Origin: Candidatus Poribacteria bacterium
GTDB lineage: Bacteria; Poribacteria; WGA-4E; WGA-3G
DNA length: 64,000 bases
Direction of reading: 5' to 3'
Assembly: GCA_009841255.1 (NCBI GenBank)
Contig: VXMD01000032.1
Span: 305,923 to 369,922, forward strand
The notes below the pieces were generated by a model. That model worked only from the letters and a program-made list of their open reading frames with translations, did not search any database and had not been told where the DNA came from. Positions 1 through 64,000 of the stretch are shown here, piece after piece; the first letter of the stretch is position 1, and each line of letters starts with the position of its first letter. The position numbers and the translations under genes are program-made.

Positions 1-1
1 A

Positions 2-274
2 GAGAGGCTTCAGGCATCGGTTGATATTGATGCGACTGTGAAGTCGCAGCAACTGACACAACTCACCCCTGATGTGCAAGCACCTGAGATTGATACTGAA
101 GTCGTTCAGGACGCCCGAAAAAATGGAACTCCAATTGAGATTACCCTCCGCGAGGGAGAGATCTTTCGCGGCATTATAGACTGGATCAGCCCTTATGAAA
201 TTAAGCTTATTTTAGGGAACGGCGCAAAGGTTGTTATCTTTAGGCATGCTGTGTACAATCTCGTCATAAATTAG
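2..274 (+). CDS. Hfq/Sm-like RNA-binding protein, probably 5'-truncated by the window edge
   Basis: The C-terminal ~55 residues read as an Hfq-type Sm fold. A conserved 'NGTPIEITLREGE' strand region (Sm1-like) is followed by 'VVIFRHAVYNLVI', the Sm2 signature that in Hfq is usually Y-K-H-A. Hfq binds poly-A/U-rich RNA and helps sRNA-mRNA pairing in the cytoplasm. A GTG at 38 would give 78 residues, near the usual Hfq size, but it has no Shine-Dalgarno sequence. The frame stays open to base 2, so the protein may continue upstream as an Sm domain behind an acidic, proline-containing linker. The fold call is fairly firm; orthology to Hfq and the true start are not. The YkgJ-family gene follows after 8 bp, so the two are probably co-transcribed. 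Confidence 0.7.
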   Translation, partial: ERLQASVDIDATVKSQQLTQLTPDVQAPEIDTEVVQDARKNGTPIEITLREGEIFRGIIDWISPYEIKLILGNGAKVVIFRHAVYNLVIN

Positions 275-282
275 GCAGTCTC

Positions 283-852
283 ATGAAAGCATATTACGAA
301 CTCCTCAATGAGATTCAGCGCGATGTCGAACGACTGCGTGAAGAATCGGGCGGTGTGCCGTGTCCATCTCACTGCTTTTCCTGTTGCCAAAACACCGCAA
401 CCATGGCAATCAGTGAGGTCGAGGCTCGCGATCTAAAGGTCGGATTGGAGGCACTTCCCGTTGAAATTCGCTCACATATTCGCAGGAAAGCTGAACAGAG
501 CATCAGAAAACTCAAGGCGCACGGCTATGACGCTGAAAACATAATGCCGGATGCTGGTATGGAAGCCATTGGCGTCCTCAAAGGTACGCCTGAAGGCGAA
601 TGTCCTATGCTCATCGGTGGGGTCTGTAGTGTTTACGAACACCGTCCCGTCATCTGCCGTGTCTGGGGGTATCCGATTCATAGCGGCAATGAATTAGCCT
701 GTTGTCACAAAACCTTCATCGGAAAACGTCGTCGCTTCCGTCCACTCAGTTACGATCGCTACTGGAAAGCATGTCAGCAGCTTAGCACGGAACTCGGAGC
801 CACCCGGAAGACCCCAAACTGTTATCTCGTCTTACGATTGCTATCAGTATAA
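283..852 (+). CDS. YkgJ-family cysteine-cluster protein
   Basis: The 189-residue protein has the YkgJ/UPF0153 pattern: an N-terminal C-x3-C-x2-CC cluster ('CPSHCFSCC', residues ~27-35) and a distal 'GECPMLIGGVCSVYEHRP' block followed by 'ICRVWGYP'. These cysteines are thought to bind a zinc or Fe-S centre; the family's biochemical role is unsettled. It starts 8 bp after the Hfq-like gene and is followed by a strong hairpin terminator, so it probably ends a short operon. No membrane segment or signal peptide is visible. Family confidence is high; specific function is unknown. Confidence 0.85.
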   Translation: MKAYYELLNEIQRDVERLREESGGVPCPSHCFSCCQNTATMAISEVEARDLKVGLEALPVEIRSHIRRKAEQSIRKLKAHGYDAENIMPDAGMEAIGVLKGTPEGECPMLIGGVCSVYEHRPVICRVWGYPIHSGNELACCHKTFIGKRRRFRPLSYDRYWKACQQLSTELGATRKTPNCYLVLRLLSV

Positions 853-882
853 CGCAAAATTTAACTTTCAGATTGCTCTGGT

Positions 883-911
883 GGGTGAGGTCTTAACCTC
901 GCCCCTTTTTT
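883..911 (+). terminator. Intrinsic terminator after the YkgJ-family gene
   Basis: A GC-rich stem (GGGTGAGGT pairing with AACCTCGCCC, one G-U pair) with a short loop is followed by seven T residues. It lies 30 bp past the stop codon of the plus-strand gene. Confidence 0.8.
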
Positions 912-938
912 TAAATCACAACACGTCGGAAATAAAGC

Positions 939-1256
939 CTAAGTTTCAGGTGTGCTTTCACTCAACTCTCGCAGAAATTGGAACGTATAAATTCCGGTCC
1001 GGTGTCCGTCGTTCCATATCAATCTCACGGCGTAGCGTCCGACACGCTGAATGTCCACAAGAGATAGGTTTTCAAAAAAATCGTCAGAGGGGAGGATGTG
1101 AAAAGGATTTTTGCCCGATCGCGTGGCATCGCAACGCGCACACGGACATTTTTGTCGAAGGCGGCGGTAGGATAGTTCGCTATGATGTGAATCTTTCCAT
1201 CGGATTTCCAGACTTGTCCCGCCTCTTTCAATCCGCGTCGGTTGGAATTTCTGCAT
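939..1256 (-). CDS. DUF971 (GBBH-like N-terminal domain) protein
   Basis: This is a compact 105-residue protein of the DUF971/PF06155 type, the domain also found at the N-terminus of gamma-butyrobetaine hydroxylases. Recognisable elements are 'LEIRWKDSHHSELSYRRLRQKCPCARC' (given here as separate blocks LEIRW, SELSYRRLR and CPCARC) and a C-terminal 'VGRYAVRLIWNDGH' strand with 'GIYTFQFLREL'. CPCARC matches the cysteine cluster of the family. The ATG at 1256 was preferred to the upstream start at 1331, because that extension (25 residues) runs through the ferredoxin terminator hairpin and has no family similarity. Proposed roles in Fe-S or carnitine metabolism are unproven. It lies downstream of the ferredoxin gene on the same strand, separated by a terminator. 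Confidence 0.8.
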   Translation of the reverse strand: MQKFQPTRIERGGTSLEIRWKDSHHSELSYRRLRQKCPCARCDATRSGKNPFHILPSDDFFENLSLVDIQRVGRYAVRLIWNDGHRTGIYTFQFLRELSESTPET

Positions 1257-1286
1257 GATAACTTCCCAAACCAGATGCTTTCCGTT

Positions 1287-1346
1287 AAAAAAAACGGCCG
1301 CTGATTGTGCGACCGAAATCAGTCTTGTCAATCAGCAACCGTTTAA
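1287..1346 (-). terminator. Intrinsic terminator after the ferredoxin gene
   Basis: Read on the minus strand, AAACGGTTGCTGATT pairs with AATCAGCGGCCGTTT (12 of 14 central positions) across a ~22-nt loop and runs into eight T residues. It lies between the ferredoxin stop (1381) and the DUF971 start (1256). Confidence 0.7.
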
Positions 1347-1380
1347 TGCGTTGCAATTGAAGGATTATTCCGACTATCCG

Positions 1381-1638
1381 CTATTCAAAGTACTCCGCAT
1401 TGATATCAATGAACTCTTCCCATTCTTCGGGAACATCTTCCTCCATAAAGATGGCTTCGACGGGGCATTCGGGTTCACATACACCACAATCGATGCACTC
1501 TTCCGGGTCAATGTAAAGCTGATTGGTTTCCTCAAACTCGTCAGCATCCGGTAGGGGATGAATGCAATCCACTGGACATACATCAACGCATGCACTGTCC
1601 TTAACGTCGATACACGGTTCACAAATCACATACGTCAT
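1381..1638 (-). CDS. fdxA: FdxA-type ferredoxin (3Fe-4S/4Fe-4S)
   Basis: The 85-residue protein begins 'MTYVICEPCIDVKDSACVD', which closely matches the seven-iron ferredoxins of the Mycobacterium/Azotobacter FdxA group. Cluster ligands are visible in 'CIDVKDSACVDVCPVDC' and the second motif 'CIDCGVCEPECP'. It also carries the acidic FdxA tail ending 'INAEYFE'. It is a soluble electron carrier with one 3Fe-4S and one 4Fe-4S cluster. The ATG at 1638 is chosen because AAAGGAG lies 8 bp upstream; the longer frame to 1704 lacks family similarity. It is monocistronic, with its own terminator. Its redox partner cannot be told from context. Confidence 0.9.
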   Translation of the reverse strand: MTYVICEPCIDVKDSACVDVCPVDCIHPLPDADEFEETNQLYIDPEECIDCGVCEPECPVEAIFMEEDVPEEWEEFIDINAEYFE

Positions 1639-1891
1639 ATCAGAAAACTCCTTTCGGCTTGATTTACAATAAGAGCCTCCATAGCACACGCGGGGTAACT
1701 CCACTTAACGGACGAGGTTAGTCCCTATTTGATGAAGGCGTTACAAAAATATCGTCGTATGTGGCATTTTGTATATTGTCTGCTGAGTTGCGATCAGGAC
1801 ACTTTAATAATACCATAAACAATTTGTTTTGTCAAGTTATATATCTAAGCGACTTTAAGGCGCGGTGTGCAACGTCTTTATTATCTCTTCA

Positions 1892-1973
1892 ACCCCGTAG
1901 CTGTGCTATCCCTGTAGAAATGCCGTCCTCCTCAAGGAACCAAACCCCGTACGGGTAACATCTCTGTAGAAAA
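1892..1973. repeat. Two R4 modules (ACCCC-GTA-GGGGT family) upstream of recJ
   Basis: Two degenerate copies (1892-1920 and 1944-1973) share the shape ACCCCGTAnnnGT..ATnyCTGTAGAAA. The second ends 2 bp before the -35 box of the recJ promoter. The rest of the 1705-2085 gap holds only AT-rich sequence and this promoter. Confidence 0.6.
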
Positions 1974-1975
1974 AA

Positions 1976-2004
1976 TTGACAATCCCAAATTTTTGTGGTA
2001 ATAT
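1976..2004 (+). promoter_or_regulatory. Sigma-70-type promoter of recJ
   Basis: TTGACA (1976-1981) and TAATAT (1999-2004) are separated by exactly 17 bp, about 80 bp upstream of the recJ start. Confidence 0.7.
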
Positions 2005-2085
2005 ATCCATAAATAAAAAAGTGCCGCTTGCAATCCACTGTATTACAAGTGCAGGTTTCCTCCCCCCAACAACAGCAGGTACCTC

Positions 2086-4662
2086 ATGAAAAAACCTCCT
2101 CGCAAAAAGTGGCGATTCAAAAATTCAGATTTTGGTAGCAGTCTAACATTGGCATCCGAAATAGGGGTTTCTCCGTTTGCCGCACAACTGCTCATCAATC
2201 GAGGCATAAAAACAGCTGCTGAAGCACAATCCTATCTTTACCCAACGCTTGATGAACTGCACTCTCCCTTTAAATTAGCAGGTATGGACAAAGCCGTAGA
2301 ACGGATACATAAGGCGATCTCGCGCCGCGAGAAAATCTGTATCTATGGCGATTATGATGTCGATGGCACGACCGCAACCGCATTACTACTCAACACTTTC
2401 CGACAGATAGATGTCCCCGTCGACTACTATATCCCGAATCGGTTTGGAGATGGTTACGGGTTAAGCGAAGATACCGTAGAAAAGATCCACGAAAAAAACA
2501 GAGCGAAGTTACTCATTACCGTAGACTGTGGGATTACTTCGGTGAAAGAGGTCGCCTTGGCGAATCAACTCGGTATGGATGTTATTGTAACAGACCATCA
2601 CCAGCCCGAGGCGGAACAACCCCCCGCATACGCCCTGATCTCACCGAAGGTCCCGGGAAATGAATATCCCTATACCGAACTCGCCGGGGTCGGTTTAGCT
2701 TTCAAATTGGCACAGGGGTTAATAGACGACACAGCGTTTCTGGAGTCACTCCTTGATCTGGTGGCATTGGGGACCGTCGCAGACATCGCATCCCTGACTG
2801 GAGAGAATCGCACTTTGAGCCGCTTGGGTTTAGCAGAACTTGACAAACGCGAACGCCCCGGGGTTCATGCCTTGTGCGAAGCCGCGGGCCATAAAATTGA
2901 TACACCAATTGACGGACAAGCCATCTCTTTTAAATTGGCACCCCGTATCAATGCCGCCGGGCGCATGGATACCGCAAGCAAAGTGGTTAAACTCCTCACT
3001 ACCGATTCCGAGGATGTCGCAACGCGGATCGCTGCTCAACTCAATGACGCAAATCAGAAGCGACAAGAACTCGGAAAGCAAATTCAAGACCAAGCACTGG
3101 AGATTATCGAAAAAGAGATAGATGAGGATACCGTCGGAATTGTTGTCGCTAGTGACAAGTGGGACGAAAAGGCACAAGGGGTGGTCGGTATCGTTGCCGC
3201 CCGGCTGAAGGAAACCTTCTATAAACCTGCCGTCGTCCTCGCAATTGATGATGATGAAGCGACTGGATCCGGACGGTGTATCGACGGAATGAACCTCGCT
3301 GATTCTTTTGTTGCCTGTACCGAACTGCTCATGAAACACGGTGGACACGCAGCAGCAGCAGGGTTAACCCTCAAAACCAAAAATATTCCCAAATTCAGGG
3401 AAGCTTTCAACGCATATGCTTGTGAGCATCTCACAGAGGACGCATTACAACCGAAACTCGACCTTGAGTTTGAAACGCGTCTCCCACTTTTGACGTTAGA
3501 GGCACTAAAGGAACTCGAACAATTTGAGCCCTTCGGAAAGGATAATCCAGCCCCCTATTTCGGGACGCGACGCGTCAAGGTTAATGGTGTCCCTACACAA
3601 ATGGGAAAAGAGAAAAACCATCTGCGAATGTTTGTAAGCGATGGCACCGTGAAACGACGCGCGATTGACTGGGGCGCAGGCGACAAACTCATTACCTTCC
3701 GACGACCCAATATGTCGCTTAATATCGCCTTTTCACCCCAAATCAATGAGTGGCAAGGCACCCGTTCCGTACAACTTATTCTCGAAGATTGGGAAGTCCA
3801 CGCCGAAGGCAGAGATACGAACTGGAATGTATTTCCGAAACTCAGTGATGAATCCTCCGTAAAACTCGTCGACAAACGGAACGTTAATAAAAAGAATTAC
3901 CTTTTAAACTTGCTTGCGCGAGAACAATCTTGTATAATTTATGTACGAGACGAAGAGATGTTGGATCTTCTACTGACAAAACTTTTACCGGAGAGCATTG
4001 AAGGCATCGCGCGGCATACTGAAGCGACATCAGCCGCAGAGGAAACCGCGTTACTGAAAGAATTGGAAACCGGTGAACTCCGGACAATCGCCTCAAGTAG
4101 TACTTTTTCAGGTCTCGGAGCGTTCCCTTTTGTTGAACACGTCGTTTTCTGTCATCTCGCCCCGAGCCAAGATCTCTTTTTCAGACGGTGTGCACCCGCT
4201 TTTGCAACTGACACGACCTCCTATCTGCATCTCATCTACAACCAGACAGATGAAACAGAGATGCACAACTGGATTTCTGAAAAATATCCCGCGGGAGATG
4301 AATTGCGGCGACTCTACGGAAGCATACGCGCCGTTATACAATCCAATGGCACAGACGGGTACCCGGAGGCAAAAATACTCTCGGATGGAGTGGGGTCCCT
4401 ATCAACCGTTCAAACGGGACTCACCATCTTTGAAGAATTGCAGTTCATTGAACGCCATGGGCAATCCGATAGCAGATTTGTAAAACTCCTATCGGGGCAG
4501 AAGAGTGACCTGTCCCGTTCACCAACCTATCTCAAGGGTGAATGGATTAAGCAGACGAGTCCCTCTTTTATAGAGTTTCAATTAAAGGAAAACATCGAAT
4601 CTATGTGGGAGCGTATCGCACATGAGTGTCAAATCTTTAATGAACCAAATTCAAGCATATAA
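2086..4662 (+). CDS. recJ: Single-stranded-DNA-specific exonuclease RecJ
   Basis: RecJ degrades ssDNA 5'-3' in recombination and mismatch/base-excision repair. The 858-residue product has the DHH phosphoesterase motifs in order: DYDVDG (~89-94), GYGLS, 'TVDCGITS' (~145), and the DHH motif 'TDHHQ' (~169). A DHHA1 domain carries 'GGHAAAAGL' (~419), followed by the OB-fold region with 'FEPFGKDNPAP'. The N-terminal 'KKWRF' start also fits the family. At 858 residues it is longer than E. coli RecJ (~577); the extra ~250 C-terminal residues resemble the extension of Firmicute-type RecJ. The last 41 bp overlap the rel gene, so the two are translationally linked. Confidence 0.95.
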   Translation: MKKPPRKKWRFKNSDFGSSLTLASEIGVSPFAAQLLINRGIKTAAEAQSYLYPTLDELHSPFKLAGMDKAVERIHKAISRREKICIYGDYDVDGTTATALLLNTFRQIDVPVDYYIPNRFGDGYGLSEDTVEKIHEKNRAKLLITVDCGITSVKEVALANQLGMDVIVTDHHQPEAEQPPAYALISPKVPGNEYPYTELAGVGLAFKLAQGLIDDTAFLESLLDLVALGTVADIASLTGENRTLSRLGLAELDKRERPGVHALCEAAGHKIDTPIDGQAISFKLAPRINAAGRMDTASKVVKLLTTDSEDVATRIAAQLNDANQKRQELGKQIQDQALEIIEKEIDEDTVGIVVASDKWDEKAQGVVGIVAARLKETFYKPAVVLAIDDDEATGSGRCIDGMNLADSFVACTELLMKHGGHAAAAGLTLKTKNIPKFREAFNAYACEHLTEDALQPKLDLEFETRLPLLTLEALKELEQFEPFGKDNPAPYFGTRRVKVNGVPTQMGKEKNHLRMFVSDGTVKRRAIDWGAGDKLITFRRPNMSLNIAFSPQINEWQGTRSVQLILEDWEVHAEGRDTNWNVFPKLSDESSVKLVDKRNVNKKNYLLNLLAREQSCIIYVRDEEMLDLLLTKLLPESIEGIARHTEATSAAEETALLKELETGELRTIASSSTFSGLGAFPFVEHVVFCHLAPSQDLFFRRCAPAFATDTTSYLHLIYNQTDETEMHNWISEKYPAGDELRRLYGSIRAVIQSNGTDGYPEAKILSDGVGSLSTVQTGLTIFEELQFIERHGQSDSRFVKLLSGQKSDLSRSPTYLKGEWIKQTSPSFIEFQLKENIESMWERIAHECQIFNEPNSSI

Positions 4663-6829
4663 TCCCGATGCAGAGGTTGAACTGCTGGAGCGGTGCTACC
4701 GTTTTTCCCAAGAGGCGCATGAGGGGCAACAGCGGAAATCCGGGGAACCCTATTTTACGCATTGCCTCAAAACTGCTGAGATACTCGCTGAGCTCCGACT
4801 CGATACGCACACGATCTGTGCCGGACTCATGCACGATGTCCTCGAAGATACGGACATCACGCGGGAAGAGATGCAGGTCCGGTTCGGTGCCAATATCGCC
4901 AATCTCGTCGAAGGGGTCACAAAGATAGGGCAGTATAAACTCGGTATCGCTTCCCAAGTCCCAGCTGATAAAAGCACTGTTGAACAGCGCGTGCATCGGA
5001 AACGCCAAGCCGAAACTTACCGGAAACTCCTCTTAGCCACTGCCGAAGACATGCGGGTCATCCTCATTAAACTCGCAGATCGACTCCATAACATGGAAAC
5101 GCTGGAGTTCCTCTCAAGTGAGAAATGCCAACGCGTTGCCAAAGAAACATTGGAAATTTATGCCCCGATCGCACATCGATTGGGGCTTTGGCGTATCATG
5201 GGCAGACTTGAAGACTTGGCATTTAAGCATCTCTATCCCATCGAATACCGAAAAATTGCCGAACTTCTGAACCAGAAACTCACTGAGCGAGAGGCATACT
5301 GCGAGAAGATGGTTAAGCAGATTCGCGAAGAACTCGAAAAACGGAATGTGTTCGCTGACGTCCACGGTCGAACCAAGCACATCTATAGTATCCATCAGAA
5401 GATGCAACAGAAGAAGACACCCTTCAGTGAAATCCAAGACTTAATCGGTCTGCGAATCCTCGTCAAAACCGAAGCAGATTGCTACATTGCACTCGGCGCA
5501 CTCCATAACAAATGGAATTACCATCCCGATCGACTTCGAGATTGGATCGGGCAGCCGAAGAAAAACGGGTATCAGTCACTCCACACCACGATTCTTGATA
5601 ATGGCAGACCCATTGAAATCCAGATTCGCACCTATCAGATGCACAAGATTGCGGAAGATGGCATTGCAGCGCATTGGAGCTACAAGGAAGGATTACCCAG
5701 GAGCCAACAGGGACGTTCCATTTTCGCGAGTTATAAGCAGATACTTGAGGATATACAAGAGGCACAAGATAGCCCGCATCACTTCGTCGAATCCATGAAA
5801 CTGGAACTCTTCCAAGATGAGGTTTATGTTTTCTCGCCGAAAGGCGATCTGTTTAAGCTACCTGCTGGGGCGACGGCGATCGACTTCGCCTATAAAATTC
5901 ATACGGATGTTGGGCACACATGTGTCGGCGCGGTGGTTAACGGGGCTGTGGCACCGATCCGACGTGTGCTTGAGAACGGGGATCAGGTCAATATTCGGAC
6001 ACAGCCGAATGGACGACCAAGCCGGAGCTGGTTGTCGTATGTGAAAACTGCCACGGCACGGACTAAAATCAATCAATGGTTTCGGGAAAAAGATAGGGCT
6101 GAGGCATTGGAGTTGGGCAAGAAATTTCTCGCCGCGGAGTTACGGGTTTCTTATCTTAATTCGCGGGATTATCTCAATTCCCCGAAACTGCTTGATATTG
6201 CGAAGCAACTCAAACTCAAAAATCTTGAGGAACTTTTCGTACGGATTGGGAATGGGGATGAATCCGCAACGCAGGTCGTTAATTTACTGAAACCTGAGGT
6301 GCCGAAACCGGAGACCAAATCTTCCGAGGATACGAACCAACGGCGAAAACCCGAATCACTGCCGGCTGTCCAACTTGAAAACGACATAGACTTAGGGATG
6401 ACACGGATTATGAAGTGCTGTAACCCGATCCCGGGGGACCAAGTCGTCGGTTATCTCACACGTGGACGCGGTGTATCTGTCCACAGATCCGGGTGTATCC
6501 GTATCCTTGACGAACCGGAACGACTCCTAACCGTCAAGTGGAACGAAAAACTAACCTCTGAAAACGGGAACCACCCACCGGCCGTTTATCCCGTTAAAAT
6601 TCTCGTTGAGTGCAATGATCGACCCGGGATGCTCGGTGAAATCACAACCGCTATCGCACAATACAAAGTGAATATCCGCTCCGGAAAATTCGAACCTTCC
6701 GCTATCCACCATGACGCCGAAGCCTCCGATAACCTGACGATAGACGTGACAGGTGCTGAGCAACTTGAGGCTGTCCTGCAAGCGATTCGCGGATTAAAAG
6801 GCGTACAGCGTGTCACCCGTGAATCCTAA
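4622..6829 (+). CDS. rel: Bifunctional (p)ppGpp synthetase/hydrolase (Rel/SpoT)
   Basis: The 735-residue product has the full long-RSH architecture. The HD hydrolase domain contains HDVLEDT (~71) and 'KLADRLHNMETL'; the synthetase domain contains 'EIQDLIGLRILV', 'KKNGYQSLH' and 'EIQIRT'. A TGS domain starts at 'DEVYVFSPKGD' (~399), a conserved 'KCCNPIPGD' zinc/CC region lies at ~598, and a C-terminal ACT domain at ~657-735. Both active sites look intact, so it should make and degrade the stringent-response alarmone. The ATG at 4622 overlaps recJ by 41 bp and is preceded by GGGAG. recJ-rel linkage is known in several phyla. Confidence 0.95.
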   Translation: MSVKSLMNQIQAYNPDAEVELLERCYRFSQEAHEGQQRKSGEPYFTHCLKTAEILAELRLDTHTICAGLMHDVLEDTDITREEMQVRFGANIANLVEGVTKIGQYKLGIASQVPADKSTVEQRVHRKRQAETYRKLLLATAEDMRVILIKLADRLHNMETLEFLSSEKCQRVAKETLEIYAPIAHRLGLWRIMGRLEDLAFKHLYPIEYRKIAELLNQKLTEREAYCEKMVKQIREELEKRNVFADVHGRTKHIYSIHQKMQQKKTPFSEIQDLIGLRILVKTEADCYIALGALHNKWNYHPDRLRDWIGQPKKNGYQSLHTTILDNGRPIEIQIRTYQMHKIAEDGIAAHWSYKEGLPRSQQGRSIFASYKQILEDIQEAQDSPHHFVESMKLELFQDEVYVFSPKGDLFKLPAGATAIDFAYKIHTDVGHTCVGAVVNGAVAPIRRVLENGDQVNIRTQPNGRPSRSWLSYVKTATARTKINQWFREKDRAEALELGKKFLAAELRVSYLNSRDYLNSPKLLDIAKQLKLKNLEELFVRIGNGDESATQVVNLLKPEVPKPETKSSEDTNQRRKPESLPAVQLENDIDLGMTRIMKCCNPIPGDQVVGYLTRGRGVSVHRSGCIRILDEPERLLTVKWNEKLTSENGNHPPAVYPVKILVECNDRPGMLGEITTAIAQYKVNIRSGKFEPSAIHHDAEASDNLTIDVTGAEQLEAVLQAIRGLKGVQRVTRES

Positions 6830-6873
6830 ACGCAGTCCCTCGGTAAGACTGATCTTCAAACCACGCTTCTCTT

Positions 6874-7086
6874 CTATACCGGTGCGGGCATCCCTGAAAT
6901 AACTTTGTTGACTTTTCCGCTTCGTAAACATTGCGTGCAAACGCGAATCCGTCTCGGTCCCTCCGCCGTTTGAACCCGGACTCGTTGCAGATTCGGCAAC
7001 CAACGCCGTTTTGTATGCCGCCGTGATTTACTAATCTGGTTGCCTGCCATTGGACGCTTGCTACAGATAGTACAGACTCGTGACAT
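6874..7086 (-). CDS. rpmB: 50S ribosomal protein bL28
   Basis: The 70-residue basic protein has the L28 pattern: 'MSRVCTICSKRPMAGN' at the start, the 'SKSRRHTKRRWLPNLQ' core and a second Cys pair region 'IRVCTQCLRSGKV'. The two CxxC motifs mark a zinc-binding (C+) form of bL28. Shine-Dalgarno GGAAGGAG lies 8-9 bp upstream of the ATG, and a well-spaced promoter lies at 7141-7169. It is monocistronic and convergent with rel. Confidence 0.93.
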   Translation of the reverse strand: MSRVCTICSKRPMAGNQISKSRRHTKRRWLPNLQRVRVQTAEGPRRIRVCTQCLRSGKVNKVISGMPAPV

Positions 7087-7140
7087 TATGTCTATCTCCT
7101 TCCTGCTTTTCTCTAAAGTGTTGGTAAAACCTAAACATTA

Positions 7141-7169
7141 ATGATACCACAATTGCAGCGGAAATGCAA
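7141..7169 (-). promoter_or_regulatory. Sigma-70-type promoter of rpmB
   Basis: On the minus strand TTGCAT and TATCAT are separated by 17 bp, ending 54 bp upstream of the bL28 start. Confidence 0.6.
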
Positions 7170-7349
7170 ATTTCTTTATCGCAATGGGTAGGAGGGGAAA
7201 CACCGAAACAAAACACTCCGATTCCCGATGACTGATGGCTATTTTGCCGACAATCGATAACCGAATACCAGAGAAAAATAAATATGATTTTTTTCAGTAA
7301 GCCTGCTATACTATACTAACTTACTACTAACGAATTCTGCACGTTCTTC

Positions 7350-7379
7350 ACCCCGTAGAGGTGATATTGCTTCGCAGTG
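7350..7379. repeat. R4 module upstream of the GT4 gene
   Basis: A diverged copy of the ACCCCGTAGGGGT-type module ends 12 bp before the glycosyltransferase ATG. The rest of the 7087-7391 gap holds the rpmB promoter and AT-rich sequence with a possible TATACT -10 near 7309. Confidence 0.5.
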
Positions 7380-7391
7380 AGAATAGAGAAC

Positions 7392-8681
7392 ATGAAAGTC
7401 GCTTATATCACCGCAGGCGCCGCTGGCATGTACTGCGGCACTTGTATCCACGATAATATGGTCGCCACAGTTCTGAAAAAACAGGGACACAACGTTTCCC
7501 TGATTCCAACGTATACCCCGACCCGAACAGATGAAGCAAATGTGAGCCTGAACCGCGTCTTCTTTGGTGGGATCAACGTCTATCTTCAACAGAAACTCTC
7601 CTTTTTTAGACACACACCGTGGAGCTTAGACAAACTCCTCGACAATCCAACGCTATTGAACGGGTTGGCGCGATTCAGTAGCTCGACAGACGCCCGAGAC
7701 CTTGGGCAACTCACGGTTTCTATGCTCAGTGCCGAGCAGGGGCATCAAAGCAAAGAATTGGCGAAATTAGTCAAATGGCTCGCCGAAGAGAACAAACCAG
7801 ATATCGTCTACCTCACGAATTCCATGCTGATTGGCTTCACAAGAGAAATTAAAAAGGCGTTAGATGTACCCGTTATCTGTGCCCTTCAAGGCGAAGATAT
7901 TTTCCTGCAAGACCTTATCGAGCCGTATCGATCAGAAGCATTCGCGCTCCTTCGAGAACGCGCTATAGATCCAGACGGCTTCGTGGCACCTTGTGACTAT
8001 TACGCCCGGTTTATGGCAGATACTTACCTTCACGTCGATATTGACAAGATCGACGTCGTCCCACTCGGATTAAACACGGATGGCCACGGCTTGCCCGTCG
8101 AAAAACTGGAACCACCGCCCTTCATTGTTGGCTATTTAGCGCGAATCTGTCCTGAAAAGGGACTACACATCTTGGTAGACGCTTTCCGCTTGATAACGGA
8201 TGCCTTAGGAGCGGATAACGTTCAATTACATGTTGCGGGTTACCTCGGCAAGAAAGACGAACCCTATCTTGAGGAACTCGTGAACCGGATTCAGGCATGG
8301 AATCTGTCAGACAGCTTTGTGCACCACGGCGAAGTGACGCGCACCCAAAAGATTGAGTTCCTCAACCGTCTACACGTCTTTTCCGTCCCCACCGTTTACC
8401 GTGAATCCAAAGGACTGTCGATTATAGAGGCGCTCGCCAACGGCGTACCGGTCGTCCAACCGCGACACGGCGCGTTTCCAGAGCTGATTGCGGCGACTGA
8501 CGGTGGTATCCTCGTTGAACCCGAATCCCCTGAATCAGTAGCGGCAGGCATCCTCGAGCTCCTCAACGATACCGATCGGCGTGAACACCACGGAGAAACC
8601 GGGAAAATTAATGTACATCAGAAATTCAGCGACACAATCACTGCAGAACAACTGTTGAAAGTCTTTGAAAAGTACACCTAA
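7392..8681 (+). CDS. GT4-family glycosyltransferase
   Basis: The 429-residue product has the GT-B fold of retaining GT4 enzymes. The N-terminal Rossmann half begins 'MKVAYITAGAAGMYCGTC' and the C-terminal half has 'VGYLARICPEKGLHILVDAF', 'LHVAGY' and the donor-binding 'ESKGLSIIEALANGVPVVQP'. It would transfer a nucleotide-activated sugar to an unknown acceptor, probably for envelope glycans. ATG 7392 was chosen over the in-frame GTG at 7377 because it begins directly with the family's first beta strand. No other glycan gene is adjacent, so the pathway cannot be assigned. Confidence 0.85.
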   Translation: MKVAYITAGAAGMYCGTCIHDNMVATVLKKQGHNVSLIPTYTPTRTDEANVSLNRVFFGGINVYLQQKLSFFRHTPWSLDKLLDNPTLLNGLARFSSSTDARDLGQLTVSMLSAEQGHQSKELAKLVKWLAEENKPDIVYLTNSMLIGFTREIKKALDVPVICALQGEDIFLQDLIEPYRSEAFALLRERAIDPDGFVAPCDYYARFMADTYLHVDIDKIDVVPLGLNTDGHGLPVEKLEPPPFIVGYLARICPEKGLHILVDAFRLITDALGADNVQLHVAGYLGKKDEPYLEELVNRIQAWNLSDSFVHHGEVTRTQKIEFLNRLHVFSVPTVYRESKGLSIIEALANGVPVVQPRHGAFPELIAATDGGILVEPESPESVAAGILELLNDTDRREHHGETGKINVHQKFSDTITAEQLLKVFEKYT

Positions 8682-8685
8682 TAGC

Positions 8686-8831
8686 GGGCTTACGCAGAGA
8701 GGCGATAAATCACCTCACTACGAGCACATGTCTCTTGTAATCAAGTATTCCTCCAAAGCGACGCCCTTTCCAGTAATGGGTGGGGATCCCGGTTTGTAGT
8801 AACGCAATTTATTGCGTATCGCGTCAATCCC
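8686..8831. repeat. R1 repeat copy 1
   Basis: The copy begins GGGCTTACGCAGAGAGGCGAT and ends with the GTAGTAACGCAATTTATTGCGT hairpin (given here in parts) and GCGTCAATCC. The ends are imperfect inverted repeats. It fills most of the gap between the GT4 gene and the next membrane gene. Confidence 0.75.
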
Positions 8832-8855
8832 GATAATCTAAGAAGGAAATAGATT

Positions 8856-9332
8856 ATGTCTAAAACATGGCTCATTTTTGTTTTCATGACCGTTTCATCA
8901 TGGGGACTCTACGGCGTTTTTCTACATCAAGGACAGGTCTCCATGGCAGATCCCGTGCATGGACGTTATAAAGCGTTCCTCTTCGTCGGACTCGCCTATC
9001 TTTTGGCGGCTGTCATTGGCTCTGCCTTGATGCTCATCCTTAACGGATCCAATTGGCAATTCACAGGTGCAGGTGTCTCCTGGTCCTTCGTCGCTGGACT
9101 CGTCGGCGCGATTGGGGCTTTTGGCGTGCTACTCGCTTTCGGCGCAGGCGGTCGTCCTGCCGTCGTCATGTCCATTGTCTTTGCAGGCGCACCCATCGTA
9201 AACGCCATCGTTGCCACCTTGTCGCATCCACCCGCAGGTGGCTGGAGCGCAGTCCGATGGCAGTTTGTCGCAGGCATTTTGCTCGCCGCACTCGGGGGTT
9301 GTTTAGTGATGCTCTACAGACCGACCTCATAA
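8856..9332 (+). CDS. EamA/DMT-like small integral membrane protein
   Basis: The 158-residue protein is almost entirely hydrophobic, with about five predicted helices. The N-terminal 'WLIFVFMTVSSWGLYGVFLHQG' and the Gly/Ala-rich 'VAGLVGAIGAFGVLLAFGAGG' followed by 'PAVVMSIVFAGAPIVNAI' resemble half of a drug/metabolite transporter (EamA) unit. A five-helix half-size protein would have to dimerise. Shine-Dalgarno GAAGGAAA lies ~9 bp upstream. The substrate is unknown; an alternative is an uncharacterised family of planctomycete-type membrane proteins. Confidence 0.65.
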   Translation: MSKTWLIFVFMTVSSWGLYGVFLHQGQVSMADPVHGRYKAFLFVGLAYLLAAVIGSALMLILNGSNWQFTGAGVSWSFVAGLVGAIGAFGVLLAFGAGGRPAVVMSIVFAGAPIVNAIVATLSHPPAGGWSAVRWQFVAGILLAALGGCLVMLYRPTS

Positions 9333-9488
9333 CGTCAAGAAACAGAACCGCTGGACCGCTGACATACCTATGTCTTGGAAAGGCGGTTGAACCCTCTTTC
9401 CCGCGCTCCGTCCATTTTACGGAAAAACGCACTTTTCACTATCCTTTTTCTCTGGCATGTCTCTAATAGGCAAAGAGGGAGAGTTTTC

Positions 9489-10103
9489 ATGCCTATAGGC
9501 GAAGCGTGCATGCCAATGTTACACAATCAAGAATTAACGGATGCGAATGATGCCGAGTTAGTCGTCGCGGCACTCGCGGGTAATACACAGGCGTTTGATG
9601 TTTTAGTCACCCGCTACCGACGAGCGATGCTGACAATCGCGCAACAGATCGTCCGAAACCCTACCGATGCAGAAGATGTCGTGCAAGACGCGTTTTTGAG
9701 GGCTTTTGAAGCGCTCCCACAACTCTCGGATCTAAATCGTTTTGGCGCGTGGCTTCATTCAATCACACGCAACCGTGCCTTGCGCTACTATCGGAGTGCC
9801 GGTCGCTACCAACCGCAGGAAGATATGGAACCCTATTTAAATAGGAGTGCAGACACATCAGCCGCAGATCCCGCCCACATTGTGGAACGTGAATTGACAC
9901 AGCAAGCAATCAGAGACGCAATTCAAGAACTACCCGATGACTTCCGAGTCGTAATTGAACTCTATTATTGGGCAGAAATGCCCCAAAAACGGATGGCGGA
10001 ATTCCTATCTCTCCCACTAACAACCGTGAAGTGGCGACTCCTTAAGGCAAAGGAACTGCTCAAAACGACTCTGGAGAGACGCGGCTACCGTGAGGATATG
10101 TGA
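9489..10103 (+). CDS. ECF-type RNA polymerase sigma factor
   Basis: The 204-residue protein contains sigma region 2 ('DAEDVVQDAFLRAFEALPQL' and 'FGAWLHSITRNRALRYYR') and region 4 ('ELPDDFRVVIELYYWAEM' with the helix-turn-helix 'LPLTTVKWRLLKAKELLK'). This is the two-domain layout of extracytoplasmic-function sigma factors. ATG 9489 is supported by a GGGAG 9 bp upstream; the 38-residue extension to 9375 looks non-coding. No zinc-finger anti-sigma gene is adjacent. The next gene, after an R1 repeat, is a DUF4097 protein, possibly its regulator or target. Confidence 0.92.
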   Translation: MPIGEACMPMLHNQELTDANDAELVVAALAGNTQAFDVLVTRYRRAMLTIAQQIVRNPTDAEDVVQDAFLRAFEALPQLSDLNRFGAWLHSITRNRALRYYRSAGRYQPQEDMEPYLNRSADTSAADPAHIVERELTQQAIRDAIQELPDDFRVVIELYYWAEMPQKRMAEFLSLPLTTVKWRLLKAKELLKTTLERRGYREDM

Positions 10104-10117
10104 TAATCCTTTCTATG

Positions 10118-10210
10118 AGGACTCACGCAGATAGGTGATACATCACATTACTACCACAAAATTGATGTAGTTCGTAGTAGCGCAATTCATTGCGTATTGC
10201 GTCAGCCCTA
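10118..10210. repeat. R1 repeat copy 2 (short form)
   Basis: At ~93 bp this is a shorter R1. It begins AGGACTCACGCAGATAGG and ends GTTCGTAGTAGCGCAATTC plus ATTGCGT and GCGTCAGCCCTA. It lies between the ECF sigma gene and the DUF4097 gene. Confidence 0.75.
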
Positions 10211-10320
10211 TTCATTTAGAATTTATCGGAAACCACCGCGTAATGAAATTATGCCTAAAATCGCATAATTTGTCTTAGCTTTACACTTGGGGCGGTGCCC
10301 AGGAGGCCATAGTAAAAAAA

Positions 10321-11715
10321 ATGGAACAACAAAGACAACAGGAACTTAGAGGACTTTTCCACATGTTGGAGCACACCGCAAAAATCGCAGAGGACGCCGC
10401 ACTCACAGGCGCCTTCAGCGGCGGCGAATCGCAGTGCATCTCCCAATTCAATAACGTTCTCAGACGTCTCCACGACATCAAGGCAATACCTACCGCACTT
10501 TTCGAGGCACTCCCAGCAGACGCCTCTTTTAGCCAGATCGGAATCGCCTGTCACCAACTTGCCGCCTATCTCAACGAAGAAGTGGATCCGACTGCGGATT
10601 TCAAAGGATGGTTCTCCAGTTTCTTCGGAAAACGGTTCATGGAAAATCTAACAGAGGAGTTGGCAGACAAACCCTTCGGTGACCTCATCCGCAAAGCCGT
10701 TCCAGAGTTCTTAACCGAAACGACGTTAGAAGACATCGTCGAAGTCTTTCCCGTTACTCCCCGTGGAAAACTAACGATTGACGCCGATTTCGGGGTAATT
10801 GACGTGCGGAGCGCAGCGGATAATAATGTTTCTGTCCGCGTCCGCCGTGCCGCTGAGTTGAAGGAAGATCGGCGTGCAGGAGAAGTCCTCAAGAATTTTG
10901 ATATACAGATGACACACGAAGCCGCAGATGTCAACATTCAGGCAAAATTCAGAGGTCCTATAAAACAGTGGAAACGGGCGAAAAAACGCCTGGATGTCCA
11001 ATTTGAAATCGTCGTTCCGCGAAACTATACGCTCGATTTGAAGACCGCCGATGAGGATATTTCCGTTGTGGATATAGTCGGAGATGTGAGCGTTCACACT
11101 GCAGGTGCAGGACTCCGTTTACAAAATATCACCGGACATATCAATGGAAAAACTTCCGGTGGAAACATAGATCTCAAGACATTTGCGGGCGACGCCACAC
11201 TTCGCACGAGTGGCGGGAACATTATACTCGCGGAAGGCACTGGCGATGTCAACGCCAAAACATCGGGTGGGAACATCCAGATGAGTGAGATCATAGGTGC
11301 CGTCAACGGGAAAACCTCCGGCGGTAATGTTACGCTACGCCGATGTAAAGGCGGCGCAGACCTAAAAACCGCTGGTGGAAGTATAGAGGTAGAGAACGAC
11401 GGACCCGTCCTCGCGAAAACGAGTGGCGGTTCTATTCGCTGCCAGCTCCAAGAAGCAGTTTCCAGTCAAAACGTGCTACTGGATATGGAGACAATGGGAG
11501 GCAGTATCGATGTTTCGCTCGTCCCGGATATCGCCGCGACCGTTGAAGCGAGGGTGCTTGGCGGTTCAGTAACGACAGAATTTCCGGTAGCCGCAGAGAC
11601 GACAGGGACTGTCAAACCCGATCAATTGCAGGGAACCATTAATGGCGGTGGTTCACTCCTAAAACTCTTTTCCGTCGGCGGGAACGTCACACTCAGGAAG
11701 ACAGAGGGACAATAA
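10321..11715 (+). CDS. DUF4097-family beta-repeat protein linked to an ECF sigma factor
   Basis: The 464-residue protein has a helical N-terminal ~140 residues and a long right-handed beta-repeat half. Seven or more units of ~18-22 residues carry a K-T-S-G-G-N/S-I/V core, the hallmark of DUF4097/putative-adhesin beta strands. No signal peptide or transmembrane segment is visible, so it looks cytoplasmic, whereas many DUF4097 proteins are membrane-anchored. AGGAGG lies ~13 bp before the ATG, a long spacing. It follows the ECF sigma gene and is closed by a near-perfect hairpin terminator. A sensor or scaffold acting on the sigma factor is a guess from position. Confidence 0.7.
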   Translation: MEQQRQQELRGLFHMLEHTAKIAEDAALTGAFSGGESQCISQFNNVLRRLHDIKAIPTALFEALPADASFSQIGIACHQLAAYLNEEVDPTADFKGWFSSFFGKRFMENLTEELADKPFGDLIRKAVPEFLTETTLEDIVEVFPVTPRGKLTIDADFGVIDVRSAADNNVSVRVRRAAELKEDRRAGEVLKNFDIQMTHEAADVNIQAKFRGPIKQWKRAKKRLDVQFEIVVPRNYTLDLKTADEDISVVDIVGDVSVHTAGAGLRLQNITGHINGKTSGGNIDLKTFAGDATLRTSGGNIILAEGTGDVNAKTSGGNIQMSEIIGAVNGKTSGGNVTLRRCKGGADLKTAGGSIEVENDGPVLAKTSGGSIRCQLQEAVSSQNVLLDMETMGGSIDVSLVPDIAATVEARVLGGSVTTEFPVAAETTGTVKPDQLQGTINGGGSLLKLFSVGGNVTLRKTEGQ

Positions 11716-11719
11716 ATAT

Positions 11720-11822
11720 TTCGGTAACTCTATCTCCCAAAAACCCCTATAGGGGGTTTTTGCTGGGGTGTTTCCTTAGGCCTTGTGTCTGCCCATGCAT
11801 TACCGAATTAAATTCTGAATCC
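11720..11822. repeat. R5-containing element with TTCGGTAA / TTACCGAA ends
   Basis: An element begins TTTCGGTAACTCTATC, carries the R5 core and a 'CTTGTGTCTGCCCATGC' segment, and ends ATTACCGAATTAAATTCTG. A close relative lies at 29275-29405. The ends form an imperfect inverted repeat. Confidence 0.65.
11739..11761 (+). terminator. Intrinsic terminator formed by an R5 module
   Basis: AAAAACCCC pairs perfectly with GGGGTTTTT around a short loop, 24 bp after the DUF4097 stop. The 3' arm is the common R5 repeat core (TAGGGGGTTTTTGCT), which here acquires a matching 5' arm. Confidence 0.75.
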
Positions 11823-11868
11823 TCATCTAACCTCGCTCACTATCCATGTTCCAGTAATTGTGGGTTTT

Positions 11869-12066
11869 ATCATAAAAAACCCAAGTTGCCACCGACAAAT
11901 TTTGGGCACTTCCGTAGGGTTTTCAAGTGCTTTCCTCATCCGGGGTCCCCACCCGTTACTGGGAAGGGGGACGGGGTGATCTGTCTATAGAACCGAGCGT
12001 ACCCAGATTATCGCACCTCGTAGGGGTGCTATGTGAATGAAAAAGTCGCAACTTGGGTTATCATAG
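11869..12066. repeat. R2 element copy 1 (ATAACCCAAGTTGC inverted ends)
   Basis: The element starts near ATCATAAAAAACCCAAGTTGC and ends GCAACTTGGGTTATCATAGA. The interior holds an R4 module at ~12015-12040. An R1-like element begins 7 bp later. Confidence 0.75.
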
Positions 12067-12072
12067 AATGGA

Positions 12073-12195
12073 TAGGACTTACACAGGACACTCTTTTGTA
12101 GCACAAACTGTTAGTTTGTGTCAAGGAACCGTGTGCGTTTTTTGTCAGCTCATCCTCTCAGACAGCGCTCTATCGTCAAAATTGCGTAAGTCCTG
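12073..12195. repeat. R1-ended element with a different interior
   Basis: The ends are those of R1 (TAGGACTTACACAG and GCGTAAGTCCTGA), but the usual interior hairpins are replaced by a TAGCACAAACTGTTAGTTTGTG segment. It ends 13 bp before the next gene. Confidence 0.65.
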
Positions 12196-12208
12196 ATGGA
12201 GATCAATC

Positions 12209-12460
12209 ATGGGATTACTGTCGATGCTTAGTCTAATATGGGGGATATTCGCTATTATCGGAATGGCAGTTGCCATTATTCCGTTCCTTGGGGCACTCAA
12301 CTACCTGAATATTCCGTTTGCAGTCTTTGGATTGCTTTTCAGCGTCCTGGCGCTCATCGTATCATCAAAGAAAGAACTCGCTGTTGCTGGATGTGTCCTT
12401 TGTGGTGTAGCCATTCTCTTGGGAGCCATCCGCCTCGTTTTAGGTTTCGGAATTTTTTAA
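12209..12460 (+). CDS. Small membrane protein
   Basis: The 83-residue protein has three hydrophobic segments ('LLSMLSLIWGIFAIIGMAVAII', seen in parts, then 'FAVFGLLFSVLALIVSS' and 'VLCGVAILLGAIRLVLGFG'). A GGAG-like site lies 8 bp upstream. It resembles other tiny polytopic proteins of unknown role and is probably co-transcribed with the unknown gene at 12495. No family was recognised. Confidence 0.6.
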   Translation: MGLLSMLSLIWGIFAIIGMAVAIIPFLGALNYLNIPFAVFGLLFSVLALIVSSKKELAVAGCVLCGVAILLGAIRLVLGFGIF

Positions 12461-12494
12461 CGCATCTACCTCAATTCAAACTGAAAGGAAAATC

Positions 12495-13217
12495 ATGAAT
12501 TGCCTCGATTATGGACGTTCTTTTATCAACTCTGTTGGCAACGGAAACGCCCCCCGCTTTTGGGTCGAATCTCGATGCCGCATCATAGATGACACAGACG
12601 GAAGTTTCAGCGATTATTATCAATGCGGTTCGTGTAAAAGTGAACACACCTTTGCCGAGAAAAATCTCTTCATCAATCCAAACTACGACTTCCTCCCCGT
12701 CTTTGGCAAAGAGCATATAGCGGTATTCAGAAGGCATGCTTACTGCAACGATAACTACGTCGAGTATAGACCGGCGCAGGAGTATTGGGGCGGTCCCCTA
12801 TTTGACCTTCAAGACGCATCGCCGGTCCGGGTCCTTGATAGCAATGCCGCCATTATTGAGGCGACACGAAAATCTCTACCCATCGTAACGCACACAGAAA
12901 TATGCGATACCCATACACACCAGCGAGCAATTATCGAGTGTCCGGTAAAAACGATGAACATAGATGAAAACGCAGGCATCTATCAAGTCGATACCGGAAT
13001 CGTTCTATTCCCAGATCTCTCAAAACGATACGATCCGCAGATTGAGACCTTCAGCCTCGCCTACGTTGCTTTCAACGCACCCCACTTCGCTGACTTCGTT
13101 ATCGAAAGTCCCACTGCCATCATTGAAAATGGAGTCGAAGTTACCCAAGTTTACCACTATTCCGAAATTCGGAGTGTAGAAGCAAAAAATACCCTGTTCT
13201 GCATCGGTGAACTTTGA
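12495..13217 (+). CDS. Uncharacterised 240-residue protein
   Basis: A good AAAGGAAAA Shine-Dalgarno precedes the ATG and codon use matches the neighbours, so this is a real gene. The protein is soluble, lacks a signal peptide, and contains a CxxC ('YQCGSCKSEHTF', ~44-55), an 'EYWGGPLFDL' segment and several histidines ('ICDTHTHQRAI'). The sequence reads like a beta-rich fold. No family was recognised. It lies 34 bp downstream of the small membrane protein gene and upstream of a sugar ABC transporter with its own promoter. Confidence 0.6.
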   Translation: MNCLDYGRSFINSVGNGNAPRFWVESRCRIIDDTDGSFSDYYQCGSCKSEHTFAEKNLFINPNYDFLPVFGKEHIAVFRRHAYCNDNYVEYRPAQEYWGGPLFDLQDASPVRVLDSNAAIIEATRKSLPIVTHTEICDTHTHQRAIIECPVKTMNIDENAGIYQVDTGIVLFPDLSKRYDPQIETFSLAYVAFNAPHFADFVIESPTAIIENGVEVTQVYHYSEIRSVEAKNTLFCIGEL

Positions 13218-13246
13218 CTGACACTCCCAACTGCAAATAATTTTTC

Positions 13247-13275
13247 TTGCAAAAATTTTGGACGCCGTTTATAAT
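13247..13275 (+). promoter_or_regulatory. Sigma-70-type promoter of the ABC importer operon
   Basis: TTGCAA (13247-13252) and a perfect TATAAT (13270-13275) are spaced by 17 bp, 85 bp upstream of the binding-protein start. Confidence 0.8.
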
Positions 13276-13359
13276 ACCCGATTATAGTACCGAACGAAGC
13301 ATCAATTTCAACCGGTGCTAATCACAACTCGCATGATCTTTAAACGGAGGACCAAAAAC

Positions 13360-14685
13360 ATGAAAAGTGTTCGCATAAGTTTTGTTTTCCTGCTAATACT
13401 CGCACTCGCGTTCGTCAGCACTTCGAAAGCCGATAACCACCAATCCCAATCCTTAACCATTGTCTGGGCAGAATGGGATCCGGCTAACTACTTGCAGGAA
13501 CTCTCAAAAGACTTTACCGCCGAAACCGGCATTGCCGTCGATGTGATCCAGATTCCCTGGCCCAATTTCCAAGATAAGGTCTTCACGGCTTTTGTCGGAA
13601 AAAGCGATCTTTACGACATCGTCATTGGCGATAGCCAGTGGCTCGGTCGCAACTCTCAAGGCAAAAACTACATCAATCTAACGGATTGGATTAATGAGAA
13701 CATAGACGTCGATTCCATCTACGGACCCGCGATGACAGCATTTGCTGAATATCCAAAAGGCAGCGGAACCTACTGGGCATTGCCTGCAGAGGTGGACGCC
13801 GCTGGATACGTCTACCGGAAAGACCTCTTCGAAGATCCGAACGAAATGAAGGCATTTGAAGAAAAGTACGGCTATGCACTCGCCCCGCCGAAAAGCTACG
13901 ATCAACTCCGCGATATCGCCGAATTCTTCACACGTCCGGATGACGACCTCTACGGTATCGCAACATGGTATAGCAAAGAATACGACGGTATTACGATGGG
14001 CTTCCAACAGGTGATGTGGAGTTTCGGTGGCACTTACGGCGACGCAGCAACCCATAAGGTTGCCGGGCATCTTAACACAGAGGACGCCGTTAAAGCCCTT
14101 GAATTCTATACGGATCTGCTCCAATTCTCACCCCCCGATGCCCCAAACTACTATTGGGCAGAGACGCTGAATGCCTATAACTCCGGTAAGGTCGCAATGG
14201 CGATGAATTACTTCGCCTTCTTCCCCGGCGTTGTAGACCCCAAATCGAATGCGATTTCTCACGACAAGAGCGGTTTCTTTGTAGCACCCGCGGGGCCGAA
14301 AGGACACTATATCAGTATCGGTGGACAGGGGATGTCCATTTCTTCCTATTCCAAAAACAAGGATCTCGCTAAGCAATACATGAAATGGTTCATGCAGAAA
14401 CCTGTCCAAGAGAAATGGGCGGCACTCGGTGGGTTCACACCCCACAAAGAGGTGTTGCAGTCGGATACGTTTAAGACAGCGACTCCCTTTAACGAAGCGT
14501 TCGCCGCGAGTTTCCCCTACCTCCGCGATTTCTGGGCGGTGCCAGAATATGCCGAACTCTTAGAAGTCTGCCAGACGAATTGGAGTGAAGCCATCTCCAA
14601 AATCAAGTCTGCCAAAGAAGCACTGGACACCATCGCACGGAAACACGAGGAAATTTTTGAGGACGCGGGCTACTACGACGAGTAA
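13360..14685 (+). CDS. Sugar ABC transporter substrate-binding protein (family 1, MalE-like)
   Basis: The 441-residue protein has a signal peptide (hydrophobic 'ISFVFLLILALAFVST', cleavage near residue 24) and the family-1 solute-binding pattern: 'LTIVWAEWDP' near the mature N-terminus, 'YDIVIGDSQWLG', 'YWALPAEVDAAGYVYRKDLF', and a late 'GGQGMSISSYSKNKDLAKQY'. It would capture a mono- or oligosaccharide in the periplasm. The ATG at 13360 follows CGGAGG by 8 bp; the in-frame start at 13315 is unlikely. Two permease genes follow. The ligand is unknown. Confidence 0.92.
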   Translation: MKSVRISFVFLLILALAFVSTSKADNHQSQSLTIVWAEWDPANYLQELSKDFTAETGIAVDVIQIPWPNFQDKVFTAFVGKSDLYDIVIGDSQWLGRNSQGKNYINLTDWINENIDVDSIYGPAMTAFAEYPKGSGTYWALPAEVDAAGYVYRKDLFEDPNEMKAFEEKYGYALAPPKSYDQLRDIAEFFTRPDDDLYGIATWYSKEYDGITMGFQQVMWSFGGTYGDAATHKVAGHLNTEDAVKALEFYTDLLQFSPPDAPNYYWAETLNAYNSGKVAMAMNYFAFFPGVVDPKSNAISHDKSGFFVAPAGPKGHYISIGGQGMSISSYSKNKDLAKQYMKWFMQKPVQEKWAALGGFTPHKEVLQSDTFKTATPFNEAFAASFPYLRDFWAVPEYAELLEVCQTNWSEAISKIKSAKEALDTIARKHEEIFEDAGYYDE

Positions 14686-14689
14686 ACAT

Positions 14690-14830
14690 TGGAGGATTGG
14701 AAGATTGGAAGATTGGAGGTTATCCGCTCCTTCCAGCCTTCCCTCCACATCCTTCCACCTTTCCGCGTCAGAAACGCGCTTTCAATATCCTTAAAACCAA
14801 ACCGCACGCCTGCAACAACGGCGCAGGCAA
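14690..14830. repeat. Short-repeat spacer inside the ABC operon
   Basis: The 208-bp gap between binding-protein and permease genes holds a ~10-bp periodic ATTGGAAG run (14690-14721), a CT-rich complement, and the hairpin CCTGCAACAACGGCGCAGG (14809-14827), also found at 37665, 47781 and 53199. Confidence 0.6.
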
Positions 14831-14869
14831 CTCCAGAGGAAGGCACACCGAAGTTTGAATAGCCGTCGT

Positions 14870-14896
14870 TCCCCCGCAAGGTAAGTTTAAAATATG
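14870..14896 (+). promoter_or_regulatory. Start-codon leader module (CCGCAAGG..TTTAAAATATG)
   Basis: CCCGCAAGGTAAGTTTAAAAT directly abuts the permease ATG. The same module precedes start codons at 37794, 40985, 53305 and, on the minus strand, 47693. Confidence 0.6.
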
Positions 14897-15817
14897 CAAA
14901 CCAACCCCTCTTATCGAACGGCGCGCGGGATGAGTGACTACCAGTTGAAGATGGCATTTATCATGCCCACCATGATTTTGCTCATCTTGATGAACATTTT
15001 TCCGCTGCTGTGGTCGCTGTACCTGAGTTTCCATCGCTACAAAGCCTCCATGCCCGCCGCACCGAGATTCATCGGTGTTCGCAACTATTCACGCCTCCTC
15101 GCCGATCCAGAGATCTGGGGTTATTTTCAAACCACCGCCTATTTCGTAATCCTTGCCGTAGCCGCACAATTCTTTATCGGATTCGGGTTGGCACTGCTCC
15201 TGAATCGAGACTTCCGATACAAAGGCTTCGTCACAACCTTGCTGCTACTACCGATGATGCTATCGCCTGTCGTCGTTGGGCTCTTCTGGCGTTTTATCCT
15301 CTCTTCAGACAACGCCGGTTTACTCAACTTTTTTCTCAGCCCCTTTTTAAAGTCGCCTATCGGCTGGACCACCAATCCGAAGGTCGCGATGTTAGCCGTT
15401 GTCATTGTGGATACATGGATGTGGTCCCCTTTCATGATGCTGATTGCATTGGCAGGACTCAGCGCCGTCCCGAAATTTCTTTACGAAGCCGCCGATGTCG
15501 ATCGAGCCTCCGCTTGGTTCAAGTTTCGATGGATTACCCTCCCGTTGGTATCGCCGCTGCTACTAATTGCCCTGCTGTTCCGAACCATGGATGCCTTCAA
15601 GATGTTTGACATCGTCTATGTGCTCACTCGCGAGGGAGGACCCGGGACTGCCACAGAAACGGTATCCATGAACCTCTATAAACTCGCCTTCCGAAATTAC
15701 AATACCGGTAAAGCGTGCGCCATGGCGTATATCCTGCTCATTATTATCGTTGCCCTGAGCAATATCTACGTAAAGTACCTGAATCGCGTCAAGGGAGAAG
15801 AAACGCAGGAGACATAA
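14894..15817 (+). CDS. Sugar ABC transporter permease (MalF-like)
   Basis: The 307-residue protein has six predicted transmembrane helices and the cytoplasmic EAA loop that docks the ATPase ('EAADVDRASAWFKFRW', ~198-213), followed by 'ITLPLVSPLL'. The start 'YQLKMAFIMPTMILLILMN' is typical of MalF/UgpA-type permeases, as is the late 'TREGGPGTATET'. It pairs with the next gene, whose ATG overlaps its stop (TAATG). The start is set by the leader module abutting ATG 14894. Confidence 0.93.
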   Translation: MQTNPSYRTARGMSDYQLKMAFIMPTMILLILMNIFPLLWSLYLSFHRYKASMPAAPRFIGVRNYSRLLADPEIWGYFQTTAYFVILAVAAQFFIGFGLALLLNRDFRYKGFVTTLLLLPMMLSPVVVGLFWRFILSSDNAGLLNFFLSPFLKSPIGWTTNPKVAMLAVVIVDTWMWSPFMMLIALAGLSAVPKFLYEAADVDRASAWFKFRWITLPLVSPLLLIALLFRTMDAFKMFDIVYVLTREGGPGTATETVSMNLYKLAFRNYNTGKACAMAYILLIIIVALSNIYVKYLNRVKGEETQET

Positions 15818-17034
15818 TGCGGAGTCGGAAAAACTTTGTTCACTATCTTATACTGGCGTTTGTTGCTGTGGCTGTGATTGTCTATATCACGCCGATTTAC
15901 TGGATTCTGGCGACCTCTCTAAAGAAATCGACAGATATTACCACGAAACTCCCGAAATTTGTTTTCGAAATATCCTTAGAGAACTATCAGAAGTTGATGC
16001 CTTCGGAAGGGGTGGCGGACGTAATATATCTGTTTCTCGGAGAGGTGGTTGTCGGATTATTGCTGTTCGGTTTCTTTTCGCTTTTCAATGTGAGGTTACC
16101 CCGTGCCGTGTCGCTCCGAAATCTCGGACTCATCTGGAACAGCGTCTTCATTTTAACGTGTCTCTATAGTTTTCTGACGCTGCAACCCCTACAGAGCCGT
16201 CTCCAAACCGATGCCCGTTTCAACTTCCTGCTACTCATCGCCTGTACAATCATCGCCTACCTCCTGATTGTCCCGTGGAAGAAGACTGGAGGATTGACAT
16301 CGCAAACCATAAGGAAACAGCGACTCACCCTCGTATTACCCAGCGTTTTCGGAACGATAGCGATCTGCGTTGCACTGGCAAACGGCGGTTCCAAGTATTT
16401 TTACCAATTGCTGAATAGCATCATCATCGGTGGCGGCAGCACGATCCTTGCTGTAGGACTCGGAACACTTGCCGCTTACGCCTTCTCCCGATTCGAGATC
16501 GCAGGGAAGGACGATCTGCTCTTTTTTATCCTCAGTACACGCATGCTCCCACCTGTCGTGGTTGTCATCCCAATCTATCTGATGTACAGCGCACTCGGAT
16601 TACGGGACACACACTTCGGACTGATTTTGCTCTATACCACCTTTAATGTCTCCTTTGCGGTGTGGCTCATGAAGGGGTTCATTGACGAGATTCCGAAGGA
16701 ATACGAGGACGCCGCACTCGTTGACGGCTACTCACGGTTCCAAACTTTCCTGAAAGTCATTCTACCGCAATCTGTCACAGGTATTGCGGCGACGGCTGTC
16801 TTCTGTCTCATCACAGCGTGGAACGAGTTCGCGTTTGCCTTGGTTCTGACAGAGGTCGGTGGTAGAGCTGTGACCGCCCCCCCTTCAATTACGAGTGCGA
16901 CGGGTTCCACGGGTATGGATTGGGGAAAAATCGCCGCCGGGACCTTTGTTTTTCTCCTACCCGTTGCCGTTTTTACCTTCCTGATGCGGAGTCATCTCCT
17001 GCGCGGTGTCACCTTCGGCGCAGTGAAGAAATAG
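15817..17034 (+). CDS. Sugar ABC transporter permease (MalG-like) with an extra membrane block
   Basis: The 405-residue protein starts on the ATG of TAATG, overlapping the previous stop by one base. The C-terminal two thirds is a standard MalG-type permease: 'YQLLNSIIIGGGSTILAVGL', 'AAYAFSRF', and the EAA loop 'EYEDAALVDGYSRFQTFLKV'. MalG proteins are usually ~280 residues. Here ~125 residues with four hydrophobic segments are inserted after the first helix (about residues 64-188), between 'NYQKLMPSEG' and 'ANGGSKYFY'. No ATPase gene is in the window, so the complex must borrow one from elsewhere. Confidence 0.9.
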   Translation: MRSRKNFVHYLILAFVAVAVIVYITPIYWILATSLKKSTDITTKLPKFVFEISLENYQKLMPSEGVADVIYLFLGEVVVGLLLFGFFSLFNVRLPRAVSLRNLGLIWNSVFILTCLYSFLTLQPLQSRLQTDARFNFLLLIACTIIAYLLIVPWKKTGGLTSQTIRKQRLTLVLPSVFGTIAICVALANGGSKYFYQLLNSIIIGGGSTILAVGLGTLAAYAFSRFEIAGKDDLLFFILSTRMLPPVVVVIPIYLMYSALGLRDTHFGLILLYTTFNVSFAVWLMKGFIDEIPKEYEDAALVDGYSRFQTFLKVILPQSVTGIAATAVFCLITAWNEFAFALVLTEVGGRAVTAPPSITSATGSTGMDWGKIAAGTFVFLLPVAVFTFLMRSHLLRGVTFGAVKK

Positions 17035-17142
17035 TTATAAGTTATCAACTGTCGGTCAGTAAATTGGGAGATAGGCATCCTACGCTAATAGTCAAAATTT
17101 ACTAAAGTTTTTACTGTTCATCACTGTTCATTTGTATTTTGA

Positions 17143-17171
17143 TTGACATTTAACGTGGAATTTCATATAAT
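17143..17171 (+). promoter_or_regulatory. Perfect consensus sigma-70 promoter
   Basis: TTGACA (17143-17148) and TATAAT (17166-17171) match the consensus at all 12 positions with 17-bp spacing, 42 bp upstream of the unknown AT-rich gene. Confidence 0.85.
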
Positions 17172-17213
17172 ATATATGATTCTAAACCTTACGTTTATCT
17201 GGAGAATAGACCA

Positions 17214-17873
17214 ATGACTGAATATCAAGTATCAGCACTTTATAAAACGATTCGGGAATCAAATCCTGAAGCTGAAATGTTTGGCGCGGACTTGTGGCTT
17301 AATTTCACAATTGATTTCAAAGAGGGTCAATCTATTCCCAATTCCATGGAAAGTGTAATAGAAACTTATCAACTAGCTGACTATGCTTTAAATAAATTGA
17401 ACATAAGACATGACGGTATTGATTATACTCCAGACAATCTATCACTTAGTATTGGAACGGATCAAAAGTCAATTGATCACTTCAAATTCTACTTCCGTGG
17501 AGAATTTGTTTGTGCGGATGATCTAAATGACGATCTAATAACTGAACAACAATGGCTTGGTATTTCCAAAGAGTTTGAAAAACTAATTTCAAATGCAGAA
17601 TTACCCGTCACATTAAGGGGGATTCAATCTAAAATTAGCATTATCATTGATTGGGGAGAAAAGATAAATAGCTACCGAATTCACTCAGAAGGTGAAAAAC
17701 TATTGAATTCCATAACACCCTTAATGCATAAGTGGAATCTCTCTGACGATAATATCTTTGAATCCGGAGAGTGGATGTCTGCAAAGTATCTCGCCAAAGA
17801 ACACATGAACCTGAAGCCTACTGACTGCACTCTTTTCAACTTTTACAATGCAATGTGGTTAAAAGAAGGTTAG
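17214..17873 (+). CDS. Uncharacterised 219-residue protein in an AT-rich island
   Basis: The gene has a consensus promoter, a GGAG site 9 bp upstream and an uninterrupted frame, so it is real. The protein is acidic and soluble, without a signal peptide or membrane helix; alternating hydrophobic stretches ('ISIIIDWGEKINSYRI', 'FKFYFRGEFVC') suggest an alpha/beta fold. No family was recognised. Base composition is visibly richer in A/T than the ABC operon before it, suggesting recent transfer. A GTG-started basic protein follows after 5 bp and a terminator closes the pair. Confidence 0.65.
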   Translation: MTEYQVSALYKTIRESNPEAEMFGADLWLNFTIDFKEGQSIPNSMESVIETYQLADYALNKLNIRHDGIDYTPDNLSLSIGTDQKSIDHFKFYFRGEFVCADDLNDDLITEQQWLGISKEFEKLISNAELPVTLRGIQSKISIIIDWGEKINSYRIHSEGEKLLNSITPLMHKWNLSDDNIFESGEWMSAKYLAKEHMNLKPTDCTLFNFYNAMWLKEG

Positions 17874-17878
17874 TATAA

Positions 17879-18139
17879 GTGCTTCTCGATACCCTCTTTT
17901 CTAAAATCTTATCGGGGCGGATTAGGAAATTCTTTTCTAAAATATGGACAGGTGTTTCAAAGCGAGGCTACTTCCATTTTAGAAGGAAAACAACTCGAAT
18001 TAGAAAAGAAAAGGACGCAATTGAATTTACACGAATAGAAACGGATATTCAATTTGGGGCTCCACAACTCGGATCGCCAGACTTTTTAGAGGAAAAGAAA
18101 CGGAGACAAAGAAAGAAACGGAGACAAAAAAAGAAGTAA
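17879..18139 (+). CDS. Small very basic protein with a poly-Lys/Arg tail
   Basis: An 86-residue frame starts at GTG 17879, 5 bp after the previous stop. It is rich in Lys/Arg and ends in an almost pure basic tail (KKRRQRKKRRQKKK). The tail suggests nucleic-acid or membrane-phosphate binding, but no family was recognised. It has no clear Shine-Dalgarno and may rely on coupling to the upstream gene. The hairpin just after its stop supports its being the operon's last gene. Confidence 0.45.
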   Translation: MLLDTLFSKILSGRIRKFFSKIWTGVSKRGYFHFRRKTTRIRKEKDAIEFTRIETDIQFGAPQLGSPDFLEEKKRRQRKKRRQKKK

Positions 18140-18150
18140 AAACGACCAGA

Positions 18151-18183
18151 AAGCCATTGACTGATGAAGTCAGTGGCTTTCTG
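18151..18183 (+). terminator. Hairpin terminator after the AT-rich gene pair
   Basis: AGAAAGCCATTGACT pairs with AGTCAGTGGCTTTCT (one G-U pair) around a 5-nt loop, 12 bp past the stop. It lacks a long T run, so efficiency is uncertain. The rest of the gap to 18453 holds a diverged repeat fragment (AGGCTTACGGGACAATATCC) but no gene. Confidence 0.6.
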
Positions 18184-18453
18184 ATATAAGGCAAGCTGCT
18201 ACGGACAAGATTTTAGGTATGCAGATGCCTTTTTTACGAAAGGAGTCTACGCAAGCCTATAGAGGCTTACGGGACAATATCCGCAGAGCTTTTGTAGCGT
18301 AAACTTTCAGTTTGCACACGAATATGCACAATCTAAAAGATTATACTACGAAGATGACCACTTGCGTTATTTACTACAAAAAAATGGATATATCCCACAA
18401 ATTTCTCAAAGAGACTATCGAAGTCGAGTAGTAACTCCGAAAGGCAGTATGAA

Positions 18454-19884
18454 ATGAACGCCCAAAACCGAACAATCTTTGAAGGCGATAACCTGCATAT
18501 CCTACGCGGACTTGACTCCGAGTCTATAGACCTGATATATCTCGATCCTCCATTCAACTCTAATCGCAACTACTCCGCCCCCATCGGGAGTGAGGCAGCA
18601 GGTGCAGCTTTTAAGGATACGTGGACACTATCAGACGTAGACAACGCTTGGCACGGTGAGATCGCAGAGCGAGAGCCGGCACTCTATCAGGCAATACATA
18701 CAGCAGAACTGACACATAGCAAAAGGATGAAGTCCTATCTGATTATGATGGCGGTTCGTATGCTTGAAATGAAACGAGTGCTAAAACCTACAGGGAGTAT
18801 CTACCTGCATTGCGATCCGACAGCGAGTCATTACCTCAAAGTAATTATGGACAGTGTATTTGGCAGGGAGAATTTTCGGAATGATATATCATGGAAACGT
18901 ATTAATGTCCCTAAATCAACAAAGAATAAATTTGGGGCAGCCCATGATTGCTTGCTTTTTTATGTGAAGTCTAAAAAGTCTGTTTTTAATCAAGTTTATA
19001 TTGAATATGACCCTGATTATGTCAAATCTCGTTTCAACAGAAAAGATAAATACGGTTATTGGCAAGAATCGCCTTTACTCGCAGCAGGTACTACCAACGG
19101 TGATTCGGGTGAAGTATGGAAAAATATCGACCCAACAAGTAAAGGTAAACATTGGGTAGTGCCAAGGACATTACCGCCTTATATATCACTGCCAGAAAAT
19201 TGGGAAACATTTAAGGTAAGAGAAAAATTGGATTATTATGATAGCGTGGGCCTTATATACATACCACAAAAACACAACGCTATACCGAGGTTTAAACGCT
19301 ATTTAAGCGCAACAAAAGGTAAGTCTATTTCCGATATACAGGTAGACATCCCCTCAATACAAGGTGATTCAATCGAAAAAACAGGATACCCCACTCAAAA
19401 ACCTATTAGGTTGTTAGAGCGTATCATAAAAGCCTCGTCAAACGAGGGAGACTTTGTACTTGACCCCTTCTGCGGGTGTGCCACAACCTGTGTCGCAGCT
19501 GAACGCCTACAGCGTCAATGGATAGGGATTGATATTTCACCGAAAGCCATTCAACTTGTCAACATGCGTTTAGAAAAAGAACTCGGCTTTTTTGGCAAGG
19601 TTATTCAGCGCGCCGATATACCGAAACGGAGTGAGAAACTGCCAAACTACCGCACACACAAACATACACTTTACGGAAAACAGGAAGGCTACTGCAATGG
19701 ATGTAACGGACATTTTCCGTTTCGGAATATGACAATTGACCACATTGTGCCTCGCTCTAAAGGTGGTACAGATCACAAAGAAAATCTTCAACTGCTCTGC
19801 GGAGCGTGCAACTCAACTAAAGGAAATGGCACACAACCAGAACTAATTACAGTCCTGAAAGAGACGGGCATTTTACCGGACTAA
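18454..19884 (+). CDS. Beta-class DNA methyltransferase fused to an HNH nuclease domain
   Basis: The 476-residue protein starts with the catalytic motif IV ('LIYLDPPFNS', ~27-36). It then has a ~300-residue body with the target-recognition region, and near residue 335 the SAM-binding motif I ('VLDPFCGCATTCVAAERL') with 'WIGIDIS'. The IV-to-I order is the beta class of N6-adenine/N4-cytosine methyltransferases. The last ~65 residues form an HNH domain: two CxxC pairs ('CNGCNG', 'CGACNS') flank 'IDHIVPRSKGG'. The fusion suggests either a single-chain modification-restriction enzyme or a methylase with a DNA-binding HNH finger. Its middle section (18900-19420) is noticeably AT-rich. Confidence 0.88.
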   Translation: MNAQNRTIFEGDNLHILRGLDSESIDLIYLDPPFNSNRNYSAPIGSEAAGAAFKDTWTLSDVDNAWHGEIAEREPALYQAIHTAELTHSKRMKSYLIMMAVRMLEMKRVLKPTGSIYLHCDPTASHYLKVIMDSVFGRENFRNDISWKRINVPKSTKNKFGAAHDCLLFYVKSKKSVFNQVYIEYDPDYVKSRFNRKDKYGYWQESPLLAAGTTNGDSGEVWKNIDPTSKGKHWVVPRTLPPYISLPENWETFKVREKLDYYDSVGLIYIPQKHNAIPRFKRYLSATKGKSISDIQVDIPSIQGDSIEKTGYPTQKPIRLLERIIKASSNEGDFVLDPFCGCATTCVAAERLQRQWIGIDISPKAIQLVNMRLEKELGFFGKVIQRADIPKRSEKLPNYRTHKHTLYGKQEGYCNGCNGHFPFRNMTIDHIVPRSKGGTDHKENLQLLCGACNSTKGNGTQPELITVLKETGILPD

Positions 19885-19953
19885 TCCAAAATTACTAATT
19901 GCGATTTTCTGCACAATAAGCGGTTTAGGACTGAAAAATAACTGGGGTCTCTT

Positions 19954-20631
19954 ATGACAATTACTATTAACGAATCCGATGCGTACCATATTCGTGGGAA
20001 AATCATTGAAATAAGAAACAGCACACTCCTTATTTTTGTTACTTCCCCTTTCACGTGTGAAATTAAATTTCATTGTAGTTCAGAACATTACGATATACTC
20101 CATCCTCCAGTACTCTCTGATAATCCGTCACTTGTCACAAACAACTCAAATACTATACAGCACCAGAAAGAATATCAGTTTTTCCAATACAGGTATATGT
20201 CAGTTTTACAGAAAGAACAGTCATGTGAATTTTCTGCCTACGCTATTCGTAAAGAAGACAGGCGTTCTGTCCATAGTCAGCAAGTTGAAAGGCATCCTGA
20301 CGACTATGACTATTTTTGGATATATGATCCAGATTCTTTTTGTGGAGAAAAATGGGATGAAGCATCTATTGATGATTTAGTCAAAGAAATACGACCTTCA
20401 AGAGCAACTGTTGAACATTTGTCCGAATCCTACGAGGCAGATGACCAAGAAGTTAAAAGAGCAGAACGGAAAAGGAAATGGCAAGAAGTAAAGTCAACTC
20501 CAAAGCGTTTGCAAAATTGGTTGGATGAATATGATAAATTAATGATAGCAGTCATTACCTTAGTTTCGGGAGCAGTAGGAGTGGAATTAATAAAAGTAAT
20601 AATTAAGATAATAACCCCTTCAGAAAATTAA
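19954..20631 (+). CDS. Uncharacterised C-terminally membrane-anchored protein
   Basis: The 225-residue protein is AT-rich in coding sequence. It has a beta-rich N-terminus, a charged middle with a probable coiled coil ('ATVEHLSESYEADDQEVKRA' region) and one C-terminal membrane helix ('LMIAVITLVSGAVGVELIKV'), giving a tail-anchored layout. No family was recognised. It lies 69 bp downstream of the methyltransferase-HNH gene in the same orientation, so it could belong to the same defence or mobile module; that is inference from position only. Confidence 0.55.
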   Translation: MTITINESDAYHIRGKIIEIRNSTLLIFVTSPFTCEIKFHCSSEHYDILHPPVLSDNPSLVTNNSNTIQHQKEYQFFQYRYMSVLQKEQSCEFSAYAIRKEDRRSVHSQQVERHPDDYDYFWIYDPDSFCGEKWDEASIDDLVKEIRPSRATVEHLSESYEADDQEVKRAERKRKWQEVKSTPKRLQNWLDEYDKLMIAVITLVSGAVGVELIKVIIKIITPSEN

Positions 20632-20798
20632 ACATTTTACGACAAAATTCCATCAAATCCGAAACTACTATGGTGGATCTTAGAATTGATTATACACTTT
20701 GCATCGGCGAGGTTAGGAAACCTCGCCTACCACGGAGTGAAGGTATGTATTTATTTTGAATCCAGCATGATTGGAAAAATGAAAGGAGGGCGCGCAAA

Positions 20799-22205
20799 AT
20801 GAGCAACCACGCACTGAAACTCACCGATGCAGAGATGCGGGACTTCATTATCAACGGATACGTCAAGGTAAAAGTCGATGTGCCGCCGAGTTTTCACGAG
20901 AACGTTTACCAGCAACTCGATGCAATGTTTGAAGGCACAGGCAATTTGGGCAACAATGTCCTACCCCTCATCCCTGAAATTCAAGAGGTTTTCGATCAGC
21001 CCATCGTTCACGGTGCGATGCAAAGTGTGCTCGGTGAAGACTACGCCATGCACTCACACCGATACTGCCATTTCAACCAACAGGGTAGCGAAGGTCAGAA
21101 TTTCCATAAGGACAGTTACGAAGGGGACGAACAGATCCGCCGCCATCGATGTCGGTGGACAATGGCGTTCTACTACCCGCAGGATGTCACGGAGGATATG
21201 GGACCTACCGGTGTGTTACCCGGATCGCAATATTACGAAACCGGTGAAAGCGCACACCAACAACCGGATCTCGCACTCACCGGCGAAGCCGGGACGGTAA
21301 CCATTGTCCACTACGACCTATGGCACCGCGCCATGCCGAATCGGAGTGACAAGAAACGATATATGTTGAAGTTCCTCTTTATCCGACTCGACGAACCACA
21401 AACACCCGTATGGCAGAGCGATACCGACGACTGGCACACCCTCGGCAACGGGGAAACATCCGAGCACCCGGAATTATGGGAATCGTTGTGGGAATGGTAT
21501 AACGGAAAACACAATGGGACGAGCAACGGTGTTTCGCACGCTGAGGTGGATACCCTCATCGAAAACTTAGATAGCGATAATGAGAGAGCGCGGTTAAATG
21601 CGGCGTATCGTTTAGGACGGGTGGGTAACGCTGCTCTGCCCGCATTGAAACAAGCGTTGTACAGTAGATCTGATGCTATCCGCGAATATGCCGGATACGC
21701 TTTGAGTCTCACCGGTGCCCCCGCGATTCCAACGCTCATTGATGCCATGCAAGCGACAGATGATTCCGTACGCGCAAGTGCTACGTTTGCCTTGGCAGAT
21801 ATGGGGAAAGTTGCGCAAGAGGCGATGCCAGCGTTAACAACCGCTGCGCAGGATAATTCCGAATGCATCCGACGAAACGCTACAGAAGGATTGGGACTCA
21901 TCGGACAACAGGTTTCCGAAGATATTGATTTATCCGAGACAGTGCAGGTATTAACAACCCGATTGCAGGATGACCATTATGCGGTCCGTGATAACGCCGC
22001 TCGCGCATTAGCGAAATTGGGCACACGTGCCGAACCCGCAATTCCAACCCTCGTTGCACAATTGGAAGACGAAAATCGATACGTCCGTTTCCATGCCGCC
22101 TTAGCACTGAAGCAGATTAAGACCCCCGAAGCACAGAATGCACTCTTCAATCACCTGTTTGCTTCGCGGTGGTGCGCCCTAACGACACCAGGCACACCTT
22201 ATTAA
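20799..22205 (+). CDS. Phytanoyl-CoA dioxygenase-family protein fused to HEAT repeats
   Basis: The N-terminal ~240 residues are a PhyH-type Fe(II)/2-oxoglutarate oxygenase. The iron-binding HxD is 'FHKDSYEG' (His102, Asp104) and the distal His lies in 'HYDLWHRAMPNRS' (~176), followed by a co-substrate Arg in 'SDKKRYMLKF'. Residues ~247-468 are HEAT/PBS-lyase-like repeats of ~30-35 residues (for example 'ARLNAAYRLGRVGNAALP', 'VRDNAARALAKLGTRAEP'). AAAGGAGGG lies ~9 bp before the ATG. PhyH enzymes hydroxylate small molecules or lipids; the repeats probably dock a partner. The substrate is unknown. Confidence 0.88.
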   Translation: MSNHALKLTDAEMRDFIINGYVKVKVDVPPSFHENVYQQLDAMFEGTGNLGNNVLPLIPEIQEVFDQPIVHGAMQSVLGEDYAMHSHRYCHFNQQGSEGQNFHKDSYEGDEQIRRHRCRWTMAFYYPQDVTEDMGPTGVLPGSQYYETGESAHQQPDLALTGEAGTVTIVHYDLWHRAMPNRSDKKRYMLKFLFIRLDEPQTPVWQSDTDDWHTLGNGETSEHPELWESLWEWYNGKHNGTSNGVSHAEVDTLIENLDSDNERARLNAAYRLGRVGNAALPALKQALYSRSDAIREYAGYALSLTGAPAIPTLIDAMQATDDSVRASATFALADMGKVAQEAMPALTTAAQDNSECIRRNATEGLGLIGQQVSEDIDLSETVQVLTTRLQDDHYAVRDNAARALAKLGTRAEPAIPTLVAQLEDENRYVRFHAALALKQIKTPEAQNALFNHLFASRWCALTTPGTPY

Positions 22206-22389
22206 TGGGCATTGAGAGTTTTCTGGTTTCTTGAGTATCTTTTCCCGATTCGGCACGCTGCTCAGGCACCGTTGCAAACTCTGCCAAGTGGCGTGCCTCT
22301 TATATTTCTCTAAGTCCTGTTTTACTTTGCGAGTATGCCGGTCTCCATTAATGGACAAGTCAGGCACGACAACTGACTCATGGAGACAT

Positions 22390-22923
22390 CTACATCATAA
22401 ACCACATACCTATACGCCCCGCGAATATACCAAGGAGCGCACCGGCGAGGACATCCGTCGGATAATGCACACCGAGATGGACACGTGCGACACCAACGAG
22501 TGTTGCCCAGCAAAAGGTCGGGATTTGTAAAGCAGGGAAGGTATTTGCCAAAAGCGTCATCATTAGGAAGGCAGAAGCAGTGTGTCCCGATGGGAAACTA
22601 AAGCGATCTGGTGGGCGGACCCGAAATTGAACCTCAACCATCCGCTCATACGGTCGGTCGCGTTTCATCGCTTGTTTGAGGAAGTGGTATAGGAGTCTCT
22701 CAAGTGGAAATGCAAGTACCGCTGACAGAAGGAGTGGCTTACTGGTGGCTGAACCGAACGTCAAGTGCACGTATAGTACCAGAAACGGATATAGACACCC
22801 GTTAGCACTCCAAGAAATAATGCGAAATGGACAATTCAGGATTCTTCTATCGCCCCAACCAAAAATACGGTTAAACAGTAATGTATCCCATCGGGTCAGA
22901 CTATTTGTGAATTCTCTAAGCAT
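22390..22923 (-). CDS. PAP2-family (phosphatidic acid phosphatase) membrane protein
   Basis: The 177-residue polytopic protein carries all three PAP2 signatures: 'KQAMKRDRP' (KxxxxxxRP), 'PSGHTASA' and 'VARVHLGVHYPTDVL' (normally SRxxxxxHxxxD; the Ser is Ala here). Enzymes of this family dephosphorylate lipid phosphates such as phosphatidate or undecaprenyl pyrophosphate on the outer face of the inner membrane. No clear Shine-Dalgarno precedes the ATG at 22923. It is isolated between plus-strand and minus-strand neighbours. Confidence 0.88.
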   Translation of the reverse strand: MLREFTNSLTRWDTLLFNRIFGWGDRRILNCPFRIISWSANGCLYPFLVLYVHLTFGSATSKPLLLSAVLAFPLERLLYHFLKQAMKRDRPYERMVEVQFRVRPPDRFSFPSGHTASAFLMMTLLANTFPALQIPTFCWATLVGVARVHLGVHYPTDVLAGALLGIFAGRIGMWFMM

Positions 22924-23178
22924 AGTTTACAAAGTGAGCAGGCACGCTTAAACACAAACCTGCTGTATCTTTTATCTCCATCGTATGTATTATTTGAATC
23001 TATTTGACGAAATGTTCAAAGCTTTATTATTATACTGTTCCTGCTTAATTACTTCCAGAATTTTCCGCGCCCCCTCTACATCTTCAATGTGATTAAAATT
23101 GTAGTGGAAGTCTGTTGCATATTTTTAAGCAATATTCAATAATAAATTGCCGTTTTTTTGATTCTCCGCTAGGTCTCG

Positions 23179-23215
23179 ACCCCGTAGGGGGTTTTTGCTT
23201 GGGTGTTTCCCCTAG
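23179..23215. repeat. R5 module, solo
   Basis: GACCCCGTAGGGGGTTTTTG followed by CTTGGGTGTTTCC is a standalone R5 core. The remaining sequence between 22924 and 23357 is AT-rich and shows no gene. Confidence 0.65.
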
Positions 23216-23357
23216 GGTTTCCCCGCCCGTCATCGACAGACAACGTGCATATTTAATACCGAAAATTGCTTAACCAGCATATCATTTTTATATAAAAAAT
23301 ATTAAACAAAATTGTATCAATATTTTTGACGCATATCCTAATATCGTGTGTGAACCA

Positions 23358-24095
23358 TCACAGAGAATGCGGATCCACATAATCAGTGAGATCTCGGAGC
23401 GCGATGACCTTGTAATCATTTTCGTAGAGATACGCCATATAATCTTCGAATTGCGCTGGCGCCGTATGGACCCACGGATGCTCAATATCGGGTACACCGT
23501 GGAACGTCAGGATGGCGATATTCCCATCTGTTGCTTGGGCAAGTGCCCATGTAAAGTCATCAAAGTCCCAGTTGGGACCGGAGGCTCCCGTCGTTGGAAT
23601 TAGGAGGCGATGATGTAGCGTTGGATTGTAAGCAGGTCCGCGGTCTCCTTCACCGCTGTAAGGAAATTCCGGATCAACACCGCGTCGGGCGAAGTGAAAA
23701 CCGTGTTCAGCGAGCACTTGGACAGCTGCTTCACCGTGGCTATAACCGGGGTAACAGAATGTTGTCGGCTTCGAAATACCGTAAGTCTCACAACGGGCGT
23801 CAATGTGTACTAAATCCGCACTGAGTGCCTCGGCGGTTTGCTGTGTGACGTTTCGGTGATGGCGCGTGTGGTTACCAATCTCGAAACCGTCATCGTGGAG
23901 TCCTTTGACCTCTTCCCACGTCATATAGGCGTCCTTATTCGTAAGGAAGTTGAGCCCTTCCGTGATATAGAAAGTCGCACCGAAGCCGTATGCCTTGAGG
24001 AGCGGCGCCGCGAAAGTCGCCTGTGATTTGCACCCATCGTCGAAAGTTAGCACAACGAGTTTATCAGGGATTGTCTTCTGCAAAACGTCTTTCAT
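23358..24095 (-). CDS. Polysaccharide deacetylase (NodB/CE4 family)
   Basis: The 245-residue protein has CE4 motif 1 'TFDDG' (17-21) with the catalytic base and metal-binding Asp, and motif 2 'GNHTRHH' (His76, His80). Motif 3-like 'TTFCYPGYSHG' and a C-terminal 'AILTFHGV' complete the fold. It would N- or O-deacetylate a carbohydrate polymer. No signal peptide is visible, suggesting a cytoplasmic or small-substrate enzyme as in some 'xylanase/chitin deacetylase' proteins. There is no strong Shine-Dalgarno. It is monocistronic. Confidence 0.9.
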   Translation of the reverse strand: MKDVLQKTIPDKLVVLTFDDGCKSQATFAAPLLKAYGFGATFYITEGLNFLTNKDAYMTWEEVKGLHDDGFEIGNHTRHHRNVTQQTAEALSADLVHIDARCETYGISKPTTFCYPGYSHGEAAVQVLAEHGFHFARRGVDPEFPYSGEGDRGPAYNPTLHHRLLIPTTGASGPNWDFDDFTWALAQATDGNIAILTFHGVPDIEHPWVHTAPAQFEDYMAYLYENDYKVIALRDLTDYVDPHSL

Positions 24096-24113
24096 CTGAC
24101 AAATTCCGTATCT

Positions 24114-24240
24114 ATAGGACTTACGCAGACAGACGATAAATCATCTTACTAACAACAGATACACCTTGGAAATACCGGTGCTTCTCAAAAGCAAGCTGGT
24201 TCGTAGTAGCGCAATTCATTGCGCAGCGCGTAAACCCTAA
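24114..24240. repeat. R1 repeat copy 3
   Basis: The copy begins TAGGACTTACGCAGACAGAC and ends GGTTCGTAGTAGCGCAATTC, ATTGCGC, GCGTAAACCCTA. It lies between divergent genes. The remainder of the gap carries the promoter of the next gene. Confidence 0.8.
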
Positions 24241-24376
24241 CCTATATGGATCACATAAAATAAATTCATATTACGCTGGACTGTTAATTATAACCGCACA
24301 ACGCTATTGAAATCAAGAAAAATCTGACATCAATTTTTACTGAAAACTATTCCCCTGACTGCCAATTGAAAAACCC

Positions 24377-24405
24377 TTGACAAAAATTCAGAACCAATTT
24401 AAAAT
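24377..24405 (+). promoter_or_regulatory. Sigma-70-type promoter of the aldo/keto reductase gene
   Basis: TTGACA (24377-24382) and TAAAAT (24400-24405) are 17 bp apart, 31 bp upstream of the ATG. Confidence 0.7.
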
Positions 24406-24435
24406 GTTTACAAGAAACTAACGGAGGTAAGAACC

Positions 24436-25428
24436 ATGATTGACCGACGTGCATTTCTAAAATCGATGGCAAGTTTGACAACAGGCGTTCTCTTGTCATC
24501 CGCGTGTGCAGAGGGTGGTGAAGAAGAGACCGCGAGCGACCGCTTAGGGACGCTCCTACCCACACGGAGGTTTGGACGCACAGGAGAAGCCGTAACGATG
24601 CTCGGTGTAGGGGGCTGGCATATCGGGGAAATGAGCGAAGTAGAGGCGCAAAAAACGATCGAGATCGCACTTGAAGGCGGTGTGCGCTTCTTTGATAGTG
24701 CTGAATCCTATCAAGCCGGCGGGAGTGAGCGTAGACTCGGTAAACTGCTTGTTCCAAAATATCGAGATGATGTGTTCCTTATGACGAAGACAACAGCACG
24801 CAACGCGACGAAAGCATGGGAACATCTTGAAGGTTCACTGACCCGATTGAATACCGATCAGCTTGACCTCTGGCAGATGCATTCCGTGCAGAATCCCGCA
24901 GACGTCGATGATCGGATTGATAACGGCATCTTGGACGTTATGTTGGAAGCGAAAGCGACTGGTAAAACCCGCTATATCGGGTTCACCGGACATACAAGTC
25001 CAGCGGCGCACGAACGCGTCCTTGAACAGACTGATATTTTTGACACCTGTCAATTAGCGATGAATCTCGTTGATGTCAGCTACGAGAGTTTCATTGAGAG
25101 GGTCGTACCAACGCTCATTGAACGAAACATCGGTGTGATTGGAATGAAGGCATTAGCGAACGGTGGTTTCTTCGGGGGTTCGCAGCACGGTAAACACGGC
25201 ACGAATTCGAAAGTTGTCCCAAATCGGGTCAGTGTCTCCGAAGCGGTTCGTTTCGTCTGGTCGTTGCCCGTCAGCACACTCGTTACCGGTCCAGACAATG
25301 CAAAACAGATGCAAGAGAAAATTGACATTGCGAAGACCTTTACAGGCATGGACGATGACGAACGACAGGTTTTGATAGAAAAAGTGGAAGATATGGCTGG
25401 AACAACGGTTGAGTTTTACAAAACCTAA
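24436..25428 (+). CDS. Exported aldo/keto reductase (Tat substrate)
   Basis: The N-terminus 'MIDRRAFLKSMASLTTG' is a twin-arginine signal (R-R-x-F-L-K) and runs into 'LSSAC', a possible lipobox. The mature part is an AKR barrel: 'RFFDSAESYQ' supplies Asp and Tyr, 'MTKTTARN' the Lys and 'WQMHSVQ' the His of the catalytic tetrad. A late 'VTGPDNAKQMQEKI' matches the family. It would reduce or oxidise a carbonyl/alcohol with NAD(P)H; export with cofactor explains the Tat route. CGGAGG lies 9 bp before the ATG. The next gene starts 32 bp downstream and may be co-transcribed. Confidence 0.9.
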   Translation: MIDRRAFLKSMASLTTGVLLSSACAEGGEEETASDRLGTLLPTRRFGRTGEAVTMLGVGGWHIGEMSEVEAQKTIEIALEGGVRFFDSAESYQAGGSERRLGKLLVPKYRDDVFLMTKTTARNATKAWEHLEGSLTRLNTDQLDLWQMHSVQNPADVDDRIDNGILDVMLEAKATGKTRYIGFTGHTSPAAHERVLEQTDIFDTCQLAMNLVDVSYESFIERVVPTLIERNIGVIGMKALANGGFFGGSQHGKHGTNSKVVPNRVSVSEAVRFVWSLPVSTLVTGPDNAKQMQEKIDIAKTFTGMDDDERQVLIEKVEDMAGTTVEFYKT

Positions 25429-25460
25429 CCATTTGAAAACCCTTGTCCAGAAAACGCAAC

Positions 25461-27122
25461 ATGCAGACTCTTGTTTTCGCGTGCGTTCTTGTCTGTTTAT
25501 GTATCCCTGCGGAGGCAGACGTAAAATTTACGGATGTCACTGAGGCATCCGGCATCGAATTCCGGCACTTCACCGGGGCAACCGGTGAACGGTATATGCC
25601 TGAGACCATGGGCGCAGGCTGCGCTTTTCTCGACTACGATGCAGATGGTCTTTTAGACATCCTGCTCGCAAATGGGACAAGTTTAATACCAGCAGGTCCA
25701 ACGGCTACCCCGAAACTCTACCGAAACGCCGAGAACGGACAGTTTGTTGACGTCACTGCGGTAGCAGGACTCGATGTGCCGATGTACGGTATGGGCATAG
25801 CCGCCGCCGATTACGATAATGATGCCGATCTCGATATCTACTTTACCAATGTCGGCACAAATCGACTCTTTCGCAATAACGGGGACGACACTTTCACAGA
25901 TGTCACCGAATTCGCACAGGTAGCCGGCTCCGATTGGTCAACAAGCGCAGTTTTCTTCGATGCCGACAAGGATGGTTGGTTGGATCTGTTTGTTTGCAAC
26001 TATGTTGAATGGACACCTGAAACAGATGTTCCGTGTATCGTAAATCCGGTTGGCGAGAAACAGTACCGGACCTATTGTACGCCGACTGTCTATTCAGGAC
26101 AATCCTGTCGCTTCTATCGCAACCAAGGCAATGGCACGTTCACCGATATGACCTCACAGGCGGGGTTGCATCGTCCGATAGGGAAATCGCTCGGTGTAAC
26201 CCTTCTGGATTACAATCATGACGGATGGATCGACCTTGCGGTGGCGAACGATACTGAGCCTAATTTTTTGTATCGCAATAACGGGGACGGCACCTTTACC
26301 GATGAAGCCGTGCTGATGGGCGTCGCTTTCAGTGAAACAGGGAAAGCGCGCGGCAGTATGGGTATCGACGCCGCAGATGTCTATAACAATGGCGGGACTG
26401 CGATCGTCATCGGTAATTTTAACAACGAGAAAACAGGATTTTTCTACGCTAAACCGGGGGCAGCCTACTTCACAGATAGCACCGATAGAGCAGAAATTGG
26501 CAAGGTAAGTTACCGTGCTTTGACGTTTGGGACCCTGTTTTTCGATTGCGACTTAGACGGAGCACTCGATCTGCTTTGCGTTAATGGGCATATTGAACCC
26601 GAGGTGTTGCGTTATCAACAGCATACCCCTTACGCACAACTTCCGTCGCTCTTCCGAAACCAGAGAGACGGAACGTTTCGAGACATCGCCAAGACTGCTG
26701 GGCTCGATCGCAGAGGTGTTGGACGCGGGTGTGCCTACGGCGATTACGATAACGACGGTGATTTAGACCTGCTTGTAAGCAATAACGGCGTTACCGAAGC
26801 TCACGGTGATGCATGGCTCCTGCGTAACGATAGCGAACCTTCATCTAATTATCTCCGAGTGAGGGGTATCGGGACCCGTAGCAATCGAGATGGAATCGGG
26901 GCGCGTGTTCGGTTAACCGTGGGAGATAACGTCCAACAGCAAATCGTCCGCACCGGCGGTAGCTACTGTTCCCAAAGCGAACTGACGCTAACCTTCGGAT
27001 TGGGGAAAAGTGAAAAGGTCACGCAACTTGAAATCCTATGGCCCTCTGGTGAGATAGACCAGTACGCAGAACTCGAGGCGAATCAACTGATAGCGGTAGT
27101 CGAAGGAGCATCCCAAAAATGA
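25461..27122 (+). CDS. FG-GAP/VCBS repeat protein with C-terminal ASPIC/UnbV domain (CRTAC1-like)
   Basis: The 553-residue secreted protein has a signal peptide ('MQTLVFACVLVCLCIPAEA') and a seven-bladed-propeller pattern with six visible calcium loops of the form DxDxDG (for example 'DYDADGLLDI', 'DADKDGWLDL', 'DYDNDGDLDL'). The C-terminal ~75 residues are the ASPIC/UnbV domain ('GIGARVRLTVGD', 'LEILWPSGEIDQY'). The ATG at 25461 starts directly with the signal peptide; the upstream TTG (25443) would add six residues. Such proteins bind calcium and probably extracellular ligands. Its stop overlaps the next gene (ATGA), a TPR lipoprotein, a pairing common in planctomycete-like genomes. Confidence 0.9.
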   Translation: MQTLVFACVLVCLCIPAEADVKFTDVTEASGIEFRHFTGATGERYMPETMGAGCAFLDYDADGLLDILLANGTSLIPAGPTATPKLYRNAENGQFVDVTAVAGLDVPMYGMGIAAADYDNDADLDIYFTNVGTNRLFRNNGDDTFTDVTEFAQVAGSDWSTSAVFFDADKDGWLDLFVCNYVEWTPETDVPCIVNPVGEKQYRTYCTPTVYSGQSCRFYRNQGNGTFTDMTSQAGLHRPIGKSLGVTLLDYNHDGWIDLAVANDTEPNFLYRNNGDGTFTDEAVLMGVAFSETGKARGSMGIDAADVYNNGGTAIVIGNFNNEKTGFFYAKPGAAYFTDSTDRAEIGKVSYRALTFGTLFFDCDLDGALDLLCVNGHIEPEVLRYQQHTPYAQLPSLFRNQRDGTFRDIAKTAGLDRRGVGRGCAYGDYDNDGDLDLLVSNNGVTEAHGDAWLLRNDSEPSSNYLRVRGIGTRSNRDGIGARVRLTVGDNVQQQIVRTGGSYCSQSELTLTFGLGKSEKVTQLEILWPSGEIDQYAELEANQLIAVVEGASQK

Positions 27123-27922
27123 AACGCTGGGTGTACGGAGGCATCTTTCTGATAATCTTAGGATTAATTATCGGATGTCAAGACAACGAAGGGATTTCCA
27201 GTCAAAAAGAGCCAGCACCTACGACATCCACGAAGCCATCCGTCTCACCTTCTGCGCAGGACTACAATAACAGCGGGACTGCTTACCAACGTGCGGGGCG
27301 ACTCCAAGAAGCAGCAGCGGCGTATCAACGCGCTATCGAGATTAAGCCAACATTAATTGAGGCGCATCACAACTTAGGCACGGTGTATGTGATGCAGGGA
27401 AAACTTGCGGAAGCGATTGTTGCGTATAAACGCGTCGCTCAGTTACGACCCGACATGGCAGAGGCGTATGTCGATTTAGGCAGAACCTACGGACTCGCAG
27501 GACGGCTTGATGCGGCGATTGCCGAGTACGAGAAGGCACTTACGCGTGATGCGACGCTCATCTATGCACACTACGGGATCGGTCTCGCTTATCGGCATAA
27601 AGGCATGTTCCCTGAAGCCATCGGTGCCCTCGAGAAGGCGATAACCCGGCGACCCGACTTCGTCGAAGCACTCGTGCAGCTGGGGTATGTCTATCGAGAA
27701 ACAGAACAGTTCAGCCGCGCCGTGGAGGTCTTTACTACAGTTACCCACATCCATCCGACAAATGCTACAGCGTACCATGAACTCGGCGTCTGTTATACAA
27801 AAATGGACGCCTATCCAGAAGCCATCAAGGCTTTTGAAAGAACCTTACAACTAAATCCAGATGCTGTTGAGACGCAAAATCTCTTGCGGGTTGCCCACGC
27901 GCGTCTGGCGCGTCAAAGGTAA
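27119..27922 (+). CDS. TPR-repeat lipoprotein
   Basis: The 267-residue protein begins with a lipoprotein signal ('IFLIILGLIIGCQDNEG', Cys20) and contains about six TPR units of 34 residues from residue ~55, each with the A-x2-Y/F-x3-G-x2-P/A pattern ('ALVQLGYVYRETEQFSRAVE', 'AYHELGVCYTKMDAYPEAIK'). TPRs mediate protein-protein contacts, here in the periplasm. It overlaps the FG-GAP/ASPIC gene by 4 bp, so the two are translationally coupled and likely work together. Confidence 0.9.
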   Translation: MKRWVYGGIFLIILGLIIGCQDNEGISSQKEPAPTTSTKPSVSPSAQDYNNSGTAYQRAGRLQEAAAAYQRAIEIKPTLIEAHHNLGTVYVMQGKLAEAIVAYKRVAQLRPDMAEAYVDLGRTYGLAGRLDAAIAEYEKALTRDATLIYAHYGIGLAYRHKGMFPEAIGALEKAITRRPDFVEALVQLGYVYRETEQFSRAVEVFTTVTHIHPTNATAYHELGVCYTKMDAYPEAIKAFERTLQLNPDAVETQNLLRVAHARLARQR

Positions 27923-27923
27923 T

Positions 27924-28075
27924 AGGACTTACACAGACCTGCGATAAATCGCATTACTACAAACAGATATTCCCTTGGAAGGATATATGTTTCTCAAAAA
28001 CAATATCGTTTTTCAATAACGGATAGGGACCCCGGTTCGTAGTGGCGCAATTCATTGCGCCTTGTGTAAGTCCTG
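27924..28075. repeat. R1 repeat copy 4 (full length)
   Basis: At ~152 bp this is one of the best-preserved copies. The ends TAGGACTTACACAGA and TGTGTAAGTCCTGA are inverted repeats; inside are GCGATAAATCGC and GCGCAATTCATTGCGC hairpins. The rest of the gap to 28354 shows no gene. Confidence 0.85.
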
Positions 28076-28354
28076 AGTAATCCACAAACCACTTTATAAA
28101 AGAATCACTCAACTTATCGCCTTCGGGGTTTTGGATATAACACACAGGATTCCAAAACTTTCCGTAGAAAATCCTAACATTTTTATTTTCAGTCTGTCTA
28201 ACTTAAGAGTTAAATGTGTTTTATCGGCACCATTCGTCCCGCTATTGTCAGGACGGATGTGCCACAATTTCCCGCATCCCTGCTCGAAATAGAGATTTTT
28301 AAATGGAGAGCAAGGGTGCTTGTAGAGTTCCTATGAATTCCAAAGGAGGAAAAA

Positions 28355-29182
28355 ATGCGTCAGGTTATATTTTTTGCGATATTGATAGCACTGTTTTCTG
28401 TGCTACCGCTTCTTGCGAACGCCGCGGATATTGAGGACGGACTTTGGATGTATCTACCGCTGAACGAAGGAACAGGGGACGAGGTCACCGACCACGGACC
28501 CCACGCCTTCAAGACAGAACTGAGTAAATCCGCACCGAAATCGGTGGATGCCAAGCACGACGATATCTCAAAAGCACTGGAGTTTGATGGCAAGGCAACC
28601 TACGTCAAGATTGACATGGCAGGTCAGAACAAAGACATCGATTCGCATTTTGATGATAAGCAAGGTATTACGATCTGTGCGTGGGTGAAACCGCTAAAGG
28701 TTGGGACAGATGCGCATGGACAGACCCGTCAACCGATCGTCATGAAAGGTGCCGGTGGACAGTGGGAGTTCGCGCTCTACATCTATGACAACTTCGGTGC
28801 AGGGATGTCGGTTTGGACGTGTCCCGGCTCAGGGGTCTCAGAACCCAGCACCGGTGGCACTGCCCCACAAGGCAAGTGGATCCACCAATGCGGCACATTT
28901 CTGTTGAAAGAGGGAGTCCGCGTTTACGTAGACGGTGCCAAAGCACCCGTCGCCGAGGCAGGTGATAACGGTAATGGCCCCTGTGAAGCCGGTAATCGTC
29001 CTGTGTTTATCGCCCACCGTGAAGACGGACAGTGGTTAAATGCCGTTATCGCTGAAGTCTTTATATGGGATCGCGTGATTAGCATCGATGAGATGAATCT
29101 CGCTATGAACACGATTGGCGGATTGGCGGTTCAACCCGGAGGGAAACTGTCAACCACCTGGGGCAACATAAAACGGCGCTGA
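28355..29182 (+). CDS. Secreted LamG/concanavalin-A-like domain protein
   Basis: The 275-residue protein has a signal peptide ('VIFFAILIALFSVLPLLANA', cleavage after residue ~23) and a single LamG-like jelly roll: 'GLWMYLPLNEGTGDEVTDHG' at the start, 'FDGKATYVKIDM', 'ITICAWVKPL' and 'VFIWDRVISIDEMNLAMN' at the end. LamG domains bind glycans or proteins; there is no enzyme domain. A strong AAAGGAGG lies 8 bp upstream and a good terminator follows, so it is monocistronic and likely well expressed. Confidence 0.9.
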   Translation: MRQVIFFAILIALFSVLPLLANAADIEDGLWMYLPLNEGTGDEVTDHGPHAFKTELSKSAPKSVDAKHDDISKALEFDGKATYVKIDMAGQNKDIDSHFDDKQGITICAWVKPLKVGTDAHGQTRQPIVMKGAGGQWEFALYIYDNFGAGMSVWTCPGSGVSEPSTGGTAPQGKWIHQCGTFLLKEGVRVYVDGAKAPVAEAGDNGNGPCEAGNRPVFIAHREDGQWLNAVIAEVFIWDRVISIDEMNLAMNTIGGLAVQPGGKLSTTWGNIKRR

Positions 29183-29191
29183 CGGTCTTGA

Positions 29192-29230
29192 AAGGGGCGG
29201 TTTCTCAACCGCCCCTTCTCTTTTGCTTTA
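29192..29230 (+). terminator. Intrinsic terminator after the LamG gene
   Basis: AAGGGGCGGT and ACCGCCCCTT form a perfect 10-bp stem with a 6-nt loop followed by CTCTTTTGCTTT. Confidence 0.88.
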
Positions 29231-29274
29231 GCACTTACGCAATGTAGCACAAACTGTATAAAGTTTAATAAAAT

Positions 29275-29405
29275 AGTTCGGTAATTCTATCCCAAAGAAC
29301 CTTGTAGGGGGTTTTTGCTTGGTGTCTTTGCTTGGGCGTTTCTGCGGATTTCCCCTAGGTCTTGTGCCTGCCTGCATATTACCAAATTAAATTCTTAGTC
29401 TTCAT
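29275..29405. repeat. R5-containing element with TTCGGTAA / TTACCAAA ends
   Basis: A relative of the element at 11720: AGTTCGGTAATTCTATCCC at the left, the R5 core (TGTAGGGGGTTTTTGCTTGG), a 'CTTGTGCCTGCCTGCAT' segment and ATTACCAAATTAAATTCTT at the right. No gene lies between 29183 and 29508. Confidence 0.65.
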
Positions 29406-29508
29406 TTAGTTTGTGCCATATCCGAAGACCGCCAGTTGACGCCTATAGCCACAGTTTCCGCCCAAGTCATAGACGGAATGTCCTCTTTTTCCGGAAGTCC
29501 TGTTCCTT

Positions 29509-30291
29509 TTAAGCCATTATTTCCTCGGAAGTCGGATTCATTTTGAACCCACCCGCCATAATATTGTTGTAAGGCTCTTCCGGATCGCGTCCGACGGGTC
29601 GCATGTCAGGCTTGTGGTATCCGAATCGGACAGCTTTCCGCCACTGATCCGTCCGATTGACTTCAGACCAGTGGATTAGGCAATAACTGAAGAAGATAAC
29701 ATCCCCTGCGACTGCCGGAATCGGGATCGAGTCAATGAAATCCGGGTGGAACTTATCAGTCGGCAGATGCGGTGCTGTCCCTTCACCCGTGATGTGTTCC
29801 CGCGGTCCCTCCTTATGGCTGCCAGGGACAACCCGTAGGGCGCCACTCTCAAAAGGCGCATCATCGAGATGGACGAGGCAATCCACGAAATCAAGTCCAT
29901 CGTGTGGATAGAAGGGGTAATCCTGGTGCATCGGGAACGGCGTCCCTTTTTCCGGCGGCTTTGCGTGTAGCACGGTATGGTGCCATTGAATGGTATCCCC
30001 AATGAGGGATTGCACCGCGCCCGTCAGCCGTTCATGGAAAATCACCCGACCCCATGCAGCGGAGTAGAAATGGGGATTGTGCATGAAAACAGCCTTTGTT
30101 GTCTGCTGATCTTCATCTTTGAGGTAGCGCGTCCGCCACGGTCCAGGCCACCCAATTGTCTCCTGTCCCCAATTGTTGATAATCCGCACCATTTCAGATG
30201 CTAGTTCCTTCGTTTCCACCGGTGTGAAGAGTTGGTCCACCTTGAGGTATCCGTTCTCATGGTAAAATTCGGCCTGTTCTTGCGTTAGCAT
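29509..30291 (-). CDS. Phytanoyl-CoA dioxygenase-family protein
   Basis: The 260-residue protein is a stand-alone PhyH-type Fe(II)/2-oxoglutarate oxygenase. The HxD motif is 'PMHQDYPFYPHDG'; the distal His and 2-oxoglutarate-binding Arg lie in 'CLIHWSEVNRTDQWRKAVRF'. 'SGALRVVPGSHK' is the conserved strand before the distal histidine. The start ATG 30291 follows AAGGAG by 8 bp and opens with 'MLTQEQAEFYHENGYL', the usual PhyH beginning; the longer frame to 30351 is rejected. The substrate is unknown. Confidence 0.93.
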   Translation of the reverse strand: MLTQEQAEFYHENGYLKVDQLFTPVETKELASEMVRIINNWGQETIGWPGPWRTRYLKDEDQQTTKAVFMHNPHFYSAAWGRVIFHERLTGAVQSLIGDTIQWHHTVLHAKPPEKGTPFPMHQDYPFYPHDGLDFVDCLVHLDDAPFESGALRVVPGSHKEGPREHITGEGTAPHLPTDKFHPDFIDSIPIPAVAGDVIFFSYCLIHWSEVNRTDQWRKAVRFGYHKPDMRPVGRDPEEPYNNIMAGGFKMNPTSEEIMA

Positions 30292-30350
30292 TGTCAAACT
30301 CCTTATCGCTATAGGATGTTTCGCGTGCCAAAAACCGTTAGTTGCTCTCA

Positions 30351-30380
30351 ATTCTACTTCAAAACCGCATATTTTGTCAA
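30351..30380 (-). promoter_or_regulatory. Sigma-70-type promoter of the PhyH gene
   Basis: On the minus strand TTGACA and TAGAAT are spaced by 18 bp, 60 bp upstream of the PhyH start. The -10 and -35 overlap the last codons of the small ORF at 30354. Confidence 0.65.
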
Positions 30381-30581
30381 TTTGCTTTTAGGAGCAATCC
30401 AGAGACATTCAATTCTCCTGTAGGACGGAACTCCAATTCCTGGGGAAACCCCAAGCAAAAATACCCTCTTCTGTAGGTCAGAGGGATACGCCCATCTAAC
30501 GGCTCCGGGGGCTGGCATTTCTATCAGGTATGGCTGCCCCGTATTTGGGTCGATCACCTGTTTCTTCACAGGTCCCATCAT
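30354..30581 (-). CDS. Small ORF coupled to the ADP-ribosylglycohydrolase gene, repeat-derived C-terminus
   Basis: A 75-residue frame overlaps the stop of the upstream glycohydrolase gene as ATGA, the classic translational-coupling arrangement. The first ~30 residues ('VIDPNTGQPYLIEMP') look protein-like. From about residue 38 the reading frame passes through an R5-like repeat (minus-strand GGGTATTTTTGCTTGGGG), and its last codons lie in the promoter of the PhyH gene. The original C-terminus may have been replaced by repeat insertion. No family was recognised and expression is uncertain. Confidence 0.4.
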   Translation of the reverse strand: MMGPVKKQVIDPNTGQPYLIEMPAPGAVRWAYPSDLQKRVFLLGVSPGIGVPSYRRIECLWIAPKSKLTKYAVLK

Positions 30582-31345
30582 GCATATAGTTCCTGTAGAA
30601 TCCCAAGCATCTCCGGCGCATCCGCGAGGTAACGGGTTTCCAGCTGTTCTTTGGACGTCTCTGGAATACCGTGTATCGCCTCAGCAATCGGACCCGCAAT
30701 CGCAGCAAGTGTATCCGCATCGCCACCCAGCGAGATAGCGTTCCGCACAGCGTCCTCAAAACTCACCGATGCCAAAGCACAAGTAATCGCCTCCGGTACT
30801 GTGCCTTGACACGATTCATCGAAAAAGTAGGAGGGACGGATCTCGTCCACTGTCCGTGACAGGTCATAGTCATACGTAGTGGCAATCGTCTGACGGATGG
30901 ATGCTGGGCGTTCACCTTGAAACGCCAGCCAAATCGCGTGGGTTGTCGCCCGCGCACCTTTCATGCCTTCAGGGTGGTTGTGCGTGATCTCGGTGACGGT
31001 ATCCGCAGCGGAAAGTGCAGCGTCCAGATCATCGCGGTTCAGGAACGCCGCTGGCGAGACACGCATCGCTGCACCGTTGCCGTAACTGTTATAGGATTCA
31101 GGCGGGTTTGCATAGATCCAATATCCAAAGTTGCCACCGTAGCTGCAGTCTGGATAGCGACGACACCAGTTCTGCAGCGTTTCCGCGGGCAGAAGACCGT
31201 GCAGCAATATATCCGCGACCGCAACAGTGCACACGGAATCATCCGTGAAAAAGCAGTTATCCGTGAAGAACGGAAAATCCTTGGTTTTAATCCGATCCCA
31301 CTCGTAGACGGAACCCACAATGTCGCCTATAATCGCACCTAACAT
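30578..31345 (-). CDS. ADP-ribosylglycohydrolase family protein
   Basis: The 255-residue protein has the ARH/DraG fold signatures: 'MLGAIIGDIVGSVYEW' at the N-terminus, 'CFFTDDSVCTVAVAD' with the metal-binding T-D-D, and the C-terminal 'SLGGDADTLAAIAGPIAEA' with the G-G-D-x-D-T metal site. The two-metal centre removes ADP-ribose from proteins or nucleic acids, or hydrolyses related small molecules. AAGGAG lies 7-8 bp before the ATG. It is the first gene of a two-gene unit with the small ORF at 30354. Confidence 0.93.
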   Translation of the reverse strand: MLGAIIGDIVGSVYEWDRIKTKDFPFFTDNCFFTDDSVCTVAVADILLHGLLPAETLQNWCRRYPDCSYGGNFGYWIYANPPESYNSYGNGAAMRVSPAAFLNRDDLDAALSAADTVTEITHNHPEGMKGARATTHAIWLAFQGERPASIRQTIATTYDYDLSRTVDEIRPSYFFDESCQGTVPEAITCALASVSFEDAVRNAISLGGDADTLAAIAGPIAEAIHGIPETSKEQLETRYLADAPEMLGILQELYA

Positions 31346-31502
31346 GTTTGCTCCTTAAAACACTCCATTTTGCGAAGTTAGAAGGAACCCAATGAGGCCT
31401 AACCGCTCGCTTTTTCCGGAGAAGTGATATGTAGAAATAATTTCAGGGGTCCATGTGTAACATAACACATTTTTTGAGACTTCTGCGAAGAAAAATGAAA
31501 AC

Positions 31503-31742
31503 CTATGAAATGCGATGGATGTTGTACGGAAGCTGGCAGAAAGTGATACCCATCTCCGTTAACTCCTTCTGACTGACGAACTTCTGCGGGGCATAAACAT
31601 ACGCCTTTTTACCCACCTCTTTGCACGCTTTCGCAATCTGCTCCACTCGTTTCCCATCTAACGCTGACGCACTGCTCTCCAGAAAATCCAACGACGGTTC
31701 ATAGATGAGATAGAAACGGATGTCCTTCGTTTCGCCGATCAT
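31503..31742 (-). pseudogene. Probable remnant of a type III-like DNA methyltransferase C-terminus
   Basis: The 79-residue frame has no Shine-Dalgarno and starts abruptly with 'MIGETKDIRFYLIYEPSLDFL'. Its end, 'KAYVYAPQKFVSQKELTEMGITFCQLPYNI' (cited as KKAYVYAPQKFV and GITFCQLPYNI), resembles the C-terminal tail of type III Mod/adenine-methylase proteins, where an '(A)P.K(Y/F)(V/I)...(F)CQLP(Y/F)EI' pattern is common. With no catalytic motifs and no upstream coding sequence it is most simply a truncated remnant. The similarity is from memory of the family and is only moderately certain. Confidence 0.4.
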
Positions 31743-31820
31743 GAGGTATATGAAAATGTTTGCGTAATTCTACAAAGAACAACCCTCAATCAAGGTAACC
31801 CCATAACCCCGCAAATCACG

Positions 31821-31862
31821 GTCCATCACAGTCAATCACAGTCAATCACAGTCAATCACAGT
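31821..31862. repeat. 10-bp tandem repeat (GTCAATCACA)
   Basis: GTCAATCACA occurs three times exactly (31831-31860), preceded by one variant GTCCATCACA. The rest of 31743-32012 is AT-rich with a TATAAT-like box near 31934 and no clear gene. Confidence 0.8.
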
Positions 31863-32012
31863 TCAGACTATTACCCACGTCCGCGATAATTTAAAAATAA
31901 ATTTGCATTTTTTAAAATAGACATGTTAGCATATATAATGTAAATCTAAATTAACAGCATAGATCAGATACACCACCATGAAAATCATAAGCATCAAAGG
32001 ATACGGAACGCA

Positions 32013-32234
32013 ATGCCCAACAAAGAACGCTGGATACACAGAATCCGCGAGAATCCGCGATTCAGACGATACACACATGACATCACCTCAGCAAGAGCAC
32101 TTAAAAAAATGTTACACTTTCCGCCAAATTATTTTTTTCCAAAACGGAGAGACCATAAAAAACGCCTACAAACCCTTACGGCCACTATGTTCCCTGCAGA
32201 TAGCCATTACCTACTAAATGTTACACCAGTGTAA
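32013..32234 (+). CDS. Possible small Arg-rich protein
   Basis: The 73-residue frame starts 'MPNKERWIHRIRENPRFRRY' and continues with Arg/Lys-rich sequence ('FPKRRDHKKRLQTL'). A weak AAAGGA lies ~13 bp upstream. The composition looks more protein-like than the overlapping frame at 31978-32217, and nothing else fills this 640-bp gap. The frame ends inside the TGTTACAC palindrome. No family was recognised; it may be spurious. Confidence 0.3.
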   Translation: MPNKERWIHRIRENPRFRRYTHDITSARALKKMLHFPPNYFFPKRRDHKKRLQTLTATMFPADSHYLLNVTPV

Positions 32235-32242
32235 CATTTTAA
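32220..32242. promoter_or_regulatory. Perfect palindrome TGTTACAC-CAG-TGTAACA with T tail
   Basis: TGTTACAC and its exact complement GTGTAACA flank three bases, followed by TTTT. It could be an operator or a weak terminator. A single half-site also occurs at ~32109. Confidence 0.5.
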
Positions 32243-32319
32243 CGTGATTATTTATCAGTATGTTATATTTCCCCCAACAAAACAATAGTTCCACAGTAAC
32301 CCCAAAAATCACGAAATCC

Positions 32320-32348
32320 TTGCATTAATCCGCAACCTATGATATGAT
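32320..32348 (+). promoter_or_regulatory. Sigma-70-type promoter of the FGGY kinase gene
   Basis: TTGCAT (32320-32325) and TATGAT (32343-32348) are 17 bp apart, 38 bp upstream of the start codon. Confidence 0.7.
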
Positions 32349-32385
32349 AGTCGCATCTCGTATCAAGGAGAAAAGGAAGGAAGCA

Positions 32386-33891
32386 ATGAGTCTTTTGGGT
32401 ATAGATGTTGGAACGACGGGGTGTAAGGTTATCGCCTTCCGCGAAGATGGAACGACACTCGCACAGGCGTATGGCGAGTATCCATTGATCCATCCGCAAC
32501 CCGGCTGGTCGGAACTCGATGCCAATGGCGTCTGGGAAAACATAGCCGCTGGCATTCAACAGGTTGCAGCACAAACGAAATCCGATCCAATTGAGGCAAT
32601 CAGTGTCGCTTCACAAGGCGAAGCCGTAACACCCGTATCCGCCGATGGCCAGATTTTAGACAACGCCATTACCACTTTCGATGCTCGGACAACCGGCATC
32701 TGTGACACACTGAAGCAACAGATAACACCTTTAGAGGTGATGGAAATCACCGGAATGCCGATGAGTGATATTCATACCTTGGCGAAACTCATCTGGATGC
32801 AGCAGAATCAACCTGACCTCTATCGACAGGTATGGAAATTCCTCGGCTTTGAGGATTTCGTCTATTTCAAACTCGGTGTCTCACCTGTAGTAGACTACTC
32901 TCTCGCCGCGCGCACGATGGCATTCGACATTATCAACAAAACCTGGTCAGAAAAAATGCTCGGCTTGGCGAATGTAGATGCGGCACTCTTCCCAGACGCC
33001 GCGCCTTCAGGCACGCCGATCGGTGAGGTGAGCGCGAAGGTCACCGATGAACTCGGCCTACCGCAAGGCGTGGTATGCGTTACGGGTGGACACGACCAAC
33101 CCTGCGGTGCCTTAGGGGCGGGGATTATTCGGAGCGGCGAGGTGATGGACGCAACCGGCACTGTTGAATGTATCGCACCCGCTTTCACGGAACCCGTTAT
33201 CAACCAAGACATGATCGATGGGAATTTCGCCTGTTATCCGCACGTTGTTGATGGGTTGTATGTCACACTCGGGTTTGTATCCAGTGGCGGCGTCGTACTA
33301 CGCTGGTTCAGAGACACACTCGCCCAAGCAGAGGTCGTCCAAGCAGCGGTAGAAGAACGCGATGTCTACGATTTACTGATGGAGGAACTCCCCGACGCGC
33401 CTGGAACCGCCATGGTGTTACCACACTTCACCGGTTCAGGCACACCCCATCTCGATCTCGAATCGAAAGGAGCAATCGTCGGATTGACGCTTTCGACAAC
33501 GAAAGGCGAGCTCATCAAAGGGATCCTCGAAGGCATCAGTTACGAAATTAAACAGAACCTCGCCATGCTTCAAGACGCAGGAGTTGTGATAAACGAGGTA
33601 CGTGCCATCGGTGGCGGCGCGAAATCCGAAAAATGGCTACAACTCAAAGCGGATATGTTCGGGAAAAAGGTGATTGCCCTTGATATATCGGAGGGCGTCT
33701 GTCTCGGCACTGCCATCCTCTCTGGCACAGCCATAGGCAAGTATGACTCCATTGAAACGGCGGTCGAGCAGTTGGTCACACCACGCAACGTGTACTACCC
33801 ACGTCAGGAATTCGCACAACAGTACGATGAGAAATTGAAAACATACGCACAGATATATCCCGCACTGCGCACCCTGAATTACGAGTTGTAA
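32386..33891 (+). CDS. xylB: FGGY-family carbohydrate kinase, xylulokinase-like
   Basis: The 501-residue protein begins 'MSLLGIDVGTTGCKVIAF', the phosphate-1 motif of sugar kinases. It carries 'HPQPGWSELDANGVWENI', 'VTGGHDQPCGALGAG' and the C-terminal FGGY signature region around 'EGISYEIKQNLAML' with 'AIGGGAKSEKWLQLKADM'. It phosphorylates a sugar with ATP, most likely D-xylulose, though other FGGY substrates cannot be excluded. ATG 32386 sits 7-8 bp after AAGGAAGG. It lies in a sugar cluster with a ROK kinase and an SIS isomerase; a xylose-isomerase-like gene lies 25 kb away. Confidence 0.88.
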   Translation: MSLLGIDVGTTGCKVIAFREDGTTLAQAYGEYPLIHPQPGWSELDANGVWENIAAGIQQVAAQTKSDPIEAISVASQGEAVTPVSADGQILDNAITTFDARTTGICDTLKQQITPLEVMEITGMPMSDIHTLAKLIWMQQNQPDLYRQVWKFLGFEDFVYFKLGVSPVVDYSLAARTMAFDIINKTWSEKMLGLANVDAALFPDAAPSGTPIGEVSAKVTDELGLPQGVVCVTGGHDQPCGALGAGIIRSGEVMDATGTVECIAPAFTEPVINQDMIDGNFACYPHVVDGLYVTLGFVSSGGVVLRWFRDTLAQAEVVQAAVEERDVYDLLMEELPDAPGTAMVLPHFTGSGTPHLDLESKGAIVGLTLSTTKGELIKGILEGISYEIKQNLAMLQDAGVVINEVRAIGGGAKSEKWLQLKADMFGKKVIALDISEGVCLGTAILSGTAIGKYDSIETAVEQLVTPRNVYYPRQEFAQQYDEKLKTYAQIYPALRTLNYEL

Positions 33892-33908
33892 TACAAGTGT
33901 TAATTGTC

Positions 33909-33999
33909 TGGCAATTTACGGAACGTGCTATAAATAGCACTACTACAAGCAGTACCCTTCGTTTGTAGTAGCGCAATTCATTGCGCTTGTGGATACAAA
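33909..33999. repeat. R1 repeat copy 5 (degenerate left end)
   Basis: The left half is diverged (GTGCTATAAATAGCAC hairpin in place of GGCGATAAATCGCC), but the right half TTTGTAGTAGCGCAATTCAT is intact. Confidence 0.65.
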
Positions 34000-34009
34000 A
34001 CTTGAACCT

Positions 34010-34149
34010 TATAGTAAAACTTAGAATTAAAAATACATTTTAATAATATTGGGATGCTTCGGTTTCCGTAGGGGGTTTTTGCTTGGGTGTTTCTTCGTAG
34101 GTCGCCTCGCCCGCCAAAGAGTGTCTCATTAATTTTTGGACTTACTATA
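34010..34149. repeat. R3 element copy 1 (TATAGTAA ends)
   Basis: This is a ~140-bp element with ends TATAGTAAAACTTAGAATTAA and TTAATTTTTG..CTTACTATA and an R5 core in the middle. The copy at 40539 is nearly identical over its whole length. Confidence 0.85.
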
Positions 34150-34165
34150 ATACTTAAACTCGCTT

Positions 34166-35134
34166 ATGAAGGAACACGTCGTAGGCATTGACATCGGTGG
34201 GACGAAACTCGCCACTGTTGTCGCCGACAAAACCGGACACATCCTCGGCAAAGTGCGTAAACCGACACGCTCAGAAAAGGGACCGGAATATGCGATCGAC
34301 TTGCTGTTCGATATGGTGCGTGAGGTCGTCAGCCAAGCCGGCTTGGAACAGGCATCCATTTCGGCGATAGGCGTAAGTTGCGGCGGCCCGTTGGATACAA
34401 AAACTGGGATCGTTTATTCACCCCCGAACTTACCTGGATGGGACGCACTACCCCTTAAGGCACGGCTGGAAGCCGAATTCCAAGTGCCGGTGACGATTGA
34501 GAATGACGCCAATGCTAGCGCACTCGCAGAGTTCAGGTTCGGCGGTGGACGCGGCTACAGTGCCGTCCTCTATATGACGATGAGTACAGGCATTGGGGGC
34601 GGTATTGTTATCGACGGTCAAGTTTATCACGGTGCAAACGACAGTGCCGGCGAGGTAGGGCATCAGATACTTCTACCGAATGGACCCCATTGTGGCTGTG
34701 GAAAACGGGGATGTTTGGAGGCGCTCTGTTCCGGTCCTGCTATCGCGCGCCGCGCACAAGATGCAATACGAAAGTACCTCAAGCGTGAAAACGCTTCAAC
34801 GGCACTGTTAACCCTTACCGACGGACGTCCTGAAGATGTCAAGTCGGAGCATGTACTCGCCGCAGCGCGCGCCGGTGATGCTTTAGCTTCAGAACTCGTT
34901 CAGGAAACAGCATATTACATGGGGTGGGGTATCGCAAATTTGGTCAACATCTTGAATCCTGACATCGTTCTACTCGGAACGATTGCCGTTGCCGCTGGCG
35001 ATCTTCTACTCGACCCGATTCGGGAGACAGTTTCAAAATTCGCGATGACCCGTCCCGCAGAAGCAGTTCAGATCGCACCCGCCCAATTAGGCGATGCGTT
35101 AGGCGACCTCGCCGCCGTCGCATTGGTCGTCTGA
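34166..35134 (+). CDS. ROK-family sugar kinase (glucokinase-like)
   Basis: The 322-residue protein has the ROK pattern: 'GIDIGGTKLATVVAD' at the N-terminus, 'ENDANASALAEFRFG', the active-site region 'MSTGIGGGIVIDGQ', and the zinc-binding 'HCGCGKRGCLEALCSG' block (three Cys and a preceding His). ROK kinases phosphorylate glucose, N-acetylmannosamine, fructose or related sugars; some are repressors, but there is no DNA-binding domain here. It lies between the FGGY kinase and the SIS isomerase, in the same direction but separated by repeats. Confidence 0.92.
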   Translation: MKEHVVGIDIGGTKLATVVADKTGHILGKVRKPTRSEKGPEYAIDLLFDMVREVVSQAGLEQASISAIGVSCGGPLDTKTGIVYSPPNLPGWDALPLKARLEAEFQVPVTIENDANASALAEFRFGGGRGYSAVLYMTMSTGIGGGIVIDGQVYHGANDSAGEVGHQILLPNGPHCGCGKRGCLEALCSGPAIARRAQDAIRKYLKRENASTALLTLTDGRPEDVKSEHVLAAARAGDALASELVQETAYYMGWGIANLVNILNPDIVLLGTIAVAAGDLLLDPIRETVSKFAMTRPAEAVQIAPAQLGDALGDLAAVALVV

Positions 35135-35150
35135 AGATTAAAAACAGTTT

Positions 35151-35220
35151 GGTTCGTAGTAGCGCAATAGCGCAAGTCGCGTGTGGACTTGCGGGACAAT
35201 GCGCTTTGCGGAAGTCCTAT
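35151..35220. repeat. R1 right-half fragment (copy 6)
   Basis: Only the right half is present: GGTTCGTAGTAGCGCAATAG, a GCAAGTCGCGTGTGGACTTGC hairpin (in parts) and GCGGAAGTCCTAT. It ends where the R2 element begins. Confidence 0.7.
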
Positions 35221-35385
35221 TATAACCCAAGTTGCTACCTAACAGATTATAGACGTTTGAATGCGTTTTCAAATCCTTTCCTTACCCCGTAGGGGTAATA
35301 TATCTATAGAAAAGCGGTTTTCAATTCTCCGCACCCCATAGGGGTGCTATGTAAATAGGAGAATGGTAACTTGCGTTATTATAGA
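35218..35385. repeat. R2 element copy 2 with two internal R4 modules
   Basis: The ends are TATAACCCAAGTTGCTAC and GTAACTTGCGTTATTATAGA. Internal R4 modules lie at 35284-35311 and 35333-35360. It runs to within 20 bp of the SIS gene start. Confidence 0.8.
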
Positions 35386-35405
35386 AAGGAAACTGGAAGA
35401 TCAAG

Positions 35406-35969
35406 ATGGAGAGAATTCAGAATTATATTTCCCACCTACAAGGTGTTTTAGAGAGACTGACACTCGCAGATGTCCGGCACTCTATAGATGTAATCATGGA
35501 TGCCTACTACGCCGAAAAACAAATTTTTGTGATTGGGAACGGTGGAAGTGCTTCTACAGCATCGCATATCGCCTGCGATTTAGGAAAAGGCACCAGTATC
35601 CCGGGTAAACCCCGTTTTCGTGTTATCAGTTTAACGGATAACGTCGCAACAATGACAGCATGGTCAAACGACGTCTCTTACGAAGATGTTTTCGTTGAGC
35701 AGCTCAAAAATCTTGTGAACCCGGGGGATGTCGTTATCGGTATCAGTGCCAGCGGCAATTCAGAGAATGTGCTCCGCGCAATGCGACACGCCAAAGAGAT
35801 CGGATGTCCAACAATCGGATGGAGCGGCTTTGGTGGGGGTGCCTTAGCAACGATTTGCGATGTGAATGTCATTGTCGATAGCGATCGCTACGGTCCCGTC
35901 GAGGATGTCCATCTAATCCTGAACCACGTCCTCCATGCATGGATTCAAGAAGAGTTCACATCGGATTGA
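35406..35969 (+). CDS. SIS-domain sugar-phosphate isomerase (GmhA-like)
   Basis: The 187-residue protein is a single SIS domain like phosphoheptose isomerase: 'FVIGNGGSASTASHIACDL' is the phosphate-binding loop, 'GISASGNSENVLRAMRHAKE' the second signature, and 'VEDVHLILNHVLHAWIQEEF' the C-terminal helix that carries the catalytic His in GmhA. GmhA converts sedoheptulose-7-P to heptose-7-P for LPS core or S-layer glycan. The sugar-kinase neighbours suggest a role in sugar-phosphate conversion. A GGAAACTGGAAGA region precedes the start. Confidence 0.88.
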   Translation: MERIQNYISHLQGVLERLTLADVRHSIDVIMDAYYAEKQIFVIGNGGSASTASHIACDLGKGTSIPGKPRFRVISLTDNVATMTAWSNDVSYEDVFVEQLKNLVNPGDVVIGISASGNSENVLRAMRHAKEIGCPTIGWSGFGGGALATICDVNVIVDSDRYGPVEDVHLILNHVLHAWIQEEFTSD

Positions 35970-35982
35970 ATTGTAAATCGTC

Positions 35983-36012
35983 TTGACGCTTACCTTTGCC
36001 TTCGTGTATAAT
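35983..36012 (+). promoter_or_regulatory. Sigma-70-type promoter of the NfeD/flotillin cluster
   Basis: TTGACG (35983-35988) and a perfect TATAAT (36007-36012) are 18 bp apart, ~100 bp upstream of the NfeD protease gene. Confidence 0.75.
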
Positions 36013-36116
36013 TGAATTAATCGTCAATTGTTTAAATTATTACCTAAAAAACATTTCAGAGTCAGAAACTGTGGAACCCGTAATCCAAACAGAGATACGG
36101 ATAAGGGGTGATTTCC

Positions 36117-37628
36117 ATGAGATGCAAAACACATTTTCCGGTTTACGCGCTTCTCTTTATCGGATGTCTTTTCACGACGGGCGATCTGTCCGCTCAGGAC
36201 ACCGCACAGGTCTACGTGATTGACATTCGGAACGAGATCGGGAGCGGACTCGGTACCTACATCAGTGATAGCATCCAAACAGCAGAGGAAGCGGGTGCCG
36301 ATGCTATCGTTTTCGATGTGGATACGCCGGGAGGTCGGGTAGATTCCGCCGTAAACATCATCCGATCCATTCAGGATACACGTATTCCCACAATCGCTTT
36401 CGTCAATCGTCAGGCTATATCTGCCGGAGCGATGATCTCTATCGCTTGTAACCAGATCGTTATGACATCGGGTGGGACGATTGGGGATTCGGCACCTGTT
36501 AATATTCAAGGCGAGGAGGTCGGAGAAAAGGCTATCTCTTATATTCAGGGAACCATTCGGGCAACGGCAGAACGTGAGAATCGAAATCCCGATATCGCCG
36601 AAGCAATGGTAGACAAAGAACTCGTCCTCGTTAAACTTTCAGATGGTCAGATTATTAAACTGCTGCCCGAAGAATACGCCGCGCGTGAGGAAGAGGGCGA
36701 AGAGATGGAAATCCTCTGTGCCCAAGGGAAACTGCTCACCTTATCCACCCAACAAGCGTTAAAATACGGGTTCGCAGACGCACAAGCCGAAACGCTTCCG
36801 GAACTATTGACGCAATATGAGATTGTTGAGATTGATGGAACCAAACTACCCCTCACAGAAGCAGGCATCGCGCAACGAGAACAGGATCTTAGTGTTTCAG
36901 AAATCAATCGTCTCAAAACGTTAGCGGGAGCACGCATCACCGAGGTTGAGGCAACGCTTGCGGATAGAGTCGTTTTCTTTATCACAAATCCCCTCATCAG
37001 CTCGCTGCTCCTTTCATTGGGAATCCTCGGTATCTTCATAGAGATTCGCACCCCCGGCTTTGGTATCCCCGGATTCCTCGGTCTACTGTGTGTAGGGCTT
37101 TTCTTCGGCGGACACATGCTGACGAAAATCGGGGCAGAATGGGCATTCCTACTCTTCCTGCTCGGACTCGGACTCATCGCCTTGGAAGTCTTTGTAATCC
37201 CCGGCTTCGGTGTTGCTGGGATTCTCGGTATCACGCTGATGTTAGGGAGTATCTTCTTCGTTTTCGACAAGGCTTACGAGTTCCGTACAGCGGTGATGTG
37301 GCTCTCAATCTCTGTGATTCTGAGTGCCGGACTGGTGATTCTCGCCGCTTTTTATCTACCTGAGACGCAACTTTTCCGGCGGCTCGCTTTGTCAACAGTC
37401 ATGGATACCCAGAGTGGGTACCATTCGTCGAGTACCGAGGATTTTCAGGCGTATCTCGGAAAATCCGGAACCGCTCTGACACCCCTGCGTCCCTCCGGAA
37501 CAGCTCGAATCGCTAATAATAGGGTAGACGTCGTCACCGTCGGCGATTTTATCGCACAAGATAGCAACATCAAAGTCGTCAGCGTCGAAGGCCCTAAGGT
37601 TTTCGTAGAAGCCGTTGAAGAGGAATAA
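36117..37628 (+). CDS. NfeD-family membrane serine protease (long form, ClpP-class)
   Basis: The 503-residue protein has a signal/anchor, a ClpP-like protease domain and a C-terminal membrane and NfeD OB-fold part. Protease elements are 'FDVDTPGGRVDSA', the nucleophile in 'RQAISAGAMI' (Ser102) and a candidate Lys138 in 'GEKAISYIQ'. Four to five membrane helices follow ('PLISSLLLSLGILGIFIEI', 'FLLGLGLIALEVFVIPGFG'). The last ~80 residues are the NfeD domain ('YLGKSGTALTPLRPSGTARI'). Long NfeD proteins cleave stomatin/flotillin-type partners. ATG 36117 follows AAGGGG; the GTG at 36108 is less likely. Flotillin genes follow. Confidence 0.92.
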   Translation: MRCKTHFPVYALLFIGCLFTTGDLSAQDTAQVYVIDIRNEIGSGLGTYISDSIQTAEEAGADAIVFDVDTPGGRVDSAVNIIRSIQDTRIPTIAFVNRQAISAGAMISIACNQIVMTSGGTIGDSAPVNIQGEEVGEKAISYIQGTIRATAERENRNPDIAEAMVDKELVLVKLSDGQIIKLLPEEYAAREEEGEEMEILCAQGKLLTLSTQQALKYGFADAQAETLPELLTQYEIVEIDGTKLPLTEAGIAQREQDLSVSEINRLKTLAGARITEVEATLADRVVFFITNPLISSLLLSLGILGIFIEIRTPGFGIPGFLGLLCVGLFFGGHMLTKIGAEWAFLLFLLGLGLIALEVFVIPGFGVAGILGITLMLGSIFFVFDKAYEFRTAVMWLSISVILSAGLVILAAFYLPETQLFRRLALSTVMDTQSGYHSSSTEDFQAYLGKSGTALTPLRPSGTARIANNRVDVVTVGDFIAQDSNIKVVSVEGPKVFVEAVEEE

Positions 37629-37638
37629 AAGCAGTTGA

Positions 37639-37708
37639 CCGAACCGCAAGGAAACTTTAAAAAGCCTGCAACAACGGCGCAGGGTGTTTTTGCTTGGGTA
37701 TTTCTGCG
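37639..37708. repeat. Leader module without a start codon, plus hairpin and R5 core
   Basis: ACCGAACCGCAAGGAAACTT is followed not by ATG but by the hairpin CCTGCAACAACGGCGCAGG (37665-37683) and an R5 core. It looks like a leader interrupted by a hairpin insertion. Confidence 0.6.
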
Positions 37709-37766
37709 TATTGCTGGGGTGTTTCTTCAGATAGACGCAAAGGCACTTCCAAGGCACAATACACCT

Positions 37767-37796
37767 GAACGAACCGCAAGGAAAGTTTAAAAAATG
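37767..37796 (+). promoter_or_regulatory. Start-codon leader module
   Basis: GAACCGCAAGGAAAGTTTAA then AAAATG abuts the ATG of the short NfeD gene. Confidence 0.6.
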
Positions 37797-38279
37797 GTGT
37801 GGTTTTTAATCTTTTTGATAGGCATTGGAATCCTATTAGTATTTATTGAGTTGCTCATCCTTCCAGGGTTTGGAGCAGCAGGTGTACCCGGGGGTCTCCT
37901 TATAGTGATAGGCATTGGGGTCGCTTGGTGGAAATTCGGATTCCAGATGGCGCTGACCTATGCCGGGGCAACCCTGGTCGGCGTTATCCCACTCGCGATT
38001 GTGGGACTATCGGTCATGCGCGCAACGCCTGCCGGTAATGCCTTTATCCTGCGGACGACGCAAAATAAGGCAGAAGGCTTCCACGCACCCCCATCCGAAT
38101 TGGAAAGTTTAGTTGGGAAGTCCGGCAAGGCATTGACACCCCTACGTCCCGCAGGCGCTGCGTTGATTAGTGGACACCGTGTTGATATCGTCACACAAGG
38201 CGAATTTGTCCCTGCGGAGACCGAAGTCGAAGTGATTTTTGTGGAAGGCACTCGTGTCGTCGTCCGTAGTTTGCAATAG
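37794..38279 (+). CDS. Short NfeD-like membrane protein (NfeD1b type)
   Basis: The 161-residue protein has three N-terminal membrane helices ('FLIFLIGIGILLVFIELLIL', 'GGLLIVIGIGVAWW', 'AGATLVGVIPLAIVGLSVM') and a C-terminal NfeD OB-fold ('LVGKSGKALTPLRPAGAALI', 'VIFVEGTRVVVRSL'). It lacks a protease domain. In many bacteria this short form is encoded with the flotillin-like FloA, with which it forms membrane assemblies. It lies between the long NfeD protease and the first floA. Confidence 0.92.
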   Translation: MVWFLIFLIGIGILLVFIELLILPGFGAAGVPGGLLIVIGIGVAWWKFGFQMALTYAGATLVGVIPLAIVGLSVMRATPAGNAFILRTTQNKAEGFHAPPSELESLVGKSGKALTPLRPAGAALISGHRVDIVTQGEFVPAETEVEVIFVEGTRVVVRSLQ

Positions 38280-38412
38280 TCGTCAGTAATCAGCAACAAG
38301 GAAGTTATCAAGTGTACTAAAGTTAGGAAGTTAGAACTTCACAACTTTTCAACTTCGCAACTTCCTGACTACCGAAAACCGATAGTCATTTACAAATAGG
38401 TAGGAGACAGAT

Positions 38413-39318
38413 ATGGTCGATCTATTTACAGGGGGAATTGCCCTCGTTGTCCTAATCTTTATTATCGCGTTCTTCTGGTTCGTTCCCGTTGGACTGTGGA
38501 TTGCCGCTGTCGCAGCGGGGGTTCCTCTCCGAATTTTTGACTTGGTCGGGATGCGCCTCAGACGCGTGAACCCTAATGTTATTGTGAAAGGATTAATCAG
38601 TGCCCACAAGGCTGGATTGAAGGTCGTAACCGCCGAATTAGAGGCGCATTACCTCGCCGGTGGCAATGTCCTCAATGTCGTGAGCGCGCTCATCGCCGCA
38701 GATAAAGCGAGAATTGAGTTGAATTTCCAACGCTCCGCCGCCATAGACTTGGCGGGACGGGATGTCTTTGAAGCGGTCCAGGTCAGCGTCAACCCTCGAG
38801 TGATTACAACACCGAGAATCAGCGCCCTCGCTTTAGATGGGGTTGAGTTGATAGCTACCGTCCGTATTACGGTGCGAACGAACATCAATCGGCTCGTCGG
38901 GGGTGCAGGTGAAGAGACAATCATCGCACGAGTCGGTGAGGGGATTATCAGCGCAATCGGTGCCTCTGAAACCTATGAAGATGTACTCGAAAATCCAGAC
39001 ATCATCTCGAAAACGGTACTCGATCGCGGACTCGACGCCGGCACTGCTTTTGAAATCCTTTCTATTGATATTGCTGATGTCAACGTTGGGAAAAATATCG
39101 GTGCGGAACTCCAAGCGGAGCAAGCCGAAGCGGACTTGGTCGTCGCACAAGCCAAGGCAGAAGAGCGTCGTGCGATGGCGGTCGCTCAGAAGCAGGAGAT
39201 GACAGCAGGCGTCCAAGAGATGCGTGCGAAAGTCGTTGAAGCAGAAGCGCAAGTCCCGCGTTCTCTGGCGAATGCGTTTCGTGAAGGTAATTTGAACACT
39301 GACACAGAACAACAGTAG
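38413..39318 (+). CDS. floA: Flotillin-like protein FloA (first paralogue)
   Basis: The 301-residue protein has an N-terminal membrane segment ('[20 protein letters not shown]'), the FloA/UPF0365 core ('[18 protein letters not shown]', '[20 protein letters not shown]', '[15 protein letters not shown]') and a C-terminal Ala/Glu-rich coiled coil ('[20 protein letters not shown]'). FloA organises membrane microdomains. TAGGAGA lies 6-7 bp before the ATG. A second floA-like gene follows. Confidence 0.95.
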
Positions 39319-39349
39319 AAGGGTTGTCAGTTCGCCTGCTACGCAGGTT

Positions 39350-39377
39350 GTAGGGGCAGGTCTTGTGCCTGCCCGCA
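39350..39377. repeat. GTAGGGGCAGG hairpin module
   Basis: GTAGGGGCAGG pairs with CCTGCCCGCA around TCTTGTG. The same hairpin type (with CGAG/CTCG arms) lies at 63640 and inside the amidase gene at 42973. It is followed by the short ACCGATAACTGATAACC repeat. Confidence 0.65.
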
Positions 39378-39440
39378 AATACTTTAACTGAGTACCGATA
39401 ACCGATAACTGATAACCATTAAAACGGAGGAATCGTAAAC

Positions 39441-40472
39441 ATGGCACCAACAATGGTCGCAATTATTGCTGTCCTGCTTATCCTATTTATCATTATTATT
39501 AGTTGGCTCGTCCCGATCGGTCTCTGGATTACTGCCATTGCGGCAGGCGTGAAGGTTGGGATTTTTGACCTCGTTGCGATGCGTTTGCGACGGGTCCCAC
39601 CCGCTGCAATTGTAGAACCCCAGATTAACGCAACAAAAGCCGGCTTAAATCTATCGCTTGACGATCTGGAAGCACATTTCCTTGCAGGCGGGCGCGTTGC
39701 AAGTGTCGTATCCGCACTGATCGCCGCAGATAAAGCCAACATCGATCTCGGTTTCGCGCAGGCCGCCGCAATCGATCTCGCAGGTCGTGATGTCTTGCAA
39801 GCCGTCCAGGTCAGCGTTACGCCTGAGATTATAGACATCCCCAGCAGAGAGGACGCTACCGCCGGTATCACTGCCGTTGCCCGCGATGGTATCCAGTTAA
39901 TCGTGAAAGCGCGTGTTACCGTGAGAGCCGACATTGACCGACTCGTCGGCGGTGCCACCGAGGACACCATCCGTGCAAGGGTCGGTGAGGGAATTATCAC
40001 AACGATCGGCTCCTCGGGAAGCCACAAGCAAGTCTTAGAAAACCCCGTGCGTATCTCAGAGACGGTGCTCGCAAAGGGCTTAGCCGCAGGAACCGCCTTT
40101 GAAATTCTGTCTATCGACATCGCCGATATAAATGTTGGTGAGAATGTCGGTGCCAAATTACAGACCGACCAAGCGCAAGCCGAACTCAAGATAGCACGTG
40201 CGAAAGCGGAAGAACGCCGCGCACGCGCAGAAGCGGAAGAGGAAGAGAATAAAGCGTTAGTCGAAGAAATGACCGTCAAACTGATTGAGGCTGAAGCGGA
40301 GGTGCCACTCGCAATCTCGGACACCTTTGATTCCCAGAGAATGAGTGTCATGACGTATTACGAACTCCGTAATATCCTTGCCGATACAGAGATGCGTCAA
40401 TCGATCGCCTCACCGGGTGGCACGCAAGAGTTAGACACGACGCGATCAGCACACTCACTCGGACTTTCATAG
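39441..40472 (+). CDS. Flotillin-like protein FloA (second paralogue, longer C-terminus)
   Basis: The 343-residue protein parallels its neighbour from the N-terminal helix ('[20 protein letters not shown]') through '[20 protein letters not shown]' to the coiled coil ('[20 protein letters not shown]'). It differs by a longer loop in the SPFH domain ('[19 protein letters not shown]') and an extra ~40-residue C-terminus ending '[10 protein letters not shown]'. CGGAGG lies ~9 bp before the ATG. Probably both paralogues co-assemble. Confidence 0.93.
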
Positions 40473-40538
40473 ATTTTTAGTTTATGGCTGCCTGGCCTGC
40501 TCCCCATTTCATTACGAGCAAGGTTTTGGTGAACAAAT

Positions 40539-40678
40539 TATAGTAAAACTTAGAATTAAAAATACATTTTAATAATATTGGGATGCTGCGATCTCCGTAG
40601 GGGGTTTTTGCTTGGGTGTTTCTTCGTAGGTCTCCTCGCCCGCAAAAGAGTGTCTCATTAATTTTTGCCCTTACTATA
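40539..40678. repeat. R3 element copy 2
   Basis: It is nearly identical to the element at 34010, including both TATAGTAA-type ends and the R5 core; differences cluster in about ten positions. Confidence 0.88.
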
Positions 40679-40688
40679 AAGCAAAAAA

Positions 40689-40845
40689 GCAGCCCGTAAG
40701 CAGAGCGGAGGGGTGTTTTTGATAGGGGTTTTGCTTGGGGTTTTTGATAGGGTGTTTCTGCGTATTTCTGCGTATTTCTGCGTATTGCTTGGGCGTTTCC
40801 CCCTAGATATACGTCGAGTGACGTTATTCATCCAATTCAACTAAC
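40689..40845. repeat. Repeat cluster: R5-like cores and TATTTCTGCG tandem array
   Basis: It contains CCGTAAGCAGAGCGGAGG, two R5-like GTTTTT..GCTTGGGG segments, and TATTTCTGCG repeated three times (about 40753-40785), followed by ATACGTCGAGTGACGTTATT. No gene is apparent in 40473-40984. Confidence 0.65.
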
Positions 40846-40847
40846 CG

Positions 40848-40987
40848 AACCGCAAGGAAACTTTAAAATATGGTGCAGAAATTAAAACAAAAAGGTAGTC
40901 CGTAAGCGTAGCGGAGGGCGGATATACGTCGAGTGACGTTATTCATCTAATTCAACTAACCGAACCGCAAGGAAACTTTAAAATATG
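40848..40987 (+). promoter_or_regulatory. Duplicated start-codon leader module
   Basis: Two copies of AACCGAACCGCAAGGAAACT with TTAAAATATG lie 110 bp apart. The first (ATG at 40869) opens an 11-codon frame that stops inside a CCGTAAGCGTAGCGGAGG hairpin. The second abuts the ATG of the gene at 40985. Both are preceded by GTCGAGTGACGTTATTCATC. Confidence 0.6.
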
Positions 40988-41428
40988 GAAAGTATTATCC
41001 AGATGCTGGCACCGCTGCTTATCGTGCTACTGATATCCATCTTAAGCAACTCACGACGGCGGAAAGCGCAACAACGGAATGCAGAAAGAAAAGTGGAGGA
41101 TCGTGCGATGCAGGAGAACGACGATGCCCCGCCGCCTTTCATGGAAGATTTCCCCTTCGAAACGCAACTGGAACAGATGATCTTGCAGCAGGACGAAGAA
41201 GAGAAGACCCCGCCGGTTACCGAGGAACCAGCACCCTCTGAACCGCAGAGCCCCGATCCGGTTGTTGAGACACCACAACCGCCGCCAGTGCCAGTGGACT
41301 CTCCGACCAGAACGCGATCTGTCCCGGGGACATCACTGCTGAATTTGTCGCCGCAAACTTTTCGTCAAGGCATCATCCTTTCGGAGATCCTGGGCCGTCC
41401 CAAATCCCGGAAGAAATCTGAACGATGA
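40985..41428 (+). CDS. Membrane-anchored proline-rich protein of the flotillin cluster
   Basis: The 147-residue protein has one N-terminal helix ('MLAPLLIVLLISILSN') followed by a stop-transfer RRRK. A long acidic and Pro/Glu-rich middle follows ('EEPAPSEPQSPDPVVETPQP'), then a conserved-looking C-terminal peptide 'FRQGIILSEILGRPKSRKK'. Similar short anchored proteins with an '..ILSEILGxP..' tail sit beside floA in other genomes, from memory. Function unknown. The start is fixed by the abutting leader module. Confidence 0.65.
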   Translation: MESIIQMLAPLLIVLLISILSNSRRRKAQQRNAERKVEDRAMQENDDAPPPFMEDFPFETQLEQMILQQDEEEKTPPVTEEPAPSEPQSPDPVVETPQPPPVPVDSPTRTRSVPGTSLLNLSPQTFRQGIILSEILGRPKSRKKSER

Positions 41429-41487
41429 TTGATGTACCAGTAATATAAGAGGGCTGATTTACCCTGATTATCGAAGGTCCCATCATC

Positions 41488-43626
41488 ATGGTAATCAAAC
41501 AAATCATAAAAATCTCGGTTATTTTTCTGCTGCTTGTGGGCTGTTCACACCGTCAGACACCTGTAGAACAGCAGGTCCGATCTCACCTTGAGTTCCCGCC
41601 TCATACCCGCCATCTCAAAGGGTTCAAAATCTGCTTAGATCCCGGACACGGCGGACAAGCACACGTTCCGGACTATAAACGGGGTCCAACGGGCGTTCGC
41701 GAAGCGGAGGCGAACTTACGCGTCGCTCTCCACCTCCGCGAGATGTTACAGAAAGCCGGGGCGACTGTCATTATGACGCGCCTTGATGATTCCTATGTGA
41801 GTCTGTCGAGACGCAGTCAAATTGCCAACGAAAACGATGCCGATTTCTTTATCTCACTTCACCATAACGGCATTGATAATCCGGAAGTTAACTACACCTC
41901 CACGTGGTATCACGGCGATGCAGACGACGCACGCCATAGCCTCGACCTCGCCCGGTATGTCCAGCAAGGGGTCTCCGACGCACTCCAATTGCCCACCTCT
42001 CCTGCATCCGGACTCTACTCAGATAAATTAATAACGGCTTCCGGCTTTGGGGTCTTACGACGCACCGACTGTCCAGCGGTTCTGTGTGAGGCATCTTTCC
42101 TCTCAAACCCAGAGGAAGAGACACGGCTAAAGAAAGACGACTATCTACGAAAAGAGGCATTCGGTTATTTTCTGGGGATCGCCCGTTACGTTGAAGGCGG
42201 ATTTCCGAGGGGGGTTCTGATAGCACCTCAACACACCTCCGTCATCCAAACGAAAACACCGCGCCTCCAGATTCAGGTTATGGACGGGCTCCATGAACGG
42301 GGCGCGTGGATGCTCAAACGCCAACAGGTCTTCACTGATTCCATCCGAGTTAAGGTCGACAACGTAGAGGTCCCCCATCACTACGATCGCGGAACAGATC
42401 AGATTACTGTCTCCATTGAGAAACCCTTATCGAACGGCGTTCATCTTGTACAGACTGAATTGGTGAACTATTATGGGAATCACAGTCTACCTTCACCCCA
42501 ACGGTTTAAGGTAGCACCACCTGCAGAGGCGTTAGACCTCAGCGCATGGACAGATACACTCCCTGCTGATGGAAAAAGCTACGTCGGCATCTCTGTAACT
42601 GCGCGGGATGCTGAGGGCATGCCAATCGCTGACGATGAACCCATTTACGCACAAACGTCGAATGGAACACTCGCAGAGGCACGTCGGCTCTCGAAGAACG
42701 GTTCAGCACAGTTTTATCTATATGCATCCGATACACCAGGCACAGCAACGGTGGAAGTCTCTTATGGACAAACGCGTCAATCCATGACGATCCACTTCTC
42801 GAAGGTTGACGGCGCGATTGTGCAAGGGCAAATTTCTGATGCAGACTCCAAGGAACCACTTCAAGACACACAATTACAAACCGATTCTGGACTGACAACA
42901 TCTACAGATACCGAGGGACATTTTTTCATCATAACCGATAAGGATTTCGGCGAAACGACACTCCACATTTCAGTAGGGGCGAGGTCATCTCGCCCTTACT
43001 ACCCCAACAAACGCAAAATTCACATTCGACCCAATCAAGCAACCGTCGTTGATGTCGGACTTCACCCAATTGCAGAGGGGGCGTTTGCTTCGACCGTCAT
43101 CGTCCTCGATTCACAAACAGATACACCTGAAACACAGGAACTCATCACAATACTGGAAAAGATGTTGAAATTCGCCGGCGCAAAAGTCTATAATATTCGG
43201 ACCTCTGCGTTAAAAATGTCCATGGAAAAACGGATAGAGACGGTTAACGCCATCAAGTATAGCGGGTACTATTTGCAAATTAATCACGCCGAATGGCGTA
43301 AGGAACACCCGACGGTAGTCGCAGCGCACTACCGGGGTAACCAGGGCACGGAGACGTTTCTAAAGCGGATACTCGAACGGTTCAATAGCACACTTTATAA
43401 AACCCCAATTGCCACCGTTCAAGATAAAACAACCCCTGAAATTCAGCAGACGAACAAAATGGCGATGACACTTCAAATCCGGTCTTTAAATCATCCAAAC
43501 GCCTCTGCCGTACAGGAAGCGCATGCAATCTTCTTCGGGGCGTGGACGTTCCTGAAGGGCGATGGAGAAATTTCGGCAGAAAGACAAAAACGGTTTATGG
43601 AATCCTTAAAAGAGATGGAAGATTAA
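41488..43626 (+). CDS. N-acetylmuramoyl-L-alanine amidase (Amidase_3) lipoprotein with C-terminal accessory domains
   Basis: The 712-residue protein has a lipoprotein signal ('VIFLLLVGCSH', Cys19) and an Amidase_3 domain. Zinc ligands are His54 in 'CLDPGHGG', Glu72 in 'GVREAEANL' and His in 'FISLHHNG'; the catalytic Glu is in 'LCEASFLSNPEEE'. It cleaves the amide between MurNAc and L-Ala of peptidoglycan. After ~residue 260 come beta-sandwich domains, including a carboxypeptidase-regulatory-like repeat (~450-540), and an alpha/beta region to the end. A repeat hairpin is embedded in frame at residues ~495-505. The dipeptide-epimerase gene starts 4 bp after the stop. Confidence 0.9.
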   Translation: MVIKQIIKISVIFLLLVGCSHRQTPVEQQVRSHLEFPPHTRHLKGFKICLDPGHGGQAHVPDYKRGPTGVREAEANLRVALHLREMLQKAGATVIMTRLDDSYVSLSRRSQIANENDADFFISLHHNGIDNPEVNYTSTWYHGDADDARHSLDLARYVQQGVSDALQLPTSPASGLYSDKLITASGFGVLRRTDCPAVLCEASFLSNPEEETRLKKDDYLRKEAFGYFLGIARYVEGGFPRGVLIAPQHTSVIQTKTPRLQIQVMDGLHERGAWMLKRQQVFTDSIRVKVDNVEVPHHYDRGTDQITVSIEKPLSNGVHLVQTELVNYYGNHSLPSPQRFKVAPPAEALDLSAWTDTLPADGKSYVGISVTARDAEGMPIADDEPIYAQTSNGTLAEARRLSKNGSAQFYLYASDTPGTATVEVSYGQTRQSMTIHFSKVDGAIVQGQISDADSKEPLQDTQLQTDSGLTTSTDTEGHFFIITDKDFGETTLHISVGARSSRPYYPNKRKIHIRPNQATVVDVGLHPIAEGAFASTVIVLDSQTDTPETQELITILEKMLKFAGAKVYNIRTSALKMSMEKRIETVNAIKYSGYYLQINHAEWRKEHPTVVAAHYRGNQGTETFLKRILERFNSTLYKTPIATVQDKTTPEIQQTNKMAMTLQIRSLNHPNASAVQEAHAIFFGAWTFLKGDGEISAERQKRFMESLKEMED
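42973..42999. repeat. Repeat hairpin inside the amidase coding sequence
   Basis: GTAGGGGCGAGGTCATCTCG plus CCCTTAC is the same hairpin as at 63640-63666. It is translated in frame as V-G-A-R-S-S-R-P-Y. Confidence 0.75.
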
Positions 43627-43630
43627 AAAA

Positions 43631-44626
43631 ATGGACATTGCCTCCCGAACCACAGATTTACAACTCCAGCACCCGTTCAAGATTGCGCGGCGGGCAACAG
43701 ATGCGTTCCGACAAGTGATCTCTGTGGAGATTGATGGTGGCATCGGTGAAACGGCACCCGCTCGGTTTTACGGTGAAACCGTTCAGACAGTTGGGGCAGC
43801 CTTAGAAACCATTGCACCCGCACTTCCCAAAGACCTCGATGCAATCCATGACGTGATGGAGATCGTTGAAGCAACGTTCGGCGGCAATTACGCCGCGAAG
43901 TCTGCGATCGACATGGCACTCCATGATCGACTCGGTAAAAAACTTGGGGTTCCGCTCTATCAACTCTGGGGACTCAACCCGCATAAGACCCCTTACACAT
44001 CCTTTACGATTGGGCTTGATGAACCCGAGGTAATGGCAGAGAAGACCCGGCATACTGAAGCGTATCCGATCCTGAAAGTCAAACTCGGCACCCCGCAAGA
44101 TATTGAGATAATTCAGAAACTCCGCGAAGTCACAGAGAAACCCATCTATGTCGATGCAAATACGGCGTGGACACCAAAGGAGGCTGTTAGGAAGATCCGC
44201 GAACTGGCGCGGTATGGTGTCGAATTGGTGGAACAACCGACGAAACCCAACGATCTGCCGGGACTCAAGTTCGTTCGAGAACACTCAGAACTACCGATTA
44301 TTGCCGATGAAAGCGTCAAGCGCGCAAGCGACATTCCGGTCCTCGCTGAGTGCGTTGACGGCATCAATATCAAACTCGTCAAGTGTGGCGGATTGCTCGA
44401 GGCCTACCGAATGATAAACGTTGCCCGCGCACACGACTTGCAGGTCATGATTGGCTGTATGATAGAGAGTTCACTCGGTATCACCGCCGCTGCACACCTA
44501 ACACCCCTCGTAGACTATGCAGATCTGGATGGTCATCTACTCATTGCGAACGATCCCTACACCGGTGTTCGCCTTGATAAGGGTAAATTGATATTACCAA
44601 ATCGCCCCGGCATCGGCGTTACATAA
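43631..44626 (+). CDS. Dipeptide epimerase (L-Ala-D/L-Glu epimerase-like, enolase superfamily)
   Basis: The 331-residue protein is a MR/MLE-subgroup enolase-superfamily enzyme. The catalytic lysines lie in 'PILKVKLG' and 'NIKLVKCGG'; metal ligands are in 'VDANTAW', 'VEQPTKP' and 'IIADESV'. 'MIGCMIESSLGITAAAH' is the typical epimerase tail. The two-lysine arrangement with DxD-loop features fits the YcjG/L-Ala-D/L-Glu epimerases, which interconvert muropeptide dipeptides during cell-wall recycling. Its position 4 bp after a cell-wall amidase gene supports that role. Confidence 0.88.
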   Translation: MDIASRTTDLQLQHPFKIARRATDAFRQVISVEIDGGIGETAPARFYGETVQTVGAALETIAPALPKDLDAIHDVMEIVEATFGGNYAAKSAIDMALHDRLGKKLGVPLYQLWGLNPHKTPYTSFTIGLDEPEVMAEKTRHTEAYPILKVKLGTPQDIEIIQKLREVTEKPIYVDANTAWTPKEAVRKIRELARYGVELVEQPTKPNDLPGLKFVREHSELPIIADESVKRASDIPVLAECVDGINIKLVKCGGLLEAYRMINVARAHDLQVMIGCMIESSLGITAAAHLTPLVDYADLDGHLLIANDPYTGVRLDKGKLILPNRPGIGVT

Positions 44627-44708
44627 AGAATATTCGCAAAACGTTGTAATGCATGGTATACTAATATCATCCAAATACACAACCCAAAACAAACGGAGAA
44701 ATCTAAAA

Positions 44709-45422
44709 ATGACAAAACAAAACCGCAACGTACTCATCACCGGCGGCACAGGTATATTAGGCAGTGCCGTCACCAAAACCTACCTCGCCCAAGGCGACAC
44801 CGTGGCTGTCACGTATCTATTTGATGACGAAGTGGAACGCTTTAAAGAATACAATCCTGAACTCAGCGAAGACGTTGCCTTCCTCTTTGCCAACGTCACC
44901 GAGGAAGCCGAAGTTCAGAAGACCGTTGAGGAATTCTTATCCAAATTCGGTTCGTTGGATGTATTGGTGAACATCGTTGGTGGGTTTGTCGGTGGGATCC
45001 CAACTGCAGAACTTGAAGAGAGTAGATGGGACTTCATGATGAACCTTAACCTCAAATCGGTGTTTCTGTGTTGCAAAACAGTCATACCACACATGACGGA
45101 ACGCCGCTACGGCAAGATTATCAACGTTTCCGCACGCGCCGGATTAAAAGGTGAGGCGGGATTGAGTGCCTATTGCGTCTCTAAAGGCGGGGTTCGCACC
45201 TTGACCGAGTCGTTGGCGGCTGAGGTGATGGATTCGGGGGTAAATGTCAATGCCATTATGCCGAGCGTTATGGACACCCCCGCCAACCGAGAGTCCATGC
45301 CGGACGAGGAACACGACCGGTGGGTCGCACCTGCCGATGTCGCCAAGGTGATATGTTTCCTGACTTCCGATGACGCAGCCGTCATCAACGGTGCTGCGAT
45401 CCCGGTTTACGGCAGGGCTTAA
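44709..45422 (+). CDS. Short-chain dehydrogenase/reductase (SDR)
   Basis: The 237-residue protein has the classical SDR pattern: cofactor loop 'LITGGTGILGSAV', 'VNIVGGFVGG' in place of NNAG, active-site Ser in 'IINVSARAG' and the YxxxK in 'SAYCVSKGG'. It ends 'INGAAIPVYGRA'. It would oxidise or reduce a hydroxy/keto group with NAD(P). ATG 44709 follows CGGAGA by 8 bp; the start at 44649 is not supported. The substrate is unknown. It is convergent with the sulfatase gene, 1 bp between the stops. Confidence 0.92.
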   Translation: MTKQNRNVLITGGTGILGSAVTKTYLAQGDTVAVTYLFDDEVERFKEYNPELSEDVAFLFANVTEEAEVQKTVEEFLSKFGSLDVLVNIVGGFVGGIPTAELEESRWDFMMNLNLKSVFLCCKTVIPHMTERRYGKIINVSARAGLKGEAGLSAYCVSKGGVRTLTESLAAEVMDSGVNVNAIMPSVMDTPANRESMPDEEHDRWVAPADVAKVICFLTSDDAAVINGAAIPVYGRA

Positions 45423-45423
45423 T

Positions 45424-46848
45424 TTATCGAAAGGGTTTATCCAGTTGCGTCTGCATGAGTCTTTCTAAAATTTGCAGGCGCAACGCCGTTTCAACGTCCG
45501 CAACTTCGGGTCTACCCGCAAGGTTCTGTATTTCATTCGGGTCGTTCTGCACATTAAACAAAAGGTAAACTTCACCCTCCGCGTTGAGAGCCACCTTCCA
45601 TTCCTTGTTCAGTAACATAATCTCGCCCTCTATCTCCGAAATCGCGAAATCACGATGTGTCGCTTCAGGGTGCGTCAGCACTGGACACAACGATTTCCCG
45701 AACTGACGATGCTCCAATTCGCCGCCCGCCAATTCAACAAGCGTTGGACCAATGTCGAGCCATTCCACCGGACTCTCACAGATCCGTCCTGTGGGAGGGG
45801 TTTGTAACCCCGATGTTTCAGGGGTTCGCACGAGTAGCGGGATGCGAACGGCACCGTTCAGAAAATTGCTTTTATAGATAAGTCCATAGTCGCCGTTCAT
45901 TTCACCGTGGTCGGAGGTATGGACGATGATTGTGTTTTCAAGCTCACCGCGCGCCTCGATTGCGTCAAGAATCTCACCGATCTGATCATCAATGAGCGTC
46001 ACGTTGCCAGCATAATTCGCTCGAAGTCTTCCGACTTCGCCGGGTTCAAACGTCGGATTCATCCGCTGCATCAGGTTGTCCAAATGTCCTGTGGGACGCC
46101 TTTCCATAAACGGACGCGGGATCGCTGGCGGCATGTCTTCAGGATTGTACATGCTGGCATAAGGTTCAGGTGTATCCCACGGTTCATGCGGTCCACCAAA
46201 ACTCACCCAACAGCACCACGGTTCCTCCCGTTCATAGTGCTGGAGGTATTGCTTCGCCTGTTGCCCAACGTAGACGTCGGCATAATCTTCGAGTCCTAAC
46301 GTTGATGAACGGACGAGATGCGGTTTCGTGCTGAACCGCTCGCGATAATCGGCGCGGTAACCCTCCCATAAACCCTTTTCTTCCCACATCGCCGTCATGT
46401 GGGACAGCACATTCGCGCTTGCCCGCGGTCCACCGATTTCGTTCACATCGTCTAACCCGTAGGCGTTCATTAAGTCCTCACGTTCACGCAGATCGCCGTT
46501 GTGTGGATGGAGGTGTGTCTTACCAAACAGGCTCGTCCGATACCCAGCATCACGCACCGCTTGCATCCATGTCGGCGTTTCGGCAGGCATCTGGTGATTC
46601 ATATTGTTCCAGACATGCGTGTTATGGGGATACAAACCCGTCGCCAAGCTGAGTCGCGTCGGGATACAGACGGGTGATGTGGTGACGCAGTTCGTGAATC
46701 GGATCCCTTCACCGGCAATTCGATCCAAATGTGGGGTCTGGACCCGAGAAAAGCCACACGCGCTTTTCTTCTTCTCGCCACTGCAACTCATCGCGTCCCA
46801 ACGCTGTTGGTCTGTCATAAGAAGAAGGATGTTCGGAGTGGTTGCCAT
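45424..46848 (-). CDS. Type I sulfatase
   Basis: The 474-residue protein begins 'PNILLLMTDQQRWDAM' with the metal-binding Asp pair and has the formylglycine motif 'SPVCIPTRLSLATGLYPH', where C-x-P-x-R marks the Cys converted to formylglycine. A later 'HTSDHGEMNGDYGL' supplies further metal ligands. No signal peptide is visible, so it may act in the cytoplasm, or export may use another route. It would hydrolyse sulfate esters, probably of algal or sponge glycans. It follows a TIM-barrel isomerase by 2 bp in the same operon. Confidence 0.95.
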   Translation of the reverse strand: MATTPNILLLMTDQQRWDAMSCSGEKKKSACGFSRVQTPHLDRIAGEGIRFTNCVTTSPVCIPTRLSLATGLYPHNTHVWNNMNHQMPAETPTWMQAVRDAGYRTSLFGKTHLHPHNGDLREREDLMNAYGLDDVNEIGGPRASANVLSHMTAMWEEKGLWEGYRADYRERFSTKPHLVRSSTLGLEDYADVYVGQQAKQYLQHYEREEPWCCWVSFGGPHEPWDTPEPYASMYNPEDMPPAIPRPFMERRPTGHLDNLMQRMNPTFEPGEVGRLRANYAGNVTLIDDQIGEILDAIEARGELENTIIVHTSDHGEMNGDYGLIYKSNFLNGAVRIPLLVRTPETSGLQTPPTGRICESPVEWLDIGPTLVELAGGELEHRQFGKSLCPVLTHPEATHRDFAISEIEGEIMLLNKEWKVALNAEGEVYLLFNVQNDPNEIQNLAGRPEVADVETALRLQILERLMQTQLDKPFR

Positions 46849-46850
46849 CG

Positions 46851-47693
46851 CTATCCTCGTTCAATTCCTGCCTCCGTAAAGGCGTTCGCCAATGTTTGAT
46901 AGGAGAGCGTCGCCGCGGCGAGCGGATCGTAGTCTTCGCGAGCTTGCACCATAAAACTCACTTCGGCAGTGATGAATCCGTCATAACCGTGCGCTTGCAT
47001 CCGTTTGAGGTAGTCGACGTAATCAAACGGACCTTCGCCGGGGATCAGGAATTCGTGGTCGGGCGCAGTGCCGCGCTGGTCCTTGACGTGTGTATGTGCC
47101 GACACGGGCGCTAACGCCGACACTGTCTCTTCTGTTGTCATACCGACAATATCAAAATGACTGATGTCGAAGTTAACTTTAAGATAATCCGAATTAACAA
47201 TTTCGAGGAGTTCCAGCACCTTCGCCGGCGTATCAATGATCGCACCGACATGCGGCTCCATCGCGATCGTGACACCGCGGGATGCCCCATAATCGACGAG
47301 TTCTCCCACACGTTCCGCGAGGAAATCTTTTTTGATCTCCCATTCTTCTGGCTTCCCACCGGGCGTCGTATTGACAGCGGGCGGTTCGTCCCCTTGCGCG
47401 AGTTCAACCGCCAAATCAACCCCGCCTTTCAACCGCCACATGTTTTTCGCATGTGCCTCCGGATCTATCTCCAACAGACTCGAATGTGCTGCGATGGCTG
47501 GCAATGCTAAGTTATGTTGTTGGAACAGTGTTGCAATCCGTTTCCGTTCCGCGGCGTCAAGCGTGCTGAGTTCAGTCGTAAAGCGTGGAATGATGGTGAG
47601 TTCAACACCATCGTATCCGAGGCTGGCGAGATGAGAGAGAGCCGTGTCTATCGGGACGGTGGGCATCCCCCATGTACTATATCCAAGTTTCAT
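46851..47693 (-). CDS. Xylose-isomerase-like TIM-barrel sugar epimerase/isomerase
   Basis: The 280-residue protein belongs to the AP-endonuclease-2/sugar phosphate isomerase superfamily. It starts 'MKLGYSTWGMPT', has the metal-binding 'TIAMEPHVGAIIDTP' and 'NFDISHFDIVGM', then 'SAHTHVKDQRG' and 'ITAEVSFMV'. It should isomerise or epimerise a sugar or sugar phosphate using a divalent metal. It directly precedes the sulfatase gene, so the two may act sequentially on a sulfated sugar. A double leader module (47693-47742, minus strand) abuts its ATG. Confidence 0.9.
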   Translation of the reverse strand: MKLGYSTWGMPTVPIDTALSHLASLGYDGVELTIIPRFTTELSTLDAAERKRIATLFQQHNLALPAIAAHSSLLEIDPEAHAKNMWRLKGGVDLAVELAQGDEPPAVNTTPGGKPEEWEIKKDFLAERVGELVDYGASRGVTIAMEPHVGAIIDTPAKVLELLEIVNSDYLKVNFDISHFDIVGMTTEETVSALAPVSAHTHVKDQRGTAPDHEFLIPGEGPFDYVDYLKRMQAHGYDGFITAEVSFMVQAREDYDPLAAATLSYQTLANAFTEAGIERG

Positions 47694-47742
47694 TTTTTAA
47701 TCTTTCCTTGCGGATTTTTAATTATACCTTGCGGTTCGGTCA
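47691..47742 (-). promoter_or_regulatory. Double start-codon leader module (minus strand)
   Basis: Read on the minus strand, GACCGAACCGCAAGGTATAA then a second CCGCAAGGAAAGATTAAAAA ends at the ATG of the TIM-barrel gene. A CCTGCAACAGCGGCGCAG hairpin lies upstream at 47781-47798. Confidence 0.6.
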
Positions 47743-47871
47743 AGTGGGTTGGGCATTGGAAGTGTCTTTGCGTATATCCGCCTGCAACAGCGGCGCAGTG
47801 AGAATGCAGGCTACCGGTGTAGCGTAGCCTGTTAGGCTGCGTCTTTTAAGTTTTTCCGTTGCAGCGGAACG

Positions 47872-48522
47872 TCAAAAGATTGTGCCCATCCAATCATTGA
47901 GTAGAAAATCGACGCGTTGAATGAGCAGGGCGACACGTCCCATGACGGTGTTCCCGAACGCCGAACCGAACCCTATCATGAGGAAGGCAATACCGACTTT
48001 TGACAACCACTTGACAGGACCCCGGTGTTCTACAGAGAAAAAGAAATAGGTGAGCGTGCAAACGACCCCTATAACCATAAGGACCGCCTCCAAAACGCCC
48101 CATCCCGAAAGCGTTCCCGCGTGAATCGCTGCGAAGGGTTCGATTGTTCCGCGTGTTTGCTCGAAAATATGTGCGCGCAGCACATTCGGAATTGCGAGTC
48201 CTGAACCGGCACCGATGAGAATGGCGATAGGATAACGAACCAACCACTCATGTTGTGGGGAAAAGCGTGTAAAGAAGAGTAACCCGATGCAGATCGGAAT
48301 CAGTTTGATTAACCCGATGAGCGATTCGCCAGTTATCGCTGCCCAAAAAGGTTTCCATGCCAACGGAATAAAACCTTGATGCGTCGTGAGTACGAATACG
48401 TACCCAACCGATACACCGACAAAGAGGTACTCCGCAAACCGATAAAATGGGTTATCACGATAAAGAAAACTATAGATAGAAAGCGTCAAAAACGCTGCAA
48501 CCCAAATGCCAAAAACTTCCAT
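47872..48522 (-). CDS. Polytopic membrane protein of the DUF6754 operon
   Basis: The 216-residue protein has about seven hydrophobic segments, beginning 'MEVFGIWVAAFLTLSIYSFL' and including 'YLFVGVSVGYVFVL', 'PIAILIGAGSGLAIPNVLRA' and 'GIAFLMIGFGSAFGNTVMGR'. No family was recognised with certainty. ATG 48522 follows GAGGAG by 7 bp and lies 4 bp after the previous stop; the longer frame to 48570 overlaps it. It is the last gene of a four-gene unit. The repeated Gly-rich segments suggest a channel or transporter-like core. Confidence 0.7.
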   Translation of the reverse strand: MEVFGIWVAAFLTLSIYSFLYRDNPFYRFAEYLFVGVSVGYVFVLTTHQGFIPLAWKPFWAAITGESLIGLIKLIPICIGLLFFTRFSPQHEWLVRYPIAILIGAGSGLAIPNVLRAHIFEQTRGTIEPFAAIHAGTLSGWGVLEAVLMVIGVVCTLTYFFFSVEHRGPVKWLSKVGIAFLMIGFGSAFGNTVMGRVALLIQRVDFLLNDWMGTIF

Positions 48523-48526
48523 CAAT

Positions 48527-49342
48527 TTACTCCTCTTTTCGCCGTTGGATAAAGAAAGCGATATTCCCAATCACCACTAAACCAACAATCAACAGATGCA
48601 CAAAGGATTCAATATTGATCCACAGCATGCCTTTCGCTGGGGCATCCAGCAGACTTTCATATTCAGCCGCACCTGCGATCCCAGAAATCAGACCGATCAA
48701 TTGCCCGGTTTGCAGGTAGGGATACATCTGTGAGATAATGACCCCAGTGACACCCGCAGCAATTTGTAGATTGTAACGCACGTTCGCATAAGTAATCCAT
48801 ATTTCCGTTGAACTTCCAGAAGCCAAGTCAATAAGGAGACTGATCTGGTCGTAGTTGGTAACGTTCGCCATCATCGGAATATCTGGAAGCGGTTTCCCAT
48901 TGTAGTCAGTCTCAAACACACTGGCGATTTTGGTTCCCATGCCGAGGATAACCAGTTCCTCACCGGGACGGTAACCCAGAAACACATAATCTTCACCATC
49001 TATCGCCCCAGTCTCATCAGCGATCCCCTGTATGAGTGTACTTCCCATCGCCGCGCCTTCTGGTGCAAGTGTGATCCCGATAACGCCGACATCTTTATCA
49101 AAGCACTGTTTCAGGAGTGCCTTTGCCATCGGGTTGAGCTCCGCCAAAGAGGCAGGACCATAGTCAAAGGCGAGCATGATAGTCGATCCTGCAGGGAGCG
49201 CGTCGATATAATCGTGGAGTTGTCGGGTCGGGGCAGATACCGAGACGGGCAAATTGATGGGTAACAACGTCGGAATAATGACCGCCAATGCAACCAAAAT
49301 GAAGATAATTCGCCGGTCAATGTTCATAAATTTTTCAAACAT
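48527..49342 (-). CDS. Membrane-anchored protein with an extracytoplasmic alpha/beta domain
   Basis: The 271-residue protein has an N-terminal helix ('IIFILVALAVIIPTLLPIN'), a ~180-residue soluble domain ('YIDALPAGSTIMLAFDYGPA', 'VGVIGITLAPEGAAMGSTLI', 'LVILGMGTKIASVF') and a C-terminal helix ('SFVHLLIVGLVVIGNIAFFI') ending in RRKEE. The soluble part looks like an alpha/beta nucleotide- or ligand-binding fold. It is the third gene of the DUF6754 operon; GGAGG in the previous gene's end serves as its ribosome site. Confidence 0.7.
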   Translation of the reverse strand: MFEKFMNIDRRIIFILVALAVIIPTLLPINLPVSVSAPTRQLHDYIDALPAGSTIMLAFDYGPASLAELNPMAKALLKQCFDKDVGVIGITLAPEGAAMGSTLIQGIADETGAIDGEDYVFLGYRPGEELVILGMGTKIASVFETDYNGKPLPDIPMMANVTNYDQISLLIDLASGSSTEIWITYANVRYNLQIAAGVTGVIISQMYPYLQTGQLIGLISGIAGAAEYESLLDAPAKGMLWINIESFVHLLIVGLVVIGNIAFFIQRRKEE

Positions 49343-49344
49343 TT

Positions 49345-49995
49345 CTAATCTCCTCCACCCAGATAGGACCGCTCAATCCCCAAAAGAATTCGTATAGATT
49401 GCGATATCGCCCCCAAGCTGACGCCGAGGATGATTCCCCGTCTCGCAGATAGATTTGGGTTATCTAAAATCCACTGTTTCGTATCTGAGACGGCGTTGTC
49501 CCAAGGTAACCCTGATAGAACTGTATTCCAAAACAGATCTCCGATTGGCACATTTCCCATCATCACAATCAGCGCTGTGATAAGAAGTAAACTGGCTTCA
49601 AACGTTCTAGCGCGGAAGGCGCGGTACGCCGCTGAGGCAATGAAGAAAGCGAGGAGTGAAAACATGGTCGCATCCATAGGCACTTGGACGTTATTGAATA
49701 ACCATACGAAGATCGGGTGTTGGGGTCCAAAGGGAATCCCGATGACTACCATCAGGAGGATCCCGGCAAATATAATAAAACTGTACTGCCAATGTTCACT
49801 CCGACGGCGAATCCGCGCGACGTGGGTTTGGACGAGTGTCACAGTGCCTAATACCAGCATAAAAGGAGAGATAATCAGTGCCCAACTGAGCACTTCTTCG
49901 TAGACACCTTGCGAGAAGGAATGCGGACTAAACTGGGTCAGCATCATCACGACCCCAAAAACAAAGCAGAGAATTAACGGAACTTGTCGTCGCAT
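49345..49995 (-). CDS. Polytopic membrane protein of the DUF6754 operon
   Basis: The 216-residue protein has about six helices: 'PLILCFVFGVVMMLTQF', 'VLSWALIISPFMLVLGTVTL', 'SFIIFAGILLMVVIGIPFG', 'MFSLLAFFIASAAYRAF', 'FEASLLLITALIVMMGNVPI' and 'GIILGVSLGAISQSIRILLG'. No family was recognised. It starts 8 bp after the DUF6754 gene and ends 2 bp before the next start. It presumably forms one membrane complex with its neighbours. Confidence 0.7.
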   Translation of the reverse strand: MRRQVPLILCFVFGVVMMLTQFSPHSFSQGVYEEVLSWALIISPFMLVLGTVTLVQTHVARIRRRSEHWQYSFIIFAGILLMVVIGIPFGPQHPIFVWLFNNVQVPMDATMFSLLAFFIASAAYRAFRARTFEASLLLITALIVMMGNVPIGDLFWNTVLSGLPWDNAVSDTKQWILDNPNLSARRGIILGVSLGAISQSIRILLGIERSYLGGGD

Positions 49996-50003
49996 AATAC
50001 CTC

Positions 50004-51149
50004 CTAACCCACCCGCTGTAAGAGTGTTGTGATCCAGTTGACACCCGCGAGTTCAAGAACCACGCCCAGCACAAGGGTAGCGAAAATCAAGACTTTTCCC
50101 CAGTCTTGGCCCCTCAGGCTTCCGAGTAGCATCGGTTCCCTCGACAAATAAGTACTCGCAGCATAGAGCTCTTCGCCGATCAAGGTATAATCACAGGCTG
50201 TGATTAGGAACGGGAGTTGATGCTCAGAATCTGTCCCCGCAATCTGAATCGCGCCGATAGAATTGCCAGTCTCGGCAAGGATGAGCGATTCTGCGTAAAA
50301 CGTGCCTTGTAGAAATACCGCCGCGGGTTTCTCGCGTATCATCATTCCGTCGACACCGGCGGCGTAAGCGAACTGACCAGAAGTGAGGTAGAAAATATTT
50401 TCTTCACTGTAGGCATCCGGACGCCCCTCGTCAAGATAGGAGGCTTTCACCATCTCACGCACCACACTCATCACAATCGGGTCTCGGCACGGCACACGTA
50501 GCGGCGTTTCATAATCCGCTGTTCTCCGTGCGACCTGCCCGAGAATCGTCATACTCGCAATAGTGGCAGTACCGCTCACACCTCCTAAGCCGAGCACGTA
50601 GAGGATTGAGCGTCCCATCTCTGTCGCTCTACCGATGGCTTCATCTACAGCCTCAAGTCCAGGAATGCGCCGAACAAATATCTCTTTACCACTTCTCGCA
50701 TCATAGATGTTCCAAACAACTGCGGCACCAAAAAGAAGCATGGCGATAAATAGCGGGATTCTACCGGTATGAAACCATTCATCTGACCCTTTAACGGGCG
50801 CAGTTTCGTTAGAATCCACCGTTGCCTCCGTGTCGCTAACGGCGCGCACGATGTAGGCGTAAGCGTTCCCTTTCTCAATAGTCGAATCAACGTAGGATGT
50901 TGCCCCAGCCGGTAGCAGCCCACCAATTTCTTCGAGACCCGCACCCGTAATCCGACGGAGGATTTGATACCCGCTGATACCGCTACCCTCCGATGCGGCA
51001 TCCCACTTAATCGTGACGCTACTACCGTCGTCGTTCGGTGTGTCCACTGCCGTGACATTCGATGGCGGCGAAAGTCCTTGGCTGAATGCAACGCCAACGC
51101 TCATGCATAAAACCAAGCCTACGATTATCCATTGAGTTGTTTTTCTCAT
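50004..51149 (-). CDS. FN3-DUF6754 membrane protein
   Basis: The 381-residue protein has a signal peptide ('WIIVGLVLCMSVGVAFSQG') and a fibronectin type III domain (~25-120; 'PPSNVTAVDTPNDDGSSVTI', 'YQILRRITGAG', 'YAYIVRAVSD'). A helix at ~132-152 is followed by a DUF6754-like domain ('GRATEMGRSILYVLGLGGVS', 'VMSVVREMVKASYLDEGRPD', 'YLTSGQFAYAAGVDGMMIRE', 'AIQIAGTDSEHQLPFLITAC') and a C-terminal helix. It is the first gene of a tight four-gene operon. The family recurs in Chloroflexi- and planctomycete-type genomes with similar neighbours, from memory; no function is known. Confidence 0.8.
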   Translation of the reverse strand: MRKTTQWIIVGLVLCMSVGVAFSQGLSPPSNVTAVDTPNDDGSSVTIKWDAASEGSGISGYQILRRITGAGLEEIGGLLPAGATSYVDSTIEKGNAYAYIVRAVSDTEATVDSNETAPVKGSDEWFHTGRIPLFIAMLLFGAAVVWNIYDARSGKEIFVRRIPGLEAVDEAIGRATEMGRSILYVLGLGGVSGTATIASMTILGQVARRTADYETPLRVPCRDPIVMSVVREMVKASYLDEGRPDAYSEENIFYLTSGQFAYAAGVDGMMIREKPAAVFLQGTFYAESLILAETGNSIGAIQIAGTDSEHQLPFLITACDYTLIGEELYAASTYLSREPMLLGSLRGQDWGKVLIFATLVLGVVLELAGVNWITTLLQRVG

Positions 51150-51169
51150 AAATATATATTCCTCATTTA

Positions 51170-51275
51170 AGGGTCATCGGTTGTCGGTTAAGGAGATCAC
51201 TTGTGGTAGTAATCGCAAAAGCAATCACCACAAGATACGTTACTGATAACTGTTAACCGATAACTGACAACCATT
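51170..51275. repeat. Inverted ACCGATAACTGACAACC repeat
   Basis: GGTCATCGGTTGTCGGTTAA and TTAACCGATAACTGACAACC face each other across ~70 bp between the aroB and DUF6754 genes. Related short units lie at 39390-39419 and 53047-53090. Confidence 0.6.
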
Positions 51276-52365
51276 AACAAAAACATTGCGCTATAGCTTC
51301 TATAACGTAGCGATCTTCTATATCATCGCGGATTACAACCTCTCCGATACGCGTCGGCAGGATGAGGCGGAGTTTACCACCTAACGTCTTTTTATCTAAA
51401 TACATGGCATCACATAAAGCTTCAGAAGTAAGGTCAGAAGGAAGTGTGATCGGCAATTCTGTACGCTTTAAGAGGGTGCATTGTCGTTGAAAATCGGTCT
51501 CAGAGAACATCCCCAAATTGACAGCCAACTGCGCTGCACAACTCATACCGATAGAAACCGCCTCACCGTGTCGATACCTGTTGTAATGTGTCACTGCTTC
51601 CAAGGCATGTCCAAAGGTATGTCCATAGTTCAGCACCATCCGCAGTCGGCTCTCTTTCTCATCTTTAGCCACAATTTCCGCCTTGTTGACGCACGCCTGT
51701 GAGATAATTTCAATAAGTGTTGTGTCGTCTAAGTTTAAAAGTGCCTCCAGATCTGCTTCAACCCTTTCAAACAGCGGTGCATCGCGGATAACACCCATCT
51801 TGATAACTTCAATAAGTCCTGCGCGAATGTCGCGTTGCGGCAAAGTTTTGAGCGTCTCGACATCAATGACGACCAACTTTGGCTGATGAAACGCACCGAT
51901 GAGATTTTTGCCTTTTGGATGATTAATCGCTGTCTTGCCGCCGACGCTTGCATCAACTTGCGCCTGTAGCGTCGTTGGAATCTGAACGTAAGGAATACCG
52001 CGCATATATACCGCTGCGGAGAATCCAGCCAAATCGCCGATGACCCCCCCACCGAGCGCAACGATTATTGAACCCCGATCGAGTTGGTGTTCCACCAAAC
52101 TATCCTGTATCCGGGAGAACTGCGCTAACGATTTGCTCTCTTCGCCACCCGGCACGTCAATGACTCGGACGTCAAGCCCGACATCTTCGAGGCTCTTCAG
52201 CACAACGGGCAGATAGCACGTTTTGACATAAGCATCCGAAACGATGAGCACCTTATTCGATTTTGTATGGGGTGTGAGCAGTGCACCAACCCTGTTCAGG
52301 AGTCCAGTCCCAACAACAAGTGGATAACTGTTCTCCCCGAGTTCTACATGTAAGGTTTTCGTCAT
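51274..52365 (-). CDS. aroB: 3-dehydroquinate synthase
   Basis: The 363-residue protein is a standard AroB: 'DVPGGEESKSLAQFSRIQDS', the NAD site 'IIVALGGGVIGDLAGFSAAV', 'RGIPYVQIPTTLQAQVDASV', 'GKTAINHPKGKNLIGAFHQP' and the zinc ligands in 'LNYGHTFGHALEAV' and 'HGEAVSIGM'. It cyclises DAHP to 3-dehydroquinate in the shikimate pathway. Its ATG overlaps the aroK stop by 4 bp (ATGA). Confidence 0.97.
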   Translation of the reverse strand: MTKTLHVELGENSYPLVVGTGLLNRVGALLTPHTKSNKVLIVSDAYVKTCYLPVVLKSLEDVGLDVRVIDVPGGEESKSLAQFSRIQDSLVEHQLDRGSIIVALGGGVIGDLAGFSAAVYMRGIPYVQIPTTLQAQVDASVGGKTAINHPKGKNLIGAFHQPKLVVIDVETLKTLPQRDIRAGLIEVIKMGVIRDAPLFERVEADLEALLNLDDTTLIEIISQACVNKAEIVAKDEKESRLRMVLNYGHTFGHALEAVTHYNRYRHGEAVSIGMSCAAQLAVNLGMFSETDFQRQCTLLKRTELPITLPSDLTSEALCDAMYLDKKTLGGKLRLILPTRIGEVVIRDDIEDRYVIEAIAQCFC

Positions 52366-52904
52366 TTTGGCTTCCTGGTGCTTTTCCGAAACATCCGCTT
52401 GATGTGCATGATAATTTCACCGAATGAGCGTCCCGTTGTGCTTATCATGTGATTGGCTTTTGCATAGTAGGGACGTCGTTCCGCCAACATCGACTGAATC
52501 TTCGCGAGGGGGTCAGGATCTTGGAGTAGGGGTCGGTGCGTCTGGTGTCCAACCCGCTTGTAGATCTCCTCCGCCGTTGCCGTCAAACAGAAGACAACAC
52601 CGTTTCGCTTGAGTGTCGTCATATTCGCTTCTTTCAAAACGACACCACCGCCGGTAGAAATAACGTGATTGTGCAGTTTCGACACCTTACGAACGGCTTC
52701 GCTCTCAAGTTCTCGAAAAGTGGGTTCTCCGTCCTCCGCGAAGATATCACTGATGCGCCGTCCACTGTCCCGTTCGACAATGTCATCTGTATCCACGTAG
52801 CGCATCCGGAGTTGTGAGGCGAGCCGTCTTCCGACAGAGGTTTTTCCCGTGCCCATAAAACCGACAAGCACAATATTGGGTTTTCTTTTCACAGATCGCT
52901 TCAC
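52362..52904 (-). CDS. aroK: Shikimate kinase
   Basis: The 180-residue protein has the Walker A 'GFMGTGKTSVGRRLA', the shikimate-binding 'DTDDIVERDSGRRISDIF' and 'TFRELESEAV', the GGG motif 'STGGGVVL' and the lid 'RPLLQDPDP'. It phosphorylates shikimate with ATP. The GTG at 52904 or the GTG at 52892 could be the start; the second has AAAAGGTG at a better distance. It is the first gene of the aroK-aroB unit. Confidence 0.95.
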   Translation of the reverse strand: MKRSVKRKPNIVLVGFMGTGKTSVGRRLASQLRMRYVDTDDIVERDSGRRISDIFAEDGEPTFRELESEAVRKVSKLHNHVISTGGGVVLKEANMTTLKRNGVVFCLTATAEEIYKRVGHQTHRPLLQDPDPLAKIQSMLAERRPYYAKANHMISTTGRSFGEIIMHIKRMFRKSTRKPK

Positions 52905-52908
52905 CTTT

Positions 52909-53048
52909 TATTGTAAAGTCAATAATTAAAGAGACATTTCAGTGATTGTGGAAACCACCCTTCGTAGGGGGTTTTTGCTTGGGTGTTTCTTCGTAGGTTC
53001 CCTCGCCCGCTGTGGAGTGTCTCATTAATTTTGAGATCCACTATAATA
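52909..53048. repeat. R3 element copy 3 (diverged)
   Basis: The ends resemble TATTGTAAAG..AATTAA and TTAATTTTGAG..CACTATAATA. The R5 core (TTCGTAGGGGGTTTTTGCTT) and the GTGTCTCATTAATTTT tail are intact. The left part differs from the other two copies. Confidence 0.7.
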
Positions 53049-53198
53049 GTTATCGGTTATCAGTTGTCAGTTGACTGACAACCATTATACCACTTCTGAA
53101 AAATATTGCAAAGGTTTTGCACCAATTTTTGAGATATGATATAATCATGAAAGTGATAAAATATTTCTTCTCCTATAAATATCACACAAAAACCGTAG

Positions 53199-53307
53199 CC
53201 TGCAACAGCGGCGCAGGCGGATATACGCACAAGCAATGTATTTATCAAACCGACCTAACCGAACCGCAAGGTATCATTAAAATTCCGCAAGGTATCATTA
53301 AAAAATG
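53199..53307 (+). promoter_or_regulatory. Hairpin plus double start-codon leader module
   Basis: CCTGCAACAGCGGCGCAGG (53199-53217) is followed by CCGAACCGCAAGGTATCATT and a second CCGCAAGGTATCATTAAAAA that ends at the ATG of the first GNAT gene. Confidence 0.6.
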
Positions 53308-53901
53308 GCACGACAACTCAGGATGGTGCGTCCCCACTTAGAAGACTTACCGGAACTACAACTCCCACCCGGCTACGGCATACGAACCTATCGTGAAGGC
53401 GATGAGGTCCATTGGGCACGCATCATCAGCGATTCGTTTGGCGGTAGGACACGCACCGCCCAAGATACAAGGAACGAGATTACCAGCAGAGATGTATTCA
53501 TTCCAGATGGACTCTATTTCGCAACGCATCAAGATATCCCCGTTGGAACCGCCTGTGCATGGCGGGAATCCGTAGATGAGAAGGATGTTGGATATGTGCA
53601 CATGGTAGGCGTTGTCGCTGAACACACCGGACATAAACTCGGAAAATGGGTCTCACTCGCCGTTCTCATCTACTTCCGAAACAACGGATTCAAATGCTCA
53701 ATGCTGGATACCGATGATTTTCGTGTCCCGGCTGTCAAGACCTATCTGAACTTAGGGTTTATACCTGTTTACGTCGAAGAGGGACAGATAGAACGATGGC
53801 AGAAACTTTTTGAGCAATTGGGATTGCCCGCTATGTCCGCACAAATCGAGAACGTCAGAGAAATGCTCCCTGAGGAACTATGGGTGAAAGTCTCACGTTA
53901 G
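53305..53901 (+). CDS. GNAT-family N-acetyltransferase (first of a tandem pair)
   Basis: The 198-residue protein has a GNAT fold: N-terminal 'GYGIRTYREGDEVHWARII', acetyl-CoA loop 'VVAEHTGHKLGKWVSLAVLI' and 'LDTDDFRVPAVKTYLNLGFI' with the terminal 'PVYVE' strand. It would acetylate an unknown small molecule or protein. Its start codon is part of a double leader module. The next gene, 6 bp away, is a paralogue sharing the same blocks. This copy carries ~25 extra C-terminal residues. Confidence 0.9.
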   Translation: MARQLRMVRPHLEDLPELQLPPGYGIRTYREGDEVHWARIISDSFGGRTRTAQDTRNEITSRDVFIPDGLYFATHQDIPVGTACAWRESVDEKDVGYVHMVGVVAEHTGHKLGKWVSLAVLIYFRNNGFKCSMLDTDDFRVPAVKTYLNLGFIPVYVEEGQIERWQKLFEQLGLPAMSAQIENVREMLPEELWVKVSR

Positions 53902-53907
53902 AATAGC

Positions 53908-54435
53908 ATGGAAGATCAGCTCAAAATGACTCGGCACAATTTGGAAAATCTACCGACGCTCCAGTGTCCTGACGGATATCATATCCGCACCTATCAACAA
54001 GGAGACGAGCCCCATTGGGCGCGAATCATGGACAGAGTCTTCGTAGACCAAGGAAGAACTGCCCAAGATACCTACGCCGCCGTTATTAACCAACCCAATT
54101 TTGATCCAGACGGTTTCTGTTTTGTGATTCACAACGGTATTCCCATCGGTACAGCGTGTGCTTGGAACGAATATCTGCATGGAAAACCCATCGGCTACAT
54201 TGATATGCTCGCCGTGTTGCCGGAGCACACCGGACATAAACTCGGAAAATGGCTAACGGTGTTCCTCCTGCACTATTTTAAAGCGCAACGCGTGGTATCC
54301 GTAATGTTAGACACAGACGATTTTCGACTGCCCGCAATCAAAAATTATCTCAACTTAGGGTTTGTTCCTGTTTATGCAGGTGAAAACCATCTCCGACGCT
54401 GGCGATGTATCTTTGAAAAGTTGGGAATCTTCTAA
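53908..54435 (+). CDS. GNAT-family N-acetyltransferase (second of a tandem pair)
   Basis: The 175-residue paralogue of the preceding protein matches block by block: 'GYHIRTYQQGDEPHWARIMD', 'AVLPEHTGHKLGKWLTVFLL', 'MLDTDDFRLPAIKNYLNLGF' and 'VPVYAGE'. It is a tandem duplication that has diverged in the middle and C-terminus, so the two probably have different acceptors. The glycosyltransferase gene follows after 2 bp, so the three genes form one unit. Confidence 0.9.
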   Translation: MEDQLKMTRHNLENLPTLQCPDGYHIRTYQQGDEPHWARIMDRVFVDQGRTAQDTYAAVINQPNFDPDGFCFVIHNGIPIGTACAWNEYLHGKPIGYIDMLAVLPEHTGHKLGKWLTVFLLHYFKAQRVVSVMLDTDDFRLPAIKNYLNLGFVPVYAGENHLRRWRCIFEKLGIF

Positions 54436-54437
54436 AA

Positions 54438-56180
54438 ATGAGAGTGCCTCTCGCGGTGAGAAACTATTTTCGTTTACCGGATAGTTTTATTATAGCCGCG
54501 ATTCTCATCATCGGCTTCAGTTTCCGAAGTATCGGCATAAACATCGGCTTGCCTGATGCGCCCGACCCCCGTGAAGTGCTCATCGCACGAGATGTACTGA
54601 ATCTCATCCACTTCACAGCCCCCCCTGAAATCTACAACTGGCCCGGAACAGCATGGTTTTACACTGTTGCTGCAGTAGGTAAGTTCCTGTCGTTTGCTGG
54701 CTTGCAACTCACAGAAACCCGTGTAATTTTATTGGCACGCTACATTAACGTTCTGTTGTCTACAGCGACGCTTTGGTTCACCTATCGCCTCGGCGTTTAC
54801 TGTTACAGCAAACGTATCGGTCAGATTGCCGCAGGACTGCTCGCCATCGCGATGTTACATGCCACGAATGAATCGCGCTTCGCACTTGTTGACATCCCCG
54901 CGACTTTCTGTGTGACACTGTTTCTCTGGTGCGTGATGCGTGCGCGATCTTTTTCTGCCACGCTTACATTTCAAACTGCGGTCCGGCTCGGTGTCATTGC
55001 AGCGGTCGGTTTCGCTGTCAAGTTTACAACCGTCTTTGTCGGCTTCTCGCTGCTGGTGTTCGTCGGCAGTAAAGATTTTCCTAAAAAATTAGCAACAATC
55101 AGCGGTATCTCCGCCCTAACCTTCACGTTTCTCTGCCCGTATTGGTTCATCGATCTGATGTCACCGGCGTGGAATCACTTTTTTGCGGATTTCTGGTATG
55201 AAGCCACGCATTATCACCGCGGGCACTTCGGTCTCATCGCCACAGCGGAGTCTGGGTTGTTACATCGGTTTACCTATCTATGGACGCTCCTGAAATGGGG
55301 CATGGGACTGCCACTCGCACTCCTCTCCAGTTTGGGGATCCTGTGCGCGCTTACGTCGCTTAAAGCGGTCAAGAGTCAGCAAGGAACCAGAAGAACGGAA
55401 GAAAGACAGGATAGGGATCCCGACCTTCCAACCTTCCAATCCATTATCTTCCTATCTTTCATCATTCCCTACCTACTCTTTATCGGGATCCATAAAGTTA
55501 AGTTCGCACGTCATCTACTCATACTCTATCCGGCACTCACCGTGCTCGCCGCTGCCGCGTTGGAACGCCTTCCAAGCCTTGTGGAAACGCTCTTACAGTT
55601 TGTACGTCCACGCGCGACCGTGAATTTTCTGCATTCCAGTGAAGGGTGTAGGATATTTGGGAAATGGTTTGGGACAATCTTGGGTGGTGTCGTAGTGCTT
55701 TACTCGTTAATTTATACGCTTTCCTTCGCCGCGATCTTCTCCGCCCAACCCACTAAGATTGCCGCGTCCAATTGGATAGCAACACATATCCCGCCCGAGG
55801 AATCTGTTGCCATTGCTCCGGAGGTGCTATTCGATTGGCTTCTCCCTGAATCAGACTTTGTCGTGGCAGATGAAGAAGCGAAGTGGGTACTTATCGTGGT
55901 GCCGAATCTTGAAGTGTTCCAAAAATACCGAGAGGCGCCGCAACAGTATCAAGATGAGGATTGGTCCCCGCTCAGTGAGATTGGATTCGAGGAGACGCTT
56001 GAATTTTACGAGCGGGTCTTAGGAGAAGGCAGTCTGTATAAATTGCACAAAACATTTCGGTGCCCACCCAAGTTTTTAGGTATCGAAATAATATCCGATA
56101 GCGGTGCACCGTTTCCGATGCGCGCCCTCGCACATCCAGAACTCCGCCTCTATCGCCGCCGCGATCAAATAATACCGTGA
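54438..56180 (+). CDS. GT39/PMT-like membrane glycosyltransferase
   Basis: The 580-residue protein has ten or more membrane helices and the early Asp motif 'LPDAPDPREVLIARD' in the first periplasmic loop, as in lipid-sugar-dependent glycosyltransferases (ArnT/PMT type; 'PGTAWFYTVAAVGKF' and 'ESRFALVDIPATFCVTLFLW' follow). It would transfer a sugar from a polyprenyl-phosphate donor to protein or lipid on the outer face. The cytoplasmic loop at residues ~313-335 contains an in-frame repeat segment. It follows two GNAT genes in one unit. Confidence 0.85.
   Translation: MRVPLAVRNYFRLPDSFIIAAILIIGFSFRSIGINIGLPDAPDPREVLIARDVLNLIHFTAPPEIYNWPGTAWFYTVAAVGKFLSFAGLQLTETRVILLARYINVLLSTATLWFTYRLGVYCYSKRIGQIAAGLLAIAMLHATNESRFALVDIPATFCVTLFLWCVMRARSFSATLTFQTAVRLGVIAAVGFAVKFTTVFVGFSLLVFVGSKDFPKKLATISGISALTFTFLCPYWFIDLMSPAWNHFFADFWYEATHYHRGHFGLIATAESGLLHRFTYLWTLLKWGMGLPLALLSSLGILCALTSLKAVKSQQGTRRTEERQDRDPDLPTFQSIIFLSFIIPYLLFIGIHKVKFARHLLILYPALTVLAAAALERLPSLVETLLQFVRPRATVNFLHSSEGCRIFGKWFGTILGGVVVLYSLIYTLSFAAIFSAQPTKIAASNWIATHIPPEESVAIAPEVLFDWLLPESDFVVADEEAKWVLIVVPNLEVFQKYREAPQQYQDEDWSPLSEIGFEETLEFYERVLGEGSLYKLHKTFRCPPKFLGIEIISDSGAPFPMRALAHPELRLYRRRDQIIP
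55376..55442. repeat. Repeat-like segment inside the GT39-like coding sequence
   Basis: GTCAGCAAGGAACCAGAAGA, GGATAGGGATCCCGACC and CTTCCAACCTTCCAATCC resemble the CTTCCA/GGAAG repeat at 14690-14760. It is translated as a polar loop ('TRRTEERQDRDPDLPTFQS'). Confidence 0.5.
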
Positions 56181-56214
56181 GTGGGAAACCAGAAGTGGGA
56201 TTTAGCACAATGGG

Positions 56215-56865
56215 TTACATGAGTGGAGGCTTGAAATAATTCTTCTGAAGCGGCACAATCGCTGATAGGATTTGGTGAAGCACATCCGCTGCAGTCGTAT
56301 CCGCATCAATGATTCGAATCATATCCTGAGGATAATAATCAATCAAGGGTTCGGTTTCCCGCTTGTAAACATCCCACCGATAGCGAACGACGATCTCTTC
56401 GGAATCGTCGATCCGATTTTCTTTCAGCGCACGGCCTCGGATGCGTTTAAACATCACTTCGCGGTCCTCACAGACCATGTAGATCACTTTAAAAAGCTTT
56501 ATATAAGGTGATATCAGACCCGCTTGCACAATATTTCGGGGGATACCGTCAAGGATGAGCAGATCGTTCTCTGGCGCGTAAACCTGCTCCCGGACTTTTG
56601 CCGCCATGTAGTCTTGCCAGATTTTGATCGTAATGGAATCTGGAACTAATTTACCGATACCTGCGTATTGTTGGAAAATCTGCCCGCATTTGGAATTGAT
56701 ATCAAGTTCGCGGAACATATCCCCACTGGAGACATGGAAAATGCCAGGGATTTGGGCAAGCATTTTCCCTTGTGTTCCCTTACCAACACCAGGGGGACCC
56801 ACAAGTATCACTGCTTGATAACACGGGGCATCCACTTCGTGGAGAGGGTTCTTATCCGTTGTCAT
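56215..56865 (-). CDS. adk: Adenylate kinase
   Basis: The 216-residue protein has the P-loop 'LVGPPGVGKGTQGKML', the NMP-binding 'HVSSGDMFRELD', the AMP motif 'LILDGIPRN' (usually DGFPR) and the LID arginines 'FKRIRGRALKENRIDDSEE'. It interconverts ATP+AMP and 2 ADP. It is diverged: the LID is short and lacks a zinc CxxC, and the N-terminus has ~15 extra residues. Another nucleoside-monophosphate kinase of the same family cannot be excluded. Confidence 0.85.
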   Translation of the reverse strand: MTTDKNPLHEVDAPCYQAVILVGPPGVGKGTQGKMLAQIPGIFHVSSGDMFRELDINSKCGQIFQQYAGIGKLVPDSITIKIWQDYMAAKVREQVYAPENDLLILDGIPRNIVQAGLISPYIKLFKVIYMVCEDREVMFKRIRGRALKENRIDDSEEIVVRYRWDVYKRETEPLIDYYPQDMIRIIDADTTAADVLHQILSAIVPLQKNYFKPPLM

Positions 56866-56958
56866 GTCTGTTTCTGTCCTCTGCCGCCTTTCGTCCTCTT
56901 CGTTGAGTTGGCGCGCCTCACAAAAGCGTTCACACGTACGCTTAATATAAAATAAACC

Positions 56959-58014
56959 TTACGCTCCAAGGAGGTGTTCAAGGATGTAGAAGTCCAAACC
57001 TTCATAGTCTTTATTTTTGATAAATTCCTGTTCGACCGCTTTGTCAAACGTTCGGACCTTTTCAAGTAGGTTCAGGAAGGTTCTGCGACTGCTCAATAAG
57101 TGTTTTGTCGAGATGGCACGGGGTTGGGTGCGCATAACCTTCACATCTAATCCAATGAATTCACCGTTGCTACCATAGCCATTTTCTTCCAAGACCCGTA
57201 CCTGGTTAAACGCGCGCCGTAAATTAACGGAACCGAACGCTTTATCCTGATCGAATTTTAACCCGTTCTGGTCGTTGAGATGGACGCTCCAGAGTTTCTT
57301 ATGATAGAGCGCATATCCCATCTCATCGGAGGGTTCCAAACCCGCGAGAATCGCATGCGCACTTTCGATGAGACCGCCAACGCGCCCCGGAGCATCGCTC
57401 GCATAGGCTAAACCGATCGCGTGTCCGATGGTCGGAATGTAAGCGATGTCCATCGGTTCATTGGGTTTGGGTTCTATAAGGATTCGGATTTCTGGATCGT
57501 ATTCGAGCAAGGCGTTAATTGCTTCCAAAATTTGTCCAACCGCCCCTGCTGAATCTTTCGTCTCTCGGATGTAGGTGCCTTCGCGAGCGAGCCATAATAC
57601 GAGATTTTTACACCCTATCTCATTAGCGATATCCACACACCGTTTTGAACGTTCCAGGGCATAGTGTCTTTCTTTTTCCGAATTAGCGGTGTAAGCCCCA
57701 TCAATCGTTTGTGGAGATTCCCATAACCGCGGGGCTACCACCTCTGCCGTCAAACCGTGGTCGTCAATTTGTTTTTTGACGGTTTTTGTTCGCGCGATCA
57801 GCTGTGTATGTGTTTGCTCATCAATATCCGGCACAATGTCATCGTCATGAAACTGAATCCCAACAAAACCGAGATCGCGATAAAGTTCAACCTTTTCATC
57901 GAAACTGAACGCCTCCCGAACAGGGGGTCCAAAAGGGTCTGTTCCCTCATGTATATTCCACGGTCCGAAAGAGAAACAATATTCTGTTGTTTCTTTTTTA
58001 ACGGGTTCGCTCAT
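56959..58014 (-). CDS. Xylose isomerase-like TIM-barrel protein
   Basis: The 351-residue protein aligns with the short, actinobacterial type of xylose isomerase: 'FGPWNIHEGTDPFGPPVREA', 'GFVGIQFHDDDIVPDI' with the catalytic His-Asp pair, 'LVLWLAREGTYI', 'ILIEPKPNEPMDIAYI' with a metal Glu, and 'LNDQNGLKFDQDKAFGSVNL'. One metal-site position differs: where Streptomyces enzymes have HIDLN, this has SVHLN, so one Asp ligand appears to be His. It may act on a different pentose or hexose. A possible partner is the FGGY kinase at 32386. Confidence 0.85.
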   Translation of the reverse strand: MSEPVKKETTEYCFSFGPWNIHEGTDPFGPPVREAFSFDEKVELYRDLGFVGIQFHDDDIVPDIDEQTHTQLIARTKTVKKQIDDHGLTAEVVAPRLWESPQTIDGAYTANSEKERHYALERSKRCVDIANEIGCKNLVLWLAREGTYIRETKDSAGAVGQILEAINALLEYDPEIRILIEPKPNEPMDIAYIPTIGHAIGLAYASDAPGRVGGLIESAHAILAGLEPSDEMGYALYHKKLWSVHLNDQNGLKFDQDKAFGSVNLRRAFNQVRVLEENGYGSNGEFIGLDVKVMRTQPRAISTKHLLSSRRTFLNLLEKVRTFDKAVEQEFIKNKDYEGLDFYILEHLLGA

Positions 58015-58070
58015 TTACCTCTCCTATACGCAACGTTTTTTTTCTCATTCCGTTACAACCTTTGATCGCT

Positions 58071-58195
58071 AAGACTTACGCAGATAGGCGATAAATCGCC
58101 TCACTACCAATAGCGGCCCCCTTCAAAATACATGAGTTTCTCAAAAACAGAAGGGTTCGTAGCCACGCAATTTATTGCGCTCGCGTAAATCCTGA
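58071..58195. repeat. R1 repeat copy 7
   Basis: The copy begins AAGACTTACGCAGATAGGCG, with a perfect GGCGATAAATCGCC hairpin, and ends GGGTTCGTAGCCACGCAATT, ATTGCGC, GCGTAAATCCTGA. It lies between divergent genes. Confidence 0.8.
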
Positions 58196-58247
58196 TCGCG
58201 CCGTGTTCAAAACACTACGTCAGCGATAAAGGATACGAAAAAACTGC

Positions 58248-58277
58248 TTGACATTTCTAATAAGTATACAGTATTAT
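58248..58277 (+). promoter_or_regulatory. Sigma-70-type promoter of the Omp85 fusion gene
   Basis: TTGACA (58248-58253) and TATTAT (58272-58277) are 18 bp apart, ~90 bp upstream of the start. Confidence 0.7.
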
Positions 58278-58365
58278 TTTAAATGTGTCAAGCAATTCTG
58301 TCGTCAGGGGTTGCAAACCGATATTGCAAATCAGGTATGCTGCATGAAAAAGGAACCTTCCCGGA

Positions 58366-61300
58366 ATGTTGCCCATATCTCGAGCGATTTTCTCTTATTC
58401 ATATCTATTTTCTCTTTTCATGCTCGCGCTGAACCTACCTGTCCAGCATATACATGCAGCCGATCATGAAGGTGAAGGCAGTACATCCCCATCAACTGTT
58501 AACAACTCGACTCGCGAAGCCCAGACATTGATAGTCGGAACACCCACAACAAAAACTTTCAGTTTTACAGACGTTTATCAGATAGAACTCAGCCTGAATA
58601 TACCGGGGAATATCGAACTGATTGCCACAGAAGGCGATGTCATCACCGTTACGCTTGAGAAGTACGCACGAGAAACCACAAATACAAAACTGATTCGCGA
58701 CTATCTTGATAACATCACCTTCACAGGAACACAAAGCAATGAGACCCTTCAGTTGAGAATACAACGACCGGGTGATCCTCCTGAAGCACAGTCGAACCCT
58801 CTTCCCAAGACGGAAGCGTTACAAGCAGTGCCCTACGATGGCCTCCACCTGAAATGTACAATTAAAACCCCTGCGGATGTCGCCGTTAAACTCCACGCAA
58901 AAACCGGAGATATACACCTTCAACGTATCCGTGGGAAAATAGAAGCCTCAACAGGGACAGGCAATGTCCATTTAGAGGAAACCGTAGGTACCTATAATAT
59001 CAGGGTGACCAAGGGCAATATTGATGGAAAAATTTTGCTGACCCACGGACAAAACAAATTAGAGACGCAAAATGGCTCAATTGGATTGGTGATACTCGAC
59101 ACCGTTGCATCACCGATGGATATTACCGCACAAGGGGGTAGTATTCGTTTACGACTTCCTGAAAATTACACCGCGGATGTTGAAGTGGAGAGCGAAAAAC
59201 GGCGGATTGTTGTCAATTTGCCCGCACACCTTGACGAAGAAACCGGACTGACCCTTATTAACGAGGGTGGACCGCTGTTTCGATTGAAAGCCACCGATAC
59301 GATCTCACTACTACCGAGTAGCGCAGATACACCCACAGATACCGAAACGGATCTGATCGTAGATTTTGCACAACCCATCCCGCACGTCGCAAAAGCTCCG
59401 ATAATTGATGGAAATTTATCTGAAATCGCTTGGCAAGCCGCTGCCCTGCTTTCTCCGTTTCAGAACCCAGATGGCACCGATGTTCCAAGCAATTCAACTG
59501 AAACTTTTTTAATGTGGGATGCCGAGAATTTCTATGTCGGTGTAAAAGCATATATGTCTGACGCCTTTCTTCCCTATATTTCACAGACACAGCAAGATTC
59601 GCCCATCTGGGGAGACGAGTGTATTGAAATCCTGATTGATCCTAACCCCAAAACTGATATCTACTATCATCTTGTTATTAATCCAATCGGTGCATCCTTT
59701 GATCAGCGTGTGAATACACCCGGAGAACCGAGTTTCCAGTTTGCCCCTCATGATGTTCAAGTTACTTTGAATCGGAAAACGATGAAAACCGTGTTTGACG
59801 CCGATAGCACATGGAACTCAAATGCAAAAGTTGGCAGCCAAATTAACGCCGCCTTCTGGAGTCTTGAAGTCGCTCTCCCGCGTAAAATGTTAGAGTCCTC
59901 CACAAAAACAGATGCACAGTCAACACCCGCTTTTGAAAACAAGTGGCTTTTTAACATCCATCGTAAGATGCATAGTAGCAATATGAAGAGTCTCATTCCT
60001 GCTACGTCCAGAGAATATAGTTATTGGCTGCCGATTTACGATACAGTGTATCCGTGGTGGCCCCACTCGCCACAGGAGTACACCGGACCGCTCTCGGGAC
60101 GCTATGGTCCAGCGATGGGTATTTTGCAGTTCGTAACGACACCGAGCACTTCTGAAGACTTCGTATCCGAAGAGAAATTCAGGGTTGAGGCCATTGAAAT
60201 CAAAGGGAACACCACAATTCCGACAGAGGTCATTCAACGACATCTTCCGATCCAGCCTGAAGATGTCATTACAGGTCCACAACTTTCTTGGCTCATCACG
60301 GAATTACGGGAACACGGTTGGTTTCAAGATGTGCGTTTGGAAACGAAGCAGGTCGACGGTGGTAGTGAAGAATCAATCGGCACTCAGAAACCGGAAGGTC
60401 TTGTTTCACCAGACACCGCTTTACCGACAACCGACAACCGAAAGGATTTTCGTAGACAGGGAAGCCCACACGGACTTCATACCGTTGATTCATCCGAAAC
60501 GAGAACCATTCCAAGTATCAGTTTGCATATCCGAGTTACGGAAGCGCGTGTACTTTTTGCCCAGCAAATTAAGATCGCAGGGAACAAGAGTTTCCCCTCA
60601 CAATTTATCAAGGAGTGGTTTCAGTTAGAATCCGGTTATCTTGCCCCTACTGTCCTTAGACTGAAGCAACAATTAATTGCTGACTTCTATTCAAATCGTG
60701 GGTATGAATTCGCCACGGTTACACATCAATCTGTCAATGATGTCCTTGAATTCAGCATTGACGAGGGCACATTGCACGAAATTCGTTTCACTGGAAACAG
60801 TCGGATCTCGCGGGCAGAACTATTGTCAGCACTTGACTTAAAGACTGCAGCAGGTGATGGAGAACAGGATTCGCAAGTTTCCGATATTTACTATCATGCC
60901 CTCGGTCAGTCAAAGATAAACCGTATGCGTAAGGAACTCAGTGAAAACAGTGAGCATTTCAAATCGATTCGGAATTGGCATGTCCAACGTGAGGGTGGAA
61001 AAAACGTCATGATTGTCGATATTGAAGAGCAGCCGTTCGCCAGACCCGGTGGTTTCCCGATTCTTCAATTCAATCGTGTTCACGGGTTAATGCTCGGCGC
61101 GGGTGGGACCCTCTCGACGCACCTCACGGGCAAAGAGGAGGTTTTCGGTTCTATCAGCCGTGGATTTTCGAGCAAGACATGGAATTATCACGCCGGTATC
61201 GAAAAGAGTTTCTTTAAACGGAAACTTCTCAGATTCGGAGGGAGTTTCTATAAACTCACCGATGTCAGTTCTAATCTCTATCTACATCAAGGTGATGCTA

Positions 61301-62169
61301 CCCTGAGTGCCACCTATGATGGTTCAGCACTTCAGGATTATTATCAACGTCAAGGCTCACAAGGGTGGATAACTTACGCCCCCTCCGAATGGTCGTATTT
61401 TAGACTGGAGTTCACTGGAGAAAGGCACGACAATCTTTCCAAATCAACGGATTGGAGTTACTTAAACCGAAATCTGATCAAGCGGGGAAATTCACGGATT
61501 AAGCGTGGACAATTGAGAAGCCTTTCTCTCGTTTATGCATTTGATACACGGGATCATAGGGCTACTACCATACGACATTTCCACACGCTGTTTTCTGCAA
61601 ATGAGCGAACTCGGCGGGGTTGGCGGGGTCAATTCGCAGTCGAGATAGCAGGACACGGTTTCGGCGGAGATTACGACTTCAATTTCTATCGGTTTGAGGT
61701 GGCACGCTACACCCCTTTATCGGGTCCACACCACCTGAACGTTCGGATCGCGGGTGATTTCGCCGCTGCCGCCTTGCCACGGCAACGGCTCCTTCACCTT
61801 GGGGGTGGTAATACCCTGCGCGGTCACGACTCTAACCTATTCGCTGGGGATAATCGGCTTCTCCTTAACCTTGAGTATCGGCTCATCCAAGAGACAATCC
61901 CCAGCGGACAAGATGCCGTGTTCGGGTGGACACTTAGCTGTTTCTTGGATACAGGCAGTGTGTGGTGGCATGATGATGCCCCTTTTTCCGATCTTGAAAA
62001 TTTTATGACGCGGCTCAAAACATCCATCGGTGTCGGATGCTCCGTTTTCATAGACCCATTCGGGAATCCCCCACCGTGGAGTCTTGCGCTTGAAGTGGCA
62101 GAACCACTGGATGCATCTTTTTCCTTGCGAAATCCGAGCATCATTTTGCGCTTGGATCGGATGTTCTAA
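58366..62169 (+). CDS. DUF4097-CBM9-POTRA-Omp85 fusion outer-membrane protein
   Basis: The 1267-residue protein has a signal peptide (1-31, 'YLFSLFMLALNLPVQHIHA'). Residues ~65-318 are DUF4097-like strands ('IELIATEGDVITVTLEKYAR', 'KTGDIHLQRIRGKIEASTGT'). Residues ~333-520 are a CBM9-like domain ('APIIDGNLSEIAWQAAALL', 'FLMWDAENFYVGVKAY', 'WGDECIEILIDPNPKTDIYY'). About three POTRA domains run from ~600 to 890 ('FRVEAIEIKGNTTIPTEVI', 'QQIKIAGNKSFPSQFIKEWF', 'IRFTGNSRISRAELLSAL'). A surface-antigen D15 barrel (~900-1267) ends with 'LRGHDSNLFAGDNRLLLNLE' and a C-terminal 'ILRLDRMF'. Omp85 proteins insert barrels or move lipids or proteins across the outer membrane; BamA is ~800 residues. A GGAACC-type site and a promoter precede ATG 58366. 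Confidence 0.9.
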   Translation: MLPISRAIFSYSYLFSLFMLALNLPVQHIHAADHEGEGSTSPSTVNNSTREAQTLIVGTPTTKTFSFTDVYQIELSLNIPGNIELIATEGDVITVTLEKYARETTNTKLIRDYLDNITFTGTQSNETLQLRIQRPGDPPEAQSNPLPKTEALQAVPYDGLHLKCTIKTPADVAVKLHAKTGDIHLQRIRGKIEASTGTGNVHLEETVGTYNIRVTKGNIDGKILLTHGQNKLETQNGSIGLVILDTVASPMDITAQGGSIRLRLPENYTADVEVESEKRRIVVNLPAHLDEETGLTLINEGGPLFRLKATDTISLLPSSADTPTDTETDLIVDFAQPIPHVAKAPIIDGNLSEIAWQAAALLSPFQNPDGTDVPSNSTETFLMWDAENFYVGVKAYMSDAFLPYISQTQQDSPIWGDECIEILIDPNPKTDIYYHLVINPIGASFDQRVNTPGEPSFQFAPHDVQVTLNRKTMKTVFDADSTWNSNAKVGSQINAAFWSLEVALPRKMLESSTKTDAQSTPAFENKWLFNIHRKMHSSNMKSLIPATSREYSYWLPIYDTVYPWWPHSPQEYTGPLSGRYGPAMGILQFVTTPSTSEDFVSEEKFRVEAIEIKGNTTIPTEVIQRHLPIQPEDVITGPQLSWLITELREHGWFQDVRLETKQVDGGSEESIGTQKPEGLVSPDTALPTTDNRKDFRRQGSPHGLHTVDSSETRTIPSISLHIRVTEARVLFAQQIKIAGNKSFPSQFIKEWFQLESGYLAPTVLRLKQQLIADFYSNRGYEFATVTHQSVNDVLEFSIDEGTLHEIRFTGNSRISRAELLSALDLKTAAGDGEQDSQVSDIYYHALGQSKINRMRKELSENSEHFKSIRNWHVQREGGKNVMIVDIEEQPFARPGGFPILQFNRVHGLMLGAGGTLSTHLTGKEEVFGSISRGFSSKTWNYHAGIEKSFFKRKLLRFGGSFYKLTDVSSNLYLHQGDATLSATYDGSALQDYYQRQGSQGWITYAPSEWSYFRLEFTGERHDNLSKSTDWSYLNRNLIKRGNSRIKRGQLRSLSLVYAFDTRDHRATTIRHFHTLFSANERTRRGWRGQFAVEIAGHGFGGDYDFNFYRFEVARYTPLSGPHHLNVRIAGDFAAAALPRQRLLHLGGGNTLRGHDSNLFAGDNRLLLNLEYRLIQETIPSGQDAVFGWTLSCFLDTGSVWWHDDAPFSDLENFMTRLKTSIGVGCSVFIDPFGNPPPWSLALEVAEPLDASFSLRNPSIILRLDRMF

Positions 62170-62213
62170 TAGCTGTCGGCTATCTGATTTATCCTGATTA
62201 TCGAAGATTTTAT

Positions 62214-62381
62214 TACCATAACCCAAGTTGCTACTAACAGGTTTTTCGCATTTCAGAAAGCTTTTTTGTCTCTTTCCTCACCCCAGAGGGGTGGTATGTC
62301 TATAAAAGGGGCGCATTTAAGCGAATTGCACTCCAGCGGAGTGCTATGTATGTAAATAAGTGGCAACTTGGGTTACCATAG
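62214..62381. repeat. R2 element copy 3 with two internal R4 modules
   Basis: The ends are TACCATAACCCAAGTTGCTA and GGCAACTTGGGTTACCATAG. R4 modules lie at 62280-62308 and 62330-62360. It is followed by a ~45-bp direct repeat (CATAGTAAATCACAGTAA..TCCTGGT, twice) up to the next gene. Confidence 0.8.
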
Positions 62382-62456
62382 TAAATCACAGTAATCACAA
62401 GAATCCTGGTCTATCATAGTAAATCACAGTAAATTATAGTAATCCTGGTGAAAAAT

Positions 62457-63569
62457 ATGAAGACAACACAACTCTATTCTATCCATGAACAACTCGGCGC
62501 AACATTCGAGAAAAAGCATTCAGATTGGAATATTGCCACCGAGTTCACTGATGCTATTTCCGAACACCATGCTGTCAGAAATAGTGTCGGTATTGCTGAC
62601 GTGTCCTATCGAGGTAGACATCAATTAACCGGTGAAGACCGAGCGAAATTTCTACATCGTATCATCTCCAACGATGTTGAAAACCTCTCAACTGGACAGG
62701 GCACTTACGCCACGCTTTTAACGCATCGCGGTAAAATTATAGCGGATATGAGTCTCTCTATTCTTGAGGACGCAATCCGTATCGACACCGCCCCTGAAAC
62801 CACAGAAAGTCTTTTCAATGAATTGGATAAGTATATTATCGCTGATGATGTTGAATTTTCGGATGTAACCGCCGAAACTGGGGCAATTGCCGTTTACGGC
62901 CCGAAATCAGCGGACCTGGTGCAATCTGTGCTCGGTATAGATGAACTCGCTACGCTGCCCGAGCGGTCCAACTACTTTCGTGAAGCAGACGCCCTCTTTC
63001 AACACGCAATCGTCTGCGTCAGAACAGATAGCACGGGTGAGATAGGGTGGACGCTTTATACCGCTGCCGACGCATTAGTATCGCTGTGGGAGACATTGAT
63101 GACCGAAGGGACGCGCTTTAACGCGCAACCGATCGGTTGGAATGCTCTTGAGTCGCTCCGCATTGAAGCAGGCGTGCCAAGATACGGAACGGAATTGACC
63201 GATGCTGTTATCCCACTTGAGGCTGAGTTGGAACACGCTATCGACTTTGAGAAAGGCTGTTATATTGGGCAGGAGATTGTCGCGCGTATGAAATACCGGG
63301 GACACCCAAATCGTCTCTTGCGCGGTATTGAAATGGACGCCGACTTAACACAGCAAGATTGCCAGAAACTTTCCTCAGACGCACGGGTTTTCAACAACGA
63401 CAAAGAGGTGGGTTGGATTACGAGTGCTACCTTTGCTCCGACCCTTAACAAGTCGATCGCTCTCGGTTACGTTCGAATGGCAGTGACGGAAGCAGGCAGC
63501 CAAGTCCAAATTGAGACTTCAACCGGACCTGTTGAGGGCACAGTTGTGCTCCTGCCCTTTTCAGCATAG
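62457..63569 (+). CDS. ygfZ: Folate-binding YgfZ/GcvT-like protein
   Basis: The 370-residue protein has the GcvT/aminomethyltransferase fold: 'GIADVSYRGRHQLTGEDRAK', 'RIISNDVENLSTGQGTYATL' and 'TDSTGEIGWTLYTAADAL'. It carries the YgfZ signature 'KGCYIGQEIVARMKYRGHPN' near residue 270. YgfZ proteins use tetrahydrofolate to help assemble or repair Fe-S clusters; the conserved Cys of KGCYxGQE is present. It lacks the second half of glycine-cleavage T proteins, so YgfZ is preferred over GcvT. The ATG at 62457 or the GTG 9 bp upstream could start it. Confidence 0.9.
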   Translation: MKTTQLYSIHEQLGATFEKKHSDWNIATEFTDAISEHHAVRNSVGIADVSYRGRHQLTGEDRAKFLHRIISNDVENLSTGQGTYATLLTHRGKIIADMSLSILEDAIRIDTAPETTESLFNELDKYIIADDVEFSDVTAETGAIAVYGPKSADLVQSVLGIDELATLPERSNYFREADALFQHAIVCVRTDSTGEIGWTLYTAADALVSLWETLMTEGTRFNAQPIGWNALESLRIEAGVPRYGTELTDAVIPLEAELEHAIDFEKGCYIGQEIVARMKYRGHPNRLLRGIEMDADLTQQDCQKLSSDARVFNNDKEVGWITSATFAPTLNKSIALGYVRMAVTEAGSQVQIETSTGPVEGTVVLLPFSA

Positions 63570-63580
63570 CCTAAACGCTA

Positions 63581-63723
63581 AAAACTTACACGGACACATC
63601 TTGGAAATGCGGACGTTTCTGAAAAATAGTACCCCTTTCGTAGGGGCGAGGGCACCTCGCCCGTACACGGGCAGGGACCCCGGTTCGTAGTAGCGCAATT
63701 CATTGCGCCCTACGTAAGTCCTA
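63581..63723. repeat. R1 repeat copy 8 with an inserted hairpin module
   Basis: The left end AAAACTTACACGGACACATC and right end GGTTCGTAGTAGCGCAATTC, ATTGCGC, ACGTAAGTCCTAA enclose an extra GTAGGGGCGAG/CTCGCCCGTAC hairpin (63640-63666). Confidence 0.8.
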
Positions 63724-63806
63724 AATGAAACTTACGGGACGCTTGAGCGTATTTTTAAAACTGAAAGCCTGCACAGCAGGCGAACCGAAAACTTTAAGGA
63801 GGCAAA

Positions 63807-64000
63807 TTGAAACCGATGATGAACAGCAAACTTTATTTTTCTCTATCTCTTTTACTGTTCTTCCCGATACTCTTAGGCGGATGCGGTCTTGCCAAGTTAG
63901 CGCGAATTCAAGGGGAAGGCGACCTCGCTGTCGTAGAAGCCACCCTTGAGGGGAACATCGGCACGCTTGAAAATCTATCTAAAATCGGGAACAAAAATCT
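63807..64000 (+). CDS. Lipoprotein, N-terminal part (runs off the window)
   Basis: The frame from TTG 63807 (or ATG 63816) is open to the window end. AAGGAGG lies 4 bp before the TTG, giving it the better spacing. The start reads 'MMNSKLYFSLSLLLFFPILL' followed by GGCG, a lipoprotein signal with lipobox L-G-G-C (Cys ~27 from the TTG). The visible mature part ('GDLAVVEATLEGNIGTLENL') is a soluble helix-rich start of unknown family. A degenerate CGAACCGAAAACTTTAAGGA leader precedes it. Confidence 0.7.
   Translation, partial: MKPMMNSKLYFSLSLLLFFPILLGGCGLAKLARIQGEGDLAVVEATLEGNIGTLENLSKIGNKN

Follow-up and report, generated by a model that had tools for sequence, protein, structure and literature searches.

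Four closely spaced genes that each encode a membrane protein raise the question of whether they make one cell-envelope machine and, if so, of what kind. The genes, here called A, B, C and D, lie on the minus strand of contig C32 of genome G000, a Candidatus Poribacteria bacterium, within the whole stretch of 64,000 nucleotides that was analysed (the window). The original prediction, made from the letters alone, took them for an operon encoding a candidate undescribed complex.

The four genes and their surroundings

The arrangement proposed, four genes on one strand with gaps of 8, 2 and 4 bp, is borne out by the open reading frame coordinates (Table 1), with D starting at the ATG at 48522 where the program-made list of reading frames had put an upstream TTG. 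Coupled ribosome sites had been proposed as well, and direct reading of the sequence finds purine-rich sites inside the 3' ends of the preceding genes.

Table 1. Features of the A-B-C-D cassette, in window positions
Feature	Position	Strand	Description
Gene A	50004-51149	minus	381 aa; signal peptide, FN3, TM, DUF6754, TM
FN3 domain of A, residues 27-107	50829-51071	minus	Pfam fn3 (below cut-off) and structure; predicted periplasmic
DUF6754 region of A, residues 123-376	50022-50783	minus	Pfam; predicted cytoplasmic, Rossmann-type
Gene B	49345-49995	minus	216 aa; six-helix membrane protein, without Pfam family
Gene C	48527-49342	minus	271 aa; TM, alpha/beta domain (predicted periplasmic), TM; without Pfam family
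Gene D	47872-48522	minus	216 aa; seven-helix membrane protein, without Pfam family above cut-off
A-B gap, 8 bp	49996-50003	minus	Ribosome site overlaps end of A (direct reading)
B-C gap, 2 bp	49343-49344	minus	
C-D gap, 4 bp	48523-48526	minus	Ribosome site overlaps end of C (direct reading)

The description of A as an FN3-DUF6754 protein held. In a Pfam scan A scores 396.8 bits against PF20539 (DUF6754), for which the cut-off is 27, and A is thus a member of a known family, one that is named as a domain of unknown function. Its FN3 part stays under the Pfam cut-off by sequence (20.2 of 25 bits), and structure comparison with VIA supports the FN3 fold (Z 14.0, rmsd 1.8, 94 residues). The closest named relatives of A belong to metagenome-assembled genomes of Candidatus Poribacteria, at no more than 84% identity. 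A is the sole gene of the cassette with a Pfam family: B, C and D match none above the cut-off, none of 15 aligned members of C credibly matches any Pfam family, and an NCBIfam scan of the cassette proteins returned no match above the family cut-offs.

On its 5' side the cassette is flanked by genes for 3-dehydroquinate synthase and shikimate kinase (aroB and aroK type, 51274-52904), and on its 3' side by genes for a TIM-barrel protein and a sulfatase. Sigma-70-like sites are not enriched (6 found, against a shuffle mean of 5.1).

Distribution and gene order

Homologues of the four genes could have been scattered and independent; instead they keep company and order across the window's phylum and in other phyla. 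A and C were followed by genome-wide search, and B and D at loci. PF20539 is present in 81 of the 84 genomes of the window's phylum and C is likewise present in 81; the three that lack A are also those that lack C (G005, G006 and G017). Loci were drawn from the search of the phylum, of which 30 matches made loci, from chosen regions, and from the best 80 of 505 confirmed relatives in named genomes. Since the loci were mostly chosen by A, the count of gene order tests B, C and D given A. With 61 A genes set aside because they lie close to the end of a contig or locus, there remained 91 distinct A genes with 3.2 kb or more of downstream sequence. B, C and D follow in order in 88 cases, 87 with B-C-D and one with an additional C as well. 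The order fails in three places: after the A of L083, after the third A of L073, and after the second A of L086, where B alone follows.

Much the same holds in the phylum of L082, which carries the name Armatimonadota. PF20539 was found in 129 of the 151 genomes sampled from it, and most of 18 Armatimonadota regions keep A-B-C-D. C-D lies 5.2 kb from A-B in L182, and L172, L183 and L186 have A-B only (L172 ends there). Two copies of A stand in succession ahead of B in L172 and L173, both of Armatimonadota type. No relatives of the cassette were found in the viral contigs or plasmids searched.

Tandem arrays of A-B-C-D occur in other phyla, with the junction from D to the next A falling within a few hundred bases at many loci. 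Of 30 D-to-A junctions counted, three have wider gaps of 3.5-4.4 kb, and some of the loci come from one genome. The longest arrays (L062 and L084) hold three successive cassettes. Between copies at one locus, identity is mostly 40-60% and reaches 81% in L084; to the nearest cassettes elsewhere it is 50-96%. At multi-cassette loci, one same outside cassette is the nearest for all four proteins in 24 of 34 cassettes, and the remaining 10 have no single common nearest neighbour. Pairwise distances of the four proteins correlate at r 0.77-0.86, to which shared ancestry alone contributes. The cassettes of an array are ancient paralogues that have been passed on as whole blocks, and most of them retain their own four partners.

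Shared occurrence, conserved order and the partner fidelity of paralogous cassettes support an undescribed unit whose members function together. There is good support for A-B-C-D as a real inherited unit and as one that functions together.

Additional copies of C with no adjoining A were seen in the window's genus (G051, G052, G054, G057 and G068; loci L132, L133, L134, L135 and L136). The contigs that carry them in G051 and G054 are short, and the extra C of G057 is in two pieces with an in-frame stop, TAG.

A larger locus with an ATPase-family gene

The four genes stand as a unit, as proposed, but their number understates the extent of the locus: they often make up the 3' half of a set of eight genes, one of which encodes an ATPase of the MutL/GlmL family. 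HMMs for the four upstream genes, covering 111 loci of which some share a genome, found the order c50-c5-c1-c0-A-B-C-D in 12 (L088, L100, L112, L116, L117, L118, L121, L125, L140, L184, L188 and L189). These span genomes of Armatimonadota, Fermentibacteria and Poribacteria type, and L140 is of the window's own class. At several Armatimonadota loci the order is c50-c5-A-B-C-D, with c1-c0 absent at the locus.

The likeness of c1 to the GlmL/MutL accessory proteins lies in its match to PF13941 (MutL; 440.9 bits against a cut-off of 27 for the member from L121). However, c1 differs from them in length, about 600 residues against model lengths of about 450, and in its linkage to a membrane cassette, and it scores below both the equivalog for the GlmL methylaspartate mutase accessory protein (NF040745; 245.1 against 475 bits) and the GlmL-type equivalog (NF040744; 226 against 600 bits). 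c0 is a conserved protein of about 374 residues with a weak match, in sequence only, to an RnfC/biotinyl-like barrel; its first member reaches 19.9 of 25.6 bits against RnfC_N, and 7 of 12 members match at E<=1. c50 and c5 are small, and c5 is without a Pfam match. In L152, L154 and L156, c1 and c0 are fused in a single reading frame.

In the window's genome, c0 precedes the window by about 23 kb (C32:281510-282637); c1 sits on another contig, C20, without c5 or c50 adjoining. Across the window's phylum c0 was found in 75 of 84 genomes (in one of them as a 34-residue match only), and MutL above the cut-off also in 75 of 84. We also surveyed 25 genomes chosen from the 80 named loci, themselves the best of 505 relatives. 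c0 occurs in 23 of these, at full length in 22 and as a single full-length copy in 21 of those 22; it is absent from G086 and G107, and one further genome of the 25 has a weak relative only. The same 25 genomes hold 79 matches to A, one to six each, a few of them partial. Of the 79 A genes that open an array and have 5.5 kb or more of upstream sequence, an adjacent A-A pair being counted twice, 50 have none of c50, c5, c1 and c0.

Topology and structure

Hydropathy averaged over 88 rows gives six segments for B, seven for D and two for C, in agreement with the helix counts first proposed, including a domain set between two helices in C. A shows a signal-like segment, two strong transmembrane segments and, within its soluble domain, a further two that are weaker. 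The charge pattern of the loops predicts that FN3 and the domain of C are on the outer side and the DUF6754 domain of A on the inner side. This prediction agrees with the periplasmic side originally assigned to the FN3 part and the C domain, but the earlier account left unmentioned the main DUF6754 domain, which is predicted to be cytoplasmic.

Structure models were obtained for A (pLDDT 83) and C (pLDDT 89). The best VIA rows for the soluble domain of C, at Z 10, are Rossmann-like folds in the common Rossmann arrangement, and Foldseek adds weak GT-B-like rows. TrkA/RCK domains, the CODH epsilon subunit and MT0777 share a similar Rossmann-like fold with it (Z 8.7-10.0). However, C has two transmembrane anchors and a domain predicted outside, and the likeness is one of fold only; no sequence relation of C to these three, and no Pfam hit, was found. 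With the model of A, both Foldseek and VIA gave rows filled by FN3 domains, none of which informs the DUF6754 part, and FN3 domains were also the sole matches of A in a PDB profile search. The same searches with B, C, D and c0 gave nothing credible.

Conserved residues of A are E177, E287, E293, Q311, D320, E326 and E327, and conserved polar residues lie in or beside predicted transmembrane segments of C (H249, N260) and D (E31). As placed by eye on the models, most conserved residues of A and C appear to fall close to the C-terminal ends of strands, the place at which ligands bind in Rossmann folds. Conserved residues at such positions, together with polar residues in the membrane, suggest a working site and not a scaffold.

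The FN3 domain is absent from the A homologues of L144, L145 and L041-L043, which keep the signal peptide. In L037, L038 and L039, from class-level relatives, B carries an insertion of about 95 residues in a predicted outside loop after the third helix. A and C might have been taken for paralogues, both models having six alternating beta-alpha units before a transmembrane helix, but profile comparison shows no relation between them. B and D are likewise unrelated by profile comparison.

What the cassette may be

The four proteins probably form one cell-envelope machine, seemingly an undescribed one, and this machine is probably a ligand-responsive inner-membrane complex that would be under ATP control through c1-c0. 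In the fuller form of this explanation, B and D, with their six and seven helices, would form the core, A would extend its FN3 domain outward as an arm and hold a Rossmann-type DUF6754 ligand domain on the cytoplasmic side, and C would hold a second Rossmann-type domain outside. In many lineages the cytosolic c1, a MutL/GlmL-family ATPase with an actin-like fold, and c0, its putative RnfC/biotinyl-like barrel partner, would act on the complex. The output would most likely be ATP-controlled transport or signal transfer across the inner membrane. That A-D form one such complex, with ligand domains on both sides and an ATP-controlled transport or signalling role through c1-c0, is plausible to us at a little short of even chances.

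ECF-type transporters combine one shared energising pair with several specific membrane modules per genome. By analogy, a single c1-c0 pair in a genome with several cassettes may be common to all of them, with each cassette specific for one ligand. However, A-D show no Pfam match to an ABC ATPase or S-component family. There is no ATPase in A-D, and among the recurrent partners scanned (c50 excluded) the only ATPase-type protein is c1, which is MutL and not ABC. This explanation is also weakened by c1-c0 not lying beside the cassette in the window's genome or at most loci. GlmL itself is known as an enzyme accessory protein and not as a transport ATPase, which weighs against a reading of ATPase-driven transport. 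A broader proposal is more tentative and, in our judgement, somewhat doubtful: an undescribed diderm inner-membrane machine in which an ASKHA-type ATPase pair, c1-c0, would drive one or several interchangeable A-B-C-D cassettes bearing ligand domains on either side of the membrane. Such a machine would be ancestral to Armatimonadota, Poribacteria and many FCB-like candidate phyla.

RCK/TrkA domains are regulatory sensors of potassium channels, and A-D could by that model be an ATPase-free ligand-gated channel or secondary transporter in which the Rossmann-type domains are regulatory sensors and c1-c0 merely an old neighbour. The alignment of the C model with TrkA/RCK domains (Z 8.7-9.5) fits such a device, as do the many cassettes with no c1-c0 nearby and the two genomes without any c0. 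However, many unrelated Rossmann proteins fall in the same Z range, several phyla show the c1-c0 linkage, and genomes with the cassette nearly always have c0, so we consider a channel or secondary transporter unlikely.

Five WOR-3-type loci (L070, L080, L113, L114 and L130) suggest a system for energising the outer envelope or for gliding, based on ExbB/ExbD/TonB. There the cassette precedes genes for a DUF4388 protein, for two more soluble proteins and for two small membrane proteins, along with ExbB/ExbD/TonB-like genes; the ExbB/ExbD/TonB names, like a roadblock guess for c13 and c17, are our own reading and without a family match. An ExbB-like gene also adjoins c0 in L160 and L161. Taken together, these loci belong to WOR-3- and Zixibacteria-type genomes. 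Such an arrangement is found in a minority of loci only, however, and none was seen beside the cassette among the Poribacteria and Armatimonadota regions listed. A-D themselves have no Exb, Tol or Mot family match (for ExbB/TolQ/MotA, none in Pfam at E<=0.1), and we regard a system of this kind as improbable. That the four are independent envelope proteins sharing only a transcript is very improbable: extra C copies occur without A, but the strict order, the block inheritance of ancient paralogues and the joint absence from three genomes argue against it, and the extra C copies supplement genomes that hold A and C elsewhere.

Relation to described systems

Although A is a clear member of DUF6754, B, C, D and the link to c1-c0 share no Pfam entry with that family. 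By the family comparisons made, the system as a whole appears to fit none of the known kinds tested. Three of the four families are nameless, and no mention of DUF6754, PF20539 or PF13941 was found in the open-licence papers searched. PMC3909097 makes general remarks on FN3-domain genes in Poribacteria, and no relevant passage was found in PMC10849945. The cassette belongs to the near-core genes of the window's phylum, as does A in the Armatimonadota-named sample, and other candidate phyla carry the cassette in multiple copies. If the machine proposed here is real, it would be a basic and so far undescribed envelope function for much of the uncultivated diderm tree.

Other features of the window

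A repeat resembling GTTATCAGTTA has 11 matches in the window at no more than one mismatch, against 0.85 expected, with clusters at 51240-51271 (between aroB and A), 39399-39416 and 53049-53066. Two similar GNAT-like genes lie side by side at 53305-54435, and the first of them, when scanned, belongs to an acetyltransferase family.

Follow-up and report, generated by a model that had tools for sequence, protein, structure and literature searches.

The window analysed here, a 64,000-nucleotide stretch of a Candidatus Poribacteria contig, encodes at 58366-62169 an exported protein in which a DUF4097/Toastrack beta-helix, a CBM9 domain, three POTRA domains and an Omp85 barrel form a single chain (Table 1). 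This is a real and conserved Omp85 layout, apparently undescribed, and it points to a barrel machine that a glycan of the cell envelope may anchor or regulate. The first-pass annotation had read the same chain from the letters, with about three POTRAs, and had placed it beyond the known Omp85 types; all of the folds are now matched by both Pfam and structure searches, and the architecture does fall outside the published Omp85 subfamilies.

Table 1. Features of the window gene (window positions) and the short forms found in family f3 (positions within the named loci)
Feature	Coordinates	Strand	Basis
Whole gene, 1267 aa, intact ORF from ATG to stop	58366..62169	+	full-length relatives phylum-wide
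Probable signal peptide, residues 1-32 (...LALNLPVQHIHA-A)	58366..58461	+	reading by eye
DUF4097/Toastrack beta-helix, residues ~56-297	58531..59256	+	PF13349; AF2; VIA Z 12.7-13.5 to 3pet, 3ljy, 4qrk
CBM9 domain, residues ~334-591	59365..60138	+	PF06452; profile match to 1i82; VIA Z 17.4-18.9; conservation
POTRA 1, residues 604-726, with long beta2-beta3 loop	60175..60543	+	Pfam, AF2
Variable low-confidence loop of POTRA 1, residues 665-713	60358..60504	+	pLDDT <50; variable in length or absent in relatives
In-frame ~51-nt insertion with dispersed palindromic repeat copy (core 60462-60491)	60444..60494	+	comparison with L013 and L010; repeat count
POTRA 2, residues 730-799	60553..60762	+	Pfam, AF2
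POTRA 3, residues 805-888	60778..61029	+	AF2, beta-alpha-alpha-beta-beta order
16-strand Omp85 barrel, residues ~912-1264, C-terminal end ...RLDRMF	61099..62157	+	PF01103; AF2 strand count; VIA Z 21-23
LRGH, Omp85 L6-loop motif of (V/I)RG(F/Y) type, residues 1151-1154	61816..61827	+	conservation among 41 relatives
Short forms of family f3	L059:5279-7342, L060:4969-6960, L061:4675-6624		DUF4097 + Omp85 barrel

When the window protein is searched as a single sequence, the Pfam scores of three of its domains barely reach the curated cut-offs: DUF4097 (PF13349) gives 25.0 bits (E 1.4e-5, cut-off 22.9), CBM9_1 (PF06452) 24.6 bits (E 2.6e-5, cut-off 23.4) and Omp85 (PF01103) 24.0 bits (E 3.4e-5), exactly the cut-off of 24.0. 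POTRA is matched in two stretches with E 3.3e-17. The doubt left by the near-cut-off scores disappears when relatives are pooled, since among the N-terminal halves of 41 relatives DUF4097 is matched in 39 and CBM9_1 in 36 at E 0.01. Run against the PDB, a profile of the N-terminal half picks out 1i82, which is the CBM9 of Thermotoga maritima xylanase 10A (E 2.5e-7), and one more CBM9 structure (E 1.2e-5). PF01103 scores far over its cut-off in the relatives L159, L160 and L057. The N-terminal hydrophobicity of the probable signal peptide is found again in most relatives.

AF2 models were built from the relatives' alignments for residues 68-1267 (pLDDT 77, pTM 0.49) and 45-606 (pLDDT 81, pTM 0.50); the individual folds are clear, while the placing of the domains relative to each other is unreliable because the pTM is low. 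In the models, CBM9 and DUF4097 folds lie upstream of the POTRAs, as the annotation had proposed. The Toastrack region resembles the solved structures 3pet (Z 13.5), 3ljy (Z 13.0) and 4qrk (Z 12.7) by VIA comparison, so that both the PF13349 profile and the right-handed beta-helix fold of Toastrack/DUF4097 are present. Residues 334-591 match the CBM9 structures 4jpq (Z 18.9), 7nwn (Z 18.2) and 1i82 (Z 17.4), and the solved structures that resemble the C-terminal half are Sam50 (Z 23.4), Deinococcus BamA (Z 22.7) and TamA (Z 22.0), with BamA also ranked top by Foldseek at E 3.5e-23. Three POTRAs and 16 barrel strands are seen in the longer model. The L6 motif, mostly (L/V)RG(Y/H/F), is well kept among the 41 relatives, with R in 37, G in 39 and Y, H or F as the next residue in 39. 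The protein thus carries PF01103, a 16-strand barrel, the L6 motif and at least one POTRA, and belongs to the Omp85 superfamily.

About 77 genomes, out of 85 that represent the phylum, have the long form, some copies being truncated by contig ends; this count was read from the coverage column of the phylum search, and the higher tallies of 59/60 and 83/85 genomes are not architecture counts because any Omp85 match was counted. Among the 56 good genomes (90% complete, at most 5% contaminated) one alone, G037, is clearly without the long form. The two genomes of other classes (L159, L160) both carry CBM9, POTRAs and barrel, and L160 has DUF4097 as well. In family f3 (G037, G040, G042) the protein is only ~650-690 aa: Toastrack is joined directly to the barrel, and both CBM9 and the POTRAs are missing. 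In the barrel tree two of these short forms (L059, L060) fall inside the long forms of their order and the third (L061) is unresolved, and the short form looks like a loss of the middle domains. Members of family f5 stand apart from the main clade on long branches, which makes their orthology unsure. Every domain is under purifying selection, with dN/dS of 0.08-0.23. Outside the phylum, an exact peptide-pattern scan of 84,980 species genomes, a weak test, returned Poribacteria only, and the combination of CBM9 with Omp85 was not found in literature searches.

The source genome has nine Omp85 matches. The canonical BamA is encoded at C51:18781-21042, with 406 bits on the NCBIfam BamA equivalog TIGR03303 (cut-off 297); the window protein, at 73.6 bits, is far under that cut-off and was rejected as the BamA of the cell. 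It was also rejected as TamA: the sole TamB gene (C31:108897-109634) adjoins a different POTRA-Omp85 gene, which is the better TamA-like candidate, and no tamB is among the neighbours of the window gene. Since a separate BamA and a TamB-adjacent Omp85 are both present, the window protein should do another job and is an extra Omp85 class. Among the other Omp85 members of the genome, the one at C48 is BamA-like and the one at C12 is of WD40 type, and there are two at C38, one of them with DUF4252. Fusions of DUF4252, a further unusual N-terminal domain for this barrel, to Omp85 barrels, with or without POTRA, were seen at L003:475-2913 and L062:5035-7095, and a chain of Peptidase_MA_2, WD40-like propeller repeats and Omp85 barrel is encoded by the source genome at L155:1289-4378.

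Ten Omp85 subfamilies were described by Heinz and Lithgow in 2014, with carbohydrate-binding domains and Poribacteria unmentioned (PMC4104836). BamA and the "BamA-like" proteins of that classification share POTRAs and a 16-strand barrel with the window protein, which, as the BamA-like proteins do, occurs in addition to a true BamA; however, BamA-like proteins have 1-3 POTRAs and nothing further N-terminal, where the window protein has Toastrack and CBM9. WD40-Omp85 and Metallo-Omp85 also bear non-POTRA N-terminal domains on the barrel, but the domains are not those of the window protein, and POTRAs are missing from their domain profiles (PMC4104836). PlpD, a patatin-Omp85 protein, likewise has a further folded domain ahead of POTRA and barrel (PMC11116518); that domain is a phospholipase and there is one POTRA, whereas the window protein has non-enzymatic folds and three POTRAs. 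No patatin domain was matched in the window protein by Pfam, its N-terminal folds being Toastrack and CBM9.

The gene travels alone. Its order is constant within family f1 (AP_endonuc_2 - gene - GcvT - TAtT - DctP), where the flanks comprise an AP_endonuc_2 TIM barrel, adenylate kinase, a PMT_2 glycosyltransferase, GcvT, TAtT and DctP. GcvT also lies downstream in f2, and neither the f1 order nor GcvT is kept in f4-f8; neighbours in other families include MFS, HslU-like AAA, helicase, Mg-chelatase and amidase genes. The neighbours are housekeeping genes that differ between families, and no conserved large exoprotein lies beside the gene in any of them. Export of sulfated-glycan-degrading enzymes, as had been suggested for the protein, loses its footing here: the sole sulfatase found in the window, of SGSH type (45424-46848), lies 11.5 kb away on the opposite strand, a sulfatase-export operon was rejected for want of a conserved neighbour, and solitary travel of the gene disfavours both sulfatase export and any dedicated cargo gene. 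Elsewhere in the window, two tandem flotillin-like FloA genes (38413-40472) follow an NfeD1b gene (36108-37628), two similar GNAT-type acetyltransferase genes lie side by side at 53305-54435, apparently by tandem duplication (the Pfam search covering the first), and a DNA methylase (N6_N4_Mtase) is fused to an HNH endonuclease domain at 18454-19884.

In the Thermotoga CBM9, the sugar is clamped between W71 and W175, and the residues that hydrogen-bond to it include E77, R161 and Q151. W415 and E421 of the window protein align on W71 and E77 in the N-terminal-half profile alignment, and a WW pair (564/565) lies near the position of W175, matched by spacing rather than by alignment. W415, W564 and W565 are each conserved in 37 of 41 relatives and E421 in 38; the CBM9 fold is genuine, as first proposed, with conserved aromatics on its ligand side. 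The Thermotoga domain shares fold, profile match and the clamp Trp and Glu positions, but is a module of a secreted xylanase rather than of a membrane protein, and the Gln151 position is a His in the window protein. In the divergent L058, L063 and L064 the sugar-site residues are lost and CBM9 is not matched by Pfam. The site residues, kept in one case and lost in the other, make sugar binding by CBM9 likely for the main clade and doubtful for outlying members of the family. Such binding is not proved by the fold, because CBM9-like folds also serve other ligands, haem among them (2ivf and 7b04, both among the VIA structure matches of the region). Nor would it be essential in every member, given the f3 form without CBM9 and the three divergent proteins without its signature. 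At least three other proteins of the source genome (L005, L006, L008) likewise carry CBM9 N-terminal to another large domain, DUF5916, an outer-membrane barrel; DUF5916 is not Omp85, however, and these proteins have no POTRAs.

Tentatively, the protein is read as an accessory Omp85 insertase or translocase, a paralogue of BamA that nearly the whole phylum has kept and whose periplasmic N-terminus would bind a glycan. The 16-strand barrel would lie in the outer membrane and, together with three periplasmic POTRAs, would insert or translocate certain outer-membrane or surface proteins in the manner of BamA-type proteins. The beta-helix and CBM9 would remain periplasmic; the N-terminus is placed there because this is the compartment in which the extra N-terminal domain of PlpD, also an Omp85 protein, was found (PMC11116518). 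CBM9 would bind a glycan, the likeliest candidates being peptidoglycan strands or an exported polysaccharide, and this binding may place or regulate the barrel relative to the wall, with the Toastrack sheets acting as a spacer or docking surface. Toastrack, for which 4qrk is the reference structure, has been proposed as a protein-docking surface and is predicted to be intracellular in its known contexts (PMC11237479); here it should be periplasmic since it lies behind a signal peptide. Peptidoglycan as the CBM9 ligand is a guess by analogy: mature peptidoglycan binds BAM, including the POTRAs of BamA, and lowers BAM activity (PMC9242858), and an N-acetylmuramoyl-L-alanine amidase encoded in the window indicates that a cell wall is present.

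It is somewhat unlikely, but worth weighing, that the protein is a BamA-like accessory insertase in which CBM9 and Toastrack bind proteins or act as structural spacers and no sugar is bound. The f3 short form, with neither POTRA nor CBM9, indicates that a barrel-Toastrack pair can stand alone, the CBM9 signature is lost in divergent members, and Toastrack has been proposed as a protein-interaction surface (PMC11237479). Yet 37-38 of the 41 relatives have retained the residues on the sugar side of CBM9, and purifying selection on this domain is as strong as on the barrel. CBM9 domains are mostly extracellular, and this, together with the glycan-rich sponge matrix that is home to many Poribacteria and the other CBM9 proteins with DUF5916 in the source genome, would fit a barrel that passes its own N-terminus outside, displaying CBM9 for extracellular glycan adhesion (type Vd, the first model of PlpD). 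Such surface display is improbable: when tested for PlpD, the domain was found to be periplasmic, the only location in which POTRAs have been seen (PMC11116518), and a folded CBM9 and beta-helix would need to pass through a closed BamA-like barrel.

A transporter resembling those of two-partner secretion, serving a dedicated secreted protein, is very improbable. A weak ShlB match to the barrel points that way, but its 16.5 bits are under the Pfam cut-off of 22.7, the gene adjoins housekeeping genes and no conserved large exoprotein, and three POTRAs stand against the two of FhaC; identity with FhaC or TpsB was rejected on the ShlB score and the lack of an exoprotein neighbour. An assembly join inside the gene, or a set of chance profile matches, might be suspected from the single-sequence scores of CBM9, DUF4097 and Omp85 close to their cut-offs, but its probability is negligible. 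It is refuted by the recurrence of the layout in many MAGs and in five genomes assembled into one or a few contigs (G005, G010, G018, G022, G028), by the structure matches and by purifying selection; no join was found, in agreement with the single chain first described.

A stronger form of the glycan-binding insertase reading, considered unlikely, is that insertase activity or position would be set by the protein's own covalently attached periplasmic sugar-binding domain, so that the insertion of outer-membrane proteins would be directly coupled to what state a glycan, for instance peptidoglycan, is in. Contact between peptidoglycan and BAM is known so far through POTRAs and lipoproteins (PMC9242858). 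If true, a dedicated sugar-binding domain in the chain of a BamA relative would offer a natural, testable coupling of glycan to barrel insertion, conserved phylum-wide in uncultured, mostly sponge-associated bacteria. The protein also adds an Omp85 class missing from current classifications.

An insertion of ~50 residues in POTRA 1 had also been singled out. Its presence and site stand, with pLDDT <50 at residues 665-713 between beta2 and beta3, but it is hardly a special feature: most relatives have a short loop or none, and part of it is a copy of a dispersed repeat. At ~60444-60494 the window gene carries an in-frame surplus of ~51 nucleotides that its close relatives L013 and L010 do not have, and this stretch contains AAGCCCACACGGACTTCATACCGTTGATTC. 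When up to 2 mismatches are allowed, the repeat core has 27 copies in the genome and the reversed control 0. Its consensus forms a hairpin, GAAGCCC-ACAC-GGGCTTC (z -2.5), which is lost in the decayed window copy. In the relative L086 the same loop matches many dispersed sites of its own genome, with sequences other than those of the window. The two cases indicate that small mobile repeats can enter the POTRA-1 loop repeatedly and in frame and be tolerated there; the insertion is probably not a functional module, which was rejected as first choice in favour of in-frame copies of dispersed repeats. Rickettsia palindromic elements are likewise inserted inside genes (PMC10969869).
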